This document shows positions 1-64,000 of a DNA stretch of 64,000 nt, piece after piece; within the stretch, counting starts at the first letter, position 1; the number at the start of each line of letters is the position of its first letter. The notes below the pieces were generated by a model, which saw only the letters and a list, made by a program, of their open reading frames with translations, did no database searches and was not told the DNA's origin. Both the position numbers and the translations under genes were made by a program. This stretch comes from Ralstonia pickettii (lineage in GTDB: Bacteria; Pseudomonadota; Gammaproteobacteria; Burkholderiales; Burkholderiaceae). The stretch is taken from assembly GCF_000607165.1 (NCBI RefSeq), contig NZ_JFZG01000024.1:496001-560000 (forward strand). Direction: 5' to 3'.

Positions 1-699
1 CAGGTAGAAGCTGCCGACCAGCTTGCCGTAAGTCGCCAGCACATCCAGCCCATGCAGCGTAATGGCCGAGGCAATGGCGCCGAACACACCGATGGGCGCC
101 AGCGCCATGACGTAGTCGGTCAGCTTGAGCATGGCCGGCACGAGGGCATCGATGGCGCGCGACAGCGGCGCGACACGTTCGTCGCCCTTGAGCACGCCCA
201 GCACCACGCCAAAGAACACCGAGAACACCAGGATCTGCAGGATGTCGTTGCGTGCCATGGCATCCAGCACGCTGGTGGGGAACGCGTGGGTGATGAAGTC
301 CTTGAAGTTCAGGCCGGCGGTGTTCAGACCGGTGGCAACGTCCGCCGCGTTGGGCGTCATGTTCAGACCCGCCCCCGGCTGCAGCACGTTGGCCAGCACC
401 AGCCCGAGCGCCAACGAGATGAGCGACGCGCAAAGAAACCACGCGACCGACCGCAAACCGATGCGGCGTACGGCCTGCGTGCCGTCCATGCCGGCCAGGC
501 CCGACACCAGCGTGGCGAATACCAGCGGCGCGATGATCATCTTGATCAGCCGCAGGAAGATGTCCGTGATGATGGAGAAATAGCCGGCGATGGCTTTGGC
601 CGCATTGGCGTCGGGTGCGAGCTTGTGGCACGCATAGCCCACGGCGATGCCCAGCAGCATGCCTGCCAGGATGGTTGCGGTAAGGCGATTCTTTTTCAT
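1..699 (-). CDS. Dicarboxylate/amino acid:cation symporter (DAACS family), C-terminus outside window
   Basis: Inner-membrane carrier that takes up C4-dicarboxylates or acidic amino acids with Na+ or H+. Only the first 233 residues are present and the frame stays open to base 1. It starts MKKNRLTATILAG and runs through several hydrophobic helices. The stretch containing LRLIKMIIAPLVFATLVSG, near residues 45-70, is typical of the GltP/DctA family. The ATG at 699 is the first in frame and is followed directly by a membrane segment. The substrate (succinate/malate or glutamate/aspartate) cannot be told because the C-terminal substrate-binding hairpins lie outside the window. It is transcribed in the same direction as the LysR gene upstream, about 208 bp away, so a link is possible but unproven. 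Confidence 0.9.
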   Translation of the reverse strand, partial: MKKNRLTATILAGMLLGIAVGYACHKLAPDANAAKAIAGYFSIITDIFLRLIKMIIAPLVFATLVSGLAGMDGTQAVRRIGLRSVAWFLCASLISLALGLVLANVLQPGAGLNMTPNAADVATGLNTAGLNFKDFITHAFPTSVLDAMARNDILQILVFSVFFGVVLGVLKGDERVAPLSRAIDALVPAMLKLTDYVMALAPIGVFGAIASAITLHGLDVLATYGKLVGSFYL

Positions 700-907
700 G
701 GTGCTCCGTCCAGTGAGGTCTCTTGCCGGAATCGGAGAACACCGAATCCGTGGCCTTTCGCACGACGCCGGCCGGTTATTCGGCTCGGCTTTCATTGCGT
801 GGACGGAGTGTAGGAACGGCAGCGTGCGTTGTGATGCGGCTCCCGCAAGGGCTCATGCGAGCGCCGCATAGTTCGGGTAAACGAGCAAACGGCTCACCAA
901 GGCAAGT

Positions 908-1807
908 TCAGGGCAGGCTGAGATGGCGCCAGAGTTTTTCCAGCAGCTCGTTGCGCGTGTACTGGTTGCGATACACACGCAGGTCCAGATCGAGCGACCA
1001 CGTCGGGCCGCCGGCCGGCACCAATACGCCGGCGGCAAGTTCCGCCTCGATCGAACTTTTTGGCAGCCACGCAATGCCTTCACCGGCAAGCAGCATCTTC
1101 TTGAGCATTTCGGCCATGTCGGATTCATAGTCGAGCCGGAGGAACGGTTGCGCATCGGCCTGGCTCAACAGCAACGCCAGGCAACGGCCAAAGTAGCTCG
1201 TGGGGGTGTAAGAGATGAGCGGCAGGGGCCGGTTGGCCGTGCCGGGCAGGCGGTGCATCGGCCCTAGCCGCGCGTTGGGCTTGCTGACCGGCATGAAGGT
1301 GTCGCGCCCGACTGTCAAGCTGGGGTACTTGATCGGGTCAAGATGCAGCGGCAGGCTGGGGTGGTCGTACGCGAACATCAGATCGCAGGTGCCGTTGACC
1401 AGCATGAGCACCGAGTCGTGCACATTGCCCGGAATGATGCGCGCGCGCAGGTTGCCGATGTGCTTGCCGACCGTTGCCAGCCAGGCGGGCAGGCAGTTCA
1501 ATGAGATGGTGTGACCCGCTGCAATCTGCAGCCCCGGCCCGGGCATGCGGTGCTCGGAGCGAATGATGGCGCGTGTGTCGATCAGCTTGCTCAGCACGTC
1601 ATCCGCTGCCTCTTCAAACAGGCGGCCCGCTGCCGTCAATGTGGGCGGATAGGTGCTGCGATCCACCAGCTCGGCGCCCACCCACTGCTCAAGCGCCTGG
1701 ATACGCCGGCTGAAGCCGGATTGGGTGACATTGCGGATTTCCGCCGCCCGCGAAAAGCTCTGGTGCTGCGTGAGGGCAATAAAGTCCTCGATCCATTTGA
1801 CTTCCAT
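908..1807 (-). CDS. LysR-family transcriptional regulator
   Basis: 299 residues, the normal LysR length. The N-terminal winged helix-turn-helix covers roughly residues 3-62 (FSRAAEIRNVTQSGFSRRIQALE) and is followed by the periplasmic-binding-protein-like effector domain. It is divergent from the sulfhydrylase gene at 2020. The 212-bp gap holds two perfect T-N11-A palindromes, so it probably represses itself and controls the sulfhydrylase in response to an unknown co-inducer. That assignment rests on gene order and operator sequence only. It might also control the symporter downstream on its own strand. Confidence 0.9.
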   Translation of the reverse strand: MEVKWIEDFIALTQHQSFSRAAEIRNVTQSGFSRRIQALEQWVGAELVDRSTYPPTLTAAGRLFEEAADDVLSKLIDTRAIIRSEHRMPGPGLQIAAGHTISLNCLPAWLATVGKHIGNLRARIIPGNVHDSVLMLVNGTCDLMFAYDHPSLPLHLDPIKYPSLTVGRDTFMPVSKPNARLGPMHRLPGTANRPLPLISYTPTSYFGRCLALLLSQADAQPFLRLDYESDMAEMLKKMLLAGEGIAWLPKSSIEAELAAGVLVPAGGPTWSLDLDLRVYRNQYTRNELLEKLWRHLSLP

Positions 1808-1887
1808 GTCCCCTCCAGCGCGGTGCGTTCAATGCTGTGGAGGCTATCCGTTCGGCTCACGCCAGATGGCACGTGTTTACCCTAGGT

Positions 1888-1923
1888 ATGCGATATCCGC
1901 ATGACCATATGCGGCCTCCGCAT
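1888..1923. promoter_or_regulatory. Tandem LysR-type T-N11-A operators
   Basis: Two 15-base dyads, ATGCGATATCCGCAT at 1888-1902 and ATGCGGCCTCCGCAT at 1909-1923. Each has self-complementary arms and the LysR consensus T-N11-A. Their starts are 21 bp apart, two helical turns, as expected for the recognition and activation sites of one LysR tetramer. They lie between the divergent LysR gene (start 1807) and the sulfhydrylase gene (start 2020). Confidence 0.75.
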
Positions 1924-2019
1924 CGTGCCGTTTCACGCATAACCAAAGGCAAAAACGGTCGTTCCTCCAACCGCAGGGCTGGCCATATGCTCGCCGGACC
2001 CACCTTCCGGAGACGCACC

Positions 2020-3324
2020 ATGACGCACCCGTCCTTGAGCACCGCCCCCGCCTGGAAACTCGACACCGTGGCTGTCCATGGCGGCTACAGCGCAGACCCG
2101 ACCACCCGAGCGGTGGCGGTACCGATCTACCAGACCGTTGCGTTCGCGTTTGACGACACACAGCACGGTGCCGATCTGTTTGACCTGAAGGTGCCGGGCA
2201 ACATCTACTCGCGCATCATGAACCCGACCAACGATGTGCTGGAGAAGCGCATTGCCGCGCTCGAAGGCGGCATCGGGGCGCTGGCGCTGGCGTCGGGGCA
2301 GGCGGCCGTCACGTATGCGATCCAGACGATTGCGGAAGCGGGCGACAACATCGTCTCGGCCAGCACGCTGTACGGCGGCACCTACAACCTGTTTGCGCAC
2401 ACGCTGCCGCAGTCGGGCATCACCACGCGGTTTGCCGATCCGCGTGACCCTGCATCGTTCGAAGCGCTGATCGACGACCGCACCAAGGCCATCTTTGCCG
2501 AGACGGTCGGTAACCCACTGGGCAACATCACCGACATTGCCGCGCTGGCCGAGATCGCACACCGCCACGGCGTGCCGCTCATCGTCGACAACACCGTGCC
2601 GACACCGTATCTGACGCGGCCCTTCGAGCACGGCGCCGACATCGTTGTGCATTCGCTGACGAAGTATCTGGGTGGCCACGGCACAAGCCTGGGCGGCGCG
2701 ATCGTCGATTCCGGCAAGTTTCCGTGGGCCAAGCACAAGGCGCGCTTCAAGCGCCTGAACGAACCGGACGTGAGCTATCACGGCGTCGTCTATACGGAAG
2801 CCCTGGGCGACGCGGCGTACATTGGCCGCGCCCGCGTGGTGCCGCTGCGCAATACCGGCGCAGCGCTGTCGCCGTTCAACGCGTTCCTGATCCTGCAGGG
2901 CATCGAAACGCTGGGCCTGCGCATCGACCGCATCACGCAGAACGCCGCGCACATCGCACGGCATCTGCGCGGCCACGCCAAGGTGGAGTGGGTCAACCAT
3001 GCCAGCCTGGAGGATCATCCCGACCACGCGCTCGTGCGCAAGTACCTCTCGGGCAAGGCACCGGGGTTGCTCACGTTTGGCGTGAAGGGCGGTTTTGCCG
3101 CCGGTGCGCGCTTTCAGGATGCGCTGCAGTTGTTTACGCGGCTGGTGAACATTGGCGACGCGAAGTCGTTGGCTACGCATCCGGCGTCGACCACGCATCG
3201 GCAGCTCTCGGAAGCCGAGCTGGCCAAGGCGGGGGTGCGGCAGGAGACGATCCGGTTGTCGATCGGCATCGAACATATCGACGACCTGCTCGCCGATCTG
3301 GATCAGGCGCTGGCGTTGGCCTGA
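2020..3324 (+). CDS. metY: O-acetylhomoserine aminocarboxypropyltransferase / Cys-Met metabolism PLP enzyme (MetY type)
   Basis: 434 residues. A cytoplasmic PLP enzyme that would make homocysteine from O-acetylhomoserine and sulfide. Visible family marks are the PLP-phosphate-binding segment near ASGQAAVTYA (91-100), Asp190 in LIVDNTVPTPYL, and the Schiff-base lysine K215 in HSLTKYLGGHG. Length and the long insertion after the lysine fit MetY rather than cystathionine gamma-synthase. The ATG at 2020 is chosen because a CCGGAG ribosome site precedes it; an upstream in-frame start at 1837 would run through the LysR operators. It is probably regulated by the divergent LysR gene. Substrate (O-acetyl- or O-succinylhomoserine) is inferred from family only. 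Confidence 0.88.
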   Translation: MTHPSLSTAPAWKLDTVAVHGGYSADPTTRAVAVPIYQTVAFAFDDTQHGADLFDLKVPGNIYSRIMNPTNDVLEKRIAALEGGIGALALASGQAAVTYAIQTIAEAGDNIVSASTLYGGTYNLFAHTLPQSGITTRFADPRDPASFEALIDDRTKAIFAETVGNPLGNITDIAALAEIAHRHGVPLIVDNTVPTPYLTRPFEHGADIVVHSLTKYLGGHGTSLGGAIVDSGKFPWAKHKARFKRLNEPDVSYHGVVYTEALGDAAYIGRARVVPLRNTGAALSPFNAFLILQGIETLGLRIDRITQNAAHIARHLRGHAKVEWVNHASLEDHPDHALVRKYLSGKAPGLLTFGVKGGFAAGARFQDALQLFTRLVNIGDAKSLATHPASTTHRQLSEAELAKAGVRQETIRLSIGIEHIDDLLADLDQALALA

Positions 3325-3346
3325 TCGGGCGCAGAACCGCGCTGGT

Positions 3347-4264
3347 TCACGGCTGCGCCGGCCGCTCCGGATACGCCTGCCGCAGCGCCTGTGCCAGCGC
3401 GTCATGCAAGCGCGCGCCGAGCGCTGTCAGAACGTGGCGGTCCCGCGTGAGCAGCGAGATGACGCGCTCGGGCATCGGCTGATCGGTCTCGATAAAGTCG
3501 ATCGTCTGACGGATGATGGGCGAGCGCGTCGATTCGCTCGACAGCAGGAGCAGTGCGTCCGATTTCCAGCACAGCTCGAGCAGCAGCGTCATGGAATTGC
3601 ACTCGACCACGCGTTCGGGCGGTGCGAGACCGGCATCGGCAAACAGTCGGTACAGCGGCGAGTGCTCGTCAGCAAGCGAATCAGGAGCCAGCCACTCTTC
3701 TTGCTGCAAGGCATGCAGAGGCTGGTGGCCGCGCAACGGGTGGCCCTTGCGTACGCCGATCAGCGTCTGCGCACGGCAGACCACGGTGTGGTCGAACCCG
3801 CGTTCGCCCGTCTGCAACTGAGACGTCAGCGCAAAGTCGATGGCGCCCTCGCGCAGCAGTTCCAGCAATTGGCCCGGACGTGCCTCCAGGATGCGCAACC
3901 GCGCTTTGGGAAATTCGCGCCGGAAGGTCACGAGGCAGTCAGCCACCGGCCCGATGAGCGCGGTGACGGGGGTGACGCCCACCGTCAATTCGCTCGTCAC
4001 CGCCCCTTTCATGTCTTCCAGGTCTTCTCGTGCGCGCTTGACGCTTTCGTTGATCAAGCGTGCATGCCCGACCAGGCGCTGGCCATACGGCGTAAGCCGG
4101 ATGCCCTTGCTGGAGCGTACGAACAGCGTTGCGCCCACGCTGGTTTCCAGCTCCTTGATGGCCTTGCTGAGCGCGGGCTGCGTGATGTGAAGCAGGCGCG
4201 AAGCCTCCTGGATGCTGCCCGTCTCGGCGACGGTAACCAGTGCACGTAGCTGGTTGAGCTTCAT
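3347..4264 (-). CDS. LysR-family transcriptional regulator
   Basis: 305 residues. Starts MKLNQLRALVTVAETGSI, with the helix-turn-helix at about 16-45 (ASRLLHITQPALSKAIKELE) and an effector-binding domain after about residue 90. The ATG at 4264 is preferred because the longer frame to 4309 adds a segment unlike LysR N-termini. It is convergent with the sulfhydrylase gene (22-bp gap) and divergent from the MFS transporter. A T-N11-A palindrome lies in the shared 255-bp gap at 4391, so the transporter/amidohydrolase pair is the likely target. Confidence 0.9.
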   Translation of the reverse strand: MKLNQLRALVTVAETGSIQEASRLLHITQPALSKAIKELETSVGATLFVRSSKGIRLTPYGQRLVGHARLINESVKRAREDLEDMKGAVTSELTVGVTPVTALIGPVADCLVTFRREFPKARLRILEARPGQLLELLREGAIDFALTSQLQTGERGFDHTVVCRAQTLIGVRKGHPLRGHQPLHALQQEEWLAPDSLADEHSPLYRLFADAGLAPPERVVECNSMTLLLELCWKSDALLLLSSESTRSPIIRQTIDFIETDQPMPERVISLLTRDRHVLTALGARLHDALAQALRQAYPERPAQP

Positions 4265-4390
4265 AGGTGTCCTTGATACACGGCGCAGCGAAGAGTTGGC
4301 ATGCCGCACCGCCAGCCAGCAACTGTACTGCGGAATCCTGCTGGGGCGGCCGTTGGGCTAGCGGGGCAGGCTCGGATGCGCGCCCCCGCC

Positions 4391-4405
4391 ATAGCCAACA
4401 GCTAT
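4391..4405. promoter_or_regulatory. LysR-type T-N11-A palindrome
   Basis: ATAGCCAACAGCTAT, with 5-bp complementary arms around a 5-base centre, matching T-N11-A. It lies between the divergent LysR gene (4264) and MFS gene (4520) and is the only such dyad I noticed in that gap. Confidence 0.55.
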
Positions 4406-4519
4406 AGCCATGAAAAAAAGCGAGAGGCGGAATCGGCCCGACAGCTCCTACTATTGCCCTTCAATCCAGCGCACTGCGGGACGCTCATAGAAGCCCGCCC
4501 GACTGGAGGAGACATCAAG

Positions 4520-5815
4520 ATGGATGCCCAGATTGCCGTGCCCGCTGGCGCCCCGCGCCAAGGCACCACCACCGCCACCCCGCATTCGAGCCGCGCTGTC
4601 GTTGCCGCCGCCATCGGCAACGGGCTCGAAATGTACGACTTCACGGTCTATAGCTTCTTTGCCGCCACCATCGGGCGACTGTTCTTTCCGTCGAGCAGCC
4701 CGCTGGCATCGTTGCTGTTGTCATTCGCCACGTTTGGTGCGGGCTTTGTCATGCGGCCGCTGGGCGCCGTGCTGATTGGCAACATGGCCGATCGGCGTGG
4801 CCGCAAGGCAGCACTCACATTGACGATTGCATTGATGACGGCCGGCACCGCGCTGATCGCCTTCACGCCCAGCCACGCGACGATCGGCGTGACGGCTACG
4901 GTGCTGGTGGTGCTCGGGCGCTTGCTGCAGGGGCTGTCGGCCGGCGGGGAAATCGGCGCGGCGTCGGCACTGCTGCTGGAATCGGCCAGCAAGGGCCGGC
5001 GTTGCTTCCTGGTGAGCTGGCAGGCTGCCACGCAGGGTGCGGCGGCACTGCTCGGCGCGTTGAGTGCGGCCGGTGTGAGCGCCGTGCTCAGCCCCGAGGC
5101 ACTGCAGAGCTGGGGATGGCGGCTGCCGTTCTTGCTGGGCTTGCTGATCGCGCCGGTTGGCATGTATATCCGCCGGCATCTGAAAGAGACGCACGAGGCC
5201 GCCCCGCACGGCAGTGTGGTCGACGTGCTTCGCCAGCATGCGCGCACGCTGGTACTGGGCATGCTGCTGATGACCGGGGCCACTGCGTCCATGTACATCC
5301 TGATCTTCTACATGCCCACGTATCTGATCCACTCTTTGCACATGCCGCCGGTCACGGCGTTTCTCACGGCCTGCGTGGCGGGGGCAACCATGCTGGTCAT
5401 GTCGCCGCTGTTTGGTCTGATTGCCGACCGCCTGCCGACACGCAAGCCGATGCTGTATGTCGCGTCTGCGGTCAGCCTGTCGTGCACGTACCCGGGCTTC
5501 GTGCTGCTGTCTTCCGGCGCGGGGTTGGCTCTCACCATGGGGTTGATCGCGCTGGGCGTGACGATCATGGCGGTCAGCAATGGCGCGGGCGCGGCGCTGC
5601 TGATGGAAGCCTTTCCGCGCCAGCATCGCGCGACCGGCATGTCGGTGATGTACAGCCTGGGGGTGACCCTGTTCGGCGGTTTTGCGCCGCTCATCGTTAC
5701 GTGGTTGCTGGGTGTGACCGGCAACCCGATGGCACCGGCCTGGTATCTGCTGGCCAGCAGTGCAATCAGCCTGGCCGCGCTCACGCTGTTCCCGACGTAT
5801 CCCGGCCGCGATTGA
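4520..5815 (+). CDS. MFS transporter, metabolite:H+ symporter (MHS) type
   Basis: 431 residues with about 12 hydrophobic segments. The N-terminal motif AIGNGLEMYDFTVYSFFAA and the loop 2-3 signature GNMADRRGRKAALT are typical of the metabolite:H+ symporter branch (citrate, alpha-ketoglutarate, proline/betaine carriers). The ATG at 4520 is preceded by GGAGGAGACATCAAG, a strong ribosome site; the frame open to 4301 has none. It is followed after 53 bp by an M20 amidohydrolase, so the pair probably imports and then cleaves one N-acyl or amide compound, under control of the divergent LysR protein. The substrate is unknown. Confidence 0.88.
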   Translation: MDAQIAVPAGAPRQGTTTATPHSSRAVVAAAIGNGLEMYDFTVYSFFAATIGRLFFPSSSPLASLLLSFATFGAGFVMRPLGAVLIGNMADRRGRKAALTLTIALMTAGTALIAFTPSHATIGVTATVLVVLGRLLQGLSAGGEIGAASALLLESASKGRRCFLVSWQAATQGAAALLGALSAAGVSAVLSPEALQSWGWRLPFLLGLLIAPVGMYIRRHLKETHEAAPHGSVVDVLRQHARTLVLGMLLMTGATASMYILIFYMPTYLIHSLHMPPVTAFLTACVAGATMLVMSPLFGLIADRLPTRKPMLYVASAVSLSCTYPGFVLLSSGAGLALTMGLIALGVTIMAVSNGAGAALLMEAFPRQHRATGMSVMYSLGVTLFGGFAPLIVTWLLGVTGNPMAPAWYLLASSAISLAALTLFPTYPGRD

Positions 5816-5868
5816 GATTGACGTCGCGCCATCGTTGCCCCCACCCAGTTCGCCTCTGACATCGCACC

Positions 5869-7068
5869 ATGTACCTCGATCCGAATTCGCCCAGCATTCC
5901 CCAGGCCCTGCACGTGGGCGCTGACCGCTTTGCCGAACTGCGTCATCGCATCCATGCCAATCCGGAGTTGGGTGCCGATGTGCCGCACACCTCCCAGCTC
6001 GTCGCCGGCCTGCTGCGTGAATGGGGCTATGACGTACACAGCGTCGGCGGCCACGGCTTGGTGGGGCAATTGAAGGTGGGCAACGGTACGCGCACGATCG
6101 GCCTGCGCGCCGACATGGATGCGTTGCCCATGCAGGAGCGCACAGGCTTGCCCTACGCCAGCCAGGTGGCCGGTCGCATGCACGCGTGTGGCCACGATGG
6201 CCATACCGCCACGTTGCTTGCCGCCGCCGAGCACCTGGCAGCCACGCGCAACTTCAACGGTACCCTGAACCTCATTTTCCAGCCCGATGAAGAGGGCCTG
6301 ACCGGTGCCGTCGCCATGATGGAGGATGGCCTGTTCGAGCGCTTCCCCTGCGATGGCATCTACGCTTTCCACAACGCGCCTGGCTTGCCGCTGGGCGCGG
6401 CCGTGGTGCAGAGCGGCCCGCTGGGCGGTTCGTCAGATCGCGTGACCGTGACTTTCAGCGGGCGCGGCGGCCATGGTGCCATGCCTAACCTGGCTGTGGA
6501 CCCGACGCTGGCTTTGGCGGCGACGGTGGTGGCGCTGCAGGGCATCGTCTCGCGCAACGTGGCGCCCGTGGATGCGGCCGTCATCAGCGTTGGGCAGATG
6601 CAGGCTGGGACGACCCACAACATCATCCCCGAAACGGCCATGCTCAAGTTGAGCGTGCGCGCCACCAAGCCGGAGGTGCGTGAGCTGCTGGAGACGCGCA
6701 TCCGCGAGGTCATTACGCACCAAGCCGCATCTTATGGCGTGCGCGCGGAGATCGTCTACGAGCGGTTGGTGCCGGCCATCTGCAATACACCCGAGCAGAC
6801 CGCCATCGCACGCCGTGCCGTGGCGAGCGTGCTGGGCGAGGAGCGTGTCATCCAGGTGCCGCCGTCCTCGCAGATGGGCAGTGAAGATTTTGCCTGGATG
6901 CTGGAGAAGCGCCCTGGCTGCTACTTCGCGCTGGGCAACGGTTTGGGCGGCCAGTGGGTCGGCTGCTCGTTGCACAACGACGGCTACGATTTCAACGACA
7001 AGCTGATCCCGATCGGGGCGGCGTGCTGGGTGGCGCTGGTGGAGGATCAGTTGCGCGCAGAGGGCTGA
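5869..7068 (+). CDS. M20-family amidohydrolase (hippurate hydrolase / N-acyl amino acid amidohydrolase type)
   Basis: 399 residues. A cytoplasmic metalloenzyme of the M20D group that cleaves N-acyl or N-benzoyl amino acids. Metal ligands are visible: Cys107 and His109 in MHACGHDGHT, Glu141/Glu142 in FQPDEEG, a His in the YAFHNAPGLP loop, and the C-terminal CSLHNDGYDFND segment. The dimerisation domain is expected around 185-300. It lies 53 bp after the MFS gene in the same direction, so uptake and hydrolysis are probably coupled. Hippurate, N-acetyl amino acids and indole-acetyl conjugates are all possible substrates and the sequence does not decide. Confidence 0.9.
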   Translation: MYLDPNSPSIPQALHVGADRFAELRHRIHANPELGADVPHTSQLVAGLLREWGYDVHSVGGHGLVGQLKVGNGTRTIGLRADMDALPMQERTGLPYASQVAGRMHACGHDGHTATLLAAAEHLAATRNFNGTLNLIFQPDEEGLTGAVAMMEDGLFERFPCDGIYAFHNAPGLPLGAAVVQSGPLGGSSDRVTVTFSGRGGHGAMPNLAVDPTLALAATVVALQGIVSRNVAPVDAAVISVGQMQAGTTHNIIPETAMLKLSVRATKPEVRELLETRIREVITHQAASYGVRAEIVYERLVPAICNTPEQTAIARRAVASVLGEERVIQVPPSSQMGSEDFAWMLEKRPGCYFALGNGLGGQWVGCSLHNDGYDFNDKLIPIGAACWVALVEDQLRAEG

Positions 7069-7116
7069 CGCGCGGGGGTGCGACGGCACCGCCGTGACTT
7101 CCGTGCTGATCGATGC

Positions 7117-7143
7117 AAAACGCCCCGCGTGGAGGCGGGGCGT
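7117..7143 (-). terminator. Rho-independent terminator
   Basis: A perfect 9-bp stem, ACGCCCCGC at 7120-7128 pairing with GCGGGGCGT at 7135-7143, with a 6-base loop. Read on the minus strand it is followed by TTTT (AAAA at 7117-7120). It sits just downstream of the exported-protein gene at 7167 and ends the peptidase/exported-protein operon. Confidence 0.85.
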
Positions 7144-7166
7144 CCTGTGCTACCGGGCGATGACGA

Positions 7167-7652
7167 TCAGCGCGCCACGGGCTTGGCGTACTGGATCGGA
7201 ACGTCCACCCGCGCCTGCGGCAGTGTCTTCTTGAGTTGCGCGCGCGCGTTCACAGCATCCTGGAACGAAGCAAAGCGCAGGGTGCTGATGTTCAGGTGCC
7301 CGTAATACTCCGCCGACACGGGCGTTGCCGGCAGGCCGCTCACGGCCTGGCGCACGCTGTCGACCGACACCTGCGAGACGACCACCTCGTTGCGGCTCTC
7401 GCCCACCACGCCACGCTCATTGACCACCTGCGTGACGGCTGAGGATGCCGCGCCCGCTGCCTTGGTGCGCGTGCCGCTGGAGAGCACCTTGAACGACTGC
7501 GATTCGATCTGCACCGTCGGTGCGCTTGCGTATTGCGTCAGCTCCTGCGTGCTCAGGTGTTTGCCCACCGTCAGGTCGGCCGCCTGGCACGCCGAAGCCA
7601 TCGAGAGGAGCGCCGTCAGCGCCACGGTCTTCATCAGGGTTGTATTGATCAT
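7167..7652 (-). CDS. Hypothetical exported protein
   Basis: 161 residues, family not recognised. The N-terminus MINTTLMKTVALTALLSMA ends in a plausible signal-peptidase site before ADLTVGK, so the product is periplasmic or secreted. The rest is soluble, mixed alpha/beta, and ends in a basic tail. The ATG at 7652 has GGAG about 10 bases upstream on its strand. The gene begins only 22 bp after the subtilase gene stops and shares its terminator, so they are probably one transcript. Roles as inhibitor, chaperone or substrate of the protease are possible but nothing in the sequence shows it. Confidence 0.75.
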   Translation of the reverse strand: MINTTLMKTVALTALLSMASACQAADLTVGKHLSTQELTQYASAPTVQIESQSFKVLSSGTRTKAAGAASSAVTQVVNERGVVGESRNEVVVSQVSVDSVRQAVSGLPATPVSAEYYGHLNISTLRFASFQDAVNARAQLKKTLPQARVDVPIQYAKPVAR

Positions 7653-7674
7653 GTTGAATGGTCTCCGAACGGGC

Positions 7675-9615
7675 TCACTTGGCAGCAATCACGCGGTACT
7701 CCACGGCCAGCGGCGTGGCGAGGGTCACGGTGTGGGTACCGCCCTGGGGCTGGTATGTCGAGCAGGCGTTGGTCGGCACGCCGCTTACGGCATAGACCTC
7801 CCACGTGCCGGCTGCGTTCTCACCATAGAAGGCGTAGCTGCCCAGGCCGTACTTGTTCACGGTATCGACGCCGTTGTTGTAATAGCCGTTGTACGGCAGG
7901 GACAACGCCGACACCGTGCCCGAGGGCGACTTCACAAAGAAGCCGACACTGCCCACGCACACCGAGCCCGATACGCGCAGTTGCAGGGCGTCGACCTTGT
8001 CGGTGCCCGACACGTTGAACTGGCCGAGCTTCTGCACTGCGCCGTAGTTGAGCTGGTTCACGTTGGCAAAGGCCGCCGCGAAGTCCGGCACTGACAGAGC
8101 GGCCGGCTTGTAGGTGACAGTGGCCTTGGCCATCTTCACCGCCGCTGATGCATCGACCAGCCCGAAGCCGTACCAAGTGGAGTACACATAGCCGGCGGCG
8201 TTGGTCTGCCAGCCATAGTCCAGGCGTGCGGTGGTCGCGCCATCAGTCAGCGCAGCACTGGTGTCGCCAGTGGCGGCGCCCGTAAGCAAGTCGATTCGCG
8301 CGTTGCGGCCGTCACGGCTGCCATAGTCGGTGTCGATCTTGCGTGCGGTGGCGCGCAGGATTTCGCGAACATCGCGCCACGTCAGATTCGGGTTGGCCGC
8401 CAGCATCAGCGCGACCACGCCGGACAGCGTGGGCGTGGCCGCCGACGTGCCGTTCATGCTCGAGTAGTCGCACTTCGCGTTGTCTTTCAGGTTGGTGGAG
8501 GTGCCTGCAATCGCAAAGTCATAGGTGTCGTCCGGATTGGCTCGGCTGTAGCCGCGTGCGCAGCCGCTGAGGTCGGTGGAGAAAATCTTTGGGCCGCTGC
8601 CCGTTTCACCATATTTGCCGCCGTTGCCGTATTCGCCGCCCAAGCCTGTGATCCAGTTGACCGATCCGGCGTTGGAGTAGCTCGACTTGATGCCCTGCGC
8701 GTTTGCCGCGCCGACCACGATCACGCCAGGCTCCAGCGCTTCCGGATCATTGGCGGGATTCTCGCAGCCGATCATGCCGGCGGCGCTGCCCACGGTCGGG
8801 CATGTGCGCGGCGGGACGCTGGCGCCGTCGTTGATGTATTCATATTCATTGCCCGACGCCTTGAGCATGACCAGCCCGCGGCCGCCACGCAGGTTCGGGA
8901 AGGCGCGCACCGCTGCCTGTGTCGAGGTAGACGTGTCGTACTCCAGCGGTGCCTGCGGGTTCGCGCCGTACGAGGCATTGATGATGTGGCCGTTCTTCGA
9001 CCAGTCTGCGCCGCCGTAGGCTGCGGTGATGTCGGGGTTCGCCGCGCCGATGAAGCGCGCCCCGCCCAGTGTCGCGCGCGGAGCGATCCCCATGACGCCC
9101 TTGCCGTTCTGCGCCGCGGCGATGATGCCGGCCACGTTGGTGCCATGCGCGTCTTTGATGTTCGCGGGAATGTCTGCCGGTGTCGGATCGTTCGAACCAT
9201 CGTCGAAGTTGTGCGTCATGTCCGAGTTGGCATTGGCGAACAGATCTTCGTTGTGCACGTCGATGCCGTCGTCCAGCACGAGCACGTTCACGCCCTGGCC
9301 CTTGACGCCGGCCTTGTGCGCGTCTTCCACGTCGATGTCGGTCGTGCCGTTGGCCACCAGGCCGAACGCCGCGAAGAAGCTGGTTGCCTGCTTGAGCGCC
9401 CACTGGTAGGCGTACAGCGGCTCGGTGCTGCCGGTCTGGCAGGCGTACTTGGCATCGACGCCGGTTTCCGCGCAGGTGGATGCGGGCGGCGTGTTGCCGC
9501 CGGTGTTGCCGCCATTGCTGGCGGTGTTGCTTCCCGAGTCCCCACCGCCGCACGCGGCCAGGGCCACGGTGGCGAACAGCGTCAAGGCAAGCGATTTTCC
9601 CGTAATGTCTTTCAC
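7675..9615 (-). CDS. S8 subtilisin-like serine peptidase, lipoprotein with C-terminal P domain
   Basis: 646 residues from a GTG at 9615. The lipobox VALAAC puts the lipidated cysteine at residue 22. A Gly/Asn/Ser-rich linker precedes the catalytic domain. The triad is visible: Asp115 (VLDDGID), His157 (DAHGTNVAGIIA) and Ser391 (NGTSAATPTLSG). Residues near 540-640 form a P/Homo-B domain (QLRVSGSVCVGSVGFFVKSP and following), as in proprotein convertases. It is therefore a membrane-anchored or surface protease. The GTG is chosen because the next upstream ATG (9723) would bury the lipoprotein signal. It is cotranscribed with the small exported protein downstream. Confidence 0.9.
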   Translation of the reverse strand: MKDITGKSLALTLFATVALAACGGGDSGSNTASNGGNTGGNTPPASTCAETGVDAKYACQTGSTEPLYAYQWALKQATSFFAAFGLVANGTTDIDVEDAHKAGVKGQGVNVLVLDDGIDVHNEDLFANANSDMTHNFDDGSNDPTPADIPANIKDAHGTNVAGIIAAAQNGKGVMGIAPRATLGGARFIGAANPDITAAYGGADWSKNGHIINASYGANPQAPLEYDTSTSTQAAVRAFPNLRGGRGLVMLKASGNEYEYINDGASVPPRTCPTVGSAAGMIGCENPANDPEALEPGVIVVGAANAQGIKSSYSNAGSVNWITGLGGEYGNGGKYGETGSGPKIFSTDLSGCARGYSRANPDDTYDFAIAGTSTNLKDNAKCDYSSMNGTSAATPTLSGVVALMLAANPNLTWRDVREILRATARKIDTDYGSRDGRNARIDLLTGAATGDTSAALTDGATTARLDYGWQTNAAGYVYSTWYGFGLVDASAAVKMAKATVTYKPAALSVPDFAAAFANVNQLNYGAVQKLGQFNVSGTDKVDALQLRVSGSVCVGSVGFFVKSPSGTVSALSLPYNGYYNNGVDTVNKYGLGSYAFYGENAAGTWEVYAVSGVPTNACSTYQPQGGTHTVTLATPLAVEYRVIAAK

Positions 9616-9907
9616 GAGACCCCCGTTTTGTCGTTGTGTGTTGTGCAAAGCGCGGGATGTCCGCACCGCTTTGACCTGTTCGACGAAGAGAGGGCACGTC
9701 GCTCGTGCCCGCCGCGAGCGCATGGGCGCTCATCAGGTCGGGCCGGATGCTCGCATGCACGCCAGTTGGGATTCAACGAAGAATGCGGCTGCGCGCGCTA
9801 ACCGGTTCGGCCGTCGCGCGAACCTGTCAGTGCGTCTCAGTCTTGGGAACGGCAGGGCGCCGGAGGTGGGAGGAAAGAGGGAGTGCGCGAGGGGTGCCGC
9901 GCACGCT

Positions 9908-10924
9908 TCAGCGCATCTGCATGACCCAGGTGCGCCAGTCCTTGTGCTGCACGAAAGGCATGGCAGCGGCCCGGCCTTCCACGGCCAGCATGCGCGTTTC
10001 ACGCGGCGACATGCCAGAGGCGCGGCGGTACGCGCGCGTAAAGTTCGATGCGTCGGAAAAACCGTAGGTCTGCGCGATTTCAGCCACCGAACGGTGCGTC
10101 TGCGATCGGTCGGCCAGGATCGCGTGGCACTGTCGCAGGCGCTGCGTGCGCAGGTAGTTGAAGAAGCCGCCCTCGCGCTCGAACAGCCGGTACAGCGTGG
10201 CGCGCGAGATGCCGAACTGCACGGCCACGCCTTCGGGCGAAAGCGCGAGATCGGACAGGTTGTGCTGCACGTGCCGGCAGATCGAAGCAAACAGGCTTTC
10301 CCTGACGGCTGGCGCACTGGCTTCGGTCACTTGGCAGTTGATGGCGGCCGCCGCCAGTTGCAGCGTGCCCGGGATGACGGCCTGTGCCTCGGCATCGCTC
10401 AACTTCCCGACCGATTGATAGAGCGAGCACAGGTGATCACGCAGCAGCCCGACCATCGGGGCATCGCCGCGCAGCACCCGCATGCTGAGTTCATCCGGTG
10501 CGCGCAGCAGCGGTGCCAGCAGGCGCCGTGGCACGGCCAGGCTCAGGAATCGACTGTCGTTCGTGCTGGTGGCGAGCGGCTGCGCAGCGTCGACGATGAA
10601 CAGATCGCCGGGGCGCGTGGCGGTGCCGCTGGCGCCGTCGCGCTCTCCGCAACTGCCTTCCAGGTAATACTGGAGCACGTAGACATCCATGCCGTCGCGC
10701 CCCAGCTTGGAGCGGGAACGATCATAGTGCTGTGCCTGCGCGCTGATCATGCCCACACCCGTCTCGCCGCACAGATACGCATCGACGCTGGCCTGAAAGC
10801 CATGCGATTGCGGCGCGGCAGAGCGCGTGTCGAACAGCACGTTGATGGCATCCCGCCACGCCGCAAATTGATGCTCGCGCGGCAGCGCAGACGTATCGAA
10901 GTGGGAATGCGGAGGTTTGCTCAC
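9908..10924 (-). CDS. AraC-family transcriptional regulator with N-terminal ligand-binding domain
   Basis: 338 residues from a GTG at 10924 that has AGGAAA just upstream; the ATG at 10987 would add 21 residues without a clear ribosome site. The N-terminal half resembles the AraC-binding-like domain found in regulators of aromatic or amine catabolism. The C-terminal ~100 residues hold the two helix-turn-helix motifs, with SVAEIAQTYGFSDASNFTRAYRRASGMSPRE matching the AraC signature in pieces. No obvious target is adjacent: the subtilase operon lies downstream on the same strand, beyond a 292-bp gap (9616-9907) in which I see no gene and which probably holds the subtilase promoter. Confidence 0.88.
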   Translation of the reverse strand: MSKPPHSHFDTSALPREHQFAAWRDAINVLFDTRSAAPQSHGFQASVDAYLCGETGVGMISAQAQHYDRSRSKLGRDGMDVYVLQYYLEGSCGERDGASGTATRPGDLFIVDAAQPLATSTNDSRFLSLAVPRRLLAPLLRAPDELSMRVLRGDAPMVGLLRDHLCSLYQSVGKLSDAEAQAVIPGTLQLAAAAINCQVTEASAPAVRESLFASICRHVQHNLSDLALSPEGVAVQFGISRATLYRLFEREGGFFNYLRTQRLRQCHAILADRSQTHRSVAEIAQTYGFSDASNFTRAYRRASGMSPRETRMLAVEGRAAAMPFVQHKDWRTWVMQMR

Positions 10925-11011
10925 GGCGGTTTCCTGAAAGCCCCCGGCATTGTGCAGAAGCGGTGGCCGATGATGGGATGCCCCCAAAGTGGGGTGTCGA
11001 CGGGCGCTGGC

Positions 11012-12529
11012 CTAAACGACCGCCAGCTTTGGCCGCTCCTGTCTGGGCATGACCACGTTGCGCCCGGCGGCCTTGGCTTCATACAGCCGCCCGTCGGCGA
11101 GGTGGATCAGGTCTTGAACGGTATCGTCGGCCGCGGCGATGCCCGAGTGGGAAGCCACCCCGACGCTGACCGTCAGCTTGCCGTACGCGCTTCCCGCGTT
11201 GGGCTCGTTGGCGGCCAGCACGGCGGTGCGGATGCTCTCGGCCACGCGCACGGCGCCGCTCAAGTCCGTATTGGGCAGGACGGCGCAGAACTCTTCGCCG
11301 CCATAGCGGCCGGCAAAATCTCCCGGGCGCTTGATGCGGTCGTTGATGCAGCGTGCCACCGTGCGCAGCGCGGTATCGCCGGCGGCATGGCCGTACTTGT
11401 CGTTGTAGGGTTTGAAGTTGTCCACGTCGATCATCAGCACCGACATCGGGGTGTGATGGCGATTGGCACGGCGCCATTCAACGTCCAGTGCCGAGTCCAG
11501 CGCGCGGCGCGTGCCGAGCCCCGTCAGGCTGTCGGTATTGGCCAGCAGGTGCAATTGCTGCTCCATCTCGAGCCGCTTGCGCAGTTGTTGCGCAAGGAGG
11601 AACGACAGCACCATGAATACCGCGTCGAGCATCAGCACGATGCCGCTGATCACCCATGCGCGCTGCCGCCACTCCGCGTAGATGTCTTCGGTGGCCAGCC
11701 CGACTGTGACAATCAGCGGGTGGTCGCCGATATGGCGGAAGCTGAACAGGCGCTCGATACCGTCAACGCTGGCAACGTCAACATAGGAGCCTTCGGGCGC
11801 AAGCAGGCGCTTCTGGAAGGCAACGTCCTCGGCCAGGCTTCGGCCGATGAGCTTTTCGCTGTAAGGGCGCCGCATGAGCAGCGTGCCGTCCGTGCGTATC
11901 AGCGTGACGGTCGCGTGGGGGCCGAGGTTGATGCCATCGAACAGGCGACGGAAGTAGTTCAGGCGCAGCGTGCCGACCACGATGCCGTTGAATTCGCCAT
12001 GCGGGCCGTTCAGCCGCCGGCTGAGGCCGAGCGACGTGTCCAGGCCGGTCACGCGCGGCGTAAATGGCTCGCTGATATACAGCCCGACGTTCGCGGAGCC
12101 CTGATGCACCTGGAAGTAATCGCGGTCGCCGATGTAAATACGCCGCGGCGGCACCGAACGTGAATCGAGAACAACATCACCGACCTTGTTGGTCACCAGC
12201 AGGGAGCCCAGGTCCTGCGCATTGGTCGACCGGTCGAACAGCACGAACTGGCGCACGGCGGGCGGCAACGCCAGCATGGCAGGATCGCGCACGCCGTCGA
12301 TCACGGCCTGCAGCGACAGGTCGTACACCTCGATGTTGCGGGCGATGTCGCGTTGCAGGATCAGCGACAGGTTGTCGGCGGCGTCGCGTGCGCGGGCCAG
12401 CGCGTCCGTGCGCATTTCCCAGAGCGAGAACGCGGTGAGCGCGGCCAGCACCACCGACAGCATCGACGCGCCGATGATCAGCAGGGAAGGCCGCCGCAGG
12501 AATGCACTGGTGGCGCGCTGTAAAGGCAT
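11012..12529 (-). CDS. Membrane diguanylate cyclase with Cache-type sensor and GGDEF domain
   Basis: 505 residues. Makes cyclic di-GMP from two GTP. Two membrane helices (about 15-38 and 285-310) flank a periplasmic sensor of the Cache/PDC type, and a GGDEF domain fills the C-terminus. The active site is GGEEF at 410-414, a functional variant. Five residues before it lies RPGD, a complete RxxD inhibitory site, so product feedback is expected. No EAL domain is present. A PilZ protein, a possible c-di-GMP receptor, is encoded about 22 kb away at 34614. The signal sensed is unknown. Confidence 0.92.
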   Translation of the reverse strand: MPLQRATSAFLRRPSLLIIGASMLSVVLAALTAFSLWEMRTDALARARDAADNLSLILQRDIARNIEVYDLSLQAVIDGVRDPAMLALPPAVRQFVLFDRSTNAQDLGSLLVTNKVGDVVLDSRSVPPRRIYIGDRDYFQVHQGSANVGLYISEPFTPRVTGLDTSLGLSRRLNGPHGEFNGIVVGTLRLNYFRRLFDGINLGPHATVTLIRTDGTLLMRRPYSEKLIGRSLAEDVAFQKRLLAPEGSYVDVASVDGIERLFSFRHIGDHPLIVTVGLATEDIYAEWRQRAWVISGIVLMLDAVFMVLSFLLAQQLRKRLEMEQQLHLLANTDSLTGLGTRRALDSALDVEWRRANRHHTPMSVLMIDVDNFKPYNDKYGHAAGDTALRTVARCINDRIKRPGDFAGRYGGEEFCAVLPNTDLSGAVRVAESIRTAVLAANEPNAGSAYGKLTVSVGVASHSGIAAADDTVQDLIHLADGRLYEAKAAGRNVVMPRQERPKLAVV

Positions 12530-12608
12530 GCGCAGAATTGTGAAAATATTGAAAACGGTAGCCTCAATTGTGTACCGGACTCCACCTTCCTACGCAATAC
12601 TATCTAAG

Positions 12609-12630
12609 ACGTTTTCTGCAATGAAAACGT
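12609..12630. promoter_or_regulatory. Perfect inverted repeat between divergent genes
   Basis: ACGTTTTC (12609-12616), six bases, then GAAAACGT (12623-12630). It lies in the AT-rich 292-bp gap between the diguanylate cyclase gene (start 12529) and the small acidic-protein gene (12822). It could be an operator or a short hairpin. No known consensus was matched. I see no gene in the rest of that gap. Confidence 0.4.
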
Positions 12631-12803
12631 TTGCGGCCATTGATTTCATCCTGTCCATGCAACGTTTGTGGCCGCGGGTGTGCAGCTTGCTGATCCTCGG
12701 CTGAGTGCCGCACCCGCAGCGCTGGGCATCCTGCCCGCCCGACAGATGTGCATTCCGCACCCCATGCCATCGTGTCAGGCCAGCTTTGCCTATTCTGGGG
12801 TAA

Positions 12804-13016
<213 letters not shown>

Positions 13017-13299
13017 AATGCGGGCTGCGTGTCAACGCATCGGCGGTTTTAGCCGTCTTACGTAGGCCGCAAACAACGTGCGAATCCAGCACACGCGCCG
13101 TCTGAAGCGCGGGGCAAGAGAAAGCCGGCGCGCGCGACAAGCCCGTGCCGGTAGGTCGGGGTCCAATCAAGACGTCGATACCGTGCGGAGCATGGGCTTC
13201 GGCGGCTTGGCTTGCCGCGCTCTCCCGTCTCTGCGTGTCCGGATTCGTGTATCGCTTTGACCGGCACTCCACCAAGCCAGCAGGATTTCGTTTTTCACC

Positions 13300-15933
13300 A
13301 TGCCTGACGCCGCGTCCAACGACGCCAGTCCAACATCACGCCGATCCTCGGCCCGCACCGCGCCTGGCGCGCCCGCCACGCCTGCGCCCTCTGACTCCGG
13401 CTTTGGCCTTGCCAGCTGGATCGTGATCGGTGTGGTGCTGGTGCTTGGCGCGCTGGTGTTCGACAGCCTGTATGCGCTGCTCGACCATGTGCACTACGCC
13501 GACATGGTCGCCGCGCTGCAGGCCACGCCGCGCTCGCACCTGATGCTGGCCATGCTGGCCACGGCGCTCAGTTACGTCGCCCTGACCGGTTACGACGCGT
13601 CCGGCCTGCGCTACGCGGGCGCGCATGTGGCGCCCGCTACGGTGGCCACCACCTCGTTCATTGCCTATGCGCTGGGCAACACCGTCGGCCTCGGTTCGCT
13701 GACGGCCGGGGCGGTGCGCACGCGCTTGTACACAGCGGCCGGGCTTGATCCTGCGCGCGTGACAGAGGCGGTGGCCTTTGATGCGGGCGCGCTGGGCGTG
13801 TCCACCACGGCCTTTGGGGCGGTCGGGCTGTTGTGGGGCGCCCCGCACATCGCGGCCATTGCGCATTTGCCGGCCGCGTTGCTTGAAGTCGTGGCATTGC
13901 TGGTGCTGGCCGGCGTCGTGGCGTTGTTGGCGCTCTGCATGCGGCAGCGCCACGTGATGCTGTTCGGCCGGTGGGAGATCCGCCTGCCGCCGCCGGGGTT
14001 GGCCGCGCGTCAGTTCGCGATTTCAGCGGCCGACATGATTGCGGCGGCGGCGGCCCTGTGGGTGCTGATGCCGGCAGGCGCAGTCGATCTGCCGACGTTT
14101 GTGGCGTTTTACGCGTTGGCGGTCACGCTGGGCGTGCTGAGCCAGAGCCCGGGCGGTCTAGGCGTGTTCGAGGCCGTGATCCTGCTGGGCTGCAGCGGCC
14201 AGGCGCCGCCGGCCGAGGTGCTTGCTGCGCTGTTGTTCTACCGCGTCATCTATTTCCTGCTGCCGCTGGTCGTGGCCGCCGCCATGCTCGGCGTGTTCGA
14301 GTTGCGTTCCGGCGCGGGGGCGCCGTTCGGCCGCGCTGCGGTCAAGCTGTCGCCGGGGCTGCTGGCCGCGCTGACGATGGTGGCAGGCGTGATGCTGCTC
14401 GTCTCGGGCGTCACCCCCGCCACGGACGAAGCCGAAGACCTTCTGCGCATGCATGTGCCGCTGTTCGTGGTGGAAGCCTCGCACATGATCGGCAGTGTGG
14501 CGGGGCTCATCATGCTGTTTGTCGCGCGCGGGCTGCTGCACCGGCTGGACGCCGCGTGGTGGGCGGCGCTGGTGCTGTCGCTGCTCACCGGCGTGCTGGC
14601 GTTGCCCAAGGGCATTGCCGTGTCTGAGATGGCGGTGCTGGTGACGCTGGCGGTGCTGCTCGTCATCTCGCGTCGGCAGTTTGACCGGCCGTCGTCGCTG
14701 TTTTCGCAGCGGCTGGAGGCGGGGTGGCTGGTTGCCATGCTCTGCGTGTTTGCGGCGTGCGTGTGGATTCTCTTCTTCGCCTACCGAGAGGTGGCCTACG
14801 CCAACCAGCTCTGGTGGCAATTCACGTTCGACGGCGATGCGCCACGCTCCATACGCGCGCTGATGGCGGTGGCGGTGACCGGGCTCGGGTTTGGCATGCG
14901 CCAGCTCTTTCGCAAGGAGCCCGGTGTCACCACGTTCCCGAGCGACGAAGAACTTGCCCGCGCCGCCGAGATCGTCCGCAAGCAGCCCGCCGCCGATGCC
15001 ACGCTCGCGTTGATGGGTGACAAGAGCCTGCTGTTTTCGCCGTCGGGCAACGCGTTCATCATGTACGCCAAGCAGGGGCGCTCGTGGGTGGCGCTGTCCG
15101 ACCCCGTGGGCGCGCAGCAGGAATGGCCCGAGCTGATCTGGCGCTTTATCGAAATGGCCGATGCGCATGGCGGCCGCGCCGCGTTCTACAAGACACGCCC
15201 GCAGACGCTGTCGCTGTATCTCGATGCGGGCTTGCGCGCCTACAAGCTGGGCGAAGAGGCGTATGTGTCGCTGCCCGAGTTCAGCCTGAAGGGCTCGCGC
15301 CGCGCCAACCTGCGCCATGGTGTCACGCGCGGCGAGCGCGAAGGCCTGTCGTTCGAGATCGTGCCGACGGAAGATGTGCCCACCGTGCTGGACGAATTGC
15401 GCGCCATCTCCGATGAATGGCTGCGCAACCAGAATGCGCGCGAGAAGGGCTTCTCGCTGGGCGCATTTGACGACCGCTACATCTGCAGCCAGCCCGTGGC
15501 CGTGGTGCGCCGTGAGGGCGTCATCCTGGCGTTTGCCACGCTGATGTGCCCAGATGTGCTGCGCATCGAGGCGAGTGTCGACCTCATGCGCTATCGCAGC
15601 GACGTGCCGCCGGGCACGATGGATTTCCTGTTCGGCAAGGTCATCCTCTACTTCCAGGCGCAGGGGTATCAGCGTTTCGGGCTGGGGATGGCACCGATGT
15701 CGGGCATGGTTGAGCATCAGCTTGCGCCGCGCTGGCACCGCTTCGGACGGATGATGTTCCGACACGGCGCGCGCTTCTACAATTTCAGAGGGCTGCGCAA
15801 TTTCAAGGACAAGTTCGAGCCGGTGTGGGAAGCCCGCTACCTGCTCGCACGTGGCGGGATTGCGCCGCTATTCACATTGACGGACGTCGCCGCGCTGATC
15901 GGCGGCGGCTTGAAGGGAGTGATCTCCAAATGA
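13300..15933 (+). CDS. lpiA: Bifunctional lysylphosphatidylglycerol synthase/flippase (MprF/LpiA type)
   Basis: 877 residues. Transfers lysine from Lys-tRNA to phosphatidylglycerol and flips the product across the inner membrane, lowering surface negative charge. The N-terminal two thirds contain about a dozen membrane segments (flippase; ASGLRYAGAHVAPATVATTS region). The cytosolic C-terminal domain from about residue 540 is the DUF2156 GNAT-like transferase (SLLFSPSGNAFIMYAKQGRS and GLGMAPMSGMVEHQLAPRW). Its stop overlaps the start of the acvB gene (ATGA), so the two are translationally coupled. This order is the lpiA-acvB (atvA) pair of rhizobia and Agrobacterium, linked there to acid tolerance and virulence. 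Confidence 0.9.
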   Translation: MPDAASNDASPTSRRSSARTAPGAPATPAPSDSGFGLASWIVIGVVLVLGALVFDSLYALLDHVHYADMVAALQATPRSHLMLAMLATALSYVALTGYDASGLRYAGAHVAPATVATTSFIAYALGNTVGLGSLTAGAVRTRLYTAAGLDPARVTEAVAFDAGALGVSTTAFGAVGLLWGAPHIAAIAHLPAALLEVVALLVLAGVVALLALCMRQRHVMLFGRWEIRLPPPGLAARQFAISAADMIAAAAALWVLMPAGAVDLPTFVAFYALAVTLGVLSQSPGGLGVFEAVILLGCSGQAPPAEVLAALLFYRVIYFLLPLVVAAAMLGVFELRSGAGAPFGRAAVKLSPGLLAALTMVAGVMLLVSGVTPATDEAEDLLRMHVPLFVVEASHMIGSVAGLIMLFVARGLLHRLDAAWWAALVLSLLTGVLALPKGIAVSEMAVLVTLAVLLVISRRQFDRPSSLFSQRLEAGWLVAMLCVFAACVWILFFAYREVAYANQLWWQFTFDGDAPRSIRALMAVAVTGLGFGMRQLFRKEPGVTTFPSDEELARAAEIVRKQPAADATLALMGDKSLLFSPSGNAFIMYAKQGRSWVALSDPVGAQQEWPELIWRFIEMADAHGGRAAFYKTRPQTLSLYLDAGLRAYKLGEEAYVSLPEFSLKGSRRANLRHGVTRGEREGLSFEIVPTEDVPTVLDELRAISDEWLRNQNAREKGFSLGAFDDRYICSQPVAVVRREGVILAFATLMCPDVLRIEASVDLMRYRSDVPPGTMDFLFGKVILYFQAQGYQRFGLGMAPMSGMVEHQLAPRWHRFGRMMFRHGARFYNFRGLRNFKDKFEPVWEARYLLARGGIAPLFTLTDVAALIGGGLKGVISK

Positions 15934-17690
15934 GTTGGCAAGCACCGCGCACGCAAGAGGCGCGGCATCGGGGAGTGCTACGCAAAGGCTTGCGTTGGGC
16001 TGGGCATTTGAGTGCGGTCGGCATGGTGCTGGCAACGTCCTGGGCCATCGCAGCCGATGCTCCTGCGGCCAAGCCCACGCCTGCGCAGGGTCCGGTGCTG
16101 GTGCCGCCCGTGGGCATGGCGGGCGCCAGCGGCGTTGTGGCTGCGCCGCCACGCGGCGACATGCCGCCTCGCCTGCAGATGAGCGCTGCGGCCGTCACCG
16201 CCAACAAGGCCGCCAACGGCGGCGTGCTGTCGCTGCCCGTGGTGGCGCCTGCCACGGCCGCGGCGGCGCCCGGTGCCGTCGAGTTCGTCACGCACGGGCG
16301 CTTTCGCGATGTGCCGGTCTACAAGCCGAAGGGCGAAATCCGCTCCGTCGTGCTGATGCTCTCGGGCGACCTGGGCTGGACGCCAGCCGTATCGCGCATG
16401 GCCGAGAGCCTCGCGCAGCAGGGCGCACTGGTGGCAGGTCTGTCAACGCCTGCGCTGTTCGCCAGCCTGGAGGCCGACCTGGGCGATTGCGCCTTCCCCG
16501 ATGGTGACCTCGAAAACTTCAGCCGCTTCCTGCAGGCCTACGAGAAAGTGCCGGGCTACTACCCGCCCATCCTCGTTGGCGACAACGAAGGCGGTGCGCT
16601 GGCCTACGCCATGATTGCCCAGGCGCGCCCGAACATCTTCGCCGCGGCCATGTCGATGGAATTCTGCCCGGTGCTGGAGTTGCGCAAGCCGCTGTGCAAG
16701 GGCGAGGGCGTGCATTTCAGCCGCCGCATGAGCGAGAGCCGTACCACGGCCAAGCGCGTCAAGCCGCCCGAGAACGCCGGTGTGGTCCTGCTGCCCGCCA
16801 CGAAATTGTCTGCGCCATGGGTGGCGCTGCAATCAGCCACGCCGACGTCGTTTGCGCGCCGCTCCGGTCCGCTGTGCGAAGCGCGTGCCACGCAAGCCTT
16901 CATCGATACGATTTCGGGGGCGCAATCGGTGGCGTTGCCGGCCACCGCGTCGGCCGCCAATGCACCGCCTGTGACAGCCAGCGAGCCATTCAAGGTGGCT
17001 TTCGCCAAGCTTGTCGCCCAACGCAAACCGCCGCCCCCGCCGCCGCCCGCAGCGGTGTCCGACTTGCCGATCATCGAAGTGCCCGCGCAGCCCGGTACAT
17101 CATCCGAGCTGTTCGCGGTGCTGCTCTCGGGTGACGGCGGTTGGGCCGGGCTCGACAAGGAGGTGGCCGCTGCGCTGTCCAAGTCGGGCGTGCCCGTGGT
17201 CGGCATCGATTCGCTGCGCTACTTCTGGACGCCGCGTACGCCGGCCTCCGCCGCCGCTGACATGGATCGCCTCGTGCGCTTTTACGCCGCGCGCTGGAAG
17301 AAACAGAAGGCTTTGCTGATCGGCTATTCGCAGGGCGCAGACGTGCTGCCCTTCATCGTCAACCGGTTGCCGGCGGCGTCGCGCGAGCATGTCGCGCTGG
17401 CCGTGATGATGGGCCTGGGCAAGCGCGCCGATTTTGAGTTCCACATGACCAACTGGGTGTCGAGCAGCGCGTCTGGCCTGCCGATCCTGCCCGAGGTGCA
17501 GAAGCTGCCGGCGGGCCTTGGCATGTGCATCTACGGCAAGGAAGAGAAAGACACCAATTGCCCGGGCCTGGACCCGAAGCAGGTGCAACTGGTGAAGCTG
17601 CCCGGCGGCCATCACTTTGATGGCGATTACGCCAAGTTGGCCCGCATCATTCTTGAAGGCGCGCGCGCAGCGGGCAACGCACCGCGCTAA
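15930..17690 (+). CDS. acvB: AcvB/VirJ-family periplasmic hydrolase, probable lysyl-PG hydrolase
   Basis: 586 residues. An N-terminal signal anchor (about 22-42, VGMVLATSWAIAADAP) directs it to the periplasm. It has two VirJ-like alpha/beta-hydrolase halves: about 120-300 (VVLMLSGDLGWTP) and 395-580 (FAVLLSGDGGWAGLD), joined by a proline-rich linker (KPPPPPPPAAVSD). The second half has the nucleophile elbow GYSQGAD and a C-terminal GGHHFDGD His. In Agrobacterium the homologue hydrolyses lysyl-phosphatidylglycerol made by LpiA. Here it is translationally coupled to lpiA, supporting the same maker/breaker pairing. The start at 15930 is fixed by that overlap. Confidence 0.88.
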   Translation: MSWQAPRTQEARHRGVLRKGLRWAGHLSAVGMVLATSWAIAADAPAAKPTPAQGPVLVPPVGMAGASGVVAAPPRGDMPPRLQMSAAAVTANKAANGGVLSLPVVAPATAAAAPGAVEFVTHGRFRDVPVYKPKGEIRSVVLMLSGDLGWTPAVSRMAESLAQQGALVAGLSTPALFASLEADLGDCAFPDGDLENFSRFLQAYEKVPGYYPPILVGDNEGGALAYAMIAQARPNIFAAAMSMEFCPVLELRKPLCKGEGVHFSRRMSESRTTAKRVKPPENAGVVLLPATKLSAPWVALQSATPTSFARRSGPLCEARATQAFIDTISGAQSVALPATASAANAPPVTASEPFKVAFAKLVAQRKPPPPPPPAAVSDLPIIEVPAQPGTSSELFAVLLSGDGGWAGLDKEVAAALSKSGVPVVGIDSLRYFWTPRTPASAAADMDRLVRFYAARWKKQKALLIGYSQGADVLPFIVNRLPAASREHVALAVMMGLGKRADFEFHMTNWVSSSASGLPILPEVQKLPAGLGMCIYGKEEKDTNCPGLDPKQVQLVKLPGGHHFDGDYAKLARIILEGARAAGNAPR

Positions 17691-17739
17691 TCCGCCAACG
17701 TCGGGGCTGGCGTGTCCGGAGTGCGGTGGCGTTGTCGAG

Positions 17740-19461
17740 CTAGGCCGGCGCCGGTGTGCCGGCTGTTGATGCCAGCGACTGCACGCACTCATCCACGCTC
17801 AGCTCATGCAGCATCTCGGTGCGCAGCGTGTTATCGGTGGCACGCTGCAGGACCGTCAGCGCGCGCGGCTTGAGTCGCACCAGCATCAGTTGCAGGCCGC
17901 GCGCTGCACATTCGGCGGCAAAGATGCGCAGCGCCTCGATGGCCGAGCCGTCGACGTCCGGTGTTTCTTCCAGGCTGATCATGACGGTGCGCAGCGCGGG
18001 TTCGTGCGGCTGTTGCAGCATCGCGCGCACCGCGCCGAGCACGCGTTCGGTGTTGGCGAAAAACAGCGGTACTTCCGGCCGGACGATCAGCACGCCAGGC
18101 ACGGCCTTGGCTTCCGGGTGCAGAGACACGTCGACAAAATCGTGGCTCTCGCGCAGGCGGCCGAGCACGCTTACGTTGGGCTCGGAGAGCTGGCGCAGAG
18201 TGAGCAGCAGGCTCACGCCAATCGCGGCCAGCAGCCCGTGCAACACGCCCAGCACCAGCACGGCCAGCAACGCGGCAATCACCACCAGCCGATCGCGGCG
18301 CCAAGCCCAGTAGGGCTTGAACACAGCCGGATGCAACGAATGGCTCACCGCAAAGATCACGATGGCCGCCAGCACCGGCTCGGGAATGCGCGCGAGCTGC
18401 GGCAGGAACAACCACACGATCAGCGCCACCACCGCTGCCGCGCACAGCCCGGCCAGACGTGATTGCGCGCCCGCGGCTTCGTTGGCAGACGTGGCTGAAT
18501 ACCCCGCGCCGACGGGCATGCCGTGTAGCAGGCCCGAGAGCAGATTCGCGCAGCCCAGTGCGACGAGGTCACGGTTGGCGGAGATGCCATCTCCGTGCTT
18601 GAGCGCGAAGTTGCGGATGGAGCCATAGGACTCGGCATAGAGGATCAGCATGAGCGCAAAACCGAGTTCAGCGCTTTCCATCCATTGCACCCGGTTCAGC
18701 GCAGGCACGCCGAAGCTGATGTTCTGCAGGTCGATATGGCCGACCACGGCAATGCCGTAGCTGTGCCAGTCGATCCAGTAGCCGGCCGCGATGGCCAGCA
18801 CGATGACGACCAGCGTGGCCGGAATGCGCCCCCAGCGCCCAAGGCCGAAGAGTAGGGCGAGTGCGACGGCTCCCAATGTCGTGCTGTACCGGTTGGCACT
18901 GGCCGCACTGGTGATGAGATCAAGCGCGATGCGTGGCGTGTCACTGTGGCGCACCGCCACGTCGAGGATCTTGGGCAACTGCTTGACGGCAATCGTCAGC
19001 GCCAGCCCGAACGTGAAACCGCGCAGCACCGGCCGCGCGATGAAATCCGACATGCCGCCCAGGCGTGCCGCGCCAGCCACGATGAACAGCACCCCCGTCG
19101 CGATGATGAGCGCCGCTGCCATCGTGAGCGCCGTCGCGCCGTTACCGCTAGGTTCCGATAGCACCGTCGCAAACAGCACGGCGGCCGACGACGACGTGGC
19201 CGAGACAATGGCAAAGCGGCTCGTGCCGACCAATGAATAGACCACCAGGCCGCACAGCAACGCGATCAGCCCGGCCTGCGGCGGCAGGCTGGCGATGCCA
19301 GCGTAGGCAACGGCTTCGGGCAGCAACAGGCCCGCAATCGAGAACCCGGCGATGACATCGCGCACCACGCGCTTCTGTGGCGGCTGTGGTGGCGCATCCA
19401 GCGGGGCGAAGCCCTCTGGGTGTTGCAGGGCGACGGCGAGATGTTCGTTGCTGGGGGGCAT
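17740..19461 (-). CDS. SulP-family inorganic anion transporter with STAS domain
   Basis: 573 residues. Inner-membrane carrier for sulfate, bicarbonate or a related anion. The N-terminal ~420 residues have many hydrophobic segments and the SulP signature near GLLLPEAVAYAGIASLPPQAGL. The C-terminal ~110 residues form a STAS domain (EETPDVDGSAIEALRIFAAE). It is convergent with acvB (49-bp gap) and there is no carbonic anhydrase or sulfate-assimilation gene nearby, so the substrate is open. Confidence 0.9.
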   Translation of the reverse strand: MPPSNEHLAVALQHPEGFAPLDAPPQPPQKRVVRDVIAGFSIAGLLLPEAVAYAGIASLPPQAGLIALLCGLVVYSLVGTSRFAIVSATSSSAAVLFATVLSEPSGNGATALTMAAALIIATGVLFIVAGAARLGGMSDFIARPVLRGFTFGLALTIAVKQLPKILDVAVRHSDTPRIALDLITSAASANRYSTTLGAVALALLFGLGRWGRIPATLVVIVLAIAAGYWIDWHSYGIAVVGHIDLQNISFGVPALNRVQWMESAELGFALMLILYAESYGSIRNFALKHGDGISANRDLVALGCANLLSGLLHGMPVGAGYSATSANEAAGAQSRLAGLCAAAVVALIVWLFLPQLARIPEPVLAAIVIFAVSHSLHPAVFKPYWAWRRDRLVVIAALLAVLVLGVLHGLLAAIGVSLLLTLRQLSEPNVSVLGRLRESHDFVDVSLHPEAKAVPGVLIVRPEVPLFFANTERVLGAVRAMLQQPHEPALRTVMISLEETPDVDGSAIEALRIFAAECAARGLQLMLVRLKPRALTVLQRATDNTLRTEMLHELSVDECVQSLASTAGTPAPA

Positions 19462-19490
19462 GCGATGCGGTGATCAGGCTGAAATGGACG

Positions 19491-19518
19491 ACGCCGCGGT
19501 CCGGGTGGGCCGCGGCGT
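19491..19518 (-). terminator. Probable terminator hairpin
   Basis: A 9-bp GC-rich stem, ACGCCGCGG (19491-19499) pairing with CCGCGGCGT (19510-19518), loop 10. It is downstream of the DUF3761 gene (stop at 19541) on the minus strand. No strong U-run follows, so efficiency is uncertain. Confidence 0.5.
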
Positions 19519-19540
19519 GCGGGTTTGCTTCGGGCGTGTC

Positions 19541-20095
19541 TTACTTGGTACAGGCCTTGTTGCGGCTGGGGCGCATGCCGGCGGCCTTGGCGTCGGCTTC
19601 AGTCATGTATTCGCCCTGTTTGGTCTTGCCGTAGTAGCGATCGCCCGGGCAGTGGTAGACCTTGGTGCTGGCATTGGCCCACACCTTGTCGGGGCCGCCG
19701 CCGGGGGCAACGGTGCCCGCAGCGGCCGCAGCAGGTTTGGCAGGCGCTGCGGCTGCAGGTTTGGCTGCTGGCGCGGGGGCGGGAGCCGGAGCGGCGGCAG
19801 GTGCAGCGGGAGCGGCTGCGGCAGGTTTGGCCGGAGCCGGTGCGGCAGGTGCTGCTGCAGGCGCGGCCGGCGCGGCAGCAGGTGCACCGCCTGCGCTGGC
19901 TTTCTTGTCGACACCACCATGGCCGCGGCAAGCGCCCTTGAGCGTCGCGCCGCTGTAAGGCGTGCCGTCCTTGCAGACCGCGTGGACGGCCGCTGGGGCC
20001 GCTGCCGGTGCGGTGGCGGGCGCGGCGGTGCCCTGCGCAAACGCCGAGCCCATCACCAGCGCACCCATCGAAAACATCAACGCAGACAGTTTCAT
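19541..20095 (-). CDS. Exported DUF3761-type protein with long Ala/Pro spacer
   Basis: 184 residues. The signal peptide [20 protein letters not shown] is cleaved before QGTAAP. An N-terminal DUF3761-like unit ([24 protein letters not shown], read in pieces, with two Cys) is followed by about 75 residues of almost pure Ala/Pro with a few Lys. A C-terminal conserved block ([20 protein letters not shown]) carries two more Cys. The spacer resembles a flexible periplasmic or wall-spanning linker. Function unknown. It is transcribed alone and ends at the hairpin at 19491. Confidence 0.75.
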
Positions 20096-20175
20096 AACGA
20101 GACCCTCAACGAGGCACGGAGATACGTGCGTGACCGATTAACGCTGGCCGACGGCGCGCGTTGACCCACCCGAGG

Positions 20176-20193
20176 GTTTGTCAGAAGACAAAC
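20176..20193. promoter_or_regulatory. Short perfect inverted repeat
   Basis: GTTTGTC (20176-20182), AGAA, GACAAAC (20187-20193). It lies in the 209-bp gap between the DUF3761 gene start (20095) and the LysR gene stop (20305), both on the minus strand. It could be an operator for the DUF3761 gene or a weak hairpin ending the LysR transcript. Confidence 0.35.
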
Positions 20194-20304
20194 GCTGCAA
20201 TGTTGATCATTCCGCAACAGTCGGCGTCGCTTGTGTTGCGCCAACGGGCGATGCGGCGTCGGCGCCATCCCAGCATAGGCAAGATCACGTGGCCCGGCGA
20301 GGTT

Positions 20305-21231
20305 TCAGGCGAATGCGTCGACGCCCTGGACCAGCCGCTTTGCCAGACGGGGCTGCCGTAGTTGTTCGAGCCACCATTGGAGTGCACGGCCTTCACCGTC
20401 GCCATCGCCGCTGCGCCAGCCGACGTAGAGCAGATTCGGTTCGCGCGGATCGGTGGTGCGCTTTTCAATCAGCTCCCCGCGCGCGAGCAGCGATGCCATG
20501 CGGTGCCTCGGCAGCCAGCCGACGCCCAGGCCGTCGCGCTGCGCAAGCGTTTTGGCACGCATGCTGGGCACGGCCAGCGTAGGTTGCCCGCTGAGCATGC
20601 CGTAGGCGCGGCCGGCGGTGGTTCGCGCTGAATCGGCCACCACCACGGCCCGATGCCGGGCAATTTCCTCGCGCGTGAGCGGCGCCTCGATGGCTGCCAG
20701 CGGATGCCGTGGCGACACGGCAAACACCCATTCCACCACGCCCAGTTCGAACCACCCGAGGTTCGGGATGGACGGCGGCTCGTTCGTCGCCCCGATGACG
20801 AGGTCGGCGCGGCCATCACGCAGCGCCTCCCATGTGCCGGCCAGCACCTCGTGCGTCACGCGCAGCGCCACGCCCGATTGCAGCGCATCGAACGCGTGCA
20901 TCACGGGCATGAGCGATTCGAACTCCAGCAGCTCGTCCGTCACGATCCACAAGCGGTCTTCCCAGCCGTTGGCTACCTGCCGCACGCGCTGCGTCACGCG
21001 CGATACGTCCTGCGACAGCCGCGCGGCTTCTTCCGTCAACAACTGCCCGGCGCGCGTGAGCTGCAGCCGGTAGCCGCGCCGATCAAAGAGTAGGGCGTCG
21101 AAGCGCTGCTCCAGTTGCCGCGCGGCATACGACACGGTCGACGGCGCCTTGCCCAGTTGCGCCGCCGCGCGCGACAGGCTGCCCGTCTGCCGGATGGCCT
21201 CCAGCAGGGCCAATTCTTCATCCGTCAACAT
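20305..21231 (-). CDS. LysR-family transcriptional regulator
   Basis: 308 residues from the ATG at 21231, which has AAGGAA upstream on its strand; the slightly longer frame would need a TTG. The N-terminal helix-turn-helix is clear (GSLSRAAAQLGKAPSTVSYA) and the effector domain follows. It is divergent from a short-chain dehydrogenase at 21344, and the 112-bp gap carries a dyad at 21244-21262, so that gene is its probable target. The inducer is unknown. Confidence 0.9.
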   Translation of the reverse strand: MLTDEELALLEAIRQTGSLSRAAAQLGKAPSTVSYAARQLEQRFDALLFDRRGYRLQLTRAGQLLTEEAARLSQDVSRVTQRVRQVANGWEDRLWIVTDELLEFESLMPVMHAFDALQSGVALRVTHEVLAGTWEALRDGRADLVIGATNEPPSIPNLGWFELGVVEWVFAVSPRHPLAAIEAPLTREEIARHRAVVVADSARTTAGRAYGMLSGQPTLAVPSMRAKTLAQRDGLGVGWLPRHRMASLLARGELIEKRTTDPREPNLLYVGWRSGDGDGEGRALQWWLEQLRQPRLAKRLVQGVDAFA

Positions 21232-21243
21232 GTGCAATTCCTT

Positions 21244-21262
21244 CGAACATATTCATCGTTCG
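21244..21262. promoter_or_regulatory. Inverted repeat in LysR/SDR divergent gap
   Basis: CGAAC (21244-21248), nine bases, GTTCG (21258-21262). Its position between the two divergent starts fits a LysR operator, though it is not a canonical T-N11-A palindrome. Confidence 0.4.
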
Positions 21263-21343
21263 GATCGTATGGCAAACCGCTTGCCCGCGTCCACACTGCA
21301 GTCACGCGATTGTTCAAGTTCAATTTTCCTACTGGAGGACATC

Positions 21344-22093
21344 ATGAATCGCTTCGAAGGCAAGACCGTTCTGGTCACTGGCGGCAACAGCGGTATTGGC
21401 CTGGCAGCCGCCCAGGCATTTGTGCGCGAAGGCGCCCGCGTGGTCATTACCGGCCGTGACGCCGCAGCGCTGGAAACGGCGCGCGCCGCACTCGGCAACA
21501 ACGCCATCGCCATCCGCAATGAAACCGGCAGCGTGGCGGCCGCACGCGAGCTGACCCGTCAGCTGCAGGAGGCAGGCGTGCGTCTGGATGCCGTGTTCAT
21601 TAACGCCGGCATGGCCAGGTTTGCCGCCGTACCGGACGTGGACGAGGCCCTTTGGGATGCCACCTTCAACGCCAACGTGAAGGGCGCGTTCTTTCAGATC
21701 CAGGCACTGTTGCCCATCCTCAACAAGGGCACGTCGATCGTGCTGAACGGCTCCATCAACGCGCACATCGGCATGCCGAATTCGTCGGTGTATGCAGCGA
21801 GCAAGGCTGCGCTGATCTCGCTGGCGAAGACGCTGTCGGGTGAGCTGATCGGCTCGGGCATCCGCGTGAATGTGGTCAGCCCCGGCCCGGTGACGACACC
21901 GCTGTACGGCAAGCTCGGCCTGGACGCTGACACGCTGGCCGCCACCGCTGCGCAGATCCAGGACCAGGTGCCGCTGGGCCGCTTCGGCCAGCCGGAAGAG
22001 ATTGCTTCGACAGTGCTGCATCTGTCGGCGCCGGAATCGGCCTTCATTGTTGGCACGGAGATCATTGCCGACGGCGGCATGAGCCAGCTTTAA
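21344..22093 (+). CDS. Short-chain dehydrogenase/reductase
   Basis: 249 residues. NAD(P)-dependent oxidoreductase with the Rossmann motif TGGNSGIG near residue 12, the NAG motif (FINAGMARF), catalytic Ser in LNGSINAH, and the YAASK active-site Tyr and Lys. The C-terminal EIIADGGMSQL is typical of classical SDRs. The ATG at 21344 is preceded by GGAGGAC. It is divergent from a LysR gene, a common layout for quinone or aldehyde stress reductases. The substrate cannot be predicted. Confidence 0.9.
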   Translation: MNRFEGKTVLVTGGNSGIGLAAAQAFVREGARVVITGRDAAALETARAALGNNAIAIRNETGSVAAARELTRQLQEAGVRLDAVFINAGMARFAAVPDVDEALWDATFNANVKGAFFQIQALLPILNKGTSIVLNGSINAHIGMPNSSVYAASKAALISLAKTLSGELIGSGIRVNVVSPGPVTTPLYGKLGLDADTLAATAAQIQDQVPLGRFGQPEEIASTVLHLSAPESAFIVGTEIIADGGMSQL

Positions 22094-22132
22094 GCCCACC
22101 CGGTGGCCGGTATCCCCGACTTGGTGGCGAGC

Positions 22133-22165
22133 GCAAGGCGGCTTGCTGTAAGCGCTGCGCCTTGC
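22133..22165. terminator. Possible bidirectional terminator hairpin
   Basis: GCAAGGCG (22133-22140) pairs with CGCCTTGC (22158-22165), 8 bp, loop 17, in the 89-bp gap between the convergent SDR (stop 22093) and TonB-receptor (stop 22183) genes. No U-run is visible, so this is tentative. Confidence 0.35.
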
Positions 22166-22182
22166 CGCCTGGCCGGCCAACG

Positions 22183-24507
22183 TCAGAAGCTGCGGGTCAC
22201 GCGCAGTGTCAGGGTGCGGCCCGGCTGAACCGGGATGAAGTTCCCGGACTGTGCGTTGCCGTACGCCCGGATATTGAAGAGATTGCGGGCGAAGAGGTCG
22301 ACGCTCCAGGATTTCTGGTGCCAGAAGAGACTGGTGTCGACGCGCACAAAGCCGGGCATGCGAAACGGAGTGTCGCCGTAGCATGGGGCGCCGCGTTGCC
22401 CCGTGATGCCAATCCCGGCGCCTGCGCCTTTCAATTGACCCGCCTGCATGGTGTACGTCGTCCAAAGCGCCCCGCTCAGGAATGGCGCCTGCGGCAGGAA
22501 CCCCGTGGTCAGCGCGCCGGATACGCGAGACAGTGCCACCCACAGCGAAGTGTCCAAGCCCTTCGTTACTGCCCCTTGCATCGAGACTTCCAGCCCTTCG
22601 CTGCTCTGGTGCGCGATTTGTGTGTCGTAGCCGGCGGGCGCCACATCCACCAGCCTCACGTGGTGCGCATCGATGCGATACAGCGCCGCCTGCATCGTCA
22701 GCGCGCGGTTGGCATCTGCCCAGCGCAGGCCGGTTTCCAGCTGGCGACTCCGTTCAGGCAACAAGGCTTCGCACGGGTCGAAGTAGCCGGTGTTGAGACG
22801 GAAACCGCGCGAGTAATCGGCAAACCATGCGGTATGCGGCGTCAGCTTGTAGAGCACGCCCAGCGACGGTGTCCAGGCCGAGCCCTGAAGTTGCGCGCGC
22901 GGCAGTTTGGCGATGTAGTCATTCACGTACAGGGCGCCGGACAGCTCCCAACGCGCGCCAATGGCAATCTGGTCGCGCGCGCGAAACACCGACTGCCGCA
23001 CCGATTGCGAGACCTGAATGCCCGGCACGAACGTGGCCGGCGGCAGTTGAACAGGTGCAAACGGATTCTGCGGCATCAGAAAAGGCGTCGCCGCAAAGAC
23101 CATGTCCTGCCGCTCCTGAAACTCATCCCAGCCGAATGTGAGCACGTGCTGGAACGGCCCATGTGCGAACCTGCCCGTGAGCTCGTTCGAGATGGCCCAC
23201 GAGGTGTCGTTGCTGCGATCGCCAAAGTTCAGCGTTGACGTAGGCGCCGTGTTGTTGACCACGAGCGCCGTATGCCAAAGCGCAGATTGTTCGGTGAGCG
23301 CTTCGTACGTGCCACGTGAGTGCAAGGACCAATCGTCCGTGAGGTTGCGCGAGATCTTGTAATAGGCGCGGCTCGCGCGGGACTGCACGTTGTCGTCGGC
23401 ATTACCTAGCGGGCTTTGCATGGCCAGTCGGACAGGCGCGCCATTCAATGCAAACGTGGCGGGCGGCATGGGCTGGCGGCTGGTGACGGATTCCAGTCCG
23501 ACTGTGACTTCCGTAGCAGCATCGTGCCAGCCGAGCGCTGCAAGCCCGTAGCTCTTGTGCCGACCGGCGTATCCCGAATCACTGTTGGCCGTCGTGTCCT
23601 GCAACGCCACCGCCCGGTAAGACAGGTCGGTCGATCCGATCGGGCCGGCCAGATCCACCACGGCTTTGCGCTCGGCGTGCGAGCCGATTTCCACTGCCAC
23701 CGTTCGTTGTGGCGCTACCGTGGGTGCCCTGAGATTGGCATTGATGCCGCCCACGGCGGTCGGGGCGCCCCCGATGTCAGCATGCGTTCCCTTGATCACC
23801 GAAACATCCTCTACCGCCTCGATGGGTCGCACCGCAGCCATCTTGTCGGGCTGGCCATCGACGAATATCTGCCCTGTCATGAAACCCCGCGTGGCGTACC
23901 GTGGGGGGGCCGAGGGGTCGAGCGACACCGACGAGACACCGGCAAGCGCCAGGGCATCCGCCATCGACGGGGCATTCTGGCTGGTAAGCAAGTCTCTTGT
24001 GAGGGTGCTTACGGCGTGAGGCACGCTCGTGATGGGCGTCTCGACATGCGTGACGGAGCCTGTTGTGAAGACGGCAAAGTCGCTGCCTGTCCGCGCGCGT
24101 ACTTCGGCCGGGGGCAGGGTCCCGATGTCGCGCGGCTCGTCAGGCGCGCGCACGATGGTCAACGTGTTGTCGGGCAGTGTGGTCAGTTGCAGACCGCTGT
24201 CTTTGAGGGCCTGCTCCGCCGCCTGCTGGGCCGACATGGCGCCGCGAACCGGACCGGCCAACAGGTCTTTGGCAAGACCGGAGGGGAACGACATGGGCTG
24301 TCCGCTCACTTGGGCGATTTCCATCAACACGCGCTCCAAGGGCGCCCGCTCGATAGAAAAATCCCATGTGCCCAGCGGGGCAGCGTGGGCGTACTGCGCA
24401 GCGAACAGCGCCGCAAGACCAAACAGTCGTACCCGGTGCAATGTGGGCCCCGTGCGCGGCAGGCAAGCCTGCGCCGCAGCGCATGCAATGGCATTAGACG
24501 ACCGCAT
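22183..24507 (-). CDS. TonB-dependent outer-membrane receptor with N-terminal signalling (STN) domain
   Basis: 774 residues from the ATG at 24507 (an ATG at 24546 adds 13 residues; neither has a clear ribosome site). A signal peptide ends near AAQYAHA. The STN/secretin-like domain follows (LERVLMEIAQVSGQPMSFPS), then the plug (AVSTLTRDLLTSQNAPSMAD, with ATRGF) and a 22-strand barrel ending in the expected Phe (RVTRSF). Such receptors import ferric siderophores or similar ligands, and those with STN domains signal to a FecR/FecI pair. No sigma/anti-sigma pair, siderophore genes or permease lie nearby, so the ligand and signalling partner are unknown. Confidence 0.9.
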   Translation of the reverse strand: MRSSNAIACAAAQACLPRTGPTLHRVRLFGLAALFAAQYAHAAPLGTWDFSIERAPLERVLMEIAQVSGQPMSFPSGLAKDLLAGPVRGAMSAQQAAEQALKDSGLQLTTLPDNTLTIVRAPDEPRDIGTLPPAEVRARTGSDFAVFTTGSVTHVETPITSVPHAVSTLTRDLLTSQNAPSMADALALAGVSSVSLDPSAPPRYATRGFMTGQIFVDGQPDKMAAVRPIEAVEDVSVIKGTHADIGGAPTAVGGINANLRAPTVAPQRTVAVEIGSHAERKAVVDLAGPIGSTDLSYRAVALQDTTANSDSGYAGRHKSYGLAALGWHDAATEVTVGLESVTSRQPMPPATFALNGAPVRLAMQSPLGNADDNVQSRASRAYYKISRNLTDDWSLHSRGTYEALTEQSALWHTALVVNNTAPTSTLNFGDRSNDTSWAISNELTGRFAHGPFQHVLTFGWDEFQERQDMVFAATPFLMPQNPFAPVQLPPATFVPGIQVSQSVRQSVFRARDQIAIGARWELSGALYVNDYIAKLPRAQLQGSAWTPSLGVLYKLTPHTAWFADYSRGFRLNTGYFDPCEALLPERSRQLETGLRWADANRALTMQAALYRIDAHHVRLVDVAPAGYDTQIAHQSSEGLEVSMQGAVTKGLDTSLWVALSRVSGALTTGFLPQAPFLSGALWTTYTMQAGQLKGAGAGIGITGQRGAPCYGDTPFRMPGFVRVDTSLFWHQKSWSVDLFARNLFNIRAYGNAQSGNFIPVQPGRTLTLRVTRSF

Positions 24508-24956
24508 GGTGGTGATGCACGCAGCGCAGCGGTACTTCGAGCACATCCTGACGAGCGATCAGGCGGCGGGGTCTGCGGTCACCCTGGCGTGCGGGGCTCC
24601 GTCTCCATAGCGGGTCCGGAAAACACAGCGCCGCCGCTTACAGTGCAGCGTAGCGTGAGCCCCTGCGCACATCTCTCTTGTTAGGCGAATTCCCCTTTTG
24701 TGCTGCCCCTTCATCACGCAAGTCCCCCCGACTTTTTTTTTGGTGGTACGGCGCATGACGGCGTGCAGGAACCATGCCATGTGGAGCTTTGGTGGGCAAG
24801 GACGCGCTTTGCCGCGACGCCTGACAGGATGCGTCGTCAAGCTTCCATGGAGGGGCAGGTTTGATGAGCTTTTTTCAAGATGTTTTCTGGCTGTACGTCC
24901 GAGGTTCTGGACTTGCGGTGAACATTGTTGAGCTTTCTGGTGGGGAGTGAGCGCGC
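24508..24956. other. 449-bp stretch without a convincing gene
   Basis: It lies between the TonB-receptor start and the SDR gene stop. Parts (about 24661-24780 and 24841-24940) are more AT-rich than the flanks and include a run of nine T. I found no clear Fur box, RNA gene, repeat or coding frame. It presumably holds the receptor promoter. Confidence 0.5.
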
Positions 24957-25763
24957 TCAGGAGAGGCCGAATGTTTTCCTCAGGCTCGAGTCAACGGGGC
25001 CTGCCGGCATGAACCGGCGCAGCTTGCTCAGAAGAGATGCCTCGCCTTTGGGCGTGCGGCGCATCTTCCATGCTCCCAGTGCAGCATCGACGATGGTGCT
25101 CGCGACCCCATCGGGGTCCGGCGCCTTCTGGACACTTTTTTGAATCGCCTGCGAAACGATGCCGCGCTCCGCGTCGTAGGCGGAGACCTTGGAAACCGCT
25201 TGAGGTGCGTTGGCATCCAGGCTGGTTCTGGTGAATGACGGCTCGACAAGCACCACACGGATTCCGAACTTGCGCACCTCGTGATCCAAGGTCTCGGACA
25301 TTCCCTCCACTGCGTGCTTGGATGCCGAATACAGGCCCATGTAAGGCGCTGGCAGAAAGCCGAGCACCGAGCTGATGTTGACGATGCGCCCCGAGCGTTG
25401 CGCGCGCATGTGCGGCAGTACGGCTTGCGTGGTGCGCAAGATGCCGAACACGTTGGTGTCGAACAGCGTCTGGGCTTCGGCCACCGACGTTTCTTCTGTC
25501 GCGCCGAGCAGGGCCACGCCGGCGCTGTTGACCAGCACATCAATACGCTTGGTCTGCGCGATGATCGTCTCGATTCCGCGCTGGACAGAGGTTTCATCAC
25601 GGATATCCATCTGGACCAGTTCAACACCCGCGATCGGTTGAGTGCGAGCGATGTTGCGCACGGTGCCGAATACGCGGCACCCGCGCAGAGCAAACTTCGC
25701 GGCGGTGGCACGGCCGATGCCTGAGGACACGCCGGTAATCACAACGACTTTGGAATTCGACAT
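24957..25763 (-). CDS. Short-chain dehydrogenase/reductase
   Basis: 268 residues. The Rossmann motif TGVSSGIG is near residue 10, followed by NSAGVALLG, catalytic Ser in VNISSVLGF and the active-site YSASKHA. The long C-terminus after PSFTRTSL suits retinol-dehydrogenase-like SDRs that reduce aldehydes or ketones. It begins 60 bp after the efflux outer-membrane gene stops on the same strand, so it is probably part of the TetR-controlled efflux regulon. A detoxifying reduction coupled to export is an inference. Confidence 0.88.
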   Translation of the reverse strand: MSNSKVVVITGVSSGIGRATAAKFALRGCRVFGTVRNIARTQPIAGVELVQMDIRDETSVQRGIETIIAQTKRIDVLVNSAGVALLGATEETSVAEAQTLFDTNVFGILRTTQAVLPHMRAQRSGRIVNISSVLGFLPAPYMGLYSASKHAVEGMSETLDHEVRKFGIRVVLVEPSFTRTSLDANAPQAVSKVSAYDAERGIVSQAIQKSVQKAPDPDGVASTIVDAALGAWKMRRTPKGEASLLSKLRRFMPAGPVDSSLRKTFGLS

Positions 25764-25823
25764 GGTAATTTCTTTCTGTATGGGTAAATGGGATCTGCGG
25801 TAAGTCGGGTTTTTGTCAGCGGT

Positions 25824-27296
25824 TTATTTGCTGGCGACTGCGGTCGGGATATCGGGCTGCCAGCCGCCGCCCAGCGCTTTGAATGCCGCCACAGCGGCAC
25901 GCGCGGATTCCGTTTGGGCCTGGGCGCGTGCGTCCGATGCACGCAACAGGCTCTCGTCTGCCTGCAGCACTTCGATCAGGCTGACGACGCCTTTTTGGTA
26001 CGCCGCAAATGAAGCATTCCGTGCGCGGCTCAGCGAATCCACACCTTGCGCGAGCACCGTGGCTTGCTCCTCGCGCTTGACCAGAGCGGAGAACGCGTCC
26101 TCCACATCTTCCGTGGCGCGCAGCACGGCGAGCCGGTACGCAGCGAGCATCTCCGCCTCCTGCCCCTTGGCTTGATCGATCTGCGCGTTGATGCGGCCGA
26201 AGTCGAACAGGCGCCAGCGCAAGCCCAGCACGCCGGAAAATTGGCTGGCGCCGCTGCCGAACAGGCTTCCAGCGCCCACCGATGTGGTGCTGCCCAACAG
26301 GCCGCTGAGCGAGAACTTCGGGTAGTACTCCGCGATGGCGACGCCGATGCGCGCGTTGGAAGCCGCCAGGCGGCGCTCGGCGACGATGAGGTCGGGGCGG
26401 CGCCTCAGCAAATCGCCGGGCGACCCGCTGATGGCAATCTGCGGTGCGGCGGGGATGTCACCGTCTTGTGCAAGCTCGTCCCGGTGCGTGCCCGGTAACG
26501 AGCCGAGCATCACGTCCAGCGCGTTCATCGCTGCATCCAGACCTGCTTCAAGCTGCGGAATGGAGGCGCGAACCTGCGCCAGTGCGCCTTCCGCCTGCCT
26601 GACTTGAAGCTCCGCCGCCAGCCCCTTGCCGTAAAGCAGGTTGATGGTGGCGAGCAATTCCTCTTGCGTTTGCACTTGGTGGCGCGCCACGTTCAGGCGC
26701 GCTTGCAACCCGCGGATGGTGATGTAGATATCGGCAGTCTGCGCTGCCACGGCCAGCCGTGTGGCGACGGCGCCAGCTTGGGAGGCTTGGTAGTCCGCCA
26801 GCGCAGCCTCGCGGCCACGGCGCAGGCCGCCAAATACGTCCAGCTCCCAACTGGCGTTCACGTCAGCCTCGAACGCGTTGCCGTAGCGGTCAAAGCCGGG
26901 CCTTGAGTTCAACACGCGGCCCAACGGGGTTTCGACAGATTGGTATGCACGCGCAGCCTGGCCTGTGACATTGCCGGACGGCAGCAGTGCAGCATTGGCG
27001 GCCCCTAAGCCGGCACGGGCCTGCGTGACGTGTGCGAACGCCTGGGCGAGGTCGAGGTTCTGTTCCAGTGCAAGCCGCACCCATTTGGTGAGTTGCGGAT
27101 CGCCAAAAGCTGCCCACCACGTCGGTAGATCGGCCGCCGCGTTGGCGGTGCGCTGCTCCACGGCTGTCTGACCAAGGAACCGGCCGGGAAGCGGTGCATC
27201 AGGCTTCACATAGTCCGGGCCGACCGCGCATCCGGCGCTCAGGCTTGCGAGGAGGAGGGCCGCAGAGGCGTGTTTTGGCAACATGACGGGGTCCAT
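25824..27296 (-). CDS. Outer-membrane efflux lipoprotein, NodT/OprM family
   Basis: 490 residues. TolC-like outer-membrane channel for an RND pump. The lipobox LSAGC follows a short hydrophobic stretch, and GPDYVKPDAPLP is typical of the start of mature NodT proteins. Two outer-membrane-efflux repeats follow, with long helices. The ATG at 27296 is used; an ATG at 27284 is equally possible. It is divergent from tetR and separated from the adaptor/pump genes by it, yet shares their operator sequence. A -35/-10 pair with 17-bp spacing (27342-27314 on the minus strand) lies just upstream. Confidence 0.9.
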   Translation of the reverse strand: MDPVMLPKHASAALLLASLSAGCAVGPDYVKPDAPLPGRFLGQTAVEQRTANAAADLPTWWAAFGDPQLTKWVRLALEQNLDLAQAFAHVTQARAGLGAANAALLPSGNVTGQAARAYQSVETPLGRVLNSRPGFDRYGNAFEADVNASWELDVFGGLRRGREAALADYQASQAGAVATRLAVAAQTADIYITIRGLQARLNVARHQVQTQEELLATINLLYGKGLAAELQVRQAEGALAQVRASIPQLEAGLDAAMNALDVMLGSLPGTHRDELAQDGDIPAAPQIAISGSPGDLLRRRPDLIVAERRLAASNARIGVAIAEYYPKFSLSGLLGSTTSVGAGSLFGSGASQFSGVLGLRWRLFDFGRINAQIDQAKGQEAEMLAAYRLAVLRATEDVEDAFSALVKREEQATVLAQGVDSLSRARNASFAAYQKGVVSLIEVLQADESLLRASDARAQAQTESARAAVAAFKALGGGWQPDIPTAVASK

Positions 27297-27305
27297 CGAA
27301 ATTTT

Positions 27306-27333
27306 GAGTGACTATAGTACAAATTGGTCACAA
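27306..27333. promoter_or_regulatory. TetR operator copy 1, overlapping the efflux outer-membrane gene promoter
   Basis: Half-sites GAGTGACTA (27306-27314) and TGGTCACAA (27325-27333) with a 10-base spacer; the right half is identical to the second copy at 28002-28029. The minus-strand promoter TTGAAC (27342-27337), N17, TACTAT (27319-27314) overlaps it, so bound repressor would block transcription. It may also control tetR itself (start 27371). Confidence 0.7.
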
Positions 27334-27370
27334 GTTGTTCAACTATCGCGAGTCACGTAAGCTGGAGCCC

Positions 27371-27985
27371 ATGAAGACCCCTTCCTATCCCGTCTCCGCC
27401 CGCGGCCCGGCGGACCACGATGTGCGAGACCAGATCGTCGCCGCCGCCACCGAGCACTTCAGCCGCTACGGCTATGAGAAGACCGCCGTGTCCGATCTGG
27501 CCAAGGCCATTGGTTTTTCCAAGGCCTACATCTACAAGTTCTTCGAGTCCAAGCAGGCCATTGGCGAGATGATCTGCGCCAACTGCCTGCGCGAAATCGA
27601 GGCCGATGTGAATGCCGCCCTGGCGGAGGCAGACTCCCCGCCGGAAAAGCTGCGCCGCATGTTCAAAGCCTTGACGGAGGCCAGCCTCCGGTTGTTTTCC
27701 CACGATCGCAAGCTGTACGAGATCGCGGCCTCGGCAGCGACTGAACGCTGGCAAGCGGTGATCGCCTATGAAGGCCGTATCCAGAAGTTGCTGCGCGATG
27801 TGCTGCTGGAGGGCCGGGAGACCGGAGACTTCGAGCGCAAGACACCATTGGACGAGGCCACCGCGGCCATCTACCTGGTCATGCGCCCGTACATGAATCC
27901 GTTGCTTCTGCAATACAGCTTTGACTACACGGACACGGCGCCCGGACTGCTTTCCAGCCTCGTACTCCGAAGTCTTTCCCCCTGA
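27371..27985 (+). CDS. TetR-family transcriptional repressor of efflux
   Basis: 204 residues. The N-terminal helix-turn-helix is typical (TAVSDLAKAIGFSKAYIYKFFESKQAIGE, read in pieces), and the rest is helical ligand-binding domain. The ATG at 27371 follows CTGGAGCCC; a longer frame to 27308 would start inside the operator. It lies between the divergent outer-membrane factor and the downstream RND adaptor/pump. Both flanking gaps carry the same near-palindrome, so it probably represses both units until a substrate of the pump binds. Confidence 0.92.
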   Translation: MKTPSYPVSARGPADHDVRDQIVAAATEHFSRYGYEKTAVSDLAKAIGFSKAYIYKFFESKQAIGEMICANCLREIEADVNAALAEADSPPEKLRRMFKALTEASLRLFSHDRKLYEIAASAATERWQAVIAYEGRIQKLLRDVLLEGRETGDFERKTPLDEATAAIYLVMRPYMNPLLLQYSFDYTDTAPGLLSSLVLRSLSP

Positions 27986-28001
27986 TGCGCAGATTTTTCC
28001 G

Positions 28002-28029
28002 TTGTGACCATTGACTAAATTGGTCACAA
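28002..28029. promoter_or_regulatory. TetR operator copy 2 with embedded promoter of RND genes
   Basis: A perfect 9-bp inverted repeat, TTGTGACCA (28002-28010) and TGGTCACAA (28021-28029), with a 10-base spacer. A -35 box TTGACT (28011-28016) lies inside it, followed after 17 bp by AAGAAT (28034-28039) as the -10. The adaptor gene starts at 28073. Confidence 0.8.
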
Positions 28030-28072
28030 GAACAAGAATGAAAGTCCAGATCATCCTGTCGATGGGGCTTTC

Positions 28073-29188
28073 ATGCTTTCGCGTCGCTTTGTTACCTCTT
28101 CCGTTGTTCTTGCGTTGCCGCTCGCGCTGAGCGCTTGCGGCGAAAAAGCCCCCGCTGACCCACGCACCCAGGCGCCTCTGGTGCGCGCCGCGTTTGTTCG
28201 GCCTGTGGCGTCTGCATCGCGCTCCTTCACAGGCGTCGTGGCTGCCAGGGTGCAGAGCGACCTCGGGTTCCGCGTGCCCGGCAAGGTGCTGGAGCGGCTG
28301 GTGGACGCGGGGCAAACCGTCAAGCGCGGGCAGCCGCTCATACGCATCGATCCGGTCGATCTGAAGCTGGCCGCGCACGCACAGCAAGAAACCGTGGCCG
28401 CCGCCCGGGCACGCGCGCAACAGACGGCGGAAGACGAAGCGCGCTACCGCGACTTGCGCGGCACGGGCGCAATTTCCGCCTCCGCTTACGACCAGGCCAA
28501 GGCCGCCGCGGATGCTGCAAAAGCGCAATTGAGCGCGGCTGAAGCTCAGGCCGATGTAGCCCGCAACGCCAGCCGCTATGCAGAACTCGTTGCCGATGGC
28601 GACGGCGTGGTCATGGAAACGCTGGCCGAGCCCGGCCAAGTGGTGAATGCCGGGCAGGTGGTTGTGCGCTTGGCGCATGCCGGGCGCCGTGAAGCGGTGG
28701 TCCAGTTGCCGGAAACGTTGCGGCCGGCAATCGGCTCGGTCGCACAGGCCACGTTGTTCGGCAAGGAAAGCGATGGAACACCCGCCAAGCTCCGACAGTT
28801 GTCGGATGCTGCCGATCGGCTCACCCGCACGTATGAAGCGCGCTATGTGTTGGATGGCGAACTGGCCAATGCGCCGCTTGGCGCGACCGTCACGATCCAG
28901 ATTCCCGATCGATTGGCCACCGCGCAAGGCGATCTGCAGGTGCCGCTGGGCGCTGTGTTCGATGCCGGCAAGGGCCCCGGCGTGTGGGTCATCCAGGGCG
29001 ACCCTGCCAAGGTGTCGTGGCGCTCCATCACCATCGTGCGTCTTGGTGACGAAGGGGCAAGCATTGCCGGCCAGATCAAACAAGGCGAGCGGATCGTCGC
29101 GTTAGGCGCACAACTGCTGCGTGAGGGCCAGCAAGTCCGCGTGGCCGGGCAGGGCACCGGCACCGCCATCGCGGGAGTGCGACTGTGA
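28073..29188 (+). CDS. RND efflux periplasmic adaptor (membrane fusion) lipoprotein
   Basis: 371 residues. Lipobox LALSAC at about residues 17-22. It has the usual adaptor order: beta-barrel start, a biotinyl-lipoyl half (GKVLERLVDAGQTVKRGQPL), a short alpha hairpin rich in Ala and Gln, the second lipoyl half (GVVMETLAEPGQVVNAGQ) and the membrane-proximal domain. It bridges the pump at 29185 to the outer-membrane channel encoded at 25824. Its stop overlaps the pump start (GTGA), giving translational coupling. Expression is presumably TetR-controlled. Confidence 0.92.
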   Translation: MLSRRFVTSSVVLALPLALSACGEKAPADPRTQAPLVRAAFVRPVASASRSFTGVVAARVQSDLGFRVPGKVLERLVDAGQTVKRGQPLIRIDPVDLKLAAHAQQETVAAARARAQQTAEDEARYRDLRGTGAISASAYDQAKAAADAAKAQLSAAEAQADVARNASRYAELVADGDGVVMETLAEPGQVVNAGQVVVRLAHAGRREAVVQLPETLRPAIGSVAQATLFGKESDGTPAKLRQLSDAADRLTRTYEARYVLDGELANAPLGATVTIQIPDRLATAQGDLQVPLGAVFDAGKGPGVWVIQGDPAKVSWRSITIVRLGDEGASIAGQIKQGERIVALGAQLLREGQQVRVAGQGTGTAIAGVRL

Positions 29189-32100
29189 GCCCGGGCCGCT
29201 TCAACCTATCGGCGCTCGCCGTGCGCGAGCGTGCGGTCACGCTGTTCCTCATCTGCCTGATCTCGCTGGCAGGGCTCATTTCCTTCTTCAAGCTGGGCCG
29301 CGCGGAAGACCCCGCGTTTACGGTCAAGGTGATGAACATAGTCACCGTGTGGCCGGGCGCCACTGCGCAGGAAATGCAGGACCAGGTGGCAGAGAAGATC
29401 GAAAAGCGCATGCAGGAGCTGCGCTGGTACGACCGCACCGAAACGTACACGCGCCCCGGTTTGGCGTTCACCACGCTGACGTTGCTCGACAGCACGCCAC
29501 CATCGGAAGTGCAGGAAGAGTTCTATCAAGCGCGCAAGAAGGTTGGCGACGAAGTAGCCAACCTGCCGTCTGGCGTGATCGGACCGATCGTCAATGACGA
29601 ATATTCGGACGTGACCTTCGCGCTGTTTGCACTCAAGGCACAAGGCGAGCCGCAACGTGCGCTCGTGCGCGATGCCGAGACGCTGCGCCAGCGTTTGCTG
29701 CACGTGCCCGGCGTGAAGAAGGTCAACATCATCGGCGAACAGTCCGAGCGCATCTACGTCGAGTTTTCACATGACCGGCTGGCGACGCTGGGTGTGAGCC
29801 CGCAAGACGTGTTTGCCGCGCTCAACAGCCAGAATGCGTTGACGGCCGCCGGCTCGGTGGAAACGAAAGGGCCGCAGGTGTTCATCCGCCTGGATGGCGC
29901 GTTCGATGAACTGCAGAAGATTCGCGATACGCCGGTGGTGTCGCAGGGCCGCACGTTAAAGCTCTCGGACATCGCCACCGTCAAGCGCGGTTATGAAGAC
30001 CCCGCCACGTTCATGGTGCGCAATGGTGGGCAGCCCGCCTTGCTGCTGGGCATCGTCATGCGCGACGGATGGAACGGGCTCGATCTGGGCAAGGCACTCG
30101 ACAAGGAAGTCGGCGCCATCAATGCGGACATGCCAGTCGGCATGAGCCTGACCAAGGTGACGGACCAGGCGGTGAACATCGCCGCGGCCGTTGACGAGTT
30201 CATGCTGAAGTTCTTTGCGGCATTGCTGGTCGTGATGCTGGTGAGTTTTATCAGCATGGGCTGGCGCGCCGGCCTCGTCGTGGCCGCAGCCGTGCCGCTG
30301 ACACTCGCCGTGGTGTTTGTGGTGATGGCCGCGACAGGCAAGAACTTCGATCGCATCACCCTTGGGTCTTTGATTCTGGCGCTGGGCTTGTTGGTGGACG
30401 ACGCCATCATCGCCATTGAAATGATGGTGGTGAAAATGGAGGAGGGCTACAGCCGCGTGGCCGCTTCGGCCTATGCGTGGAGCCACACCGCCGCGCCCAT
30501 GCTGTCGGGCACGCTGGTCACGGCCGTCGGCTTCATGCCTAACGGCTTTGCACGATCCACCGCAGGTGAATACACGAGCAACATGTTCTGGATCGTCGGC
30601 ATTGCGTTGATTGCATCCTGGGTGGTTGCGGTCGTGTTCACGCCTTACCTGGGTGTAAAGATGCTGCCCGACTTCAATAAGGTCGAAGGTGGCCATGCTG
30701 CGATTTACGACACGCCGCGCTACAACCGCTTCCGTGCGCTGCTCGGGCGCGTGATTGCACGCAAATGGCTGGTGGCGGGTGCGGTGGTGGGCCTTTTCGC
30801 GCTGGCCATTGCGGGCATGGCGGTGGTCAAGAAGCAGTTCTTCCCGATTTCGGATCGGCCTGAAGTGCTGGTCGAGGTGCAGATGCCCTATGGCACATCG
30901 ATCAACCAGACCGACGCGGCGACCGCAAAAATCGAAAGCTGGCTAGCCAAACAGAAGGAAGCCAAGATCGTGACCGCCTACATCGGCCAGGGGGCGCCGC
31001 GCTTCTATCTGGCAATGGGGCCGGAATTGCCGGATCCGTCGTTCGCAAAAATTGTGATCCGCACCGATAGCCAGGAAGAGCGTGACACGCTGAAGCAGCG
31101 TCTGCGTCAGGCCGTTGCGGATGGCCTCGCTCCCGAGGCGCGCGTGCGTGTGACGCAGCTCGTGTTCGGTCCGTATTCACCGTTCCCGGTGGCCTACCGC
31201 GTGACCGGTCCGGATGCGGAGACACTGCGCCGCATCGCGGCCGATGTGCGGCAGGTCATGGACGCCAGCCCGATGATGCGCACGGTCAATACGGACTGGG
31301 GCATGCGTGTACCTACGCTGCACTTCACCCTGCAGCAAGACCGTCTCCAGGCCGTGGGCCTGACGTCCAGTGCCGTCGCGCAGCAACTGCAATTCCTGCT
31401 CAACGGCGTTCCGGTGACGGCGGTGCGCGAGGACATCCGCACCGTGCAGGTGACGGCGCGCTCGGCCGGCAACGTGCGGCTCGACCCGGCCAAGATCGGA
31501 GACTTCACGCTGGCTGGCGCCAACGGGCAGCGCATTCCGCTCTCGCAGATCGGCAAGATCGAGGTGCGCATGGAAGAGCCCATCATGCGCCGGCGCGACC
31601 GCATGCCGAGCATCACGGTGCGCGGCGACATTGCTGACGGCCTGCAACCGCCCGATGTGTCGACCGCCATCAGCAAGCAGCTCGCCCCGATCATCGAGAA
31701 ATTGCCGAGCGGATACCGCATTGAGCAAGCGGGCTCCATCGAAGAGTCGGGCAAGGCGACGAAGGCCATGCTGCCGCTGTTCCCCATCATGCTGTCGGTG
31801 ACCCTGCTGATTCTCATCTTCCAGGTGCGCTCGATTCCGGCGATGGTCATGGTGTTCCTGACCAGCCCGCTAGGCCTGATTGGCGTGGTCCCGACCTTGA
31901 TTCTGTTTGGGCAGCCATTTGGCATCAACGCGCTGGTTGGCCTGATTGCGTTGTCGGGCATCTTGATGCGCAACACGCTCATCCTCATCGGGCAGATCCA
32001 GCACAACAAAGACGAGGGGTTGGACCCGTTCCGGGCCGTGGTGGAAGCGACGGTCCAACGTGCTCGCCCGGTGATTCTCACGGCGCTGGCCGCCGTCCTG

Positions 32101-32307
32101 GCCTTCATCCCGCTGACGCATTCGGTGTTCTGGGGCGCGCTGGCGTACACGCTGATCGGCGGAACGTTCGCCGGGACGGTCCTGACCCTGGTGTTCCTGC
32201 CGGCGATGTACTCGATCTGGTTCAAGATCCGGCCTGGCAACGCGGTCGAGGCGCAGCCCACATCGCACGAAACGGCGCGGCCCCCAGGCCAACTGGTGCC
32301 CGAATAA
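29185..32307 (+). CDS. RND-family efflux permease
   Basis: 1040 residues from a GTG at 29185 overlapping the adaptor stop. Proton-driven inner-membrane pump with 12 membrane helices and two large periplasmic loops. The proton-relay acidic pair is in LVDDAIIAIEMM, and the second half repeats the fold (LIFQVRSIPAMVMVFLTSPL). The length and helix pattern fit the multidrug (HAE-1/HAE-like) branch rather than the heavy-metal one. It works with the adaptor at 28073 and the channel at 25824. The substrate range is unknown. Confidence 0.93.
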   Translation: MSPGRFNLSALAVRERAVTLFLICLISLAGLISFFKLGRAEDPAFTVKVMNIVTVWPGATAQEMQDQVAEKIEKRMQELRWYDRTETYTRPGLAFTTLTLLDSTPPSEVQEEFYQARKKVGDEVANLPSGVIGPIVNDEYSDVTFALFALKAQGEPQRALVRDAETLRQRLLHVPGVKKVNIIGEQSERIYVEFSHDRLATLGVSPQDVFAALNSQNALTAAGSVETKGPQVFIRLDGAFDELQKIRDTPVVSQGRTLKLSDIATVKRGYEDPATFMVRNGGQPALLLGIVMRDGWNGLDLGKALDKEVGAINADMPVGMSLTKVTDQAVNIAAAVDEFMLKFFAALLVVMLVSFISMGWRAGLVVAAAVPLTLAVVFVVMAATGKNFDRITLGSLILALGLLVDDAIIAIEMMVVKMEEGYSRVAASAYAWSHTAAPMLSGTLVTAVGFMPNGFARSTAGEYTSNMFWIVGIALIASWVVAVVFTPYLGVKMLPDFNKVEGGHAAIYDTPRYNRFRALLGRVIARKWLVAGAVVGLFALAIAGMAVVKKQFFPISDRPEVLVEVQMPYGTSINQTDAATAKIESWLAKQKEAKIVTAYIGQGAPRFYLAMGPELPDPSFAKIVIRTDSQEERDTLKQRLRQAVADGLAPEARVRVTQLVFGPYSPFPVAYRVTGPDAETLRRIAADVRQVMDASPMMRTVNTDWGMRVPTLHFTLQQDRLQAVGLTSSAVAQQLQFLLNGVPVTAVREDIRTVQVTARSAGNVRLDPAKIGDFTLAGANGQRIPLSQIGKIEVRMEEPIMRRRDRMPSITVRGDIADGLQPPDVSTAISKQLAPIIEKLPSGYRIEQAGSIEESGKATKAMLPLFPIMLSVTLLILIFQVRSIPAMVMVFLTSPLGLIGVVPTLILFGQPFGINALVGLIALSGILMRNTLILIGQIQHNKDEGLDPFRAVVEATVQRARPVILTALAAVLAFIPLTHSVFWGALAYTLIGGTFAGTVLTLVFLPAMYSIWFKIRPGNAVEAQPTSHETARPPGQLVPE

Positions 32308-32316
32308 TTTTTCCCA

Positions 32317-32370
32317 GCCTGCCCTAGTTACCTCCGTTCTCTCTCGACCTTCGGGCAGGCGCTTTTTTTC
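32317..32370 (+). terminator. Rho-independent terminator of the efflux operon
   Basis: GCCTGCCC (32317-32324) pairs with GGGCAGGC (32353-32360) and is followed by GCTTTTTTTCTT. The loop is long (28 bases), but the U-run and position right after the pump gene support termination. Confidence 0.75.
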
Positions 32371-32407
32371 TTCTGGGGCCGGGCGCTGTCAGGGCGGCTC
32401 CTGTGGT

Positions 32408-32442
32408 ATTGACGAAATGTCAGTAATTGACGTATCGTCAAT
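32408..32442 (+). promoter_or_regulatory. Tandem ATTGACG operator before the YheO-type regulator
   Basis: A perfect dyad ATTGACGTATCGTCAAT occupies 32426-32442. An imperfect copy starting ATTGACGAAATGTCAGT occupies 32408-32424, 18 bp upstream. The pair ends five bases before the regulator's ATG at 32447, suggesting autoregulation of the whole three-gene operon. Confidence 0.65.
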
Positions 32443-32446
32443 ACCC

Positions 32447-33088
32447 ATGAAGTCCGTTGAAGAAAACCGCCTTTTGCTGCGCGAAGGCCGCAAGATCGTC
32501 GAGGCGCTGGGCAAGACGCTGGCGCCGCTGGTGGAAGTCGTCCTGCACGACCTGACCGATCCCGATCATTCCGTCGTCGCCATCGCCAACAACTTGTCCG
32601 GCCGCCAGGTGGGCGACGCCGTGACCGAGCTGGGACTCGCGCGCCTGGCCGATCCGGACTTCCCGGAAGTCATCGAGAACTACGCCAACCGGTTTCCCGA
32701 CGGGCGCCCGGCGAAGAGCACATCGATCGGGTTGAAGAACAGCCGTGGCGACTACGTGGCCGCCATCTGCCTGAACATGGACGTCTCCATGCTGAACGCG
32801 GTGACAACCGGCCTCACGCAACTGATGCGCGTTGACGTGGCTGCGCCGCCGGTGCCCGAGTCTCTGGCACCGCGCCGCGTTGAAGAAGTGCGTGGCGCAC
32901 TCGAACGCTTTGCCGCTGCGCGCAACACCACGCCCATGGCCATGACGCTCGACCAGCGCCGCGAAGCCATGCGTGAACTCGCTGCCAGCGGCCTGCTGAA
33001 CTTGCGCCGCGCACTGACCGAAGTCGCCCAGACGCTCGGCGTGGCGCGCTCCACCGTCTACACCTACCTTCCCGAGAACCTCGCATGA
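32447..33088 (+). CDS. YheO/DauR-type transcriptional regulator
   Basis: 213 residues. The N-terminal YheO-like PAS domain (residues about 10-120, with LAPLVEVVLHDLTDPDHSVV) precedes a C-terminal helix-turn-helix (LTEVAQTLGVARSTVYTYL). This is the architecture of DauR, which represses D-arginine catabolism in Pseudomonas. The ATG at 32447 is preferred because a start at 32417 would put the operator dyad inside the coding sequence; neither has a good ribosome site. The stop overlaps the ammonia-lyase start (ATGA). It probably senses an amino acid handled by that enzyme. Confidence 0.85.
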   Translation: MKSVEENRLLLREGRKIVEALGKTLAPLVEVVLHDLTDPDHSVVAIANNLSGRQVGDAVTELGLARLADPDFPEVIENYANRFPDGRPAKSTSIGLKNSRGDYVAAICLNMDVSMLNAVTTGLTQLMRVDVAAPPVPESLAPRRVEEVRGALERFAAARNTTPMAMTLDQRREAMRELAASGLLNLRRALTEVAQTLGVARSTVYTYLPENLA

Positions 33089-34053
33089 GCCTGCCCATTT
33101 CCTACGACGATGTTGTTGCCGCCCACGCGCGCTTGCAAGGCGTTGCTCACAAGACGCCCGTGCTGACGTCAGCAACCGCCAATGCCATGACCGGCGCCGA
33201 GCTGTTCTTCAAGGCCGAGAGCTTCCAGCGCATGGGTGCGTTCAAGTTTCGCGGCGCGTATAACGCGCTGTCGCAATTCACGCCGGAGCAGCGCAAGGCG
33301 GGCGTCATCACGTTTTCGTCTGGCAACCACGCGCAGGCGATTGCACTGTCGGCCAGGCTGCTGGGCATGCGCGCTGTCATCGTCATGCCCAAGGACGCGC
33401 CTGTCGTGAAGGTGGAAGCCACGCGCGGCTACGGCGGTGAGGTGGTCTTCTTCGACCGCTACACCGAAGACCGTGAAGCCATCGGCCGCAAGCTGGCGGA
33501 AGAACACGGTCTCACGCTGATCCCGCCGTACGACCATCCGCACGTGATGGCCGGGCAGGGCACCGCGGCCAAGGAACTGATCGAAGAGGTCGGCCCGCTG
33601 GATGTGCTGCTGGCCCCGCTGGGCGGTGGCGGCCTGCTCTCCGGCTGTGCCACGGCGGCGCGCGCGCTGAACCCCGCGTGCAAGATCTTCGGTGTGGAAC
33701 CGGAAGCCGGCAACGACGGCCAGCAGAGCTTTCGCAAGGGCGAGATCGTCCATATCGATACGCCCAAGACGTTGGCCGATGGCGCCCAGACGCAGCACCT
33801 GGGTAACTACACGTTTGCAGTGATTCGCGAACTGGTCGACGACATCGTGACCGTAAGCGATGCGGAACTGGTGAGCGCCATGCAATTCTTCGCGTCGCGC
33901 ATGAAGGCGGTGGTTGAGCCCACCGGCTGCCTCGCCGCCGCAGCCGCACTCACCGGCAAGGTCGATGTGCGTGGCAAGCGTGTCGGCGTGATTCTCTCGG
34001 GCGGCAATGTCGATTTGCAGCACTTCGCCAAGCTGGTGCTGGAGGCGGCATGA
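33085..34053 (+). CDS. PLP-dependent ammonia-lyase, threo-3-hydroxyaspartate / serine-threonine dehydratase type
   Basis: 322 residues. Fold-type II PLP enzyme that removes water and ammonia from a beta-hydroxy amino acid. The Schiff-base lysine is K54 in SFQRMGAFKFRGAYN, the substrate loop is SSGNHAQAIA, and the PLP phosphate loop is LGGGGLLSG. There is no C-terminal ACT domain, which excludes biosynthetic IlvA. The SFQRMGAFKFRGA motif resembles yeast SRY1-type 3-hydroxyaspartate dehydratases and serine racemases. Its position between a DauR-like regulator and a RidA gene suggests it makes a reactive enamine that RidA hydrolyses. Exact substrate is inferred. Confidence 0.85.
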   Translation: MSLPISYDDVVAAHARLQGVAHKTPVLTSATANAMTGAELFFKAESFQRMGAFKFRGAYNALSQFTPEQRKAGVITFSSGNHAQAIALSARLLGMRAVIVMPKDAPVVKVEATRGYGGEVVFFDRYTEDREAIGRKLAEEHGLTLIPPYDHPHVMAGQGTAAKELIEEVGPLDVLLAPLGGGGLLSGCATAARALNPACKIFGVEPEAGNDGQQSFRKGEIVHIDTPKTLADGAQTQHLGNYTFAVIRELVDDIVTVSDAELVSAMQFFASRMKAVVEPTGCLAAAAALTGKVDVRGKRVGVILSGGNVDLQHFAKLVLEAA

Positions 34054-34463
34054 GCAGCCACGGCCAAGCCGCCCCCAGCGGCGCTCGCTACGTCAACGCG
34101 CCGGATTTGCGTCCGCCGGCGGGGCACTATTCGCACGCGGTCTGCGCCAATGGCTTCGTGTTTGTGGCTGGGCAGATTCCGGTTACGCCGGCGGGCGAAA
34201 AGCTCGTCGATGCACCATTCGAGACGCAGGTGCGCCAAGTGCTGTCCAACCTTGACGCCGTGCTTGCCGCGGCCGGCACCGACCGCTCGCGCCTGGTGCA
34301 GGTGCGCGTGTACGTGACCGACATGGAAACGCATTGGCCGGCGTTCGATGCGCTGTATCGCGCGTGGATCGGCGAACTGCGGCCCGCGCGCGCCGTGGTG
34401 CCCGTGCCCACGCTGCATTACGGTCTGGCAGTTGAAATCGAGGCGACGGCACTGGCGGTGTGA
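34050..34463 (+). CDS. RidA-family enamine/imine deaminase
   Basis: 137 residues. RidA (YjgF/YER057c) proteins hydrolyse 2-aminoacrylate and other enamines or imines released by PLP enzymes. The family core is visible (NGFVFVAGQIPVTPAG, then VQVRVYVTDM). The region expected to carry the catalytic arginine reads GELRPARAVVPVPTL, giving the usual R-x-A-x3-V-P pattern. The start overlaps the ammonia-lyase stop by four bases, so the lyase and its clean-up partner are made together. Confidence 0.88.
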   Translation: MSSHGQAAPSGARYVNAPDLRPPAGHYSHAVCANGFVFVAGQIPVTPAGEKLVDAPFETQVRQVLSNLDAVLAAAGTDRSRLVQVRVYVTDMETHWPAFDALYRAWIGELRPARAVVPVPTLHYGLAVEIEATALAV

Positions 34464-34613
34464 TGCAAACGCTTGTCGTTGATGTGCGTCAGGCAGGCAG
34501 GGTTCGCGCGAGTTGATCTCCGCCCGTTTGCCCGCCATTGTTGCAGAATGGCCGGTATGCCTGCCGGGGCATATGCCTATGCCCGGCCCAGACGCACAGA
34601 TCCATCGTCCCTC

Positions 34614-35495
34614 ATGACCCAACCAAAAACGCGCCAGCTTACCCAGGAAGACGTGCCGGTCGGCCAGCCGCTGCCGTTTCCGCTGGCCGATAGCGTAGGC
34701 CACTTGCTGCTGCCCGCTGGTGCCGTGGTGCCGGATGCCGAAGACGTGCGCCTGCTGTTTCATCATGGTCCTGTGCTGGCGTTGGACGAAAGCAGTGACA
34801 TTGCACCCTCCGCAGCCGCAGCACCGGCCGAAACGAAGCCCCGCCTCGGGTCGACGGGCCTAAGCGTGGGCAACGTCCTGCAAGTGCAGGAAAAATCTGC
34901 TCCGTTGCGCGGGCTGCTGCCGTGTCGCCTGATCGGCTACATCGAAGGCGAGGCGGTGTTCGTCACGCAGCCGGCTGACGGTAAGCGCACGCTGCGCCCG
35001 GAGGTACGGGACATCCTCTTGCTGCGCGGGTTCTCGGGCCGCGCGGTCGTCACGATGATGTGCAGCGTGGTATCGGTGGGGCAGTTCCCCTCGCCGTATC
35101 TGGTGCTGTCTGCGCCGATCAAGATGCAGAAGATGCCGCTGCGCCGTGCCAAGCGTGTGCAGGTACGGATCGGTGCCCGCTTGCGCCCCGAAGGGCAGGC
35201 GGCGTCAGCGGCAGATCGCGTGGCGGTGATCCGCGATATCTGCCTGAATGGCGCGCTTGTGCAAAGCGCCAGCGCGGCGTTTCAGGCCGGCGACCGGCTG
35301 ATTCTCGATTTCAGTGCTTACGTCGATGGGCAGTTGGAGTCGTTTTCGCTGACGGGCCGCGTGGCGAGCGGGTCGCCTGCCCTGGGGGCGCCTGCTTCTG
35401 CGTTTCCGTCATTTGGCATGGAGTTTTCGCTGTCGAAGGAGCAGACAGCGCAGCTGTCGCATCTGATCATCGATCGGCTGGACGAAAACGCGTGA
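34614..35495 (+). CDS. PilZ-domain protein, probable cyclic di-GMP receptor (YcgR-like)
   Basis: 293 residues. An N-terminal YcgR-like domain is followed by a PilZ domain after about residue 170. The c-di-GMP arginine motif is present (RRAKRVQVRIGARL). The second motif, usually D/N-x-S-x-x-G, reads DICLNGA, so the serine is replaced by cysteine. It may act as a flagellar brake or on exopolysaccharide control. The start is uncertain: the ATG at 34614 gives MTQPKTRQLTQED, and an in-frame ATG at 34548 would add 22 residues. No flagellar gene is nearby. Confidence 0.82.
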   Translation: MTQPKTRQLTQEDVPVGQPLPFPLADSVGHLLLPAGAVVPDAEDVRLLFHHGPVLALDESSDIAPSAAAAPAETKPRLGSTGLSVGNVLQVQEKSAPLRGLLPCRLIGYIEGEAVFVTQPADGKRTLRPEVRDILLLRGFSGRAVVTMMCSVVSVGQFPSPYLVLSAPIKMQKMPLRRAKRVQVRIGARLRPEGQAASAADRVAVIRDICLNGALVQSASAAFQAGDRLILDFSAYVDGQLESFSLTGRVASGSPALGAPASAFPSFGMEFSLSKEQTAQLSHLIIDRLDENA

Positions 35496-35499
35496 GCGC

Positions 35500-36384
35500 C
35501 TAGCCCGCCAGCATCGTCTCCAGCAGCCACGCGCCTGCCTGCCCAAGCGTGCGATTGCGTGACCATACCGCGTCGACTGGCACGAGGCGGGGCCAGCCGC
35601 GGGCACGCACTTCATGCAACCGGTCTGCCGCTAAGTGATCCACCAGCCAGCGCGGCAACTCCGTCCAGCCGAAGCCCAGCACCGCCATTTCAAGCAGCAT
35701 CAGATAGCTCGGCGCAGACCATCGGCGAGCGCTGCGCACGGGCACTGCGTCGGCACGCGGCCCAGCCCTGTCGACGAAGGTGTTCAGCCGCAGTTCGCGT
35801 GCCTCGCGCAGGATTGCGTGCGGCACTTCCTCGTCGCCATATCGGGCGAGCGGGTGCTGCAGCCCGACGAACAGTCCGATCTCCGATTGCTCTGCAATGG
35901 TTGCCCACCCGACGTCGGCCGGATAGGCCGCCTGCGCGGCCACCAGCCCGATCTGGGCGCGGCCCAACTGGATGATGTCGACCACGTCTTCGTGTTCGGC
36001 GATCAGGCATTCGAGTTCGAGGTCGGGGTAGCGCTGCTCAAGCGTGGCGAGCGTTTGTTCATAGCGGTCGGACTGGTAAGTGTCTGACACCACGAGCGTC
36101 AGGCGCGCTTCCAGACCGCCAGCCATCTGCGCGGCCAGGCGGTCCATCTGCGCGCTGGCGTCAAGCACGCGACGCACTTGCGTGAACATGGCACGGCCCG
36201 CCTCGGTCAGCGTCGGCTGGCGCGTGCTGCGGTCGAATAGCGTCAGGCCAAGATCGATCTCCAGGTTGGCGATTGCCTCGCTGATGGTGGATTGCCGCTT
36301 GCCCAGTTTGCGGGCCGCCGCCGAGAACGAACCCAGCGTGGCGGCTTCGGCAAAGGCGAGCAGGGCTTCCGGGGAGTGGCGCAT
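35500..36384 (-). CDS. LysR-family transcriptional regulator
   Basis: 294 residues. The helix-turn-helix at about 17-45 reads GSFSAAARKLGKRQSTISEA, and the effector domain follows. It is divergent from a PACE efflux gene at 36498, with nested inverted repeats between them. A regulator gene divergent from the transporter is the usual arrangement for AceI-type PACE genes, so control of that exporter is likely. Confidence 0.9.
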   Translation of the reverse strand: MRHSPEALLAFAEAATLGSFSAAARKLGKRQSTISEAIANLEIDLGLTLFDRSTRQPTLTEAGRAMFTQVRRVLDASAQMDRLAAQMAGGLEARLTLVVSDTYQSDRYEQTLATLEQRYPDLELECLIAEHEDVVDIIQLGRAQIGLVAAQAAYPADVGWATIAEQSEIGLFVGLQHPLARYGDEEVPHAILREARELRLNTFVDRAGPRADAVPVRSARRWSAPSYLMLLEMAVLGFGWTELPRWLVDHLAADRLHEVRARGWPRLVPVDAVWSRNRTLGQAGAWLLETMLAG

Positions 36385-36404
36385 CGGAACCTAAGAGTGG
36401 GGAG

Positions 36405-36440
36405 TTCCTATCAATGTATCGGAAAAACCGATAGTAGGAA
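36405..36440. promoter_or_regulatory. Nested inverted repeats, LysR-type operator
   Basis: Inner dyad TATCGGAAAAACCGATA (36417-36433) contains a perfect T-N11-A palindrome (36419-36431). Outer arms TTCCTA (36405-36410) and TAGGAA (36435-36440) flank it. It lies midway between the divergent LysR (36384) and PACE (36498) starts. Confidence 0.7.
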
Positions 36441-36497
36441 ACTGGCTAAAGCGGCTTGCACCGATGAAAATGACGTCTGCTTTTGGAGGTAATCGCA

Positions 36498-36935
36498 ATG
36501 CAAGTCTCATACAAAACGCCAGCCGAGCGTCTCGTACATGCGCTGTCGTTCGAACTGATTGCCATGCTCATCTGTGCGCCCCTGTTTAGTTGGCTGATGG
36601 ATTTGCCGTTGGCTGAAATGGGTGTCATGACCCTCATGTTTGCCGCGGTGGCGATGGTTTGGAACATGGTGTTCAACGCCATCTTCGAACGCGTGGAGCG
36701 TCGCTACCGGCTTTCGCGCACCGTGATCCTGCGGGTGGTGCATGCCTGTCTGTTCGAAGGCGGGCTGGTTTTGATGCTGGTGCCGCTGGCCGCCTGGTGG
36801 CTGGACGTGGGCCTGTGGGAAGCCTTTGTGCTCGACGTCGGCATCATGCTGCTGTTCCTGCCGTACACGTTCTTCTTCAACTTCGCGTACGACCATCTGC
36901 GTGCACGCTGGATGTCGCGCCGTGTGCTGGCCTGA
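36498..36935 (+). CDS. PACE-family multidrug efflux protein (AceI-like)
   Basis: 145 residues with four membrane helices in two tandem bacterial-transmembrane-pair repeats. The start RLVHALSFELIAM carries the conserved membrane glutamate (Glu19 here) that AceI needs for proton-coupled export. The second repeat starts near RTVILRVVHACLFEGG. Such proteins export biocides such as chlorhexidine or short-chain diamines. The ATG at 36498 is preceded by a GGAGGT ribosome site at 36485-36490. Confidence 0.92.
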   Translation: MQVSYKTPAERLVHALSFELIAMLICAPLFSWLMDLPLAEMGVMTLMFAAVAMVWNMVFNAIFERVERRYRLSRTVILRVVHACLFEGGLVLMLVPLAAWWLDVGLWEAFVLDVGIMLLFLPYTFFFNFAYDHLRARWMSRRVLA

Positions 36936-36987
36936 TGTAAAGACGGGTCTAGGGCAAAAGGGGCAGTGCGGGAGGTCATGCGCTTCC

Positions 36988-37041
36988 TATAATGAAGTCC
37001 CCTTTAAGACGGGCGCCGCGGTCGCAAGCCGCGGCGCCCGT
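36988..37041 (+). promoter_or_regulatory. Consensus -10 box and strong leader hairpin
   Basis: TATAAT at 36988-36993 is a perfect -10; the matching -35 region is poor. About 15 bases downstream a 13-bp stem, ACGGGCGCCGCGG (37009-37021) with CCGCGGCGCCCGT (37029-37041), has a 7-base loop. It ends eight bases before the luxR-type ATG at 37050. It may end the PACE transcript or control the regulator's translation. Confidence 0.55.
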
Positions 37042-37049
37042 ATTCCTTC

Positions 37050-37691
37050 ATGCTGCGTCTTTCTGTCTCGTCACCTCATGCCTTGGCAACCGTGCTGCGC
37101 CAGTGCTACGTAGCAGCCTGCGGTGGCGATGCCGTGGGCGTGATGAACGTGCTGCGCGATGCGTGCGGCGCAGACCATGCTGCGGCCATGATCCGGTGGC
37201 GCGTCGATGGAAGGTGGCATTGGGCGGCATCGCGTGGCGCATGCTCGGCCGATGTGCTGCTGCATGCGGTGCGTGGTGATTGCGTTCACGCCTGGCAGGT
37301 AGCCGATGCCGAAGTGCGCGGCGCGGTGTGGCTCGATTACCGCAAGGCAGGCGTGCCGCAACCCATGCAGCAGGGCGTGGCGCCACAAGCCCTGCTGCCA
37401 CACTTTGCGCAAGCCCTGCCGTTGTGCTGGCAACGCGTTGCGGCACGCACCGGTATCTCGCCTGCGCAGCCGGCCAGCCTGTGGCTGACCGATGCATTCC
37501 ACCTGACGCGCCGCGAAGCCGATGTGGCAGATTTGCTGGCAAGCGGCTCCGACCCGGCCTGTATTGCGCGTACGCTGGGTATTTCACTCGACACGGTGCG
37601 CACGCACCTCAAGCACGTCTATCGCAAGACCAACACGCACAGCCAGTGCGATGTGGTGCGGCTGATGCTGGCGCTGTCGGCGCGTCGGTAG
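37050..37691 (+). CDS. LuxR-type helix-turn-helix transcriptional regulator
   Basis: 213 residues. The C-terminal LuxR helix-turn-helix is clear (LTRREADVADLLASGSDPA, then IARTLGISLDTVRTHLKHVYRKTNTHSQ). The N-terminal ~140 residues are Ala/Cys/Trp-rich and match no family I recognise; there is no receiver domain or autoinducer-binding signature. The ATG at 37050 lacks a ribosome site and is separated from a 13-bp hairpin by only eight bases, so a downstream start or structured-leader control is possible. It converges with the DUF1059 gene. Confidence 0.8.
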   Translation: MLRLSVSSPHALATVLRQCYVAACGGDAVGVMNVLRDACGADHAAAMIRWRVDGRWHWAASRGACSADVLLHAVRGDCVHAWQVADAEVRGAVWLDYRKAGVPQPMQQGVAPQALLPHFAQALPLCWQRVAARTGISPAQPASLWLTDAFHLTRREADVADLLASGSDPACIARTLGISLDTVRTHLKHVYRKTNTHSQCDVVRLMLALSARR

Positions 37692-37708
37692 CGGCGGTCG
37701 CGTTTTGA

Positions 37709-37927
37709 TCAGGCAGCGGCCATCTTTGGTGGCGCCACGGCTGGGGTGCCGTCCTGGAAGAGGGTTTGCAGTTGCGCCCGCAACTCGGGCGAATCGGTGT
37801 GCTTGTGCACGGAAACGGCATGCTGCACAGCCGCCTCCAGCAATTCGGCATCGCTGTCGGCGCTGATGGCGACCGAGCAGTTGGTCTCGCTGGGGAAGGC
37901 GCGGCAATCGATGTAGCGGCGGCCCAT
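37709..37927 (-). CDS. DUF1059 small protein
   Basis: 72 residues. The core YIDCRAFPSETNCSVAISADS and ELLEAAVQHAVSVH is the DUF1059 pattern, with two conserved Cys. Function unknown, probably cytoplasmic. The ATG at 37927 is preceded on its strand by GAGGAGCACGCC. It stands alone and ends 17 bp from the convergent LuxR gene. Confidence 0.88.
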   Translation of the reverse strand: MGRRYIDCRAFPSETNCSVAISADSDAELLEAAVQHAVSVHKHTDSPELRAQLQTLFQDGTPAVAPPKMAAA

Positions 37928-38064
37928 GGCGTGCTCCTCGAATGACAAATGACGACGGCGCGACGCGGTGAACCACCGGTCGTGCGTCTCTTCGTTATAG
38001 GGTTGCCAAGGAAGCCCGTCGTCCCCCGTATGGGGTAGCGGCTCCGACCTTCGAGAGCGGTGCG

Positions 38065-38595
38065 TCAGTCGAGGAAGACGTATTGCGCCAGGTACGGGCT
38101 GCGGCCTTCCTGGCCTTCTTCCGTGCAGGGCTGTGCGGGTGCGATGCCGCCGTGGGTCTGCAGCCGCTGCACGTAGCGCACACTGCTCAACAGGCCCGCG
38201 CCGCCAACCTTGGTGGCTTGCAACAGCAGCAGCGGAATGGCACCGGCTTCTGAGGTGTTGGACACCTGCTGCAAGACTTTCCCTGTGATCTTGCTGCCGT
38301 CGGAGGCTTCCCAGCTGGGGCCTGCTCCGTGTTTGACGACGAGCTTGCCGCTGGCATCGTAGAGCTCCGCCAGCGGTGCCTTGAAGGCCCACGCCAGAGG
38401 CTTGTCGCCGTCCCGTTTGCAAACGTAGATCTGCACCCCCGTGGCCGATAGCGTGGCGACGACGTGGTGTGCATCGGCTGGCTGGAGCGCGGCGGGCACA
38501 CTTTGCGCCATGACTGTCTGCGCGCTGGTCATTGCCAGTGCGAGCAGAAGGGCAGATGCGGTGCAGTGGCGAAACGTTCGAGGCAGGCTGGTCAT
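38065..38595 (-). CDS. Exported DUF3455 protein
   Basis: 176 residues. The signal peptide runs to about TVMAQ (residue 31). The mature part matches the DUF3455 pattern: GVQIYVCKRDGDKPLAWAF, GPSWEASDGSKITGK, and the end PYLAQYVFL. Function unknown. The ATG at 38595 has AGGAAG upstream. It starts 29 bp after the DUF488 gene stops, so it is probably the last gene of the transcript that begins with the ABC importer. Confidence 0.85.
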   Translation of the reverse strand: MTSLPRTFRHCTASALLLALAMTSAQTVMAQSVPAALQPADAHHVVATLSATGVQIYVCKRDGDKPLAWAFKAPLAELYDASGKLVVKHGAGPSWEASDGSKITGKVLQQVSNTSEAGAIPLLLLQATKVGGAGLLSSVRYVQRLQTHGGIAPAQPCTEEGQEGRSPYLAQYVFLD

Positions 38596-38624
38596 GGTCT
38601 TCCTTGTATAAGTGGTGTGCTTGT

Positions 38625-39023
38625 TCACGGAGCCAGCTTCGCCCCACGTTCCTTCAACAACTCGCGCAGTACCGAGCGGTGGCAATGCGCTTCATCCTCG
38701 CAATAGCAGCCGATCGACAGATGGGTCTGGTGCGAGAGCGCGGCCAGCATGTCGAGCAATCGTGCCGCATCACCGTCGCGCATTTCGGTGCGGAAGTGGC
38801 GCACGAAGGTTTGCCAGCCCTTCTCATCGTGCGCACTCTGTGCGGCCTGTGCCTGCTTGACGAGTTCGGGCGTGGGCGAGAGCAGCGGCATCCACACGTC
38901 GTAGAAATCTCGGCTGGCGAATTCTTCCTTGGGCACGCCGCGCGGCGGGCGCCGCACGGTGCCGATGCGCAAGCCTTCATCGGGGTGACGCGGCTCGCCG
39001 AGCCGGACGATGCGTAGTGCCAT
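38625..39023 (-). CDS. DUF488-family protein
   Basis: 132 residues, cytoplasmic. The DUF488 marks are RIGTVRRPPRGVPK at the N-terminus and the conserved IGCYCEDEAHCHRSVL with paired Cys/His near the C-terminus. Function unknown. It lies 54 bp after the ABC substrate-binding gene in the same direction, and 29 bp before the DUF3455 gene. Confidence 0.85.
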   Translation of the reverse strand: MALRIVRLGEPRHPDEGLRIGTVRRPPRGVPKEEFASRDFYDVWMPLLSPTPELVKQAQAAQSAHDEKGWQTFVRHFRTEMRDGDAARLLDMLAALSHQTHLSIGCYCEDEAHCHRSVLRELLKERGAKLAP

Positions 39024-39077
39024 GGAATGCCTCCGTGCGGATGCTGCGTGCTGCTCGTTGTGCTCAGGTGTTTCGCG

Positions 39078-40106
39078 TTACGAACCCTGCCGGTTCTGCA
39101 CCGTCGGGAAGAAGACATCCTTCCACGACGCGGGCTTGTTCTTGAGCGTGCCCACGCGCTGCATGAACTCAGCATAGTGGGCGACGCCCACCGGCGTGGT
39201 GGTGAAGCGCGAATCCGGATCGTCCAGAATCTTCTTCACTTCTTCCGGCGAACTCTTCACTTTCGACTGCGCAATGTAGATCTGCGCGGCTTTGGTCTTG
39301 TCTTTGGCGATGAGGGCGTTGGCTTCATCCAGCGCGGCCACGAATGCCGCCGATAGCTTCGGGTTGGCCTCGTAGAACTTTTTGCTGGTGTAAGTCATGT
39401 CCAGCGTGATGTTGCCTAGTACGTCGACCGTGTTGAACACGCGGTGCAGGCCGGGCGCCGCGGCCTCGGTGTATGAGAACGGCGGCGAAGCCATGTGGCT
39501 GTTGATCTGGCTGCCGCCGGCCAGCATGACAGCGGTGGCGTCGGGGTGCGGCAGCGGCACGGTGATCGGGTCAAGCTTGTTGAACTGCTTGTCGCCGAAG
39601 GTCTTGGCAGCAGCCATTTGCAGCACCACGGCCGGCAGCGAGGTCTTGATGCCGGGCACGGCAATGCGGTCCTTGTCGGAGAAATCTGCCAGCGTCTTCA
39701 CGTTCGGGTTGCGCGTCATCAGGTACATCGACGAGGAGCTGAGCGACGACAGCCCGCGCACTTCCATCGCGCTGCCGCGCGTCTTGTCCCACAGCGTGAG
39801 GAAGCCCGGCACACCCAGCGAGGCGATGTCGAGCGCGCCCGAGAGCATGGCGTCGTTGATGACATTGCCGCCGTCCAGGATGCGGTAGTTGACCTTCACG
39901 TCACCCAGGCCGGCGGCCTTGGCCTGCTTCTCCAGCAGGTGTTCGCTGGCCATCACCATGATGGGCAGGTAGAGGATGCCGTAGCCGTGGGAGATGCGGA
40001 CTTCGTTGGCTTCGGCATGTGCGGTGCTGATGGTGCTGCCTAGGAGCGATGCGGCCAGCGTGGCGGCCATGGTGAAACGGAGGATGTTGCGGCGGGGCTG
40101 CTGCAT
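39078..40106 (-). CDS. ABC transporter substrate-binding protein (NitT/TauT type)
   Basis: 342 residues. The signal peptide is cleaved near STAHA, so it is periplasmic. The fold matches the SsuA/TauA/NrtA group (HGYGILYLPIMVMASEHLLE, GALDIASLGVPGF). The ATG at 40106 is preceded by AAGGAGACAACAA. It works with the permease and ATPase encoded upstream on the same strand, although a 293-bp gap holding a repeat element separates it from the permease gene. The ligand could be a sulfonate, a nitrile-like compound or a pyrimidine precursor; nothing decides. Confidence 0.88.
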   Translation of the reverse strand: MQQPRRNILRFTMAATLAASLLGSTISTAHAEANEVRISHGYGILYLPIMVMASEHLLEKQAKAAGLGDVKVNYRILDGGNVINDAMLSGALDIASLGVPGFLTLWDKTRGSAMEVRGLSSLSSSSMYLMTRNPNVKTLADFSDKDRIAVPGIKTSLPAVVLQMAAAKTFGDKQFNKLDPITVPLPHPDATAVMLAGGSQINSHMASPPFSYTEAAAPGLHRVFNTVDVLGNITLDMTYTSKKFYEANPKLSAAFVAALDEANALIAKDKTKAAQIYIAQSKVKSSPEEVKKILDDPDSRFTTTPVGVAHYAEFMQRVGTLKNKPASWKDVFFPTVQNRQGS

Positions 40107-40188
40107 TTGTTGTCTCCTTGTTGCTCTGTTGGTCTTTATGTTTGTTGGTGGTGCATTTCTTGTTTCATCCCCTGCCGGGGCTGACTCA

Positions 40189-40349
40189 CTTTCTTTGTCT
40201 TGCCAAAGAAAGTAAGCAAAGAAAGGCGCGCCCGATGCGGCGAAAGACTCCTTGAATTTCCGTGACCGTGCGGAGAAGGAGGCAAACTCGCTTCGCTCAA
40301 ACAGGCCTCCTTCTTTTTTCCGCCCGCTCACAAAAATTCAAGGCGCCGC
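40189..40349. repeat. Intergenic mosaic repeat element with nested inverted repeats
   Basis: CTTTCTTTG (40189-40197) and CAAAGAAAG (40204-40212) form a hairpin; CAAAGAAAG recurs at 40217-40225. An outer pair CCTTGAATTT (40250-40259) and AAATTCAAGG (40334-40343), extended by GCGGCG/CGCCGC, encloses an inner pair AGAAGGAGGC (40274-40283) and GCCTCCTTCT (40305-40314). Its translated frame (LWQDKESESAPAG) is a familiar spurious ORF in Burkholderiales and Xanthomonas genomes. It lies between the permease and the substrate-binding gene. Confidence 0.7.
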
Positions 40350-40399
40350 ATAGGGCAGGGTACGGCCAAACCGTCTGGGCGCTTGCGTTGCGCCAATGC

Positions 40400-41296
40400 T
40401 TAGTTCTGCATGCCCCAGCGTTTGACGGTGCGGGCTTCCAGCGTGCGGAACACCAGGTTCTCCACGAGCAGGCCGATGATGATGACGGTCAGCAGGCCGG
40501 CGAACACTTCGGGAATCTGCAGTTGGTTCTTGTTCTCGTAGATGTACCAGCCGAGGCCGCCTTGGCCGGAACTCACGCCAAACACGAGTTCCGATGCTAT
40601 CAACGTGCGCCATGCGAAGGCCCAGCCGATCTTCAGGCCCGTGAGGATGGACGGGAACGCGGCCGGGATCAGGATCTTGGTCAGATACCCCATGCCCGAG
40701 AGCCCGTAGTTGCGGCCCACCATGCGCAGCGTGTTCGATACCGACAGGAAGCCGGCATGCGTGTTGAGCGATACGGCCCACACCACGGAATGCACGATCA
40801 CGAAGATCAAGCTGCCGTTGCCCAGGCCAAACCACACGAGCGCGATTGGCAGCAGGGCGATGGCCGGCAGGGGGTTGAACATCGCGGTGAGCGTTTCCAG
40901 AAAGTCTTGCCCGAGCCGGTTGCTGATACCCAGAACCACCAATGCACACGACAGCGCCAGGCCCAGCGCATAGCCCGCCAGCAGCGTTTGCATCGACGTG
41001 CCGATGCGAGCAAACAGCGTGCCGCTGGCCAGCCCTGCCCACAGCGCCTGCACGGTGTCGGAGAAGGTCGGCATCAGCAGCGGGTTGTCGAGCCAGCGTG
41101 CACCGCCTTCCCACACGAGTGCCAGCACGACGAGGATCACGAGCTTGCGCAGCCACGCCTGCTCGTACAGGCGCTCAGCAATGGAGAGCGGTTTTTCCAC
41201 CACGCCGATGCGCTCGAACGCCACGGGCGTGCTGTAGACGGGCGCGCGATTGCTGATGTCGGTGGTGGCCGGCATGGAAAGGGTTTCAGTCTGCAT
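40400..41296 (-). CDS. ABC transporter permease (NitT/TauT type)
   Basis: 298 residues with about six membrane helices and the EAA loop typical of SsuC/TauC (GISNRLGQDFLETL and NYGLSGMGYLTKILIPAAFP). It overlaps the ATPase gene by 11 bases (41286-41296), so the two are coupled. The N-terminal ~55 residues are hydrophilic, longer than in many homologues. It forms the channel of the importer with the ATPase at 41286 and the binding protein at 39078. Confidence 0.92.
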   Translation of the reverse strand: MQTETLSMPATTDISNRAPVYSTPVAFERIGVVEKPLSIAERLYEQAWLRKLVILVVLALVWEGGARWLDNPLLMPTFSDTVQALWAGLASGTLFARIGTSMQTLLAGYALGLALSCALVVLGISNRLGQDFLETLTAMFNPLPAIALLPIALVWFGLGNGSLIFVIVHSVVWAVSLNTHAGFLSVSNTLRMVGRNYGLSGMGYLTKILIPAAFPSILTGLKIGWAFAWRTLIASELVFGVSSGQGGLGWYIYENKNQLQIPEVFAGLLTVIIIGLLVENLVFRTLEARTVKRWGMQN

Positions 41297-42080
41297 GGGT
41301 TTCCTCTACCGTGCGGGCGAACAGCATGTCGTGAATCTCGGCTTCTAGCGCTTTGAAGCGCTCAGGATCGTCATCGTCGCGCGCCAGGCTCGGTAGTTCG
41401 GCACGCACCTGGCCGGGATGCGGCGAGAGAATCAGGATGCGGCTGCCGCAGCGGATCGCCTCTGGAATCGAGTGCGTGACGAACAGCACGGTGAAGCGCG
41501 TTTCATCCCACAGCTGCAGCAGCTCGTCCTGCATCTTGCGGCGCGTGAGCGCATCGAGCGCGGCGAAGGGCTCGTCCATCAGCAGCACGTCGGGTTCCAT
41601 CGCCATGCCGCGCGCGATGGCTACGCGTTGCTTCATCCCGCCCGACAGCATGTGCGGGTGGTGGTCGGCAAACTTGGTGAGATTGACCTTGTTGATGTAG
41701 TGCAGGGCGCGTTCTTCGGCTTCACGCGGGCCCAGCTTGCCCGTGGAGAGCAGCGGGAACAGCACGTTCTCTTTCACCGTCTTCCATGGCAGAAGCTGGT
41801 CGAACTCCTGGAACACCATCATGCGATCCGGGCCAGGCTTGGTCACTGGCTGGCCCTTCAGGCGGATCTCGCCTTCGGTGGGCGTGAGGTAGCCACCGAT
41901 GGCTTTGAGCAATGTCGATTTACCGCAGCCCGACGGGCCCAGCAGGATGTAGCGCTCGCCGGGATAGACCTGAAAGTCGACGCGGTAGGTGGCCGTCACC
42001 AGATGCTGGCGTGTCTTGTACTGCAGCGTGACGCCGCGCACATCCAGCAGCGGTGGGGCCGTCGATGAGTTGGCCTGCAT
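41286..42080 (-). CDS. ABC transporter ATP-binding protein (NitT/TauT type)
   Basis: 264 residues. Walker A GPSGCGKST (48-56), Q-loop near VFQEFDQLLPW, signature LSGGMKQ (145-151) and Walker B VLLMDE (165-170) are all intact, so it should power the importer. The ATG at 42080 is preceded by AGGAGACAACATC, nearly the same leader as the binding-protein gene. It starts 54 bp after the GntR regulator on the same strand. Confidence 0.93.
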   Translation of the reverse strand: MQANSSTAPPLLDVRGVTLQYKTRQHLVTATYRVDFQVYPGERYILLGPSGCGKSTLLKAIGGYLTPTEGEIRLKGQPVTKPGPDRMMVFQEFDQLLPWKTVKENVLFPLLSTGKLGPREAEERALHYINKVNLTKFADHHPHMLSGGMKQRVAIARGMAMEPDVLLMDEPFAALDALTRRKMQDELLQLWDETRFTVLFVTHSIPEAIRCGSRILILSPHPGQVRAELPSLARDDDDPERFKALEAEIHDMLFARTVEETHAD

Positions 42081-42134
42081 GATGTTGTCTCCTGTGTGTG
42101 TTTTTTTTCGGTATGGATTGCAGCGTCTCGGGCG

Positions 42135-42857
42135 CTACCGGATATCCACGTGGTACCGGAAGTGCGCCGCCGCGCCGCGCGAGCGCCGCCATTCAAGCGG
42201 CACCCGGTCGTAGCCGCGCGCAACGCGTTCGATGACCATCACCGGATCGCCGGGCTGGATGCGCAGGAGCCGCGCATACGTTGCATTGACGGCCTCGGCG
42301 GTGAGCGTTTCTTCGGCGCTGGCGATGATCTGGCCGCAGTGGGATTCGTACAGCGGATACAGCAGGTCGCCAAACGCGTCGAGTTCCAGCGTGGCGAGCG
42401 GCGCAAAACGGTCGTACGGCAACCAGATTTCTTCGGCGAGCATTGGCGCGCCATCCAGCAGGCGCAGCCGGGTCAGGCGAATGACGGGTGAGCCGGTTTC
42501 AATCTGCAGGCCCGCAGCCGGTGCAGACGGCGCATCGAGCACGTCGCGCTTGAGAATGCGGCTTTCGGGAATGCGCCGCTCGCCGCTTTCACTCTGGAAG
42601 CGGAAGAAGCGGAACAAGGAGCTGGCAAAACTGGCGCGCCGCACGAAGGTGCCGCGGCCCTGGAAGCGTTCGAGCAGCCCTTCGGCCACCAATACGTCTA
42701 CGGCTTTACGGACTGTGCCGACCGCCACGTTGTACGTCTTGGCAAGCTCGGCTTCGGTCGGGATGGCGTCGCCCGGGCGCCAGTGCTGTTGGGCGATCTG
42801 CGCGGCCAGATCGTCGCGCAATTGCTGATAGCGGGGTAGGCGGAGATCGGCGGGCAT
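42135..42857 (-). CDS. GntR/HutC-family transcriptional regulator with UTRA domain
   Basis: 240 residues. The N-terminal winged helix is GntR type (PTEAELAKTYNVAVGTVRKAVDVLV) and the C-terminal ~150 residues form a UTRA effector domain (VIRLTRLRLLDGAPMLAEEIW). It is the first gene of the ABC-importer operon, so it probably autoregulates and controls the importer in response to the imported compound. Confidence 0.92.
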   Translation of the reverse strand: MPADLRLPRYQQLRDDLAAQIAQQHWRPGDAIPTEAELAKTYNVAVGTVRKAVDVLVAEGLLERFQGRGTFVRRASFASSLFRFFRFQSESGERRIPESRILKRDVLDAPSAPAAGLQIETGSPVIRLTRLRLLDGAPMLAEEIWLPYDRFAPLATLELDAFGDLLYPLYESHCGQIIASAEETLTAEAVNATYARLLRIQPGDPVMVIERVARGYDRVPLEWRRSRGAAAHFRYHVDIR

Positions 42858-42933
42858 GGGTATCGAAAGTGGTCAACTATTCATCTATATGACTCGTCAT
42901 TGTAGGGAGCTTGAAGGCGGGGGGCATTACAGG

Positions 42934-42983
42934 AAAACCCGCAGGGCCCGGTCGGATGATCGACACGGGCCCTGCGGGTTTTT
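42934..42983 (-). terminator. Strong rho-independent terminator of the DUF2249-norB operon
   Basis: A 17-bp stem, AAAACCCGCAGGGCCCG (42934-42950) pairing with CGGGCCCTGCGGGTTTT (42966-42982), loop 15. Both orientations end in a T-run. It lies right after norB (stop at 43015) and before the GntR gene start (42857). Confidence 0.92.
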
Positions 42984-43014
42984 GGGAGGACTGCTGGGTT
43001 ATGGATTCACGCGA

Positions 43015-45291
43015 TTAACGCGTCGCGCGAGCCGAAGCCGGCAGCGGTTCGGTCTGTTGTGCCTTCGGACGGCGCAGCAGCCGCAGCGCATACCAAGCCA
43101 GCACAAGCGCACCGATGGCGAACACGATGTCACCCGGCACACGCAGCCAGACCAGCGTTTCCATCACTTTCGAGTGCACCACTTCCGGCGAGCGGGCGTA
43201 CCACATGCCCTTGGTGACGCTGGCCCAGGCCTGGTAGATACCGGCCGGCAACAGCGACATGAACACCATCATTGCCAGGCCGATGTTCAGGCCCCAGAAC
43301 GCGGGCTTGAGCAGGCGATCGGCATGCAGGCTGCGCGCATACAGGCCGCGCAGGCAGAACAGCATCAGGCCGATACCGAGCATGCCGTACACCCCGAACA
43401 GCGCAGCGTGCCCGTGGGCGGCCGTCATGTTCAGACCCTGCACGTAGTACAGCGAAGCGGGCGGGTTGATGGCGAAGCCGAGCAGGCCGGCACCGACGGT
43501 GTTCCAGAAGCCCACGGCCACGAAGCACAGCACGGGCCACTTGTAGGCATTGAGCCACGGCGTGCCTTGCGTGCGGCGATAGTTCTGCAGCGCTTCGAGC
43601 CCGATCAGCGAAAGCGGCACCACTTCCAGCGCAGAGAACACTGCGCCCACCGAGATGATCGAGGTCGGCGTCCCCGTGAAGTACAAGTGATGCAGCGTGC
43701 CTAGAATGCCGCCGAACAGGAACACGATCGTTTCAGCCACGATGGCGCGGTTGGCGCTGCTGGCGCGAATCAGACCCAGGCGCGTGAAGATGAGCGCGAT
43801 GACGGCGGTGGCGAACACTTCAAAGAAGCCCTCGACCCACAGGTGGACGAGCCACCAGCGCCAGTACTCGATCATCGAATAGTGCGTGTGTTGACCCCAC
43901 ACCAGCGACGTCGAATAGAAGCCGCCGATACACGTGGCCGACAGGAACACCATGGCGATCAGCCCGCGCGATTCCGAGGGCGTCTTCAATGCCGGCCACA
44001 GCGCGCGGCCGAGCAGCACCACCCAGAACAGCAGGCCGATGAACAACAGGATCTGCCACACGCGGCCCATGCTGGTGTATTCCAGCCCCTGATTGCCGAC
44101 CCAGAAGCCGAAGTCCGCACCGCGATGTTGCAGCGTGCCAAGCCAGCCGGTGGCGATGGAGCCCACCACGATAAAGATCAGCGCCCAGAACAGCACATCA
44201 ACGCCCAGCTTCTGGAACTTCGGTTCACGCCCCGACAGCAGCGGCGCAATGTACAGGCCCGTGGCCAGCCACGCCGTGGCAATCCACAGCACGCCCAGTT
44301 GTGTGTGCACCGTGCGGCTGATCACGTACGGCAGCACCTGTGCCAGGGGAATCCCGAAGAACGATTCACCTTCCACCGCATAGTGCGCGGTGATGGCGCC
44401 CATGCCGATCTGCACCAGCATCAGGCCGATCACGGCAAAGAAGTACTTGCGCGTGGCCTTCATCGAGGGCGTGGCGACCACGTTGAGGAACGGATCGGCC
44501 GGCAGCGGCGCAGCTTCCTCTTCGTGCTTGCTGCTGCCGTGCAGCCACAGCATGGCGGCAATACCGCCCAGCAGCAGCACGATGCTGACCATCGACCACA
44601 TGGCGGCACCGCCGGTCATGGTGTTGCCCACGAGCGGTTCATGCGGCCAGTTGCTCGTGTACGAGATGTCGGTCTCGCCCGGGCGGTCGGCAGCGGCGGC
44701 CCACGACGTCCAGAAGAAGAACGCCGCCAGGGCTTCGCGATCGGCCGCCTCCGGCAGCACACCGGTGGCCATGGCGTATTGATCACGCAACGTTGCCAGC
44801 GACGGATCGGTGCCGAACAGGGCCTCGAAGTGTTGCGCCACACCGCGGATTGCATCTGCGCGCTCGCGCGACACGGTCAGGATGTCGTGATTTGCGTCGT
44901 ACGTATTGCGGCGCATTTCTTCCTTCACGCTGGCGTCGACGGCGGCTTGCTGCACGGTCGTCAACGGCGCATCGGTATCGAACTGCTGATGCGCGCGGAT
45001 GGCTTGCAGCGCCGTGGCTTCACGGTGAAGCCAATCGGCAGACCAGTCAGGCGCAACGTAGCTGCCGTGGCCCCAGACGGTGCCAAGCTGCTGGCCGCCG
45101 GCTGCCAGCCAGGCTTCTTGGCCGCGCTGGATTTGTTCGCCGGTAAAGAGCACCTCGCCCACAGAGGTGACAACAGCATGCGGAATCGGCGGCGCTGCCA
45201 GATAGATCTGCCGGCCCAGATAGCCCAATGCTCCGAACGACAGGATGAAGATCAGGCCTAGCCACCGCCACAGCCTTTGGTTGTTTTTCAT
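43015..45291 (-). CDS. norB: Quinol-dependent nitric oxide reductase (qNorB)
   Basis: 758 residues. Reduces two NO to N2O with electrons from quinol, at the inner membrane. The fused N-terminal extension (about residues 40-220, hydrophilic periplasmic domain) marks the single-subunit quinol enzyme; the rest has about 12 helices. Haem and FeB histidines are visible in RTVHTQLGVLW, GQHTHYSMIEYW, LGTLHHLYFTGTP and MTAAHGHAALFG. The ATG at 45291 has AAGGAACC upstream; the longer frame to 45402 runs into the DUF2249 gene. It lies 32 bp after the DUF2249 gene and ends at a strong terminator. It removes the NO made by NirK, encoded divergently. Confidence 0.95.
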   Translation of the reverse strand: MKNNQRLWRWLGLIFILSFGALGYLGRQIYLAAPPIPHAVVTSVGEVLFTGEQIQRGQEAWLAAGGQQLGTVWGHGSYVAPDWSADWLHREATALQAIRAHQQFDTDAPLTTVQQAAVDASVKEEMRRNTYDANHDILTVSRERADAIRGVAQHFEALFGTDPSLATLRDQYAMATGVLPEAADREALAAFFFWTSWAAAADRPGETDISYTSNWPHEPLVGNTMTGGAAMWSMVSIVLLLGGIAAMLWLHGSSKHEEEAAPLPADPFLNVVATPSMKATRKYFFAVIGLMLVQIGMGAITAHYAVEGESFFGIPLAQVLPYVISRTVHTQLGVLWIATAWLATGLYIAPLLSGREPKFQKLGVDVLFWALIFIVVGSIATGWLGTLQHRGADFGFWVGNQGLEYTSMGRVWQILLFIGLLFWVVLLGRALWPALKTPSESRGLIAMVFLSATCIGGFYSTSLVWGQHTHYSMIEYWRWWLVHLWVEGFFEVFATAVIALIFTRLGLIRASSANRAIVAETIVFLFGGILGTLHHLYFTGTPTSIISVGAVFSALEVVPLSLIGLEALQNYRRTQGTPWLNAYKWPVLCFVAVGFWNTVGAGLLGFAINPPASLYYVQGLNMTAAHGHAALFGVYGMLGIGLMLFCLRGLYARSLHADRLLKPAFWGLNIGLAMMVFMSLLPAGIYQAWASVTKGMWYARSPEVVHSKVMETLVWLRVPGDIVFAIGALVLAWYALRLLRRPKAQQTEPLPASARATR

Positions 45292-45323
45292 GACAAGGTT
45301 CCTTGCAGGATGCGATCGGAAAT

Positions 45324-45614
45324 TCAGGCGCCACCACCGCAGCCACCACAGCAGTGGCCGGCGCTGGCGGCAGATGCCACCTTGGTGATGGCAACGCGCC
45401 ACGTGGCGGGGCCGCGCTCAAGGTAGTCCCAGGAAAACTGGCCCGGGCGCTCGACTTGAAACTGCGACTGCAGCGGGCGCGGATCGTGATCGTTGATCAG
45501 CTCCAGGCTCTGGCCGATGCCGAGTTCCCCGAAGGCGGAGAAGATCAGCGGATGGCGCTCGCGCGGCGCCAGCACACGGAGGTCGAGCTGGATGGTGGAG
45601 GCGGACTGTGTCAT
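45324..45614 (-). CDS. DUF2249 protein with Cys-rich C-terminus
   Basis: 96 residues. A DUF2249 core (LDLRVLAPRERHPLIFSAF, LELINDHDPRPLQSQF) is followed by a C-terminal tail GHCCGGCGGGA with three Cys. DUF2249 genes are often found beside denitrification genes. The ATG at 45614 is preceded by GAGGGAA. It is the first gene of the norB transcript, just downstream of an FNR-type box and an NsrR-like dyad. A role in metal or electron supply to NorB, or in NO sensing, is a guess. Confidence 0.85.
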   Translation of the reverse strand: MTQSASTIQLDLRVLAPRERHPLIFSAFGELGIGQSLELINDHDPRPLQSQFQVERPGQFSWDYLERGPATWRVAITKVASAASAGHCCGGCGGGA

Positions 45615-45644
45615 GGGGATTCCCTCTGTGGGTGTCGCATCAAA

Positions 45645-45667
45645 AAGATGCATTAAGGATGCAACTA
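45645..45667 (-). promoter_or_regulatory. NsrR-like operator over the norB-side start region
   Basis: The left half AAGATGCATTA (45645-45655) matches the known NsrR half-site AAGATGCATTT at 10 of 11 positions. The right half GGATGCAACTA (45657-45667) is weaker, about 7 of 11. It overlaps the predicted -10 (TAATAT on the minus strand, 45672-45667), where a NO-sensitive repressor would block transcription. Confidence 0.5.
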
Positions 45668-45694
45668 TATTAGTGAGCGGAATCTCCGGCGTTA

Positions 45695-45708
45695 TTGATG
45701 TATATCAG
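45695..45708 (-). promoter_or_regulatory. FNR/Dnr-type box for the DUF2249-norB operon
   Basis: TTGATGTATATCAG matches TTGAT-N4-ATCAA at 9 of 10 positions. Its centre is about 32 bp from the likely -10 element at 45667-45672, the spacing of a class II FNR promoter. It indicates induction under low oxygen or NO. Confidence 0.75.
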
Positions 45709-45807
45709 ATGCTTGTTTTATGGGTATCTTGATGTGGTAAATCACGCCACGACTGGGCTTGCGTGCCACGCGGTGGGGTGGATGTGCCGGACGGGGTCGG
45801 TTTTCGT

Positions 45808-45821
45808 TTGCGCTGTATCAA
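45808..45821 (+). promoter_or_regulatory. FNR/Dnr-type box for the nirK operon
   Basis: TTGCGCTGTATCAA matches TTGAT-N4-ATCAA at 8 of 10 positions. It is centred about 72 bp before the nirK ATG, leaving room for a class II promoter and short leader. Confidence 0.6.
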
Positions 45822-45829
45822 AGCCCTAA

Positions 45830-47386
<1,557 letters not shown>

Positions 47387-47402
47387 CCGGATCTGCACGA
47401 CC

Positions 47403-48194
47403 ATGGGCCGCCTGACCTTGCACCTTGCTGCCATGTTGATGGCGCTGGCTAGCGCTGCCGCACAGGGCGCCGCCTATGTGCGGTTGCCCGGCGGCGACTT
47501 CGACAGCGTGCTGCCCCAGAACGCACCGGGGCAGCCGCAGCGGGTGCGCATCGAGCCGTTTGAGTTGCGCACCACCCCAGTCACCATCGGCGAGTTCCAG
47601 GCCTTCGTGCAACGTCACGAGGCCTGGCAGCGCGGCCGGGTGCCGCAAGTCTTTGCCGGCAAGGCCTACCTTGCCGACTGGGCCGATGCGACGCGCGCCG
47701 ATGCGCAAGTCTCGTCGCAAGCGCCGGTGACCGGCGTGAGCTGGTTTGCTGCCCGTGCCTATTGCGAAAGCGAAGGCGCGCGCCTGCCGACGTGGCTTGA
47801 GTGGGAATCCGCCGCTGCCGCCGACGCCACACGCGCAGACGCCCGCGACGACCCGCAATGGGCGCAACGCATTCTCGGCTGGTACGAACGGCCCGCCACG
47901 CGTGTGTTGCCACCCGTTGGCGGCCCAGCGGATGTCCATGGCGTGCGCGATCTGCACGGCCTGATCTGGGAATGGGTTGACGATTTCAACGCACTGTTCA
48001 TTGCCGGGGACAGCCGCACGCAGGGCGACCCCGACAAGCAGAAGTTTTGCGGCGCCGGTGCCATCAGCATCGTGCGCCGCGACAGCTACGCCGTGCTGAT
48101 GCGCGTGGCGTTGCTGTCATCACTTGAGGGCGCCGATGCCACGGGAAGTCTTGGCTTTCGCTGCGCCCGATCCATCAATGGAGAACGTCCATGA
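47403..48194 (+). CDS. nirV: NirV-like formylglycine-generating-enzyme (SUMF1) family protein
   Basis: 263 residues. The signal peptide ends near AAAQGA, so it is periplasmic. The SUMF1/FGE-sulfatase fold is visible: YVRLPGGDFDSVLP, PVTIGEFQAF, PVTGVSWFAARAYCESEGARLPTWLEWE, DLHGLIWEWVDDF and SLGFRCARS. The paired active-site cysteines of true formylglycine-generating enzymes are not in their usual context. NirV proteins lie beside nirK in several denitrifiers, with role unknown. It starts 16 bp after nirK and overlaps the SCO gene by four bases (ATGA), implying a role in NirK maturation or copper supply. Confidence 0.85.
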   Translation: MGRLTLHLAAMLMALASAAAQGAAYVRLPGGDFDSVLPQNAPGQPQRVRIEPFELRTTPVTIGEFQAFVQRHEAWQRGRVPQVFAGKAYLADWADATRADAQVSSQAPVTGVSWFAARAYCESEGARLPTWLEWESAAAADATRADARDDPQWAQRILGWYERPATRVLPPVGGPADVHGVRDLHGLIWEWVDDFNALFIAGDSRTQGDPDKQKFCGAGAISIVRRDSYAVLMRVALLSSLEGADATGSLGFRCARSINGERP

Positions 48195-48775
48195 CGCTTC
48201 TTAAGCAACTTTGCCGTGCCTTCGTGGCACTCCTGCTAGCGGGTGCCGCCGCAGGCGCGCTTGCCGCCGGGCCCGTCGCTTCGGGCTCGCTGTATCAATC
48301 TGACGTGGCGTTGACCGACCAGAACGGCCGCGTCTTTCACCTGGCAGACCTGCGCGGCGAGCCGGTACTCGTGAGCATGTTCTATTCGTCGTGCCAGATG
48401 GTCTGCCCGATGATCTTCGAGACCATTCGCGCCACGCTGGCCAAGGGCGGTAAGCCCGCGCACGACGGCGTGCGTGTCCTGATGGTGACGGTCGACCCCG
48501 AGCGCGATTCCGTTGCGGCGCTCAAGAAGACGGCCAGCGCGCATGGCGCCGACGACCGCTGGCAAGTCGCCCGCGCAAACGCCAGCGGCACGCGCGAGGT
48601 GGCGGCATTGCTGGGCGTGCAGTATCGGCGCTTGGCCGATGGCGATTTCAACCATTCGAGCACGATCCTGCTGCTGGACGCAGAAGGGCGAATCAACGCA
48701 CGCACCAATACGCTGGGCGCGGTCGATCCGAAGCTGGTCGATGCCATGCGCAAGCTGGTGGCGGTGCAACGCTAA
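48191..48775 (+). CDS. SCO1/SenC-family copper chaperone
   Basis: 194 residues. A signal peptide or anchor covers residues 1-26. The thioredoxin-like copper site is complete: Cys68 and Cys72 in SSCQMVCPM and His155 in DFNHSST. SCO proteins deliver Cu(I) or reduce copper-site cysteines in oxidases. Its place after nirK and nirV, with coupled translation, suggests it loads copper into NirK. It converges with the FAH-family gene (18-bp gap). Confidence 0.92.
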   Translation: MTLLKQLCRAFVALLLAGAAAGALAAGPVASGSLYQSDVALTDQNGRVFHLADLRGEPVLVSMFYSSCQMVCPMIFETIRATLAKGGKPAHDGVRVLMVTVDPERDSVAALKKTASAHGADDRWQVARANASGTREVAALLGVQYRRLADGDFNHSSTILLLDAEGRINARTNTLGAVDPKLVDAMRKLVAVQR

Positions 48776-48793
48776 GCGGGCCGCGCCGCCGGT

Positions 48794-49654
48794 CTAGGCT
48801 TTGGTGTAGGCTGCGACCGTCTGCGTCTGCGTCTGCGTCTGCACGCCAAGGCCGTCGATGCCCAGGCGCATGGTGTCGCCGGCGCTGAGATAGCGCGGGG
48901 GCTTGGCGCCCATGCCCACGCCGGGTGGCGTGCCGGTGCAAATCAGGTCGCCCGGATGCAGCGTCATGAAGCGGCTGACGTAGCTCACCAGATGGGCCAC
49001 GCCAAACACCATGGTCGCCGTGTTGCCCCGCTGCGCGCGCTCACCGTTGACGTCGAGCCACAGGCCAAGCGCTTGCGGGTCGGGCACTTCGTCACGCGTG
49101 ACCAGCCACGGGCCGACGGGGCAGAAGGTATCGCAGCCCTTGCCTTTGTCCCACGTGCCGCCGCGCTCAAGCTGGAACTCGCGCTCCGACACATCGTTCA
49201 CCACGCAATAGCCGGCAACATGCGAGAGCGCTTCTTCGCGGGAAACATCGCTCGCCGTCTTGCCGATCACCACACCGAGTTCAACCTCCCAGTCGGTCTT
49301 TTCCGAGCCGCGCGGCAGCATGACGGCATCGTTGGGACCGTTCAAAGCGCTGTTGGCCTTGAGAAAGAGGATGGGTTCTGCGGGAGGCGGCAAACCGGCC
49401 TCGGCTGCGTGGTCGGCATAGTTCAGGCCGATCGCGATGATCTTGCCGATGCCCGTCCATGGCACACCAAATCGGGTGTCCGGCACCACGGGTAAGGCGG
49501 CGATGTCTACGCCTGCGAGTTGCACGAGGGCGGCATCGGACAACTGCTGCGGGCCCAGTTCGCTGACCACGCCTGACAGGTCGCGCACGCGGCCTTGCGT
49601 ATCGATCAGGCCTGGGCGTTCTGCGCCGGGTGTACCCACGCGTACAAGTTTCAT
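48794..49654 (-). CDS. Fumarylacetoacetate hydrolase (FAH) family protein
   Basis: 286 residues. FAH superfamily: cleaves, hydrates or decarboxylates beta-keto-type acids with a divalent metal. Metal and substrate marks include NYADHAAEAG, the E-x-E in DWEVELGVVIG, and TGTPPGVGMG. The C-terminus holds an unusual (Gln-Thr)4 run encoded by a hexanucleotide repeat. Its start overlaps the stop of the GntR gene (ATGA), so regulator and enzyme are coupled. Divergent is the MFS-hydantoinase operon, so it may process a late intermediate of that pathway. The reaction is not predictable. Confidence 0.88.
   Translation of the reverse strand: MKLVRVGTPGAERPGLIDTQGRVRDLSGVVSELGPQQLSDAALVQLAGVDIAALPVVPDTRFGVPWTGIGKIIAIGLNYADHAAEAGLPPPAEPILFLKANSALNGPNDAVMLPRGSEKTDWEVELGVVIGKTASDVSREEALSHVAGYCVVNDVSEREFQLERGGTWDKGKGCDTFCPVGPWLVTRDEVPDPQALGLWLDVNGERAQRGNTATMVFGVAHLVSYVSRFMTLHPGDLICTGTPPGVGMGAKPPRYLSAGDTMRLGIDGLGVQTQTQTQTVAAYTKA
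48819..48842. repeat. Hexanucleotide repeat, four GTCTGC units
   Basis: Four exact copies of GTCTGC inside the 3' end of the FAH-family gene, encoding Gln-Thr repeats on the minus strand. Changes in copy number would add or remove two residues without shifting the frame. Confidence 0.9.
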
Positions 49655-50394
49655 TGCGCGCCTTTCTTGGGGGCTTCCTCGGTTGATCGGGTAGGGCGTC
49701 CGGCCTCGGCCAGGCTGCTTGCCACGACGCTCAGCACTTCCTTGGCCGTGTTCTCCGAGTGCAGGCGCAGCACCTGTGCCAGGCGCGGGCGCCCTGGCTC
49801 GCGAAGGGCGGCCATGATGGCTTCGTGTTCTTCGTGCGATTCCTGCCAGCGCAGCGTGTCGGCGTTGGCTGCGCCGCGCGCGCGGTGCACCTTGCTCATC
49901 AAGGTCGCATAGATGCCGGCCAGCACGGGGTTGGCCGTGCCATCGATGATGAGCTGGTGAATTTCCTGGTTGATGCGGAAGTACTCGGTGCGTCTGCCCG
50001 CCGCATGCGCCTCAAGCATTGCCTGGTGCTTGCGTTCCAGGCGGGCCAGAGCCACCTCGGACAACCGCGCCGCTGCCAGTTCTCCAGCCGTGAATTCCAG
50101 CCCATGCAGCGTTTCGAAGGTTGCGCGCAGTTCATCCAGATCGAGCGGGGCGACTCGGTAGCCGATGTACTGGCGATGCAGCACCAGCCCCTCGGCTACC
50201 AGCACCTTGAGGGCTTCACGCAGCGGCGTCTTGGAGACATCGAACATTTCACAGAAAGCACGCTCGTCGATGCGGGCGCCGGGCGGCAACTCGCCTTCTT
50301 CGATGAGGGTGCGCAGGCGCGAGGCGATTTCGGCTGACATGCCGAGCGTGCGCAGGCGAGAGGATTGGAGCAGTGGTTGGGTCACAGACGTCAC
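49651..50394 (-). CDS. GntR-family regulator with FCD domain
   Basis: About 247 residues from a GTG at 50394; a GTG at 50385 or the ATG at 50340 are alternatives and none has a clear ribosome site. The winged helix is visible (SAEIASRLRTLIEEGELPPG, FDVSKTPLREALKVLVAEGLV) and the all-helical FCD ligand domain follows (FRINQEIHQLIIDGTANPVL). It is coupled to the FAH gene and divergent from the MFS gene. The gap contains a dyad overlapping the MFS promoter, so it probably represses both directions until a pathway acid binds. Confidence 0.88.
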   Translation of the reverse strand: MTSVTQPLLQSSRLRTLGMSAEIASRLRTLIEEGELPPGARIDERAFCEMFDVSKTPLREALKVLVAEGLVLHRQYIGYRVAPLDLDELRATFETLHGLEFTAGELAAARLSEVALARLERKHQAMLEAHAAGRRTEYFRINQEIHQLIIDGTANPVLAGIYATLMSKVHRARGAANADTLRWQESHEEHEAIMAALREPGRPRLAQVLRLHSENTAKEVLSVVASSLAEAGRPTRSTEEAPKKGAQ

Positions 50395-50465
50395 CAGAAT
50401 GGGGAAGATGCACCACAAAAGGCTATCACACACCGATATTGTGCTTTTTGCATTCAATAAAATCA

Positions 50466-50508
50466 ACAACTTACAGATGTTGTAATTACAGATTACGTAT
50501 CCTATACT
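50466..50508 (+). promoter_or_regulatory. Promoter of the MFS-hydantoinase operon with overlapping GntR-type operator
   Basis: -35 TTGTAA (50480-50485), 17-bp spacer, -10 TATACT (50503-50508). Arms ACAAC (50466-50470) and GTTGT (50479-50483) form a dyad overlapping the -35. TTACAGAT also repeats directly at 50471 and 50486. The arrangement fits repression by the divergent GntR/FCD protein. Confidence 0.6.
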
Positions 50509-50648
50509 CGGCCACGTTGCGCAACACAAACCAATCAAATCGACTCAGGAGGTCGTTTCGGTGGGCGGAGTTGGGGCGGATCGGCGTCAAGACCGACCCC
50601 AAAGCCCGTTTTCCGAAACGACTTCGGAGCTACCAGGAGACACGCGTA

Positions 50649-51956
50649 ATGGAAACCACAAGCCCGGCCCCGGCCATGGCGCTAACGGAGACGAAGAGCT
50701 CTGTGCGCTGGAAGATTTTCTTGATGATGTTGATGCTGATTTCCATCAACTACGTCGACCGCGCATCGTTGTCAGTCGCCATGCCGTTGATCGCTAAGGA
50801 ATTCGACATCGGCCCGGCGGCGCAAGGCTTACTGCTGAGTTCGTTCTTTCTGACGTACGCGCTCATGCAGATCCCAGGCGGTATGCTGGCCGACCGCTTC
50901 GGGCCGCGTGTGGTGATTGCCGGTGCCACGCTGGGCTGGGGCTTCTTCCAATCCATTGCGGCGCTGTGTACCGGTTGGGTGCCGTTGCTCATCACGCGTC
51001 TTGGCCTGGGTGCTGCCGAGGCGCCCATCTACCCCGCCGGGGGCAAGCTCAACGCCATCTGGATGACGCAGAACGAACGCGGTCGCGGTGCAACGCTGCT
51101 CGACGGAGGCGCGCCGCTGGGCGCGGCACTGGGCGCACTCATCATCGCTGGGCTGATCGCCGAATTCGGTTCGTGGCGCACGTCGTTCGTGGTGGCCGGT
51201 ATCGGGACGATGGTGGCGGGCCTCTTCTCGTGGTGGTACATCCGCAACCACCCGCGCGAGCATCCGTCCGTCAATGATGCTGAAGCCTCCTACATCGAGG
51301 AGGCACATGCCGCCGACCAGGCCGCCGAACCCGCCGCTGTCAGCGGCAACGTGCTGGACTTTTTCAAGTACCGCTCGGTGTGGGGCATGTTCTTCGGTTG
51401 GATGTGCTTCAACGCACTGTTCTACGGGCTCCTGACCTGGATGCCGACCTATCTGTCGAAGGTGCATGGGCTGGACATCAAGGAGATGGGCGGTGCCGTG
51501 TTCACCATGTTCTTCTCCGGTTTTGTGGGCGAGATGGTGGGCGGATGGATTGCGGACAAATGGATGGCCACCGGGGCATCGCGAGCCCGGGTGCTGCGCA
51601 CGCTGTTCGGCGTCGCCTCGGTACTGGCCACGATCGCTATCTACACGGTGGCGCGCTTCAAGGAGCCGGTCGTCGTGGTGGCATTGTTGTCGACCACGCT
51701 GTTCTTCCTGCGCTGGTGCGGCCTGTTCTGGTGCATTCCGTCGATCCTGGGAACGCGCAAGCGTGTGGGTTTCCTGGGCGGCACGATGAATCTGGGCGGC
51801 AACTTCGCGGGGGTCGGCATGCCGATCATCGTCGGCCTGATCGTGCAGGCGACCGGTTCGTACGACATGGCGCTGATGCTGTTTGCCGCCGCCGGCGCGG
51901 GCCTCTTCATCTGCTCGACGCTGCTGATCGACTACAGCAAGAAGCTGCCGGTCTGA
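50649..51956 (+). CDS. MFS transporter, anion:cation symporter type
   Basis: 435 residues and about 12 membrane helices. The ISINYVDRASLSVAMPLI opening and GGMLADRFGPRVVIAG loop are typical of the anion:cation symporter branch that imports sugar acids and aromatic or dicarboxylic acids. The ATG at 50649 follows CCAGGAGACACGCGTA, a strong ribosome site. It is the first gene of the operon with the racemase-like, hydantoinase and HyuE-like genes, so it probably imports their substrate, an acidic compound. Confidence 0.9.
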   Translation: METTSPAPAMALTETKSSVRWKIFLMMLMLISINYVDRASLSVAMPLIAKEFDIGPAAQGLLLSSFFLTYALMQIPGGMLADRFGPRVVIAGATLGWGFFQSIAALCTGWVPLLITRLGLGAAEAPIYPAGGKLNAIWMTQNERGRGATLLDGGAPLGAALGALIIAGLIAEFGSWRTSFVVAGIGTMVAGLFSWWYIRNHPREHPSVNDAEASYIEEAHAADQAAEPAAVSGNVLDFFKYRSVWGMFFGWMCFNALFYGLLTWMPTYLSKVHGLDIKEMGGAVFTMFFSGFVGEMVGGWIADKWMATGASRARVLRTLFGVASVLATIAIYTVARFKEPVVVVALLSTTLFFLRWCGLFWCIPSILGTRKRVGFLGGTMNLGGNFAGVGMPIIVGLIVQATGSYDMALMLFAAAGAGLFICSTLLIDYSKKLPV

Positions 51957-52112
51957 GGCGCGATGAACTAACGTCAGCCAACGCCATCTGCGGCGCGGCG
52001 TTTGCTTCCGACTTCTGACGACAAGCTGTAACCGCACTCATCAACATAACAAGCAGGCCCCGATGCCCACACTCGCGTGCGCCGGGGCGCGCAAACCACG
52101 AAGAAGACTCCC

Positions 52113-52841
52113 ATGACAAAACGCATCAAGCTCGGCATGCTCACGCCATCGTCCAACACGGCGCTGGAACCCATTACCAGCGCCATGGTGAGCGGCCTGC
52201 CCAACGTGAGCGCGCATTTCTCGCGCTTTACCGTGACGGAAATTTCGCTGCGCGACCAGGCGCTGGGGCAGTTCGATCTGGAGAAGATCCTGAACGCCGC
52301 CAAGTTGCTGGCCGACGCGCACGTGGACGTGATTGCCTGGAACGGCACGTCGTCCGGCTGGCTCGGCTTTGAGAAAGACGAGGCGCTGTGCCGCCAGATC
52401 ACGGAAGCCACCGGCATTCCGGCCACCACGTCAGTGCTGGCGCTCAACGAAATCCTGGCCAAAACCGGCGCACGCGATTTCGCACTCGTTACGCCGTATC
52501 TGGATGACGTGCAGCAGCGCATCGTGCAGAACTACGCGCGCCACGGTTTCAAGTGCGTGGCCGAGCGCCATCTGGACTTGCACGTCAACCACAGCTTTGC
52601 CGACGTGGAAGAAGACACCATCCGCACCCTGGTGCGCGACGTGGCGCAGCAGAAGCCTGCCGCCATCACCACGTTCTGCACGAACCTGCGCGCGGCTCAC
52701 CTGGTTGAAGCGCTGGAAGCCGAAACGGGCATCCCCGTGTACGACACCATCTCGACCGTCGTGTGGAAATCGCTGCGGCTCGCGGGCGTCGACACGCGCG
52801 AGCTGCGCGGCTGGGGCCGCCTGTTCTCGGACGTTGCTTAA
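52113..52841 (+). CDS. Asp/Glu racemase superfamily protein with one catalytic Cys (arylmalonate decarboxylase-like)
   Basis: 242 residues. Related to maleate isomerase and arylmalonate decarboxylase (SSNTALEPI near the start). Members that racemise or isomerise use two Cys. Here the second is kept (Cys189 in TTFCTNLRAA), but the first position, in AWNGTSSGW, is Gly78. That is the pattern of arylmalonate decarboxylase (Gly74/Cys188), which decarboxylates rather than racemises. It lies 156 bp after the MFS gene and 21 bp before the hydantoinase gene. Decarboxylation of a malonate-type intermediate is an inference. Confidence 0.82.
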   Translation: MTKRIKLGMLTPSSNTALEPITSAMVSGLPNVSAHFSRFTVTEISLRDQALGQFDLEKILNAAKLLADAHVDVIAWNGTSSGWLGFEKDEALCRQITEATGIPATTSVLALNEILAKTGARDFALVTPYLDDVQQRIVQNYARHGFKCVAERHLDLHVNHSFADVEEDTIRTLVRDVAQQKPAAITTFCTNLRAAHLVEALEAETGIPVYDTISTVVWKSLRLAGVDTRELRGWGRLFSDVA

Positions 52842-52862
52842 CGGAATGAGGGAGCGCTAAGC

Positions 52863-54278
52863 ATGTCCACGGAACTCGACCTGGTGATCCGCAATGCGGA
52901 TGTGGTCACCGCATCCGACCGCTTTAGCTGCGACATCGGTGTGCGCGATGGCCGCATCGCCGTGCTCGGCCACGGCTTGCCGCGCGGCGCGCGAGAGATG
53001 GATGCCAGCGGCCTGCTGGCGCTGCCCGGCGGCGTTGATGGTCATTGTCATCTCGACCAGCCCATGCCCGACGGTATGCGCATGGCCGACGACTTCTTCA
53101 CCGGCACGCGCGCGGCCATCTGCGGCGGCACGACAACGGTGATCCCGTTTGCAGCGCAAGAGAAGGGCGGCTCGCTCAAGGCGGCGGTGGCCGATTACCA
53201 CCGGCGTGCCGAGGGCCGCGCGGTGGCCGACTATGGCTTCCATCTGATCGTGGCCGACCCCACGCCCGAGGTGCTGAAGCACGAACTGCCGGAGCTGATT
53301 CGCCAGGGCTACACCTCGTTCAAGGTCTACATGACCTATGACGACCTGAAGCTGTCCGACCGCGAAATGCTGGATGTGCTGGACGTGGCCAAGCAGAACA
53401 ACGCCCTGGTGATGGTGCATGCGGAAAACGCCGACTGCATTTCCTGGCTGACCGAGAAGCTGGTCGGCGAGGGCCGCATTTCGCCGCGCTTCCATGGCCT
53501 GTCGCGCCCGGCTGCCGTGGAGCGTGAAGCCACGCACCGGGCCATTACCTTTGCCGAGCTGGTGGACGTGCCGATCCTGATCGTGCATGTCTCCGGCAAG
53601 GAAGCCATCGAGCAGATTCGCTGGGCACAAAGCCGCGGCTTGCAGATCCTGGCCGAGACCTGTCCGCAGTACCTCTACCTGACCGCCGAAGACATGGGCC
53701 TGCAAGGTGACGACGGCTACGAAGGTGCCAAGTGCGTCTGCAGCCCGCCACCGCGCGATCCGGAGAACCAGGCAGCCGTATGGCGCGCGCTTGCAGGGGG
53801 CGTGTTCAGCGTGTTCTCTTCCGACCATGCGCCGTTCAACTATGACGACCCGGAAGGCAAGAAACTTGGCGGTCAGGCGCAACCGTTCGACCATATTCCC
53901 AACGGCGTGCCCGGTATCGAGACACGGTTGCCGCTGCTGTTTGATGGCATTGCGCGCGGCAAGCTGTCGCTGCATCAGTTTGTGGAGCTGACGTCGTATC
54001 GCCCGGCACGGCTGTACGGGTTGTACCCACGCAAGGGCACGATCGCCGTGGGCGCCGATGCCGACATCACGCTGTGGGATCCGGAGCGTCGCGTGCGCAT
54101 CACCAACGCTGCGCTGCATCACGCGGTCGACTACACGCCCTATGAAGGCATTGAAGTGACCGGCTGGCCGGTGCATTGCTTCTCGCGCGGCGAGATGCTG
54201 GTCGAAAACGGCAAGTACCTCGAACCGGCGCCGGGGCGCGGGCAGTTCCTGCCGGCGGGCGCGCCGTCGCTGGTTTGA
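52863..54278 (+). CDS. Dihydropyrimidinase / D-hydantoinase family amidohydrolase
   Basis: 471 residues. Opens cyclic ureides such as hydantoins or dihydropyrimidines to N-carbamoyl acids. The binuclear metal site is complete: His61 and His63 in GHCHLD, carboxylated Lys154 in SFKVYM, His186, His242 and Asp321 (SSDHAPFNY). The substrate-gating Tyr is likely Tyr159. The ATG at 52863 follows GAGGGAGCG. No carbamoylase gene follows, unlike classical hydantoin operons; a HyuE-like gene and a LysR gene do. The natural substrate may be another cyclic amide. Confidence 0.9.
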   Translation: MSTELDLVIRNADVVTASDRFSCDIGVRDGRIAVLGHGLPRGAREMDASGLLALPGGVDGHCHLDQPMPDGMRMADDFFTGTRAAICGGTTTVIPFAAQEKGGSLKAAVADYHRRAEGRAVADYGFHLIVADPTPEVLKHELPELIRQGYTSFKVYMTYDDLKLSDREMLDVLDVAKQNNALVMVHAENADCISWLTEKLVGEGRISPRFHGLSRPAAVEREATHRAITFAELVDVPILIVHVSGKEAIEQIRWAQSRGLQILAETCPQYLYLTAEDMGLQGDDGYEGAKCVCSPPPRDPENQAAVWRALAGGVFSVFSSDHAPFNYDDPEGKKLGGQAQPFDHIPNGVPGIETRLPLLFDGIARGKLSLHQFVELTSYRPARLYGLYPRKGTIAVGADADITLWDPERRVRITNAALHHAVDYTPYEGIEVTGWPVHCFSRGEMLVENGKYLEPAPGRGQFLPAGAPSLV

Positions 54279-54308
54279 CGTTTCTGGTTGGGTTCTCAAA
54301 ATTTCATC

Positions 54309-55046
54309 ATGCGTATTCTGGTCGTCAATCCCAATATCTCCGAGAGCGTGACGGAGTTGATACATGCCGAGGCGCGTCGCTCCGTTTCACCCGGCACCAC
54401 GCTCACAATGGCGACGGCGCCATTTGGCGTGGCTTACATCGAAACGCGCTTCGAAGCACTGGTGGGCGGCTACGCCACTGCGTGCGTCGTCGCCGAACAT
54501 GCCGGTCGATTCGACGGCGTGGTTGTCGCGGCGTTTGGGGACCCGGGCCTCGCCGGCATCAAGGAGCTGTGCAATGTGCCGGTGGTCGGCATGACCGAAG
54601 CGGCGCTGACCAGCGCCTGCCTGCTCGGCCAGCGCTTTTCGATCATCGCCATTTCGAACCGTATCCAGGCGTGGTACCGCGAGTGCGTAGCTGCCAATGG
54701 GCTGTCGTCGCGGCTGGCGAGCGTGCGCTCTTTGCAGCAGCCGCTACGCGACATCGGCAGCGTGCAGGAAGACCATGCGGCAAGGCTCGAGGAGCTCAGC
54801 CTGCAGGCGGTGCGTGAAGACGGCGCCGACGTGATCATCGTGGCTGGCGCACCGCTTGCCGGGCTGGCCCGGACACTCAAGGACCGCATTCCCGTGCCGG
54901 TTGTGGACGGCGTCTCCAGCGCCATCCGCCATTGCGAGAGCCTGATCGCGCTTGCCCCGAACGGCGCAGCGGAAGGCAGCTTTGCGCGGCCGCCGCACAA
55001 GCCAAACCGCGGCTTGCCTCCTGCGCTGGCTGCGATGCTGGCGTAA
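54309..55046 (+). CDS. HyuE-like Asp/Glu racemase family protein lacking both catalytic cysteines
   Basis: 245 residues. The HyuE fold marks are present (MRILVVNPNISESVTELI, FGDPGLAG, PVVGMTEAA), but the two proton-shuttling cysteines of hydantoin racemases are gone. The first motif, usually ACFGDPG, reads AAFGDPG (Ala75). The second, usually LGCAG, reads VAGAP (Gly180 at the Cys position). I checked both at codon level. Cys88 and Cys104 lie outside these motifs. It may be inactive as a racemase and have another role. It starts 30 bp after the hydantoinase gene. Confidence 0.82.
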   Translation: MRILVVNPNISESVTELIHAEARRSVSPGTTLTMATAPFGVAYIETRFEALVGGYATACVVAEHAGRFDGVVVAAFGDPGLAGIKELCNVPVVGMTEAALTSACLLGQRFSIIAISNRIQAWYRECVAANGLSSRLASVRSLQQPLRDIGSVQEDHAARLEELSLQAVREDGADVIIVAGAPLAGLARTLKDRIPVPVVDGVSSAIRHCESLIALAPNGAAEGSFARPPHKPNRGLPPALAAMLA

Positions 55047-55154
55047 GCGGTTTGTCTGACTGCCCTGGAGGGCGGGCCGGCGTGGCCCAGGCGCCCGGCG
55101 ATGTTGTGAGAGGTACGATGCGCTATCTGCACCCGATCGAACTTCGTATCCGCC

Positions 55155-56039
55155 ATGTCTCTCCGCGCCTTGAGAACGCTCGTTGCCATCGCCCGACACC
55201 GCACGTTTGCGCGTGCAGGCGAGGCCATCGGGCTCACGCAGTCGGCCGTCAGCCTGCAGGTCAAATCGCTGGAAGAGGAGTTCAACGTCCGTCTGTTCGA
55301 CCGCTCACGCCGCGAGCCCGCGCTGACAGAAGCAGGCCGCATCGTGCTCGCCCAGGCAGAACAGATCCTCGCGCTGTATGACCGCATTCCCGATGCGCTG
55401 AGCGATGAGAGGGCGCTGGTCGGGCGGTTGCGCATCGGCGCTATCCAGACCGCGCTATCGGGGCCGCTGCCCAACGCGTTGCTGGCCCTGCGGACGGCGC
55501 ATCCCGGCCTGCGCGTGCACGTTGCTGCCGGCATGTCGGCCGAGCTTGCGCAGCGCGTGGCCGACGGCGAGTTGGACGCCGCGATCACGTCTCACCCTGT
55601 GCGGCCGCATCCGGCGGAACTGGTCTGGACAACGCTCTATGAAGACCGCTTCTGGCTGCTCGCTCCCGCGCAATACGCCGAGCACGATGCGCGCGCGCTG
55701 CTGACCGAGCTGCCGTTTATCCGCTTTGATGCACAGGCCTGGGCCGGCCGCATGATCGCCTCGGAACTGCGGCGTCTGGGCGTGCGCGTGCGCGAAGAGA
55801 TGGTGCTCGACAACAAGGACACGATCGTGCGCATGGTGGCAAGCGGATTGGGCGCCGCCGTGGTGGCGCTATCCGACTCCGAGCTGACGCAATTGCCGCC
55901 CATTGCCCGTTTGGCGTTCGGCCAACCGCAATTGCACCGCGCGGTGGTGCTGCTTGAACACCAATCGCGGACCGCACAGCGCTTTACCCAGGCATTGGCC
56001 GATGCGGTGGTCGCTTCTGCAATGAGAATTTCTCATTGA
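55155..56039 (+). CDS. LysR-family transcriptional regulator
   Basis: 294 residues. The helix-turn-helix reads FARAGEAIGLTQSAVSLQVKSLE and the effector domain follows. It lies 108 bp after the HyuE-like gene in the same direction and upstream of an AEC transporter. It may control either the hydantoinase cluster or the transporter at 56186; the gap after it holds an AT-rich dyad. Confidence 0.9.
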   Translation: MSLRALRTLVAIARHRTFARAGEAIGLTQSAVSLQVKSLEEEFNVRLFDRSRREPALTEAGRIVLAQAEQILALYDRIPDALSDERALVGRLRIGAIQTALSGPLPNALLALRTAHPGLRVHVAAGMSAELAQRVADGELDAAITSHPVRPHPAELVWTTLYEDRFWLLAPAQYAEHDARALLTELPFIRFDAQAWAGRMIASELRRLGVRVREEMVLDNKDTIVRMVASGLGAAVVALSDSELTQLPPIARLAFGQPQLHRAVVLLEHQSRTAQRFTQALADAVVASAMRISH

Positions 56040-56049
56040 TTGCCAGATA

Positions 56050-56062
56050 AATAACAATTATT
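56050..56062. promoter_or_regulatory. AT-rich dyad before the AEC transporter
   Basis: AATAA, CAA, TTATT in an AT-rich patch directly after the LysR stop. It could be part of the AEC promoter or an operator for the LysR protein. Weak evidence. Confidence 0.3.
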
Positions 56063-56185
56063 ACTGCTATGACTGCGTGATAGCTTGGCGGTGTTCCTGT
56101 TTTTCGCCGAGCACCTCATGCCGTTCCGCACGCTCCTCCGTTCCTCCCCCTCATTGCAAGCACGCCACGGTGCAGGCGCACGGCC

Positions 56186-57139
56186 ATGACCGCTGCAATC
56201 CTGCTCGCTCTGGCGCCGGTTGCGCTTCTGGTGGCGCTCGGCCATTGGCTCAAGCGCTCCGCCTTCCTCGCCGAAACCTTCTGGCCGCAGGCCGAGCGGC
56301 TCTGCTACTACGTCCTGTTACCGGCGTTGTTCATGCACGGGCTGGCCACGGCGCACATGCAGTCGCTCCCCGTCCTGCCGCTCGTGCTGACGTTGATTGG
56401 CGCGACATTGCTGGTGGCTGCGGCGTTGATGATCGCCCGACCGTGGATGCAAGTGGACGGCGCGGCGTTTACCTCGGTGTTTCAAGGGGCCGTGCGGTTC
56501 AACAACTACGTAGGCGTGTCGCTGGCTACGGGCATCTTCGGTGCCAAGGGCATTGCGCTGGCGGCTGTATGCAACGCTGCGATTGTGCCGACGGTCAATC
56601 TGCTGTGCGTGCTGGTCTTCGCCCGCTATGGCTCGGTGCGCCTCAGTGGGCGTGCGCTGGTGCGTCAGATCGTGACGAATCCGCCGGTGGTGGCCTGCAC
56701 GCTGGGCATTGCCATGCAGGCGCTGGGGCTGCAGATACCTGTGGCGATCGAGCCTGCGGTGCGTGCGCTCGGGGTGGCGTCCATGCCGCTGGGCCTGTTG
56801 TGCGTGGGGGCTGCGCTCAACTTCAGCGGCGTGCGTTCGTGGGCGCGGCCGGTGGTCGTGTCGTCAAGCATCAAATTTCTGGCCATGCCCGTGCTGACGC
56901 TGGCCGTTGGCCACGCATTGGGTCTGACCGATGCTGCATTGATCGTGGCGCTGCTGTTCCAGGCGCTGCCCACGGCATCCTCGTCGTACATCATGGCGCG
57001 TCAACTGGGCGGTGACGCACCGCTCATGGCCGGCATCACTGCCGCGCAGACGGTGATGGCCGCTGCAGCCATGCCGGCCGTGATGACGCTGCTGGCCCTC
57101 ACACGCGGATTACCCGAAGGGTTGCTCGCGGCGCTGTGA
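56186..57139 (+). CDS. AEC-family (auxin efflux carrier) transporter
   Basis: 317 residues, about 10 membrane helices in two halves. AEC marks are VRFNNYVGVSLATGIFG and MPLGLLCVGAALNFSG. Bacterial AEC proteins carry malonate, malate or related acids. It starts 146 bp after the LysR gene. If LysR regulates it, it could export or import an acid from the upstream pathway; malonate would fit the decarboxylase-like protein, but this is speculation. It converges with an alpha/beta hydrolase (27-bp gap). Confidence 0.88.
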   Translation: MTAAILLALAPVALLVALGHWLKRSAFLAETFWPQAERLCYYVLLPALFMHGLATAHMQSLPVLPLVLTLIGATLLVAAALMIARPWMQVDGAAFTSVFQGAVRFNNYVGVSLATGIFGAKGIALAAVCNAAIVPTVNLLCVLVFARYGSVRLSGRALVRQIVTNPPVVACTLGIAMQALGLQIPVAIEPAVRALGVASMPLGLLCVGAALNFSGVRSWARPVVVSSSIKFLAMPVLTLAVGHALGLTDAALIVALLFQALPTASSSYIMARQLGGDAPLMAGITAAQTVMAAAAMPAVMTLLALTRGLPEGLLAAL

Positions 57140-57166
57140 GCCAGAAGCGTCAAATGGCTCGCCGGT

Positions 57167-58213
57167 TCAAAGGTGCACCACATCCAGCATGGCCTGCACA
57201 AACGCCTTGGGCGCCTCTTGGGGCAGGTTGTGGCCGATGCCGCCACCGATGTTCCGGTGCTGGTACTTGCCCGTGAACTTCTTCGCATAGGCTGACGGCT
57301 CCGGGTGCGGTGCGCCGTTGGCATCGCCTTCCATGGTGATGGTGGGTACCGTGATGCCCGGCGCGGTGGCCAGGCGCTGTTCCAGCGCGTCGTACTTCGA
57401 TTCGCCCTGCGCCAGCCCCAGGCGCCAGCGGTAATTGTGGATGACGACGGCAACGTGATCGGGGTTGTCGAACGCGGCGGCGCTTCGGTCGTACGTGGCG
57501 TCGTCAAACTTCCACGTGGGCGAAGCGAGCTTCCAGATCAGACGGTTGAACTCCTTGCAGTTGGTGGCGTAGCCCTGCGCGCCACGTTCCGTCGTGAAAT
57601 AGAACTGGTACCACCACGCAAATTCCGCGGCCGGCGGCAGCGGCTTGCGGTTCGCCTCCTGGCTGCCGATCAGGTAGCCGCTGACAGATACCAGCGTCTT
57701 GCAGCGTTCCGGCCACAGCGCCGCGATGATGTCCGCCGTGCGCGCGCCCCAGTCGTATCCGCCAAAGTGCGCCTGCTTGATCTTCAACGCGTCCATGAAG
57801 GCGATGATGTCAGCGGCCAGCGCCGCTTGCTGTCCGTTGCGCGGCGTGTCCGCCGAGCGGATGCGCGTCGTGCCATAGCCGCGCAGGTACGGCACCAGCA
57901 CGCGATAGCCCGCCGCCGCCAGCGCGGGCGCCACCTCTGCATAGCTGTAGATGTCATACGGCCAGCCGTGCAGCAGGATCATCACGGGGCCGTTCTTCGG
58001 CCCCAGGTCTGCGTAGCCGATGTTGAGCACGCCTGCATCGATCTGCTGCAGCGTGCCGAACGGGTTGGCTTGGCCGGCCAGCAGCGTGCCTGCATTGGCG
58101 GACGGTGCCGGTTGCGCATGCGCAAGTTCGGCCAGGCCGAGATCCAGCACGCCAATGCTGGCGATGGTGGTGCCCAGAAGGCGGCGACGGCGGAGGTTGA
58201 CGGGGTTCGACAT
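57167..58213 (-). CDS. Tat-exported alpha/beta hydrolase (epoxide hydrolase-like)
   Basis: 348 residues. The N-terminus carries a twin-arginine motif (LRRRRLLGTTIAS) and a cleavage site near AHAQP, so it is folded before export to the periplasm. Hydrolase marks are the oxyanion HGWP, the nucleophile elbow GGYDWGAR (Asp nucleophile) and a C-terminal GIGHNLPQEAP His. An Asp nucleophile suggests an epoxide or haloalkane hydrolase. It starts 35 bp after the cupin gene and is probably cotranscribed with it. The substrate is unknown. Confidence 0.88.
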   Translation of the reverse strand: MSNPVNLRRRRLLGTTIASIGVLDLGLAELAHAQPAPSANAGTLLAGQANPFGTLQQIDAGVLNIGYADLGPKNGPVMILLHGWPYDIYSYAEVAPALAAAGYRVLVPYLRGYGTTRIRSADTPRNGQQAALAADIIAFMDALKIKQAHFGGYDWGARTADIIAALWPERCKTLVSVSGYLIGSQEANRKPLPPAAEFAWWYQFYFTTERGAQGYATNCKEFNRLIWKLASPTWKFDDATYDRSAAAFDNPDHVAVVIHNYRWRLGLAQGESKYDALEQRLATAPGITVPTITMEGDANGAPHPEPSAYAKKFTGKYQHRNIGGGIGHNLPQEAPKAFVQAMLDVVHL

Positions 58214-58248
58214 GGGGGTTCTCTCTTTGGGGTGGATGGGGCAGGGGA

Positions 58249-58647
58249 TTAGTGAACGAGCTTGACCAGCGGCTCACCGGACTTCACGACGTACGTGGCC
58301 AGTTCCGATGCCTTGCCGCTGCCGACGTTTCTTGCCGAGTGCGCAACGCCGGCCGGAATGAACAGCGAATCCCCGGTCTGCAGCGTCACGGGGGGCTGAC
58401 CATCCAACCGGTATTCGATCGTGCCTTGCAGGACGTGGGCGATTTCCTCGCCGGGGTGGATATGCGCGGGGGCGAATGCACGCTCATCAAAATCCACGCG
58501 CACTTGCAGGGTTTCGCGGCCGGGCACGCTCAGGTCGTGATGGACGAGATCCGTCCGATGCACGCCAGCGGCTTGCGCAAATGCGTTGTGTGCGCACAGG
58601 GCGCCTGCCAGTGCGAGCAACGTTGCGGTCAATCGATTCGGTTGCAT
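58249..58647 (-). CDS. Exported single-domain cupin protein
   Basis: 132 residues. The signal peptide is cleaved near AFAQA. The cupin motifs are complete: FAPAHIHPGEEIAHVLQGTIEY (two His and one Glu) and PAGVAHSARN. It is a small metal-binding beta-barrel of unknown function. The ATG at 58647 follows GGAGCCCTC. It is upstream of and close to the Tat-exported hydrolase, and divergent from a second operon that also encodes an exported hydrolase. Confidence 0.85.
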   Translation of the reverse strand: MQPNRLTATLLALAGALCAHNAFAQAAGVHRTDLVHHDLSVPGRETLQVRVDFDERAFAPAHIHPGEEIAHVLQGTIEYRLDGQPPVTLQTGDSLFIPAGVAHSARNVGSGKASELATYVVKSGEPLVKLVH

Positions 58648-58751
58648 GAGGGCTCCAGTGATCAAGGATGGATGGCGAGGCGGGTCTTGTTCACCTCGTT
58701 TCCAGCATTGAGCGCCTGCGATGTATCCGGTCGGTTTCACGATGCCGCCGA

Positions 58752-58808
58752 TTTGTATTGCTTTGTAGCAACGGGCATCGATAGACGGCGTTTTGTATGC
58801 GTTTGTAT
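58752..58808. promoter_or_regulatory. Four phased TTTGTA(T/G) repeats, response-regulator-type site
   Basis: TTTGTAT at 58752, TTTGTAG at 58762, TTTGTAT at 58792 and 58802. All start in the same 10-bp register, as two pairs 40 bp apart. Direct repeats at 10-11 bp are the hallmark of OmpR/PhoB-family operators. They lie in the 328-bp gap between the cupin-hydrolase operon (minus) and the exported-repeat-protein operon (plus). A possible -10 (TAGTAC, 58822-58827) follows on the plus strand. I see no gene in the rest of the gap. Confidence 0.65.
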
Positions 58809-58975
58809 CTGGCGGCAGCTCTAGTACATACCCAGACAAAACGGGCAGCACATCGCTACGTGCCGGATACGTCAGGCGCCTTCAATGCATTCCGTGGTCA
58901 AGACGCCGGGCCAACGCAAAGCAAAGCACCGGCAGGCCGCGCAGTCCCAAACCAACCGTTCAAAGGAAAACGATC

Positions 58976-59227
58976 ATGACCCGCAATCTCACCAAGACCC
59001 TCGCTGTTGTTGCTCTCGCTGTGGCCGCTGCCGGGGCCCAAGCCGCTTCGTCCATCGGTGCACGCGACCCGTACACCGAAGGCGCCCGCGCCGTGCAAAG
59101 CGCGGTGGATGCCTACACCGAGGGCGCGCGTTCGTCTGATGTCTATACGGACGGCGCGCGTGCCACCGACATCTACACCGATGGCGCCCGCAGCGCGAAT
59201 CCGTACTACGACGGTGCACACGCCTGA
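58976..59227 (+). CDS. Small exported protein with decapeptide YTDGAR repeats
   Basis: 83 residues. The signal peptide is cleaved near GAQAA. The mature part is five copies of a D-x-Y-(T/Y)-(D/E)-G-A-(R/H) unit at residues 31, 45, 55, 65 and 75; the last four are exactly ten residues apart. The ATG at 58976 has AAAGGAAAA upstream. It is followed after 60 bp by an exported alpha/beta hydrolase gene. The regular acidic/aromatic repeats suggest ligand, metal or surface binding; function unknown. Confidence 0.75.
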   Translation: MTRNLTKTLAVVALAVAAAGAQAASSIGARDPYTEGARAVQSAVDAYTEGARSSDVYTDGARATDIYTDGARSANPYYDGAHA

Positions 59228-59287
59228 AGCGACAGCCTCGCGCACACCCCAACCCACCGAGAACCGAGCAGATAACAAGGACCCGAC

Positions 59288-60070
59288 ATGTTCAACCGCA
59301 AAGCCGTCTCCATCGCAGCGCTGGCACTTGGCATGGCCGCCAGTGCGCCACTCTTTGCCGCCACGGCAGCCGACGCCAATCAACCTTCCGTCGTGATCGT
59401 GCACGGCGCCTTTGCCGATGGGTCCGACTGGGCCAAGGTGATCCCGCTGCTGCAGGCCAAAGGCGTGAAGGTGCAGGCGGTGCAGAACGGACTGAACTCG
59501 CTGGCTGACGATGTGGCTGCAACGCGCAGAGCGATTGACAACCAGGTCGGCAAGGTCGTGCTGGTCGGGCACTCGTGGGGTGGCACGGTCATCACGGAAG
59601 CCGGCGCCGACAGCAAGGTTGCCGGGCTGGTGTACGTGGCCGCGTTTGCGCCGGACGCCGGGCAGTCGACGGAAGAAGTGGGCAAGGACTACGCGCCCGC
59701 GCCGGGCATCGGCAAGCTGGTGGCCGATGCCAACGGCTATCTGTCACTGCCCCCAGCGGCGCTGGCGAGCGACTTTGCCCAGGATGTGGCCGCTGCCCAG
59801 GCGCGCGTGATGGCCGCCACGCAAGGGCCCATCAAGGCGACGGCATTTAGCGAGCGCACCACGGTGGCGGCGTGGCAGAGCAAGCCGTCGTGGTTCATCG
59901 TCAGCGCGCACGACAGGATGATCCAGCCGGACCTGGAGCGCGCCATGGCAAGGAAGATCGGCGCCAAGGTGACGACGCTCCCGACGAGCCACGTGCCGCA
60001 GCAGTCGCGGCCGCAGGATGTGGCCAAGGTGATTCTTGATGCCGTGCACGCGGTCGAGGTGCGCAACTGA
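59288..60070 (+). CDS. Exported alpha/beta hydrolase
   Basis: 260 residues. The signal peptide ends near LFAATAA. Hydrolase marks are VIVHGAFADGSDW (oxyanion), the nucleophile elbow GHSWGG (Ser), the acid in SAHDRMIQ and a late His in TSHVPQQSRP. It resembles exported esterase/lactonase-like hydrolases often induced by stress. It probably shares the promoter of the decapeptide-repeat gene 60 bp upstream and converges with the desaturase operon (22-bp gap). Confidence 0.88.
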   Translation: MFNRKAVSIAALALGMAASAPLFAATAADANQPSVVIVHGAFADGSDWAKVIPLLQAKGVKVQAVQNGLNSLADDVAATRRAIDNQVGKVVLVGHSWGGTVITEAGADSKVAGLVYVAAFAPDAGQSTEEVGKDYAPAPGIGKLVADANGYLSLPPAALASDFAQDVAAAQARVMAATQGPIKATAFSERTTVAAWQSKPSWFIVSAHDRMIQPDLERAMARKIGAKVTTLPTSHVPQQSRPQDVAKVILDAVHAVEVRN

Positions 60071-60092
60071 GGCGAGGCGTGTTGCTTGCGCG

Positions 60093-61184
60093 TCAGTCGG
60101 GGCATTTGCCCATGGCGCGCAGGAATGTCTGCTGCGCGGTCAGCAACTCCCGGTAGGTGAGCGCGCGGTAGTCGAGTGCGTGGGCGCGCGCTACCTCGGC
60201 CACGCGTGCAGCCAATGCCGGATAGTGCCGGTGGCTGTACGTCGGGAAGAGGTGATGCGTCAGGTGCCAGTTCAAGCCGCCGAGCCAGTAGCCGATCCAC
60301 GCCGGTTGCGGTTGCCAGTCGCAGGCGGTGTGGAATGCATGCTCGTGCCACGTGTGCGGCAACTGGCCTGATTCGGGCGGCAGATAGAACGTCACGTCCG
60401 CCCAGTGCGTGCCCAGAATCAGTGCCACCAGCACACACGAGGCCAGCATCTGCCCCGCGAAGTAGCTGAACGCCACCCAGCCCCAGCCGAGGCCAAGTTG
60501 ATGTGCCACCCAGGCCGGTACCGCCACGGCAATGAGCAGGTGCAAGGTCTTGGCAGACAGGAACGTCGCCCAGCCGCGCAGGCCAGGTAACACGCGGTCT
60601 GTGGTCAGCGCCGTGAGGCCGAGCCGGTCCGACCAGTCGTAGATCCAGTTGATGTACGGCAACGACAGCGCGGCAATCAGCGGCCAGTAGCGATGCTGGT
60701 AACGGAACTGCGGATACCACGGCTGAAAAGGCGTCTGCCGCAGGAAGCGGTTTGCGGCGGTGTCCAGGTCGTAGTGTTCCACGTTGGCATGCGCGTGGTG
60801 ATAGTGCACATGGCGTACCGTCCAATAGGCCGGTTCGATGCCGAGCGGGATGGCGGTCACGCGTGTCATGAGGCGGTCCAACCATAGCCAGGGAGACAGC
60901 GCCCGGTGTGCGCCGTCGTGCAGCACGTTCATCGCCAGCAGCATCGCGATGAACGGAAAGGCCACATAGGCGAGCACGAAAATCATCGTGCTCTTGGCTG
61001 TCACCATCGCCCCATACAGCAGTGCGGAAATCACGACAAGGAAGGCGCCCTTGGCAATGAGCCTCGCATCGGCAAAGCGATGGTCGCCGTTTGCTTGCAG
61101 ATGATCGTGCGCGGCCTGGCGCAAATCCTCCGCCAGCGATGACGAGCGCGGTGAGGCGTAGCGAAGCTTAACGAGATTCGGCAT
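60093..61184 (-). CDS. Membrane fatty acid desaturase
   Basis: 363 residues. The di-iron His boxes are visible: HDGAH, HVHYHHAH and NWHLTHHLFP, between about four membrane helices. It would introduce a double bond or hydroxyl into an acyl chain at the inner membrane. The ATG at 61184 (MPNLVKLRYAS) overlaps the end of the sterol-desaturase gene by 17 bases. It is the last gene of a four-gene overlapping operon; the acyl substrate is unknown. Confidence 0.9.
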   Translation of the reverse strand: MPNLVKLRYASPRSSSLAEDLRQAAHDHLQANGDHRFADARLIAKGAFLVVISALLYGAMVTAKSTMIFVLAYVAFPFIAMLLAMNVLHDGAHRALSPWLWLDRLMTRVTAIPLGIEPAYWTVRHVHYHHAHANVEHYDLDTAANRFLRQTPFQPWYPQFRYQHRYWPLIAALSLPYINWIYDWSDRLGLTALTTDRVLPGLRGWATFLSAKTLHLLIAVAVPAWVAHQLGLGWGWVAFSYFAGQMLASCVLVALILGTHWADVTFYLPPESGQLPHTWHEHAFHTACDWQPQPAWIGYWLGGLNWHLTHHLFPTYSHRHYPALAARVAEVARAHALDYRALTYRELLTAQQTFLRAMGKCPD

Positions 61185-62298
61185 GCGGCGATGAAGAAAG
61201 CGGCGATTCGGCACGCAGTGCGTGCCACAGCCCGCAGGCAAGGCCATGTAGCCCCAGTGCAACGGCCAACGTGTCGGACAATGCATCGCCCGCACCGCAT
61301 ATGCCGATCATCAGCACGGGCAGTGCAAGCGCCAGCAGCGGCCACAGCCAGCGGCCCCAGACCCGTCCATCCGACAAGCCGCCCAGCGCAATCGTGAGCA
61401 GCAGGATGAGCGCGAACCAAACCGCTTGCCAATGCCCGGGCCACTGGCCATCGGTGCGCACGTAGTCGATCACCACGCCAAACAGCAGCACACCGCCGGT
61501 GGCGATCCAGCCGGCGGGCGTGGCGCGCGCATCGCGTTGCAGCAGCGGTGTACGCAACCCCATCCATTGCAATGCGGGCACCACGTTGGCCCAGAATGGG
61601 TTGTCGCTGTGGGTGGGCCTGTGCACGCCGTAGCGGATCGGCACGTCGGGCAGCGCGCGCTGATACGTGCCGAACAGCTTGTCCCAGAGGAGCAGCGTGC
61701 CGCCGAAATTGCGGTCGATGTATTCCGGGTTGCAGCCGTGATGTACGCGATGGTTGGCAGGCGTGACCATGAAGCGGTCCAGCACGCCCGAACGGCCCAC
61801 CAGCCCGCAGTGGTTGTAGAACTGCACCGAGTAATGCAGGCCGGACACCGCCACGAACATTTCCGGCGTGACACCCAGCAGCGCCAGCGGCACGAAAAAC
61901 GGCAGCGATGTCAGCGACGACAGCCACGCGTTACGTACGCCCAGCGACAGGTTGAAATGCTCGCCCTCGTGGTGCACCGCGTGGATCGCCCACAGAAAGC
62001 CCAGCTTATGGTGCATGCGGTGCAGCCAGTAGAAGCCCAGATCCCATGCGACAAAGGCGAAGGCCCAGCCCGCAATCGGATGCCAGCCATCCACCCAATG
62101 CAGGCTGGCATGGGCATACAGCCACGTGAAGCCGGCCACCTCCACGCCGCGGCACAGCCACATCAGCACGTGCCCAGAGTTCAGGTTGAGGATGACGTCG
62201 CGCCACGGCAGGGGCTGGCCGCGCCACCATTTGAGCGCAGCCAGTTCCAAGAGCACGCAGCCGAGCATCAATGCAAGCGGCAGAGCAAAGGCATTCAT
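61168..62298 (-). CDS. Sterol desaturase / fatty acid hydroxylase superfamily protein
   Basis: 376 residues. Di-iron His boxes HRMHH, HAVHHEGEHFN and HRVHHG lie in the N-terminal two thirds, and several more membrane helices form an extra C-terminal membrane domain. Such enzymes hydroxylate or desaturate lipid chains. The ATG at 62298 overlaps the PAP2 stop (ATGA); the longer open frame to 62874 runs entirely inside the PAP2 gene and is not used. It is coupled to the PAP2 gene upstream and overlaps the desaturase gene downstream. Confidence 0.9.
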   Translation of the reverse strand: MNAFALPLALMLGCVLLELAALKWWRGQPLPWRDVILNLNSGHVLMWLCRGVEVAGFTWLYAHASLHWVDGWHPIAGWAFAFVAWDLGFYWLHRMHHKLGFLWAIHAVHHEGEHFNLSLGVRNAWLSSLTSLPFFVPLALLGVTPEMFVAVSGLHYSVQFYNHCGLVGRSGVLDRFMVTPANHRVHHGCNPEYIDRNFGGTLLLWDKLFGTYQRALPDVPIRYGVHRPTHSDNPFWANVVPALQWMGLRTPLLQRDARATPAGWIATGGVLLFGVVIDYVRTDGQWPGHWQAVWFALILLLTIALGGLSDGRVWGRWLWPLLALALPVLMIGICGAGDALSDTLAVALGLHGLACGLWHALRAESPLSSSPHAESR

Positions 62299-62918
62299 GT
62301 CGACACCGGTTCGATTGAAAGCGTTGACGTGCGCCGCGCCAACCATAGACGGACAGCCGCGCCGCACAGCACGCCTACGGCCACGCCCGCCGATAGATCC
62401 AGTGCGACGTGCCGGCGCGTCTGGATCGTGGCGTACAGGATGCCCAGCCCCCAGGCCGCTGCAAGCACCGTGCGAATCGGCTTGCGCGCGTCCGCCAGCG
62501 CCCACACTGAGAGCAGCGTGAGCGCCCCGTGCAGCGAGGGAAGGCAGTTCTGGCTCGAATCCACGGCGATCAGCATGCGTTGCACGCTGGCCGGCAGCGA
62601 TGCATCCGCCAGCGGCGGGTAGTGCAGCGTGGTCGGCCACAGCAGAAACACCGCCCCGCTCATCAGCGCGCTCATCTGCATGGCGCGTTCCAGCCAGGGC
62701 AGGCGAGGCATGTCGGCCAGCAGATACGCCAACGGAATCAGCGCGAAGAACGACACGTACAGCCAGATGCCTGACGTGCTGAACGGAATCGCGCGGTCCA
62801 ACGCGGTTTCCGGCACAACCGTGCCCACGCCTTGCAGCACACCGCACAGACCATAGACGAGGCCCACCGAACACCAGCCCAGGGCCATATGACGCAGGCG
62901 TGCGATAAACGGGCTCAT
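62295..62918 (-). CDS. PAP2-family phosphatase / inositolphosphotransferase-like membrane protein
   Basis: 207 residues, about six membrane helices. The PAP2 motifs are partial but recognisable: NCLPSLHGALT (PSxH with the catalytic His) and RRHVALDLSAG (second His and Asp), the form seen in AUR1/inositolphosphotransferase-like enzymes. It would dephosphorylate a lipid or transfer a phospho-head group. The start at 62918 overlaps the stop of the adenylate-forming gene by four bases, and its own stop overlaps the hydroxylase start. Confidence 0.85.
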   Translation of the reverse strand: MSPFIARLRHMALGWCSVGLVYGLCGVLQGVGTVVPETALDRAIPFSTSGIWLYVSFFALIPLAYLLADMPRLPWLERAMQMSALMSGAVFLLWPTTLHYPPLADASLPASVQRMLIAVDSSQNCLPSLHGALTLLSVWALADARKPIRTVLAAAWGLGILYATIQTRRHVALDLSAGVAVGVLCGAAVRLWLARRTSTLSIEPVST

Positions 62919-64000
62919 CGCGCCGCCCCCGACGCCGCGAGCCGAACGATGCGGCGGCGCTTGGTGGTGAAGTCGGTGGCGATGCGCTCGGGCCTTGCGT
63001 GCCATGTCACGCGCGATGTGTCGACGCCCTGGCAGGCGAAGAGATCCGCCAGATGCGCCTGGCACGCGCGGGCAATGTCGGCGTCAGCAGGGTGGATGGA
63101 CAACGCCAGCGTGCACGCATCGGTTTGCACCAGGCGGTAGTCGGCATGCAGCGGCAGCGCCTGGGCCAGCGCCCGCGAACACACGTCCGCAAACAGCGTG
63201 ACGGCTCCGCCGCCAAGGGCGGGCAGGACAAGCGTATCGTCGCAGCGGCCTTCGATGCGCTCGATGGCCATGGCCGGATTGCCGCAGAGGCAGGCCCCAA
63301 GCGCGGGGTCGCGGCGGATGAGGATGTCATCCAGCCGGTAGCGCACGACGGGTTGCGTGCTGCGTGTGAAATCCGTGATGACGGGAACGAAGCGGCGCGC
63401 GTCCAGCCATTGCGGCTCGATGTGCACGTGCGCTTCGTTCAGATGCAGCGTGCCGTGCGGGCAGGTCGCACCCAGGAAACCTTCGGTGGCCTGATAGACC
63501 TCGCCGACGTTGCCGAAGGCCTGCGCAAGCAGCGCGCGGTCCATCGGCTCCAGCACTTCGGCGCCGGACAGCACCTGCACCGGTGCAATGTCGAGCCGGC
63601 CGGCCAGTTTCTCCATGGCAAGCGCACGCAGCACCTGCGCCGGCCCCACGATGATGGTCGGCTGCAATGCCTCCAGCGGCGCGCGGTGCGAGTCGAACGG
63701 TGCAAACAGATCGAAGAACGAGAACGTCAGCCACGGATTGCGCACGGCCGTGTACAGATTGCTGTTGGAGCGCAGGAACAGCGCGACGCGTTCGCCATGC
63801 AACAGGCCGCGCGGCAACAGCTTGGCGAGCAGGATGCCGGCCCACTGCGCGCGCTCGATCGGGCTGACGACGAAGACGCCGCGTCCTCCGGACGTGCCGG
63901 ACGACAAGCCCACCGAATAGACCCCGACCGTCGGCCGGAAATCGCGCGACTGCTCGGCCTGTTGCGCGCAGGCGAGCACGTCGGCCAGACGCAGGCCGGC
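62915..64000 (-). CDS. Putative adenylate-forming enzyme (F390 synthetase / phenylacetate-CoA ligase-like), N-terminus outside window
   Basis: At least 361 residues, open at the window edge (the frame continues upstream of 63979 to 64000). The phosphate-binding motif is SSGTSGGRGVF, and the later YQATEGFLGATC and VVRYRLDDILI match the ANL superfamily branch of F390 synthetases and phenylacetate-CoA ligases. It would activate a carboxylic acid as an acyl-adenylate. It leads, within this window, the overlapping lipid operon, so it probably activates an acyl or aryl acid for transfer to a lipid-like acceptor. Confidence 0.85.
   Translation of the reverse strand, partial: AGLRLADVLACAQQAEQSRDFRPTVGVYSVGLSSGTSGGRGVFVVSPIERAQWAGILLAKLLPRGLLHGERVALFLRSNSNLYTAVRNPWLTFSFFDLFAPFDSHRAPLEALQPTIIVGPAQVLRALAMEKLAGRLDIAPVQVLSGAEVLEPMDRALLAQAFGNVGEVYQATEGFLGATCPHGTLHLNEAHVHIEPQWLDARRFVPVITDFTRSTQPVVRYRLDDILIRRDPALGACLCGNPAMAIERIEGRCDDTLVLPALGGGAVTLFADVCSRALAQALPLHADYRLVQTDACTLALSIHPADADIARACQAHLADLFACQGVDTSRVTWHARPERIATDFTTKRRRIVRLAASGAAR

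What the first reader, a model, noticed from the sequence alone, without database searches (positions are those of the whole stretch)
60093..64000. Four-gene overlapping operon for an unknown lipid-like product
All four genes overlap: adenylate-forming enzyme and PAP2 by 4 bases, PAP2 and sterol-desaturase-type hydroxylase by 4, hydroxylase and desaturase by 17. Activation of an acid, phosphate removal or head-group transfer, and two different di-iron lipid oxidations make a coherent tailoring pathway, yet no known product has this set. It may extend beyond base 64000. The functional link is inferred from overlap and families.
Basis: partly seen in the sequence, partly recalled or inferred. 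Interest (0 to 1): 0.75.

Follow-up and report, generated by a model that had tools for sequence, protein, structure and literature searches.

The report
Seven-gene operon for unknown lipid
A tightly packed set of seven genes, shared by many bacteria including some Escherichia coli, very probably makes a fat-like molecule whose identity is still unknown.

Summary
The four overlapping genes are real, but they are the downstream end of a seven-gene operon that begins beyond the window. Upstream lie a ketosynthase III (KS3), an OleD-like reductase (RED), a lactonase-type MBL-fold hydrolase (MBL) and the start of the adenylate-forming enzyme (AMP, TIGR02304). All six junctions overlap (4, 13, 4, 4, 4, 17 nt). 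Of 106 loci with an AMP relative, 102 hold all four core genes and 73 also PAP2, hydroxylase and desaturase. Tails vary: glycosyltransferase, ATP-grasp, FemAB-like or DUF3419 genes elsewhere. The same seven genes lie between narGHJI and tRNA-Tyr in E. coli NRG 857C; 671 of 5426 complete E. coli genomes hold at least 80% of them and 4754 have no near match. Operon-less Ralstonia show an empty site or a deletion scar. KS3 groups with the chain-fusing ketosynthases MxnB and CorB. Best reading: a dedicated lipid pathway in which KS3 and RED build a long-chain hydroxy acid, AMP activates it and membrane enzymes tailor it. No product or reaction is shown. It is not the Ole pathway as defined. Eight literature searches found no paper on the operon.

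The parts
62915..64000 (-). AMP: adenylate-forming enzyme, TIGR02304 family ('F390 synthetase-related protein'); 3' part inside the window, start codon GTG at window-equivalent 64225
   Evidence: TIGR02304 484.8 bits vs cut-off 251.9; no Pfam match; distant PaaK similarity as a profile (4r1l, 5.5e-16). The three upstream genes MBL (65028-64222), RED (66032-65016) and KS3 (start taken as 67015, end 66029) lie outside the window
62295..62918 (-). PAP2-superfamily membrane protein, 207 aa
   Evidence: PF14378/PF01569 just below cut-off; motifs invariant in 13 of 13 relatives
61168..62298 (-). Fatty acid hydroxylase / 'sterol desaturase' family di-iron enzyme with C-terminal membrane extension, 376 aa
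   Evidence: PF04116 100.5 bits; eight motif histidines invariant in 15 of 15 relatives
60093..61184 (-). Fatty acid desaturase family di-iron enzyme, 363 aa, last gene of the operon
   Evidence: PF00487 84.5 bits; eight motif histidines invariant in 16 of 16 relatives

Best explanation
A seven-gene operon for a dedicated lipid-like metabolite. SHOWN by sequence: the gene set, overlapping junctions, intact active-site motifs, conservation as a block, exchangeable tails. INFERRED: KS3 condenses a (keto)acyl thioester with a second acyl chain; the OleD-like reductase RED turns the resulting beta-keto group into a hydroxyl; the lactonase-type MBL hydrolyses an ester, lactone or thioester intermediate to a free acid; AMP adenylates that acid and passes it to an acceptor; in this version of the operon PAP2, hydroxylase and desaturase finish head group and chains in the membrane, while in other genomes glycosyltransferases, ATP-grasp/FemAB-like enzymes or a DUF3419 enzyme do so. 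Odds of the parts: dedicated lipid-like biosynthetic operon 0.9; core builds and reduces a fused-chain beta-hydroxy (2-alkyl-3-hydroxy-type) acid 0.45; AMP activates the acid for transfer 0.5; the order of steps is a guess.
For: Seven genes with six overlapping junctions. Core of four in 102 of 106 loci and KS3, an OleD-like reductase and MBL beside AMP in all 19 genomes over the TIGR02304 cut-off in two samples of 398 and 150 genomes. KS3: best PDB matches MxnB and CorB; tree joins them at 98/96 apart from FabH; Cys-His-Asn triad in 43 of 43; a glutamine two residues before the OleA-glutamate position in 43 of 43 and in MxnB/CorB but in none of the 10 other KSIII rows. RED: OleD is the best NCBIfam model for the own protein and matches 19 of 19 aligned REDs. 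MBL: profile's best PDB matches are lactonases. Tail genes are all lipid- or head-group-type enzymes. All-or-none presence in E. coli and Ralstonia.
Against: No reaction or product is shown. RED is far below the OleD cut-off (152 vs 580 bits). Cluster KS3 is not resolved as one clade: MxnB/CorB fall among its rows at an open fork (one origin in 10% of bootstrap trees), and a FabH-like decarboxylating condensation is not excluded. L093 and L095 have the operon without a KS3 in the DNA held. An AMP relative without the core exists. PAP2, hydroxylase and desaturase are missing in 33 of 106 loci as a full set. No acyl carrier protein gene was found within the operon.
Confidence: 0.5

Rival explanations
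1. An Ole-like beta-lactone pathway: KS3, RED and AMP stand in for OleA, OleD and OleC; AMP closes a beta-lactone from a 2-alkyl-3-hydroxy acid and MBL is a lactonase for turnover or self-protection.
For: Same logic of ketosynthase III, OleD-like reductase and adenylate-forming enzyme; MBL resembles lactonases; oleACD clusters without oleB make beta-lactones (PMC7064751, passages).
Against: OleA's catalytic glutamate is Leu or Ile in 43 of 43 KS3. AMP has no Pfam match at all and is of the TIGR02304/PaaK-like kind. Three membrane tailoring enzymes have no place in a simple lactone pathway.
Confidence: 0.2
2. A pyrone- or lactone-type signal or antibiotic pathway: KS3 fuses two chains to an alpha-pyrone as MxnB/CorB do, and the other genes modify or degrade it.
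For: KS3 clade with MxnB/CorB, Leu/Ile at the position that is Val in both (Val94 also stated in PMC4578411); lactonase-type MBL.
Against: RED would remove the keto group that pyrone closure needs (inference). Integral-membrane hydroxylase and desaturase and GT21-type enzymes point to a membrane lipid rather than a diffusible signal. No regulator belongs to the unit.
Confidence: 0.15
3. The operon only modifies an existing lipid (phospholipid, lipid A, ornithine lipid or hopanoid).
For: Hydroxylase's best NCBIfam model is OlsE; PAP2 profile weakly matches LpxE (E 0.037); RED and the GT21-type protein match HpnA and HpnI.
Against: All far under cut-off: OlsE 77.5 vs 475, HpnA 106.5 vs 367.65, HpnI 79.3 vs 310 bits. 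E. coli carriers make neither ornithine lipids nor hopanoids (recalled). A ketosynthase and acid-activating enzyme would be superfluous.
Confidence: 0.1

Closest known systems
Ole pathway (OleA/OleB/OleC/OleD; olefins and beta-lactones)
   Same: Ketosynthase III, OleD-like reductase and an adenylate-forming enzyme in one operon
   Different: No OleA glutamate, AMP is TIGR02304 and not a PF00501-type OleC, no OleB gene in the operon, extra MBL and three membrane enzymes
MxnB/CorB chain-fusing ketosynthases (myxopyronin, corallopyronin)
   Same: KS3's nearest solved relatives, common clade 98/96, shared glutamine and no glutamate
   Different: No polyketide synthase beside it; a reductase and an acid-activating enzyme follow instead
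TIGR02304 'F390 synthetase-related protein'
   Same: AMP is a full member (484.8 vs cut-off 251.9 bits)
   Different: The family has a name but no assigned reaction in NCBIfam; the link to F390 is by name only
AHL-lactonase-type MBL hydrolases
   Same: Profile's best PDB matches; metal ligands invariant in 18 of 18
   Different: Far below every NCBIfam lactonase cut-off (best 49 vs 325 bits)

Membership tests
Ole pathway | OleA catalytic glutamate (E117 of X. campestris OleA, PMC4578411) | tested here: not met
   Leu in 36 and Ile in 7 of 43 KS3; Glu in both OleA controls
Ole pathway | OleD equivalog score | tested here: not met
   152.4 bits, cut-off 580; still the best model
Ole pathway | OleC, an AMP-binding (PF00501) enzyme (family membership recalled) | tested here: not met
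   AMP has no Pfam match at E 0.001; TIGR02304 instead
Ole pathway | OleB alpha/beta hydrolase in the operon | tested here: not met
   None among the seven; the neighbouring hydrolase also stands in two operon-less Ralstonia
MxnB/CorB-type chain-fusing ketosynthase | Common clade apart from FabH and OleA | tested here: met
   98/96 support; one clade of cluster KS3 alone not resolved
MxnB/CorB-type chain-fusing ketosynthase | Fuses two acyl chains in vitro | not testable with these tools
   Needs an enzyme assay
TIGR02304 | Score above the curated cut-off | tested here: met
   484.8 vs 251.9 bits
AHL-lactonase-type MBL | HxHxDH plus His, Asp, His metal ligands | tested here: met
   H101, H103, D105, H106, H193, D214, H264 invariant in 18 of 18
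AHL-lactonase-type MBL | Score above a curated lactonase cut-off | tested here: not met
   Best 49 vs 325 bits
Ornithine-lipid hydroxylase OlsE | Score above cut-off | tested here: not met
   77.5 vs 475 bits
Sphingolipid pathway | Serine palmitoyltransferase in the gene set | tested here: not met
   None of the seven genes is one; the rest of the genome was not searched

The most novel reading that the evidence does not exclude
The operon family makes an undescribed class of two-chain membrane lipid that resembles a ceramide in design: a chain-fusing ketosynthase and a reductase give a branched beta-hydroxy backbone, and exchangeable modules (hydroxylase, desaturase, PAP2_3-like transferase, GT21-type glycosyltransferase, DUF3419 or ATP-grasp/FemAB-like head-group enzymes) dress it. 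It would occur in about one in eight complete E. coli genomes and in many other bacteria not known for sphingolipids.
Probability: 0.2. Interest if true: 0.88.

Novelty: new variant of a known kind. Interest (0 to 1): 0.62.

Why it matters
A lipid-type operon found in Enterobacterales, Burkholderiales, Pseudomonas, Neisseriales, some Alphaproteobacteria and single Bacillota and Fusobacteriota plasmid records appears to have no assigned product, although 671 of 5426 complete E. coli genomes carry it. Natural presence or absence at one chromosomal site makes the product question directly testable by comparing lipid extracts. A fixed core with exchangeable tails would also give a function to TIGR02304, a family known only by name.

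Tried and rejected
Rejected: a four-gene operon (three more genes upstream). Rejected as defined families: Ole pathway, OlsE, hopanoid enzymes (see Membership tests and rivals). Rejected as members: the upstream Crp-type regulator and the downstream alpha/beta hydrolase; both stand side by side without the operon in two Ralstonia genomes, and the Crp gene lies near the operon only in the 11 Ralstonia or same-genus loci of 106.

Led nowhere: PDB profile searches for hydroxylase and desaturase (no match up to E 1) and PAP2 (LpxE at E 0.037 and an unrelated chain at 0.14); promoter and terminator scan (1 promoter-like site vs 1.0 expected, 1 terminator-like site vs 5.2 expected); GC profile (operon like its surroundings). 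The fold prediction of AMP never finished.

Literature: ten searches were made. Eight looked for the operon or its genes and found no paper on it; two (74, 75) were for MxnB/CorB and Ole background. The E. coli locus tags searched were guessed from memory. Unverified leads: a transposon table of a kiwifruit-canker Pseudomonas lists a 'Coenzyme F390 synthetase' mutant (PMC9823363, one passage) and P. aeruginosa ATCC 27853 has one absent from PAO1 (PMC5467263, one passage); neither was tied to this family. PMC2649909 (one passage) concerns ladderane lipids and an F390-synthetase-annotated gene of another organism.

Rows dropped: L073 was left out of the KS alignment because my gene caller fused it with a neighbour. 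The AMP tree used 59 of 106 loci; near-copies, and some short or partial loci, were left out by hand. Of 49 plasmid records with an AMP relative I opened six: five have the core (L183 by my own gene calls), one has not.
Full report
WHAT IS THERE. The window is G000:C24:496001-560000. The finding sits at its right end, so I fetched the next stretch (L006; L006 position + 59000 = window-equivalent). The four reported genes are real and their overlaps exactly as stated: AMP/PAP2 4 nt, PAP2/hydroxylase 4 nt, hydroxylase/desaturase 17 nt. Beyond base 64000 the operon goes on. AMP starts at a GTG at 64225 (436 aa). Upstream lie MBL (65028-64222, 268 aa, overlap 4), RED (66032-65016, 338 aa, overlap 13) and KS3 (start taken as ATG 67015, end 66029, 328 aa, overlap 4). 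All six junctions overlap, so there is no room for an acyl carrier protein gene between them.

WHAT THE GENES ARE. KS3 is a ketosynthase III (PF08541, PF08545). Its best PDB matches are MxnB (4v2p, 200 bits) and CorB (4yuc, 180 bits), ahead of the FabH-named chains. RED is an epimerase/3-beta-HSD-type reductase whose best NCBIfam model is OleD (152 bits, far below its cut-off of 580); all 19 aligned REDs match that model. MBL is a metallo-beta-lactamase-fold hydrolase; the best PDB matches of an 18-member profile are homoserine-lactone and pyridoxolactone hydrolases, and the metal ligands are invariant. AMP belongs to TIGR02304 and is distantly PaaK-like. PAP2, hydroxylase and desaturase are membrane-type enzymes with intact motifs.

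CONSERVATION. In an even sample of 398 genomes of the phylum 7 pass the TIGR02304 cut-off, and in 150 of the family 13 do (the window's genome is in both); 1 of 14 control genomes also passes. I looked at all 19 distinct genomes: each has a KS3, an OleD-like reductase and an MBL beside AMP. In 18 the order is KS3-RED-MBL-AMP; in L085 the reductase follows AMP. 13 of 19 also have PAP2, hydroxylase and desaturase. A scan of genome contigs gave 572 relatives of which the best 80 were kept, so these lean to close relatives. Over 106 loci (own locus, 20 G-handle loci, the 80, and 5 plasmid records; some genomes appear twice) 102 have all four core genes and 73 have PAP2, hydroxylase and desaturase. 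The four misses: L085 (reductase labelled as the second type), L093 and L095 (no KS3 by tblastn in the held DNA) and L113 (5.8-kb contig that begins near AMP). All counts are conditional on an AMP relative. An AMP relative without the core exists on a Pseudomonas megaplasmid.

TAILS. What follows the core is exchangeable. PAP2-hydroxylase-desaturase, with one or two desaturases, is commonest; in Paraburkholderia and Comamonas the desaturase stands first. In two Mangrovibacter, a Buttiauxella, a Leminorella and a Citrobacter the tail is a second OleD-like reductase, a GT21-family glycosyltransferase (PF13506; that GT21 includes ceramide glucosyltransferases is recalled; the nearest NCBIfam model is HpnI), a 189-aa protein and a GT28-like protein. 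Leclercia, Citrobacter gillenii and a Klebsiella combine both kinds. Other loci have ATP-grasp, FemAB-like (PF13480) or, in one Rhizobium plasmid, DUF3419 genes (G482). On a quick tree of 59 AMP proteins the presence of the hydroxylase needs at least 8 changes and that of GT21 at least 4; several long branches meet there. The pattern fits a core that makes a lipid scaffold and tails that dress it.

A UNIT THAT COMES AND GOES. In E. coli NRG 857C the same seven genes, in the same order, lie between narGHJI and two tRNA-Tyr genes. 672 of 5426 complete E. coli genomes have a near match to the operon, all at 90-95% identity to the Escherichia sp. query; 671 hold at least 80% of it, and 4754 have no near match at megablast sensitivity. 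With a query that includes narI, 5372 genomes match but again 671 hold most of it; of the 40 rows listed evenly down the ranking 5 hold everything and 35 only the 624 bases of narI. That these carriers are phylogroup B2 strains is recalled, not tested. In Ralstonia 7 of the 14 same-genus genomes listed pass the TIGR02304 cut-off and one more match is cut by a contig end. Of six operon-less ones I fetched five. In G508 and G474 the flanking hydrolase and the Crp gene stand directly side by side. In G446 and G415 only C-terminal pieces of the desaturase (from residue 310 of 363) and of the hydrolase (from residue 213 of 260) remain beside the Crp gene, which is what a deletion would leave. G492 has neither the operon nor a whole hydrolase. 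The Crp gene and the hydrolase are therefore neighbours, not members.

THE KETOSYNTHASE. I aligned 43 cluster KS3 with MxnB, CorB, two OleA from loci with OleD above cut-off, five FabH-like and three other KSIII (the FabH labels are mine). The Cys-His-Asn triad is kept in 43 of 43. The glutamate that OleA and PpyS use as base (PMC4578411, text parts 1 and 2 of 3) is Leu (36) or Ile (7); it is Val in MxnB and CorB. A glutamine two residues earlier is in 43 of 43 and in MxnB and CorB but in none of the other 10 rows. The tree joins KS3 and MxnB/CorB at 98/96, apart from FabH (99/99) and OleA (100/100). Against: MxnB/CorB fall among the cluster rows at an open fork, so cluster KS3 is not shown to be one clade. 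That MxnB and CorB join two beta-ketoacyl chains is from PMC4901931 (passages). By that standard KS3 more likely joins a beta-keto chain with a second chain than two simple acyl chains; a FabH-like condensation is not excluded.

HOW IT MOST LIKELY WORKS. Condensation by KS3, reduction by RED, release by MBL, activation by AMP, then tailoring in the membrane. Only parts list, motifs and co-inheritance are shown; every reaction is inferred from family membership. Rivals are a beta-lactone (Ole-like), a pyrone-type signal, or modification of a known lipid.

KNOWN OR NOT. The components carry family names in RefSeq. Eight searches of open-licence PubMed Central gave no paper on the operon; this library lacks most subscription journals, so absence there does not prove novelty. 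I rate it a new variant of a known kind (ketosynthase-started lipid pathways). It fails the tests for the Ole pathway, though it may work like one.

Noticed in passing
window 58973-59227, + strand (approximate): Small open frame with about ten-residue repeats of the type YTDGARA; Tandem Repeats Finder gives 59113-59187, period 30, 2.5 copies.
   Followed up: no
L213 6319-6558 and L214 6652-6978: Desaturase remnants beside the Crp gene in two operon-less Ralstonia, with a hydrolase remnant next to them: what a deletion of the operon would leave.
   Followed up: partly
L184 7902-9200: TIGR02304-annotated gene without ketosynthase, reductase or MBL in the annotated 17 kb of a Pseudomonas megaplasmid.
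   Followed up: no
L183 3267-10201: Fusobacterium version with another gene order: SDR, GT21-type glycosyltransferase, 215-aa protein, RED, MBL, AMP, KS3.
   Followed up: partly
L180 5087-10311 and L181 4848-11414: Bacillota plasmid versions with an ATP-grasp gene between KS3 and RED.
   Followed up: partly
E. coli records NZ_CP141085.1 and CP054248.1: AMP relatives on E. coli plasmids of 385 and 542 kb; in the first the whole operon matches, in the second AMP aligns in two pieces.
   Followed up: no
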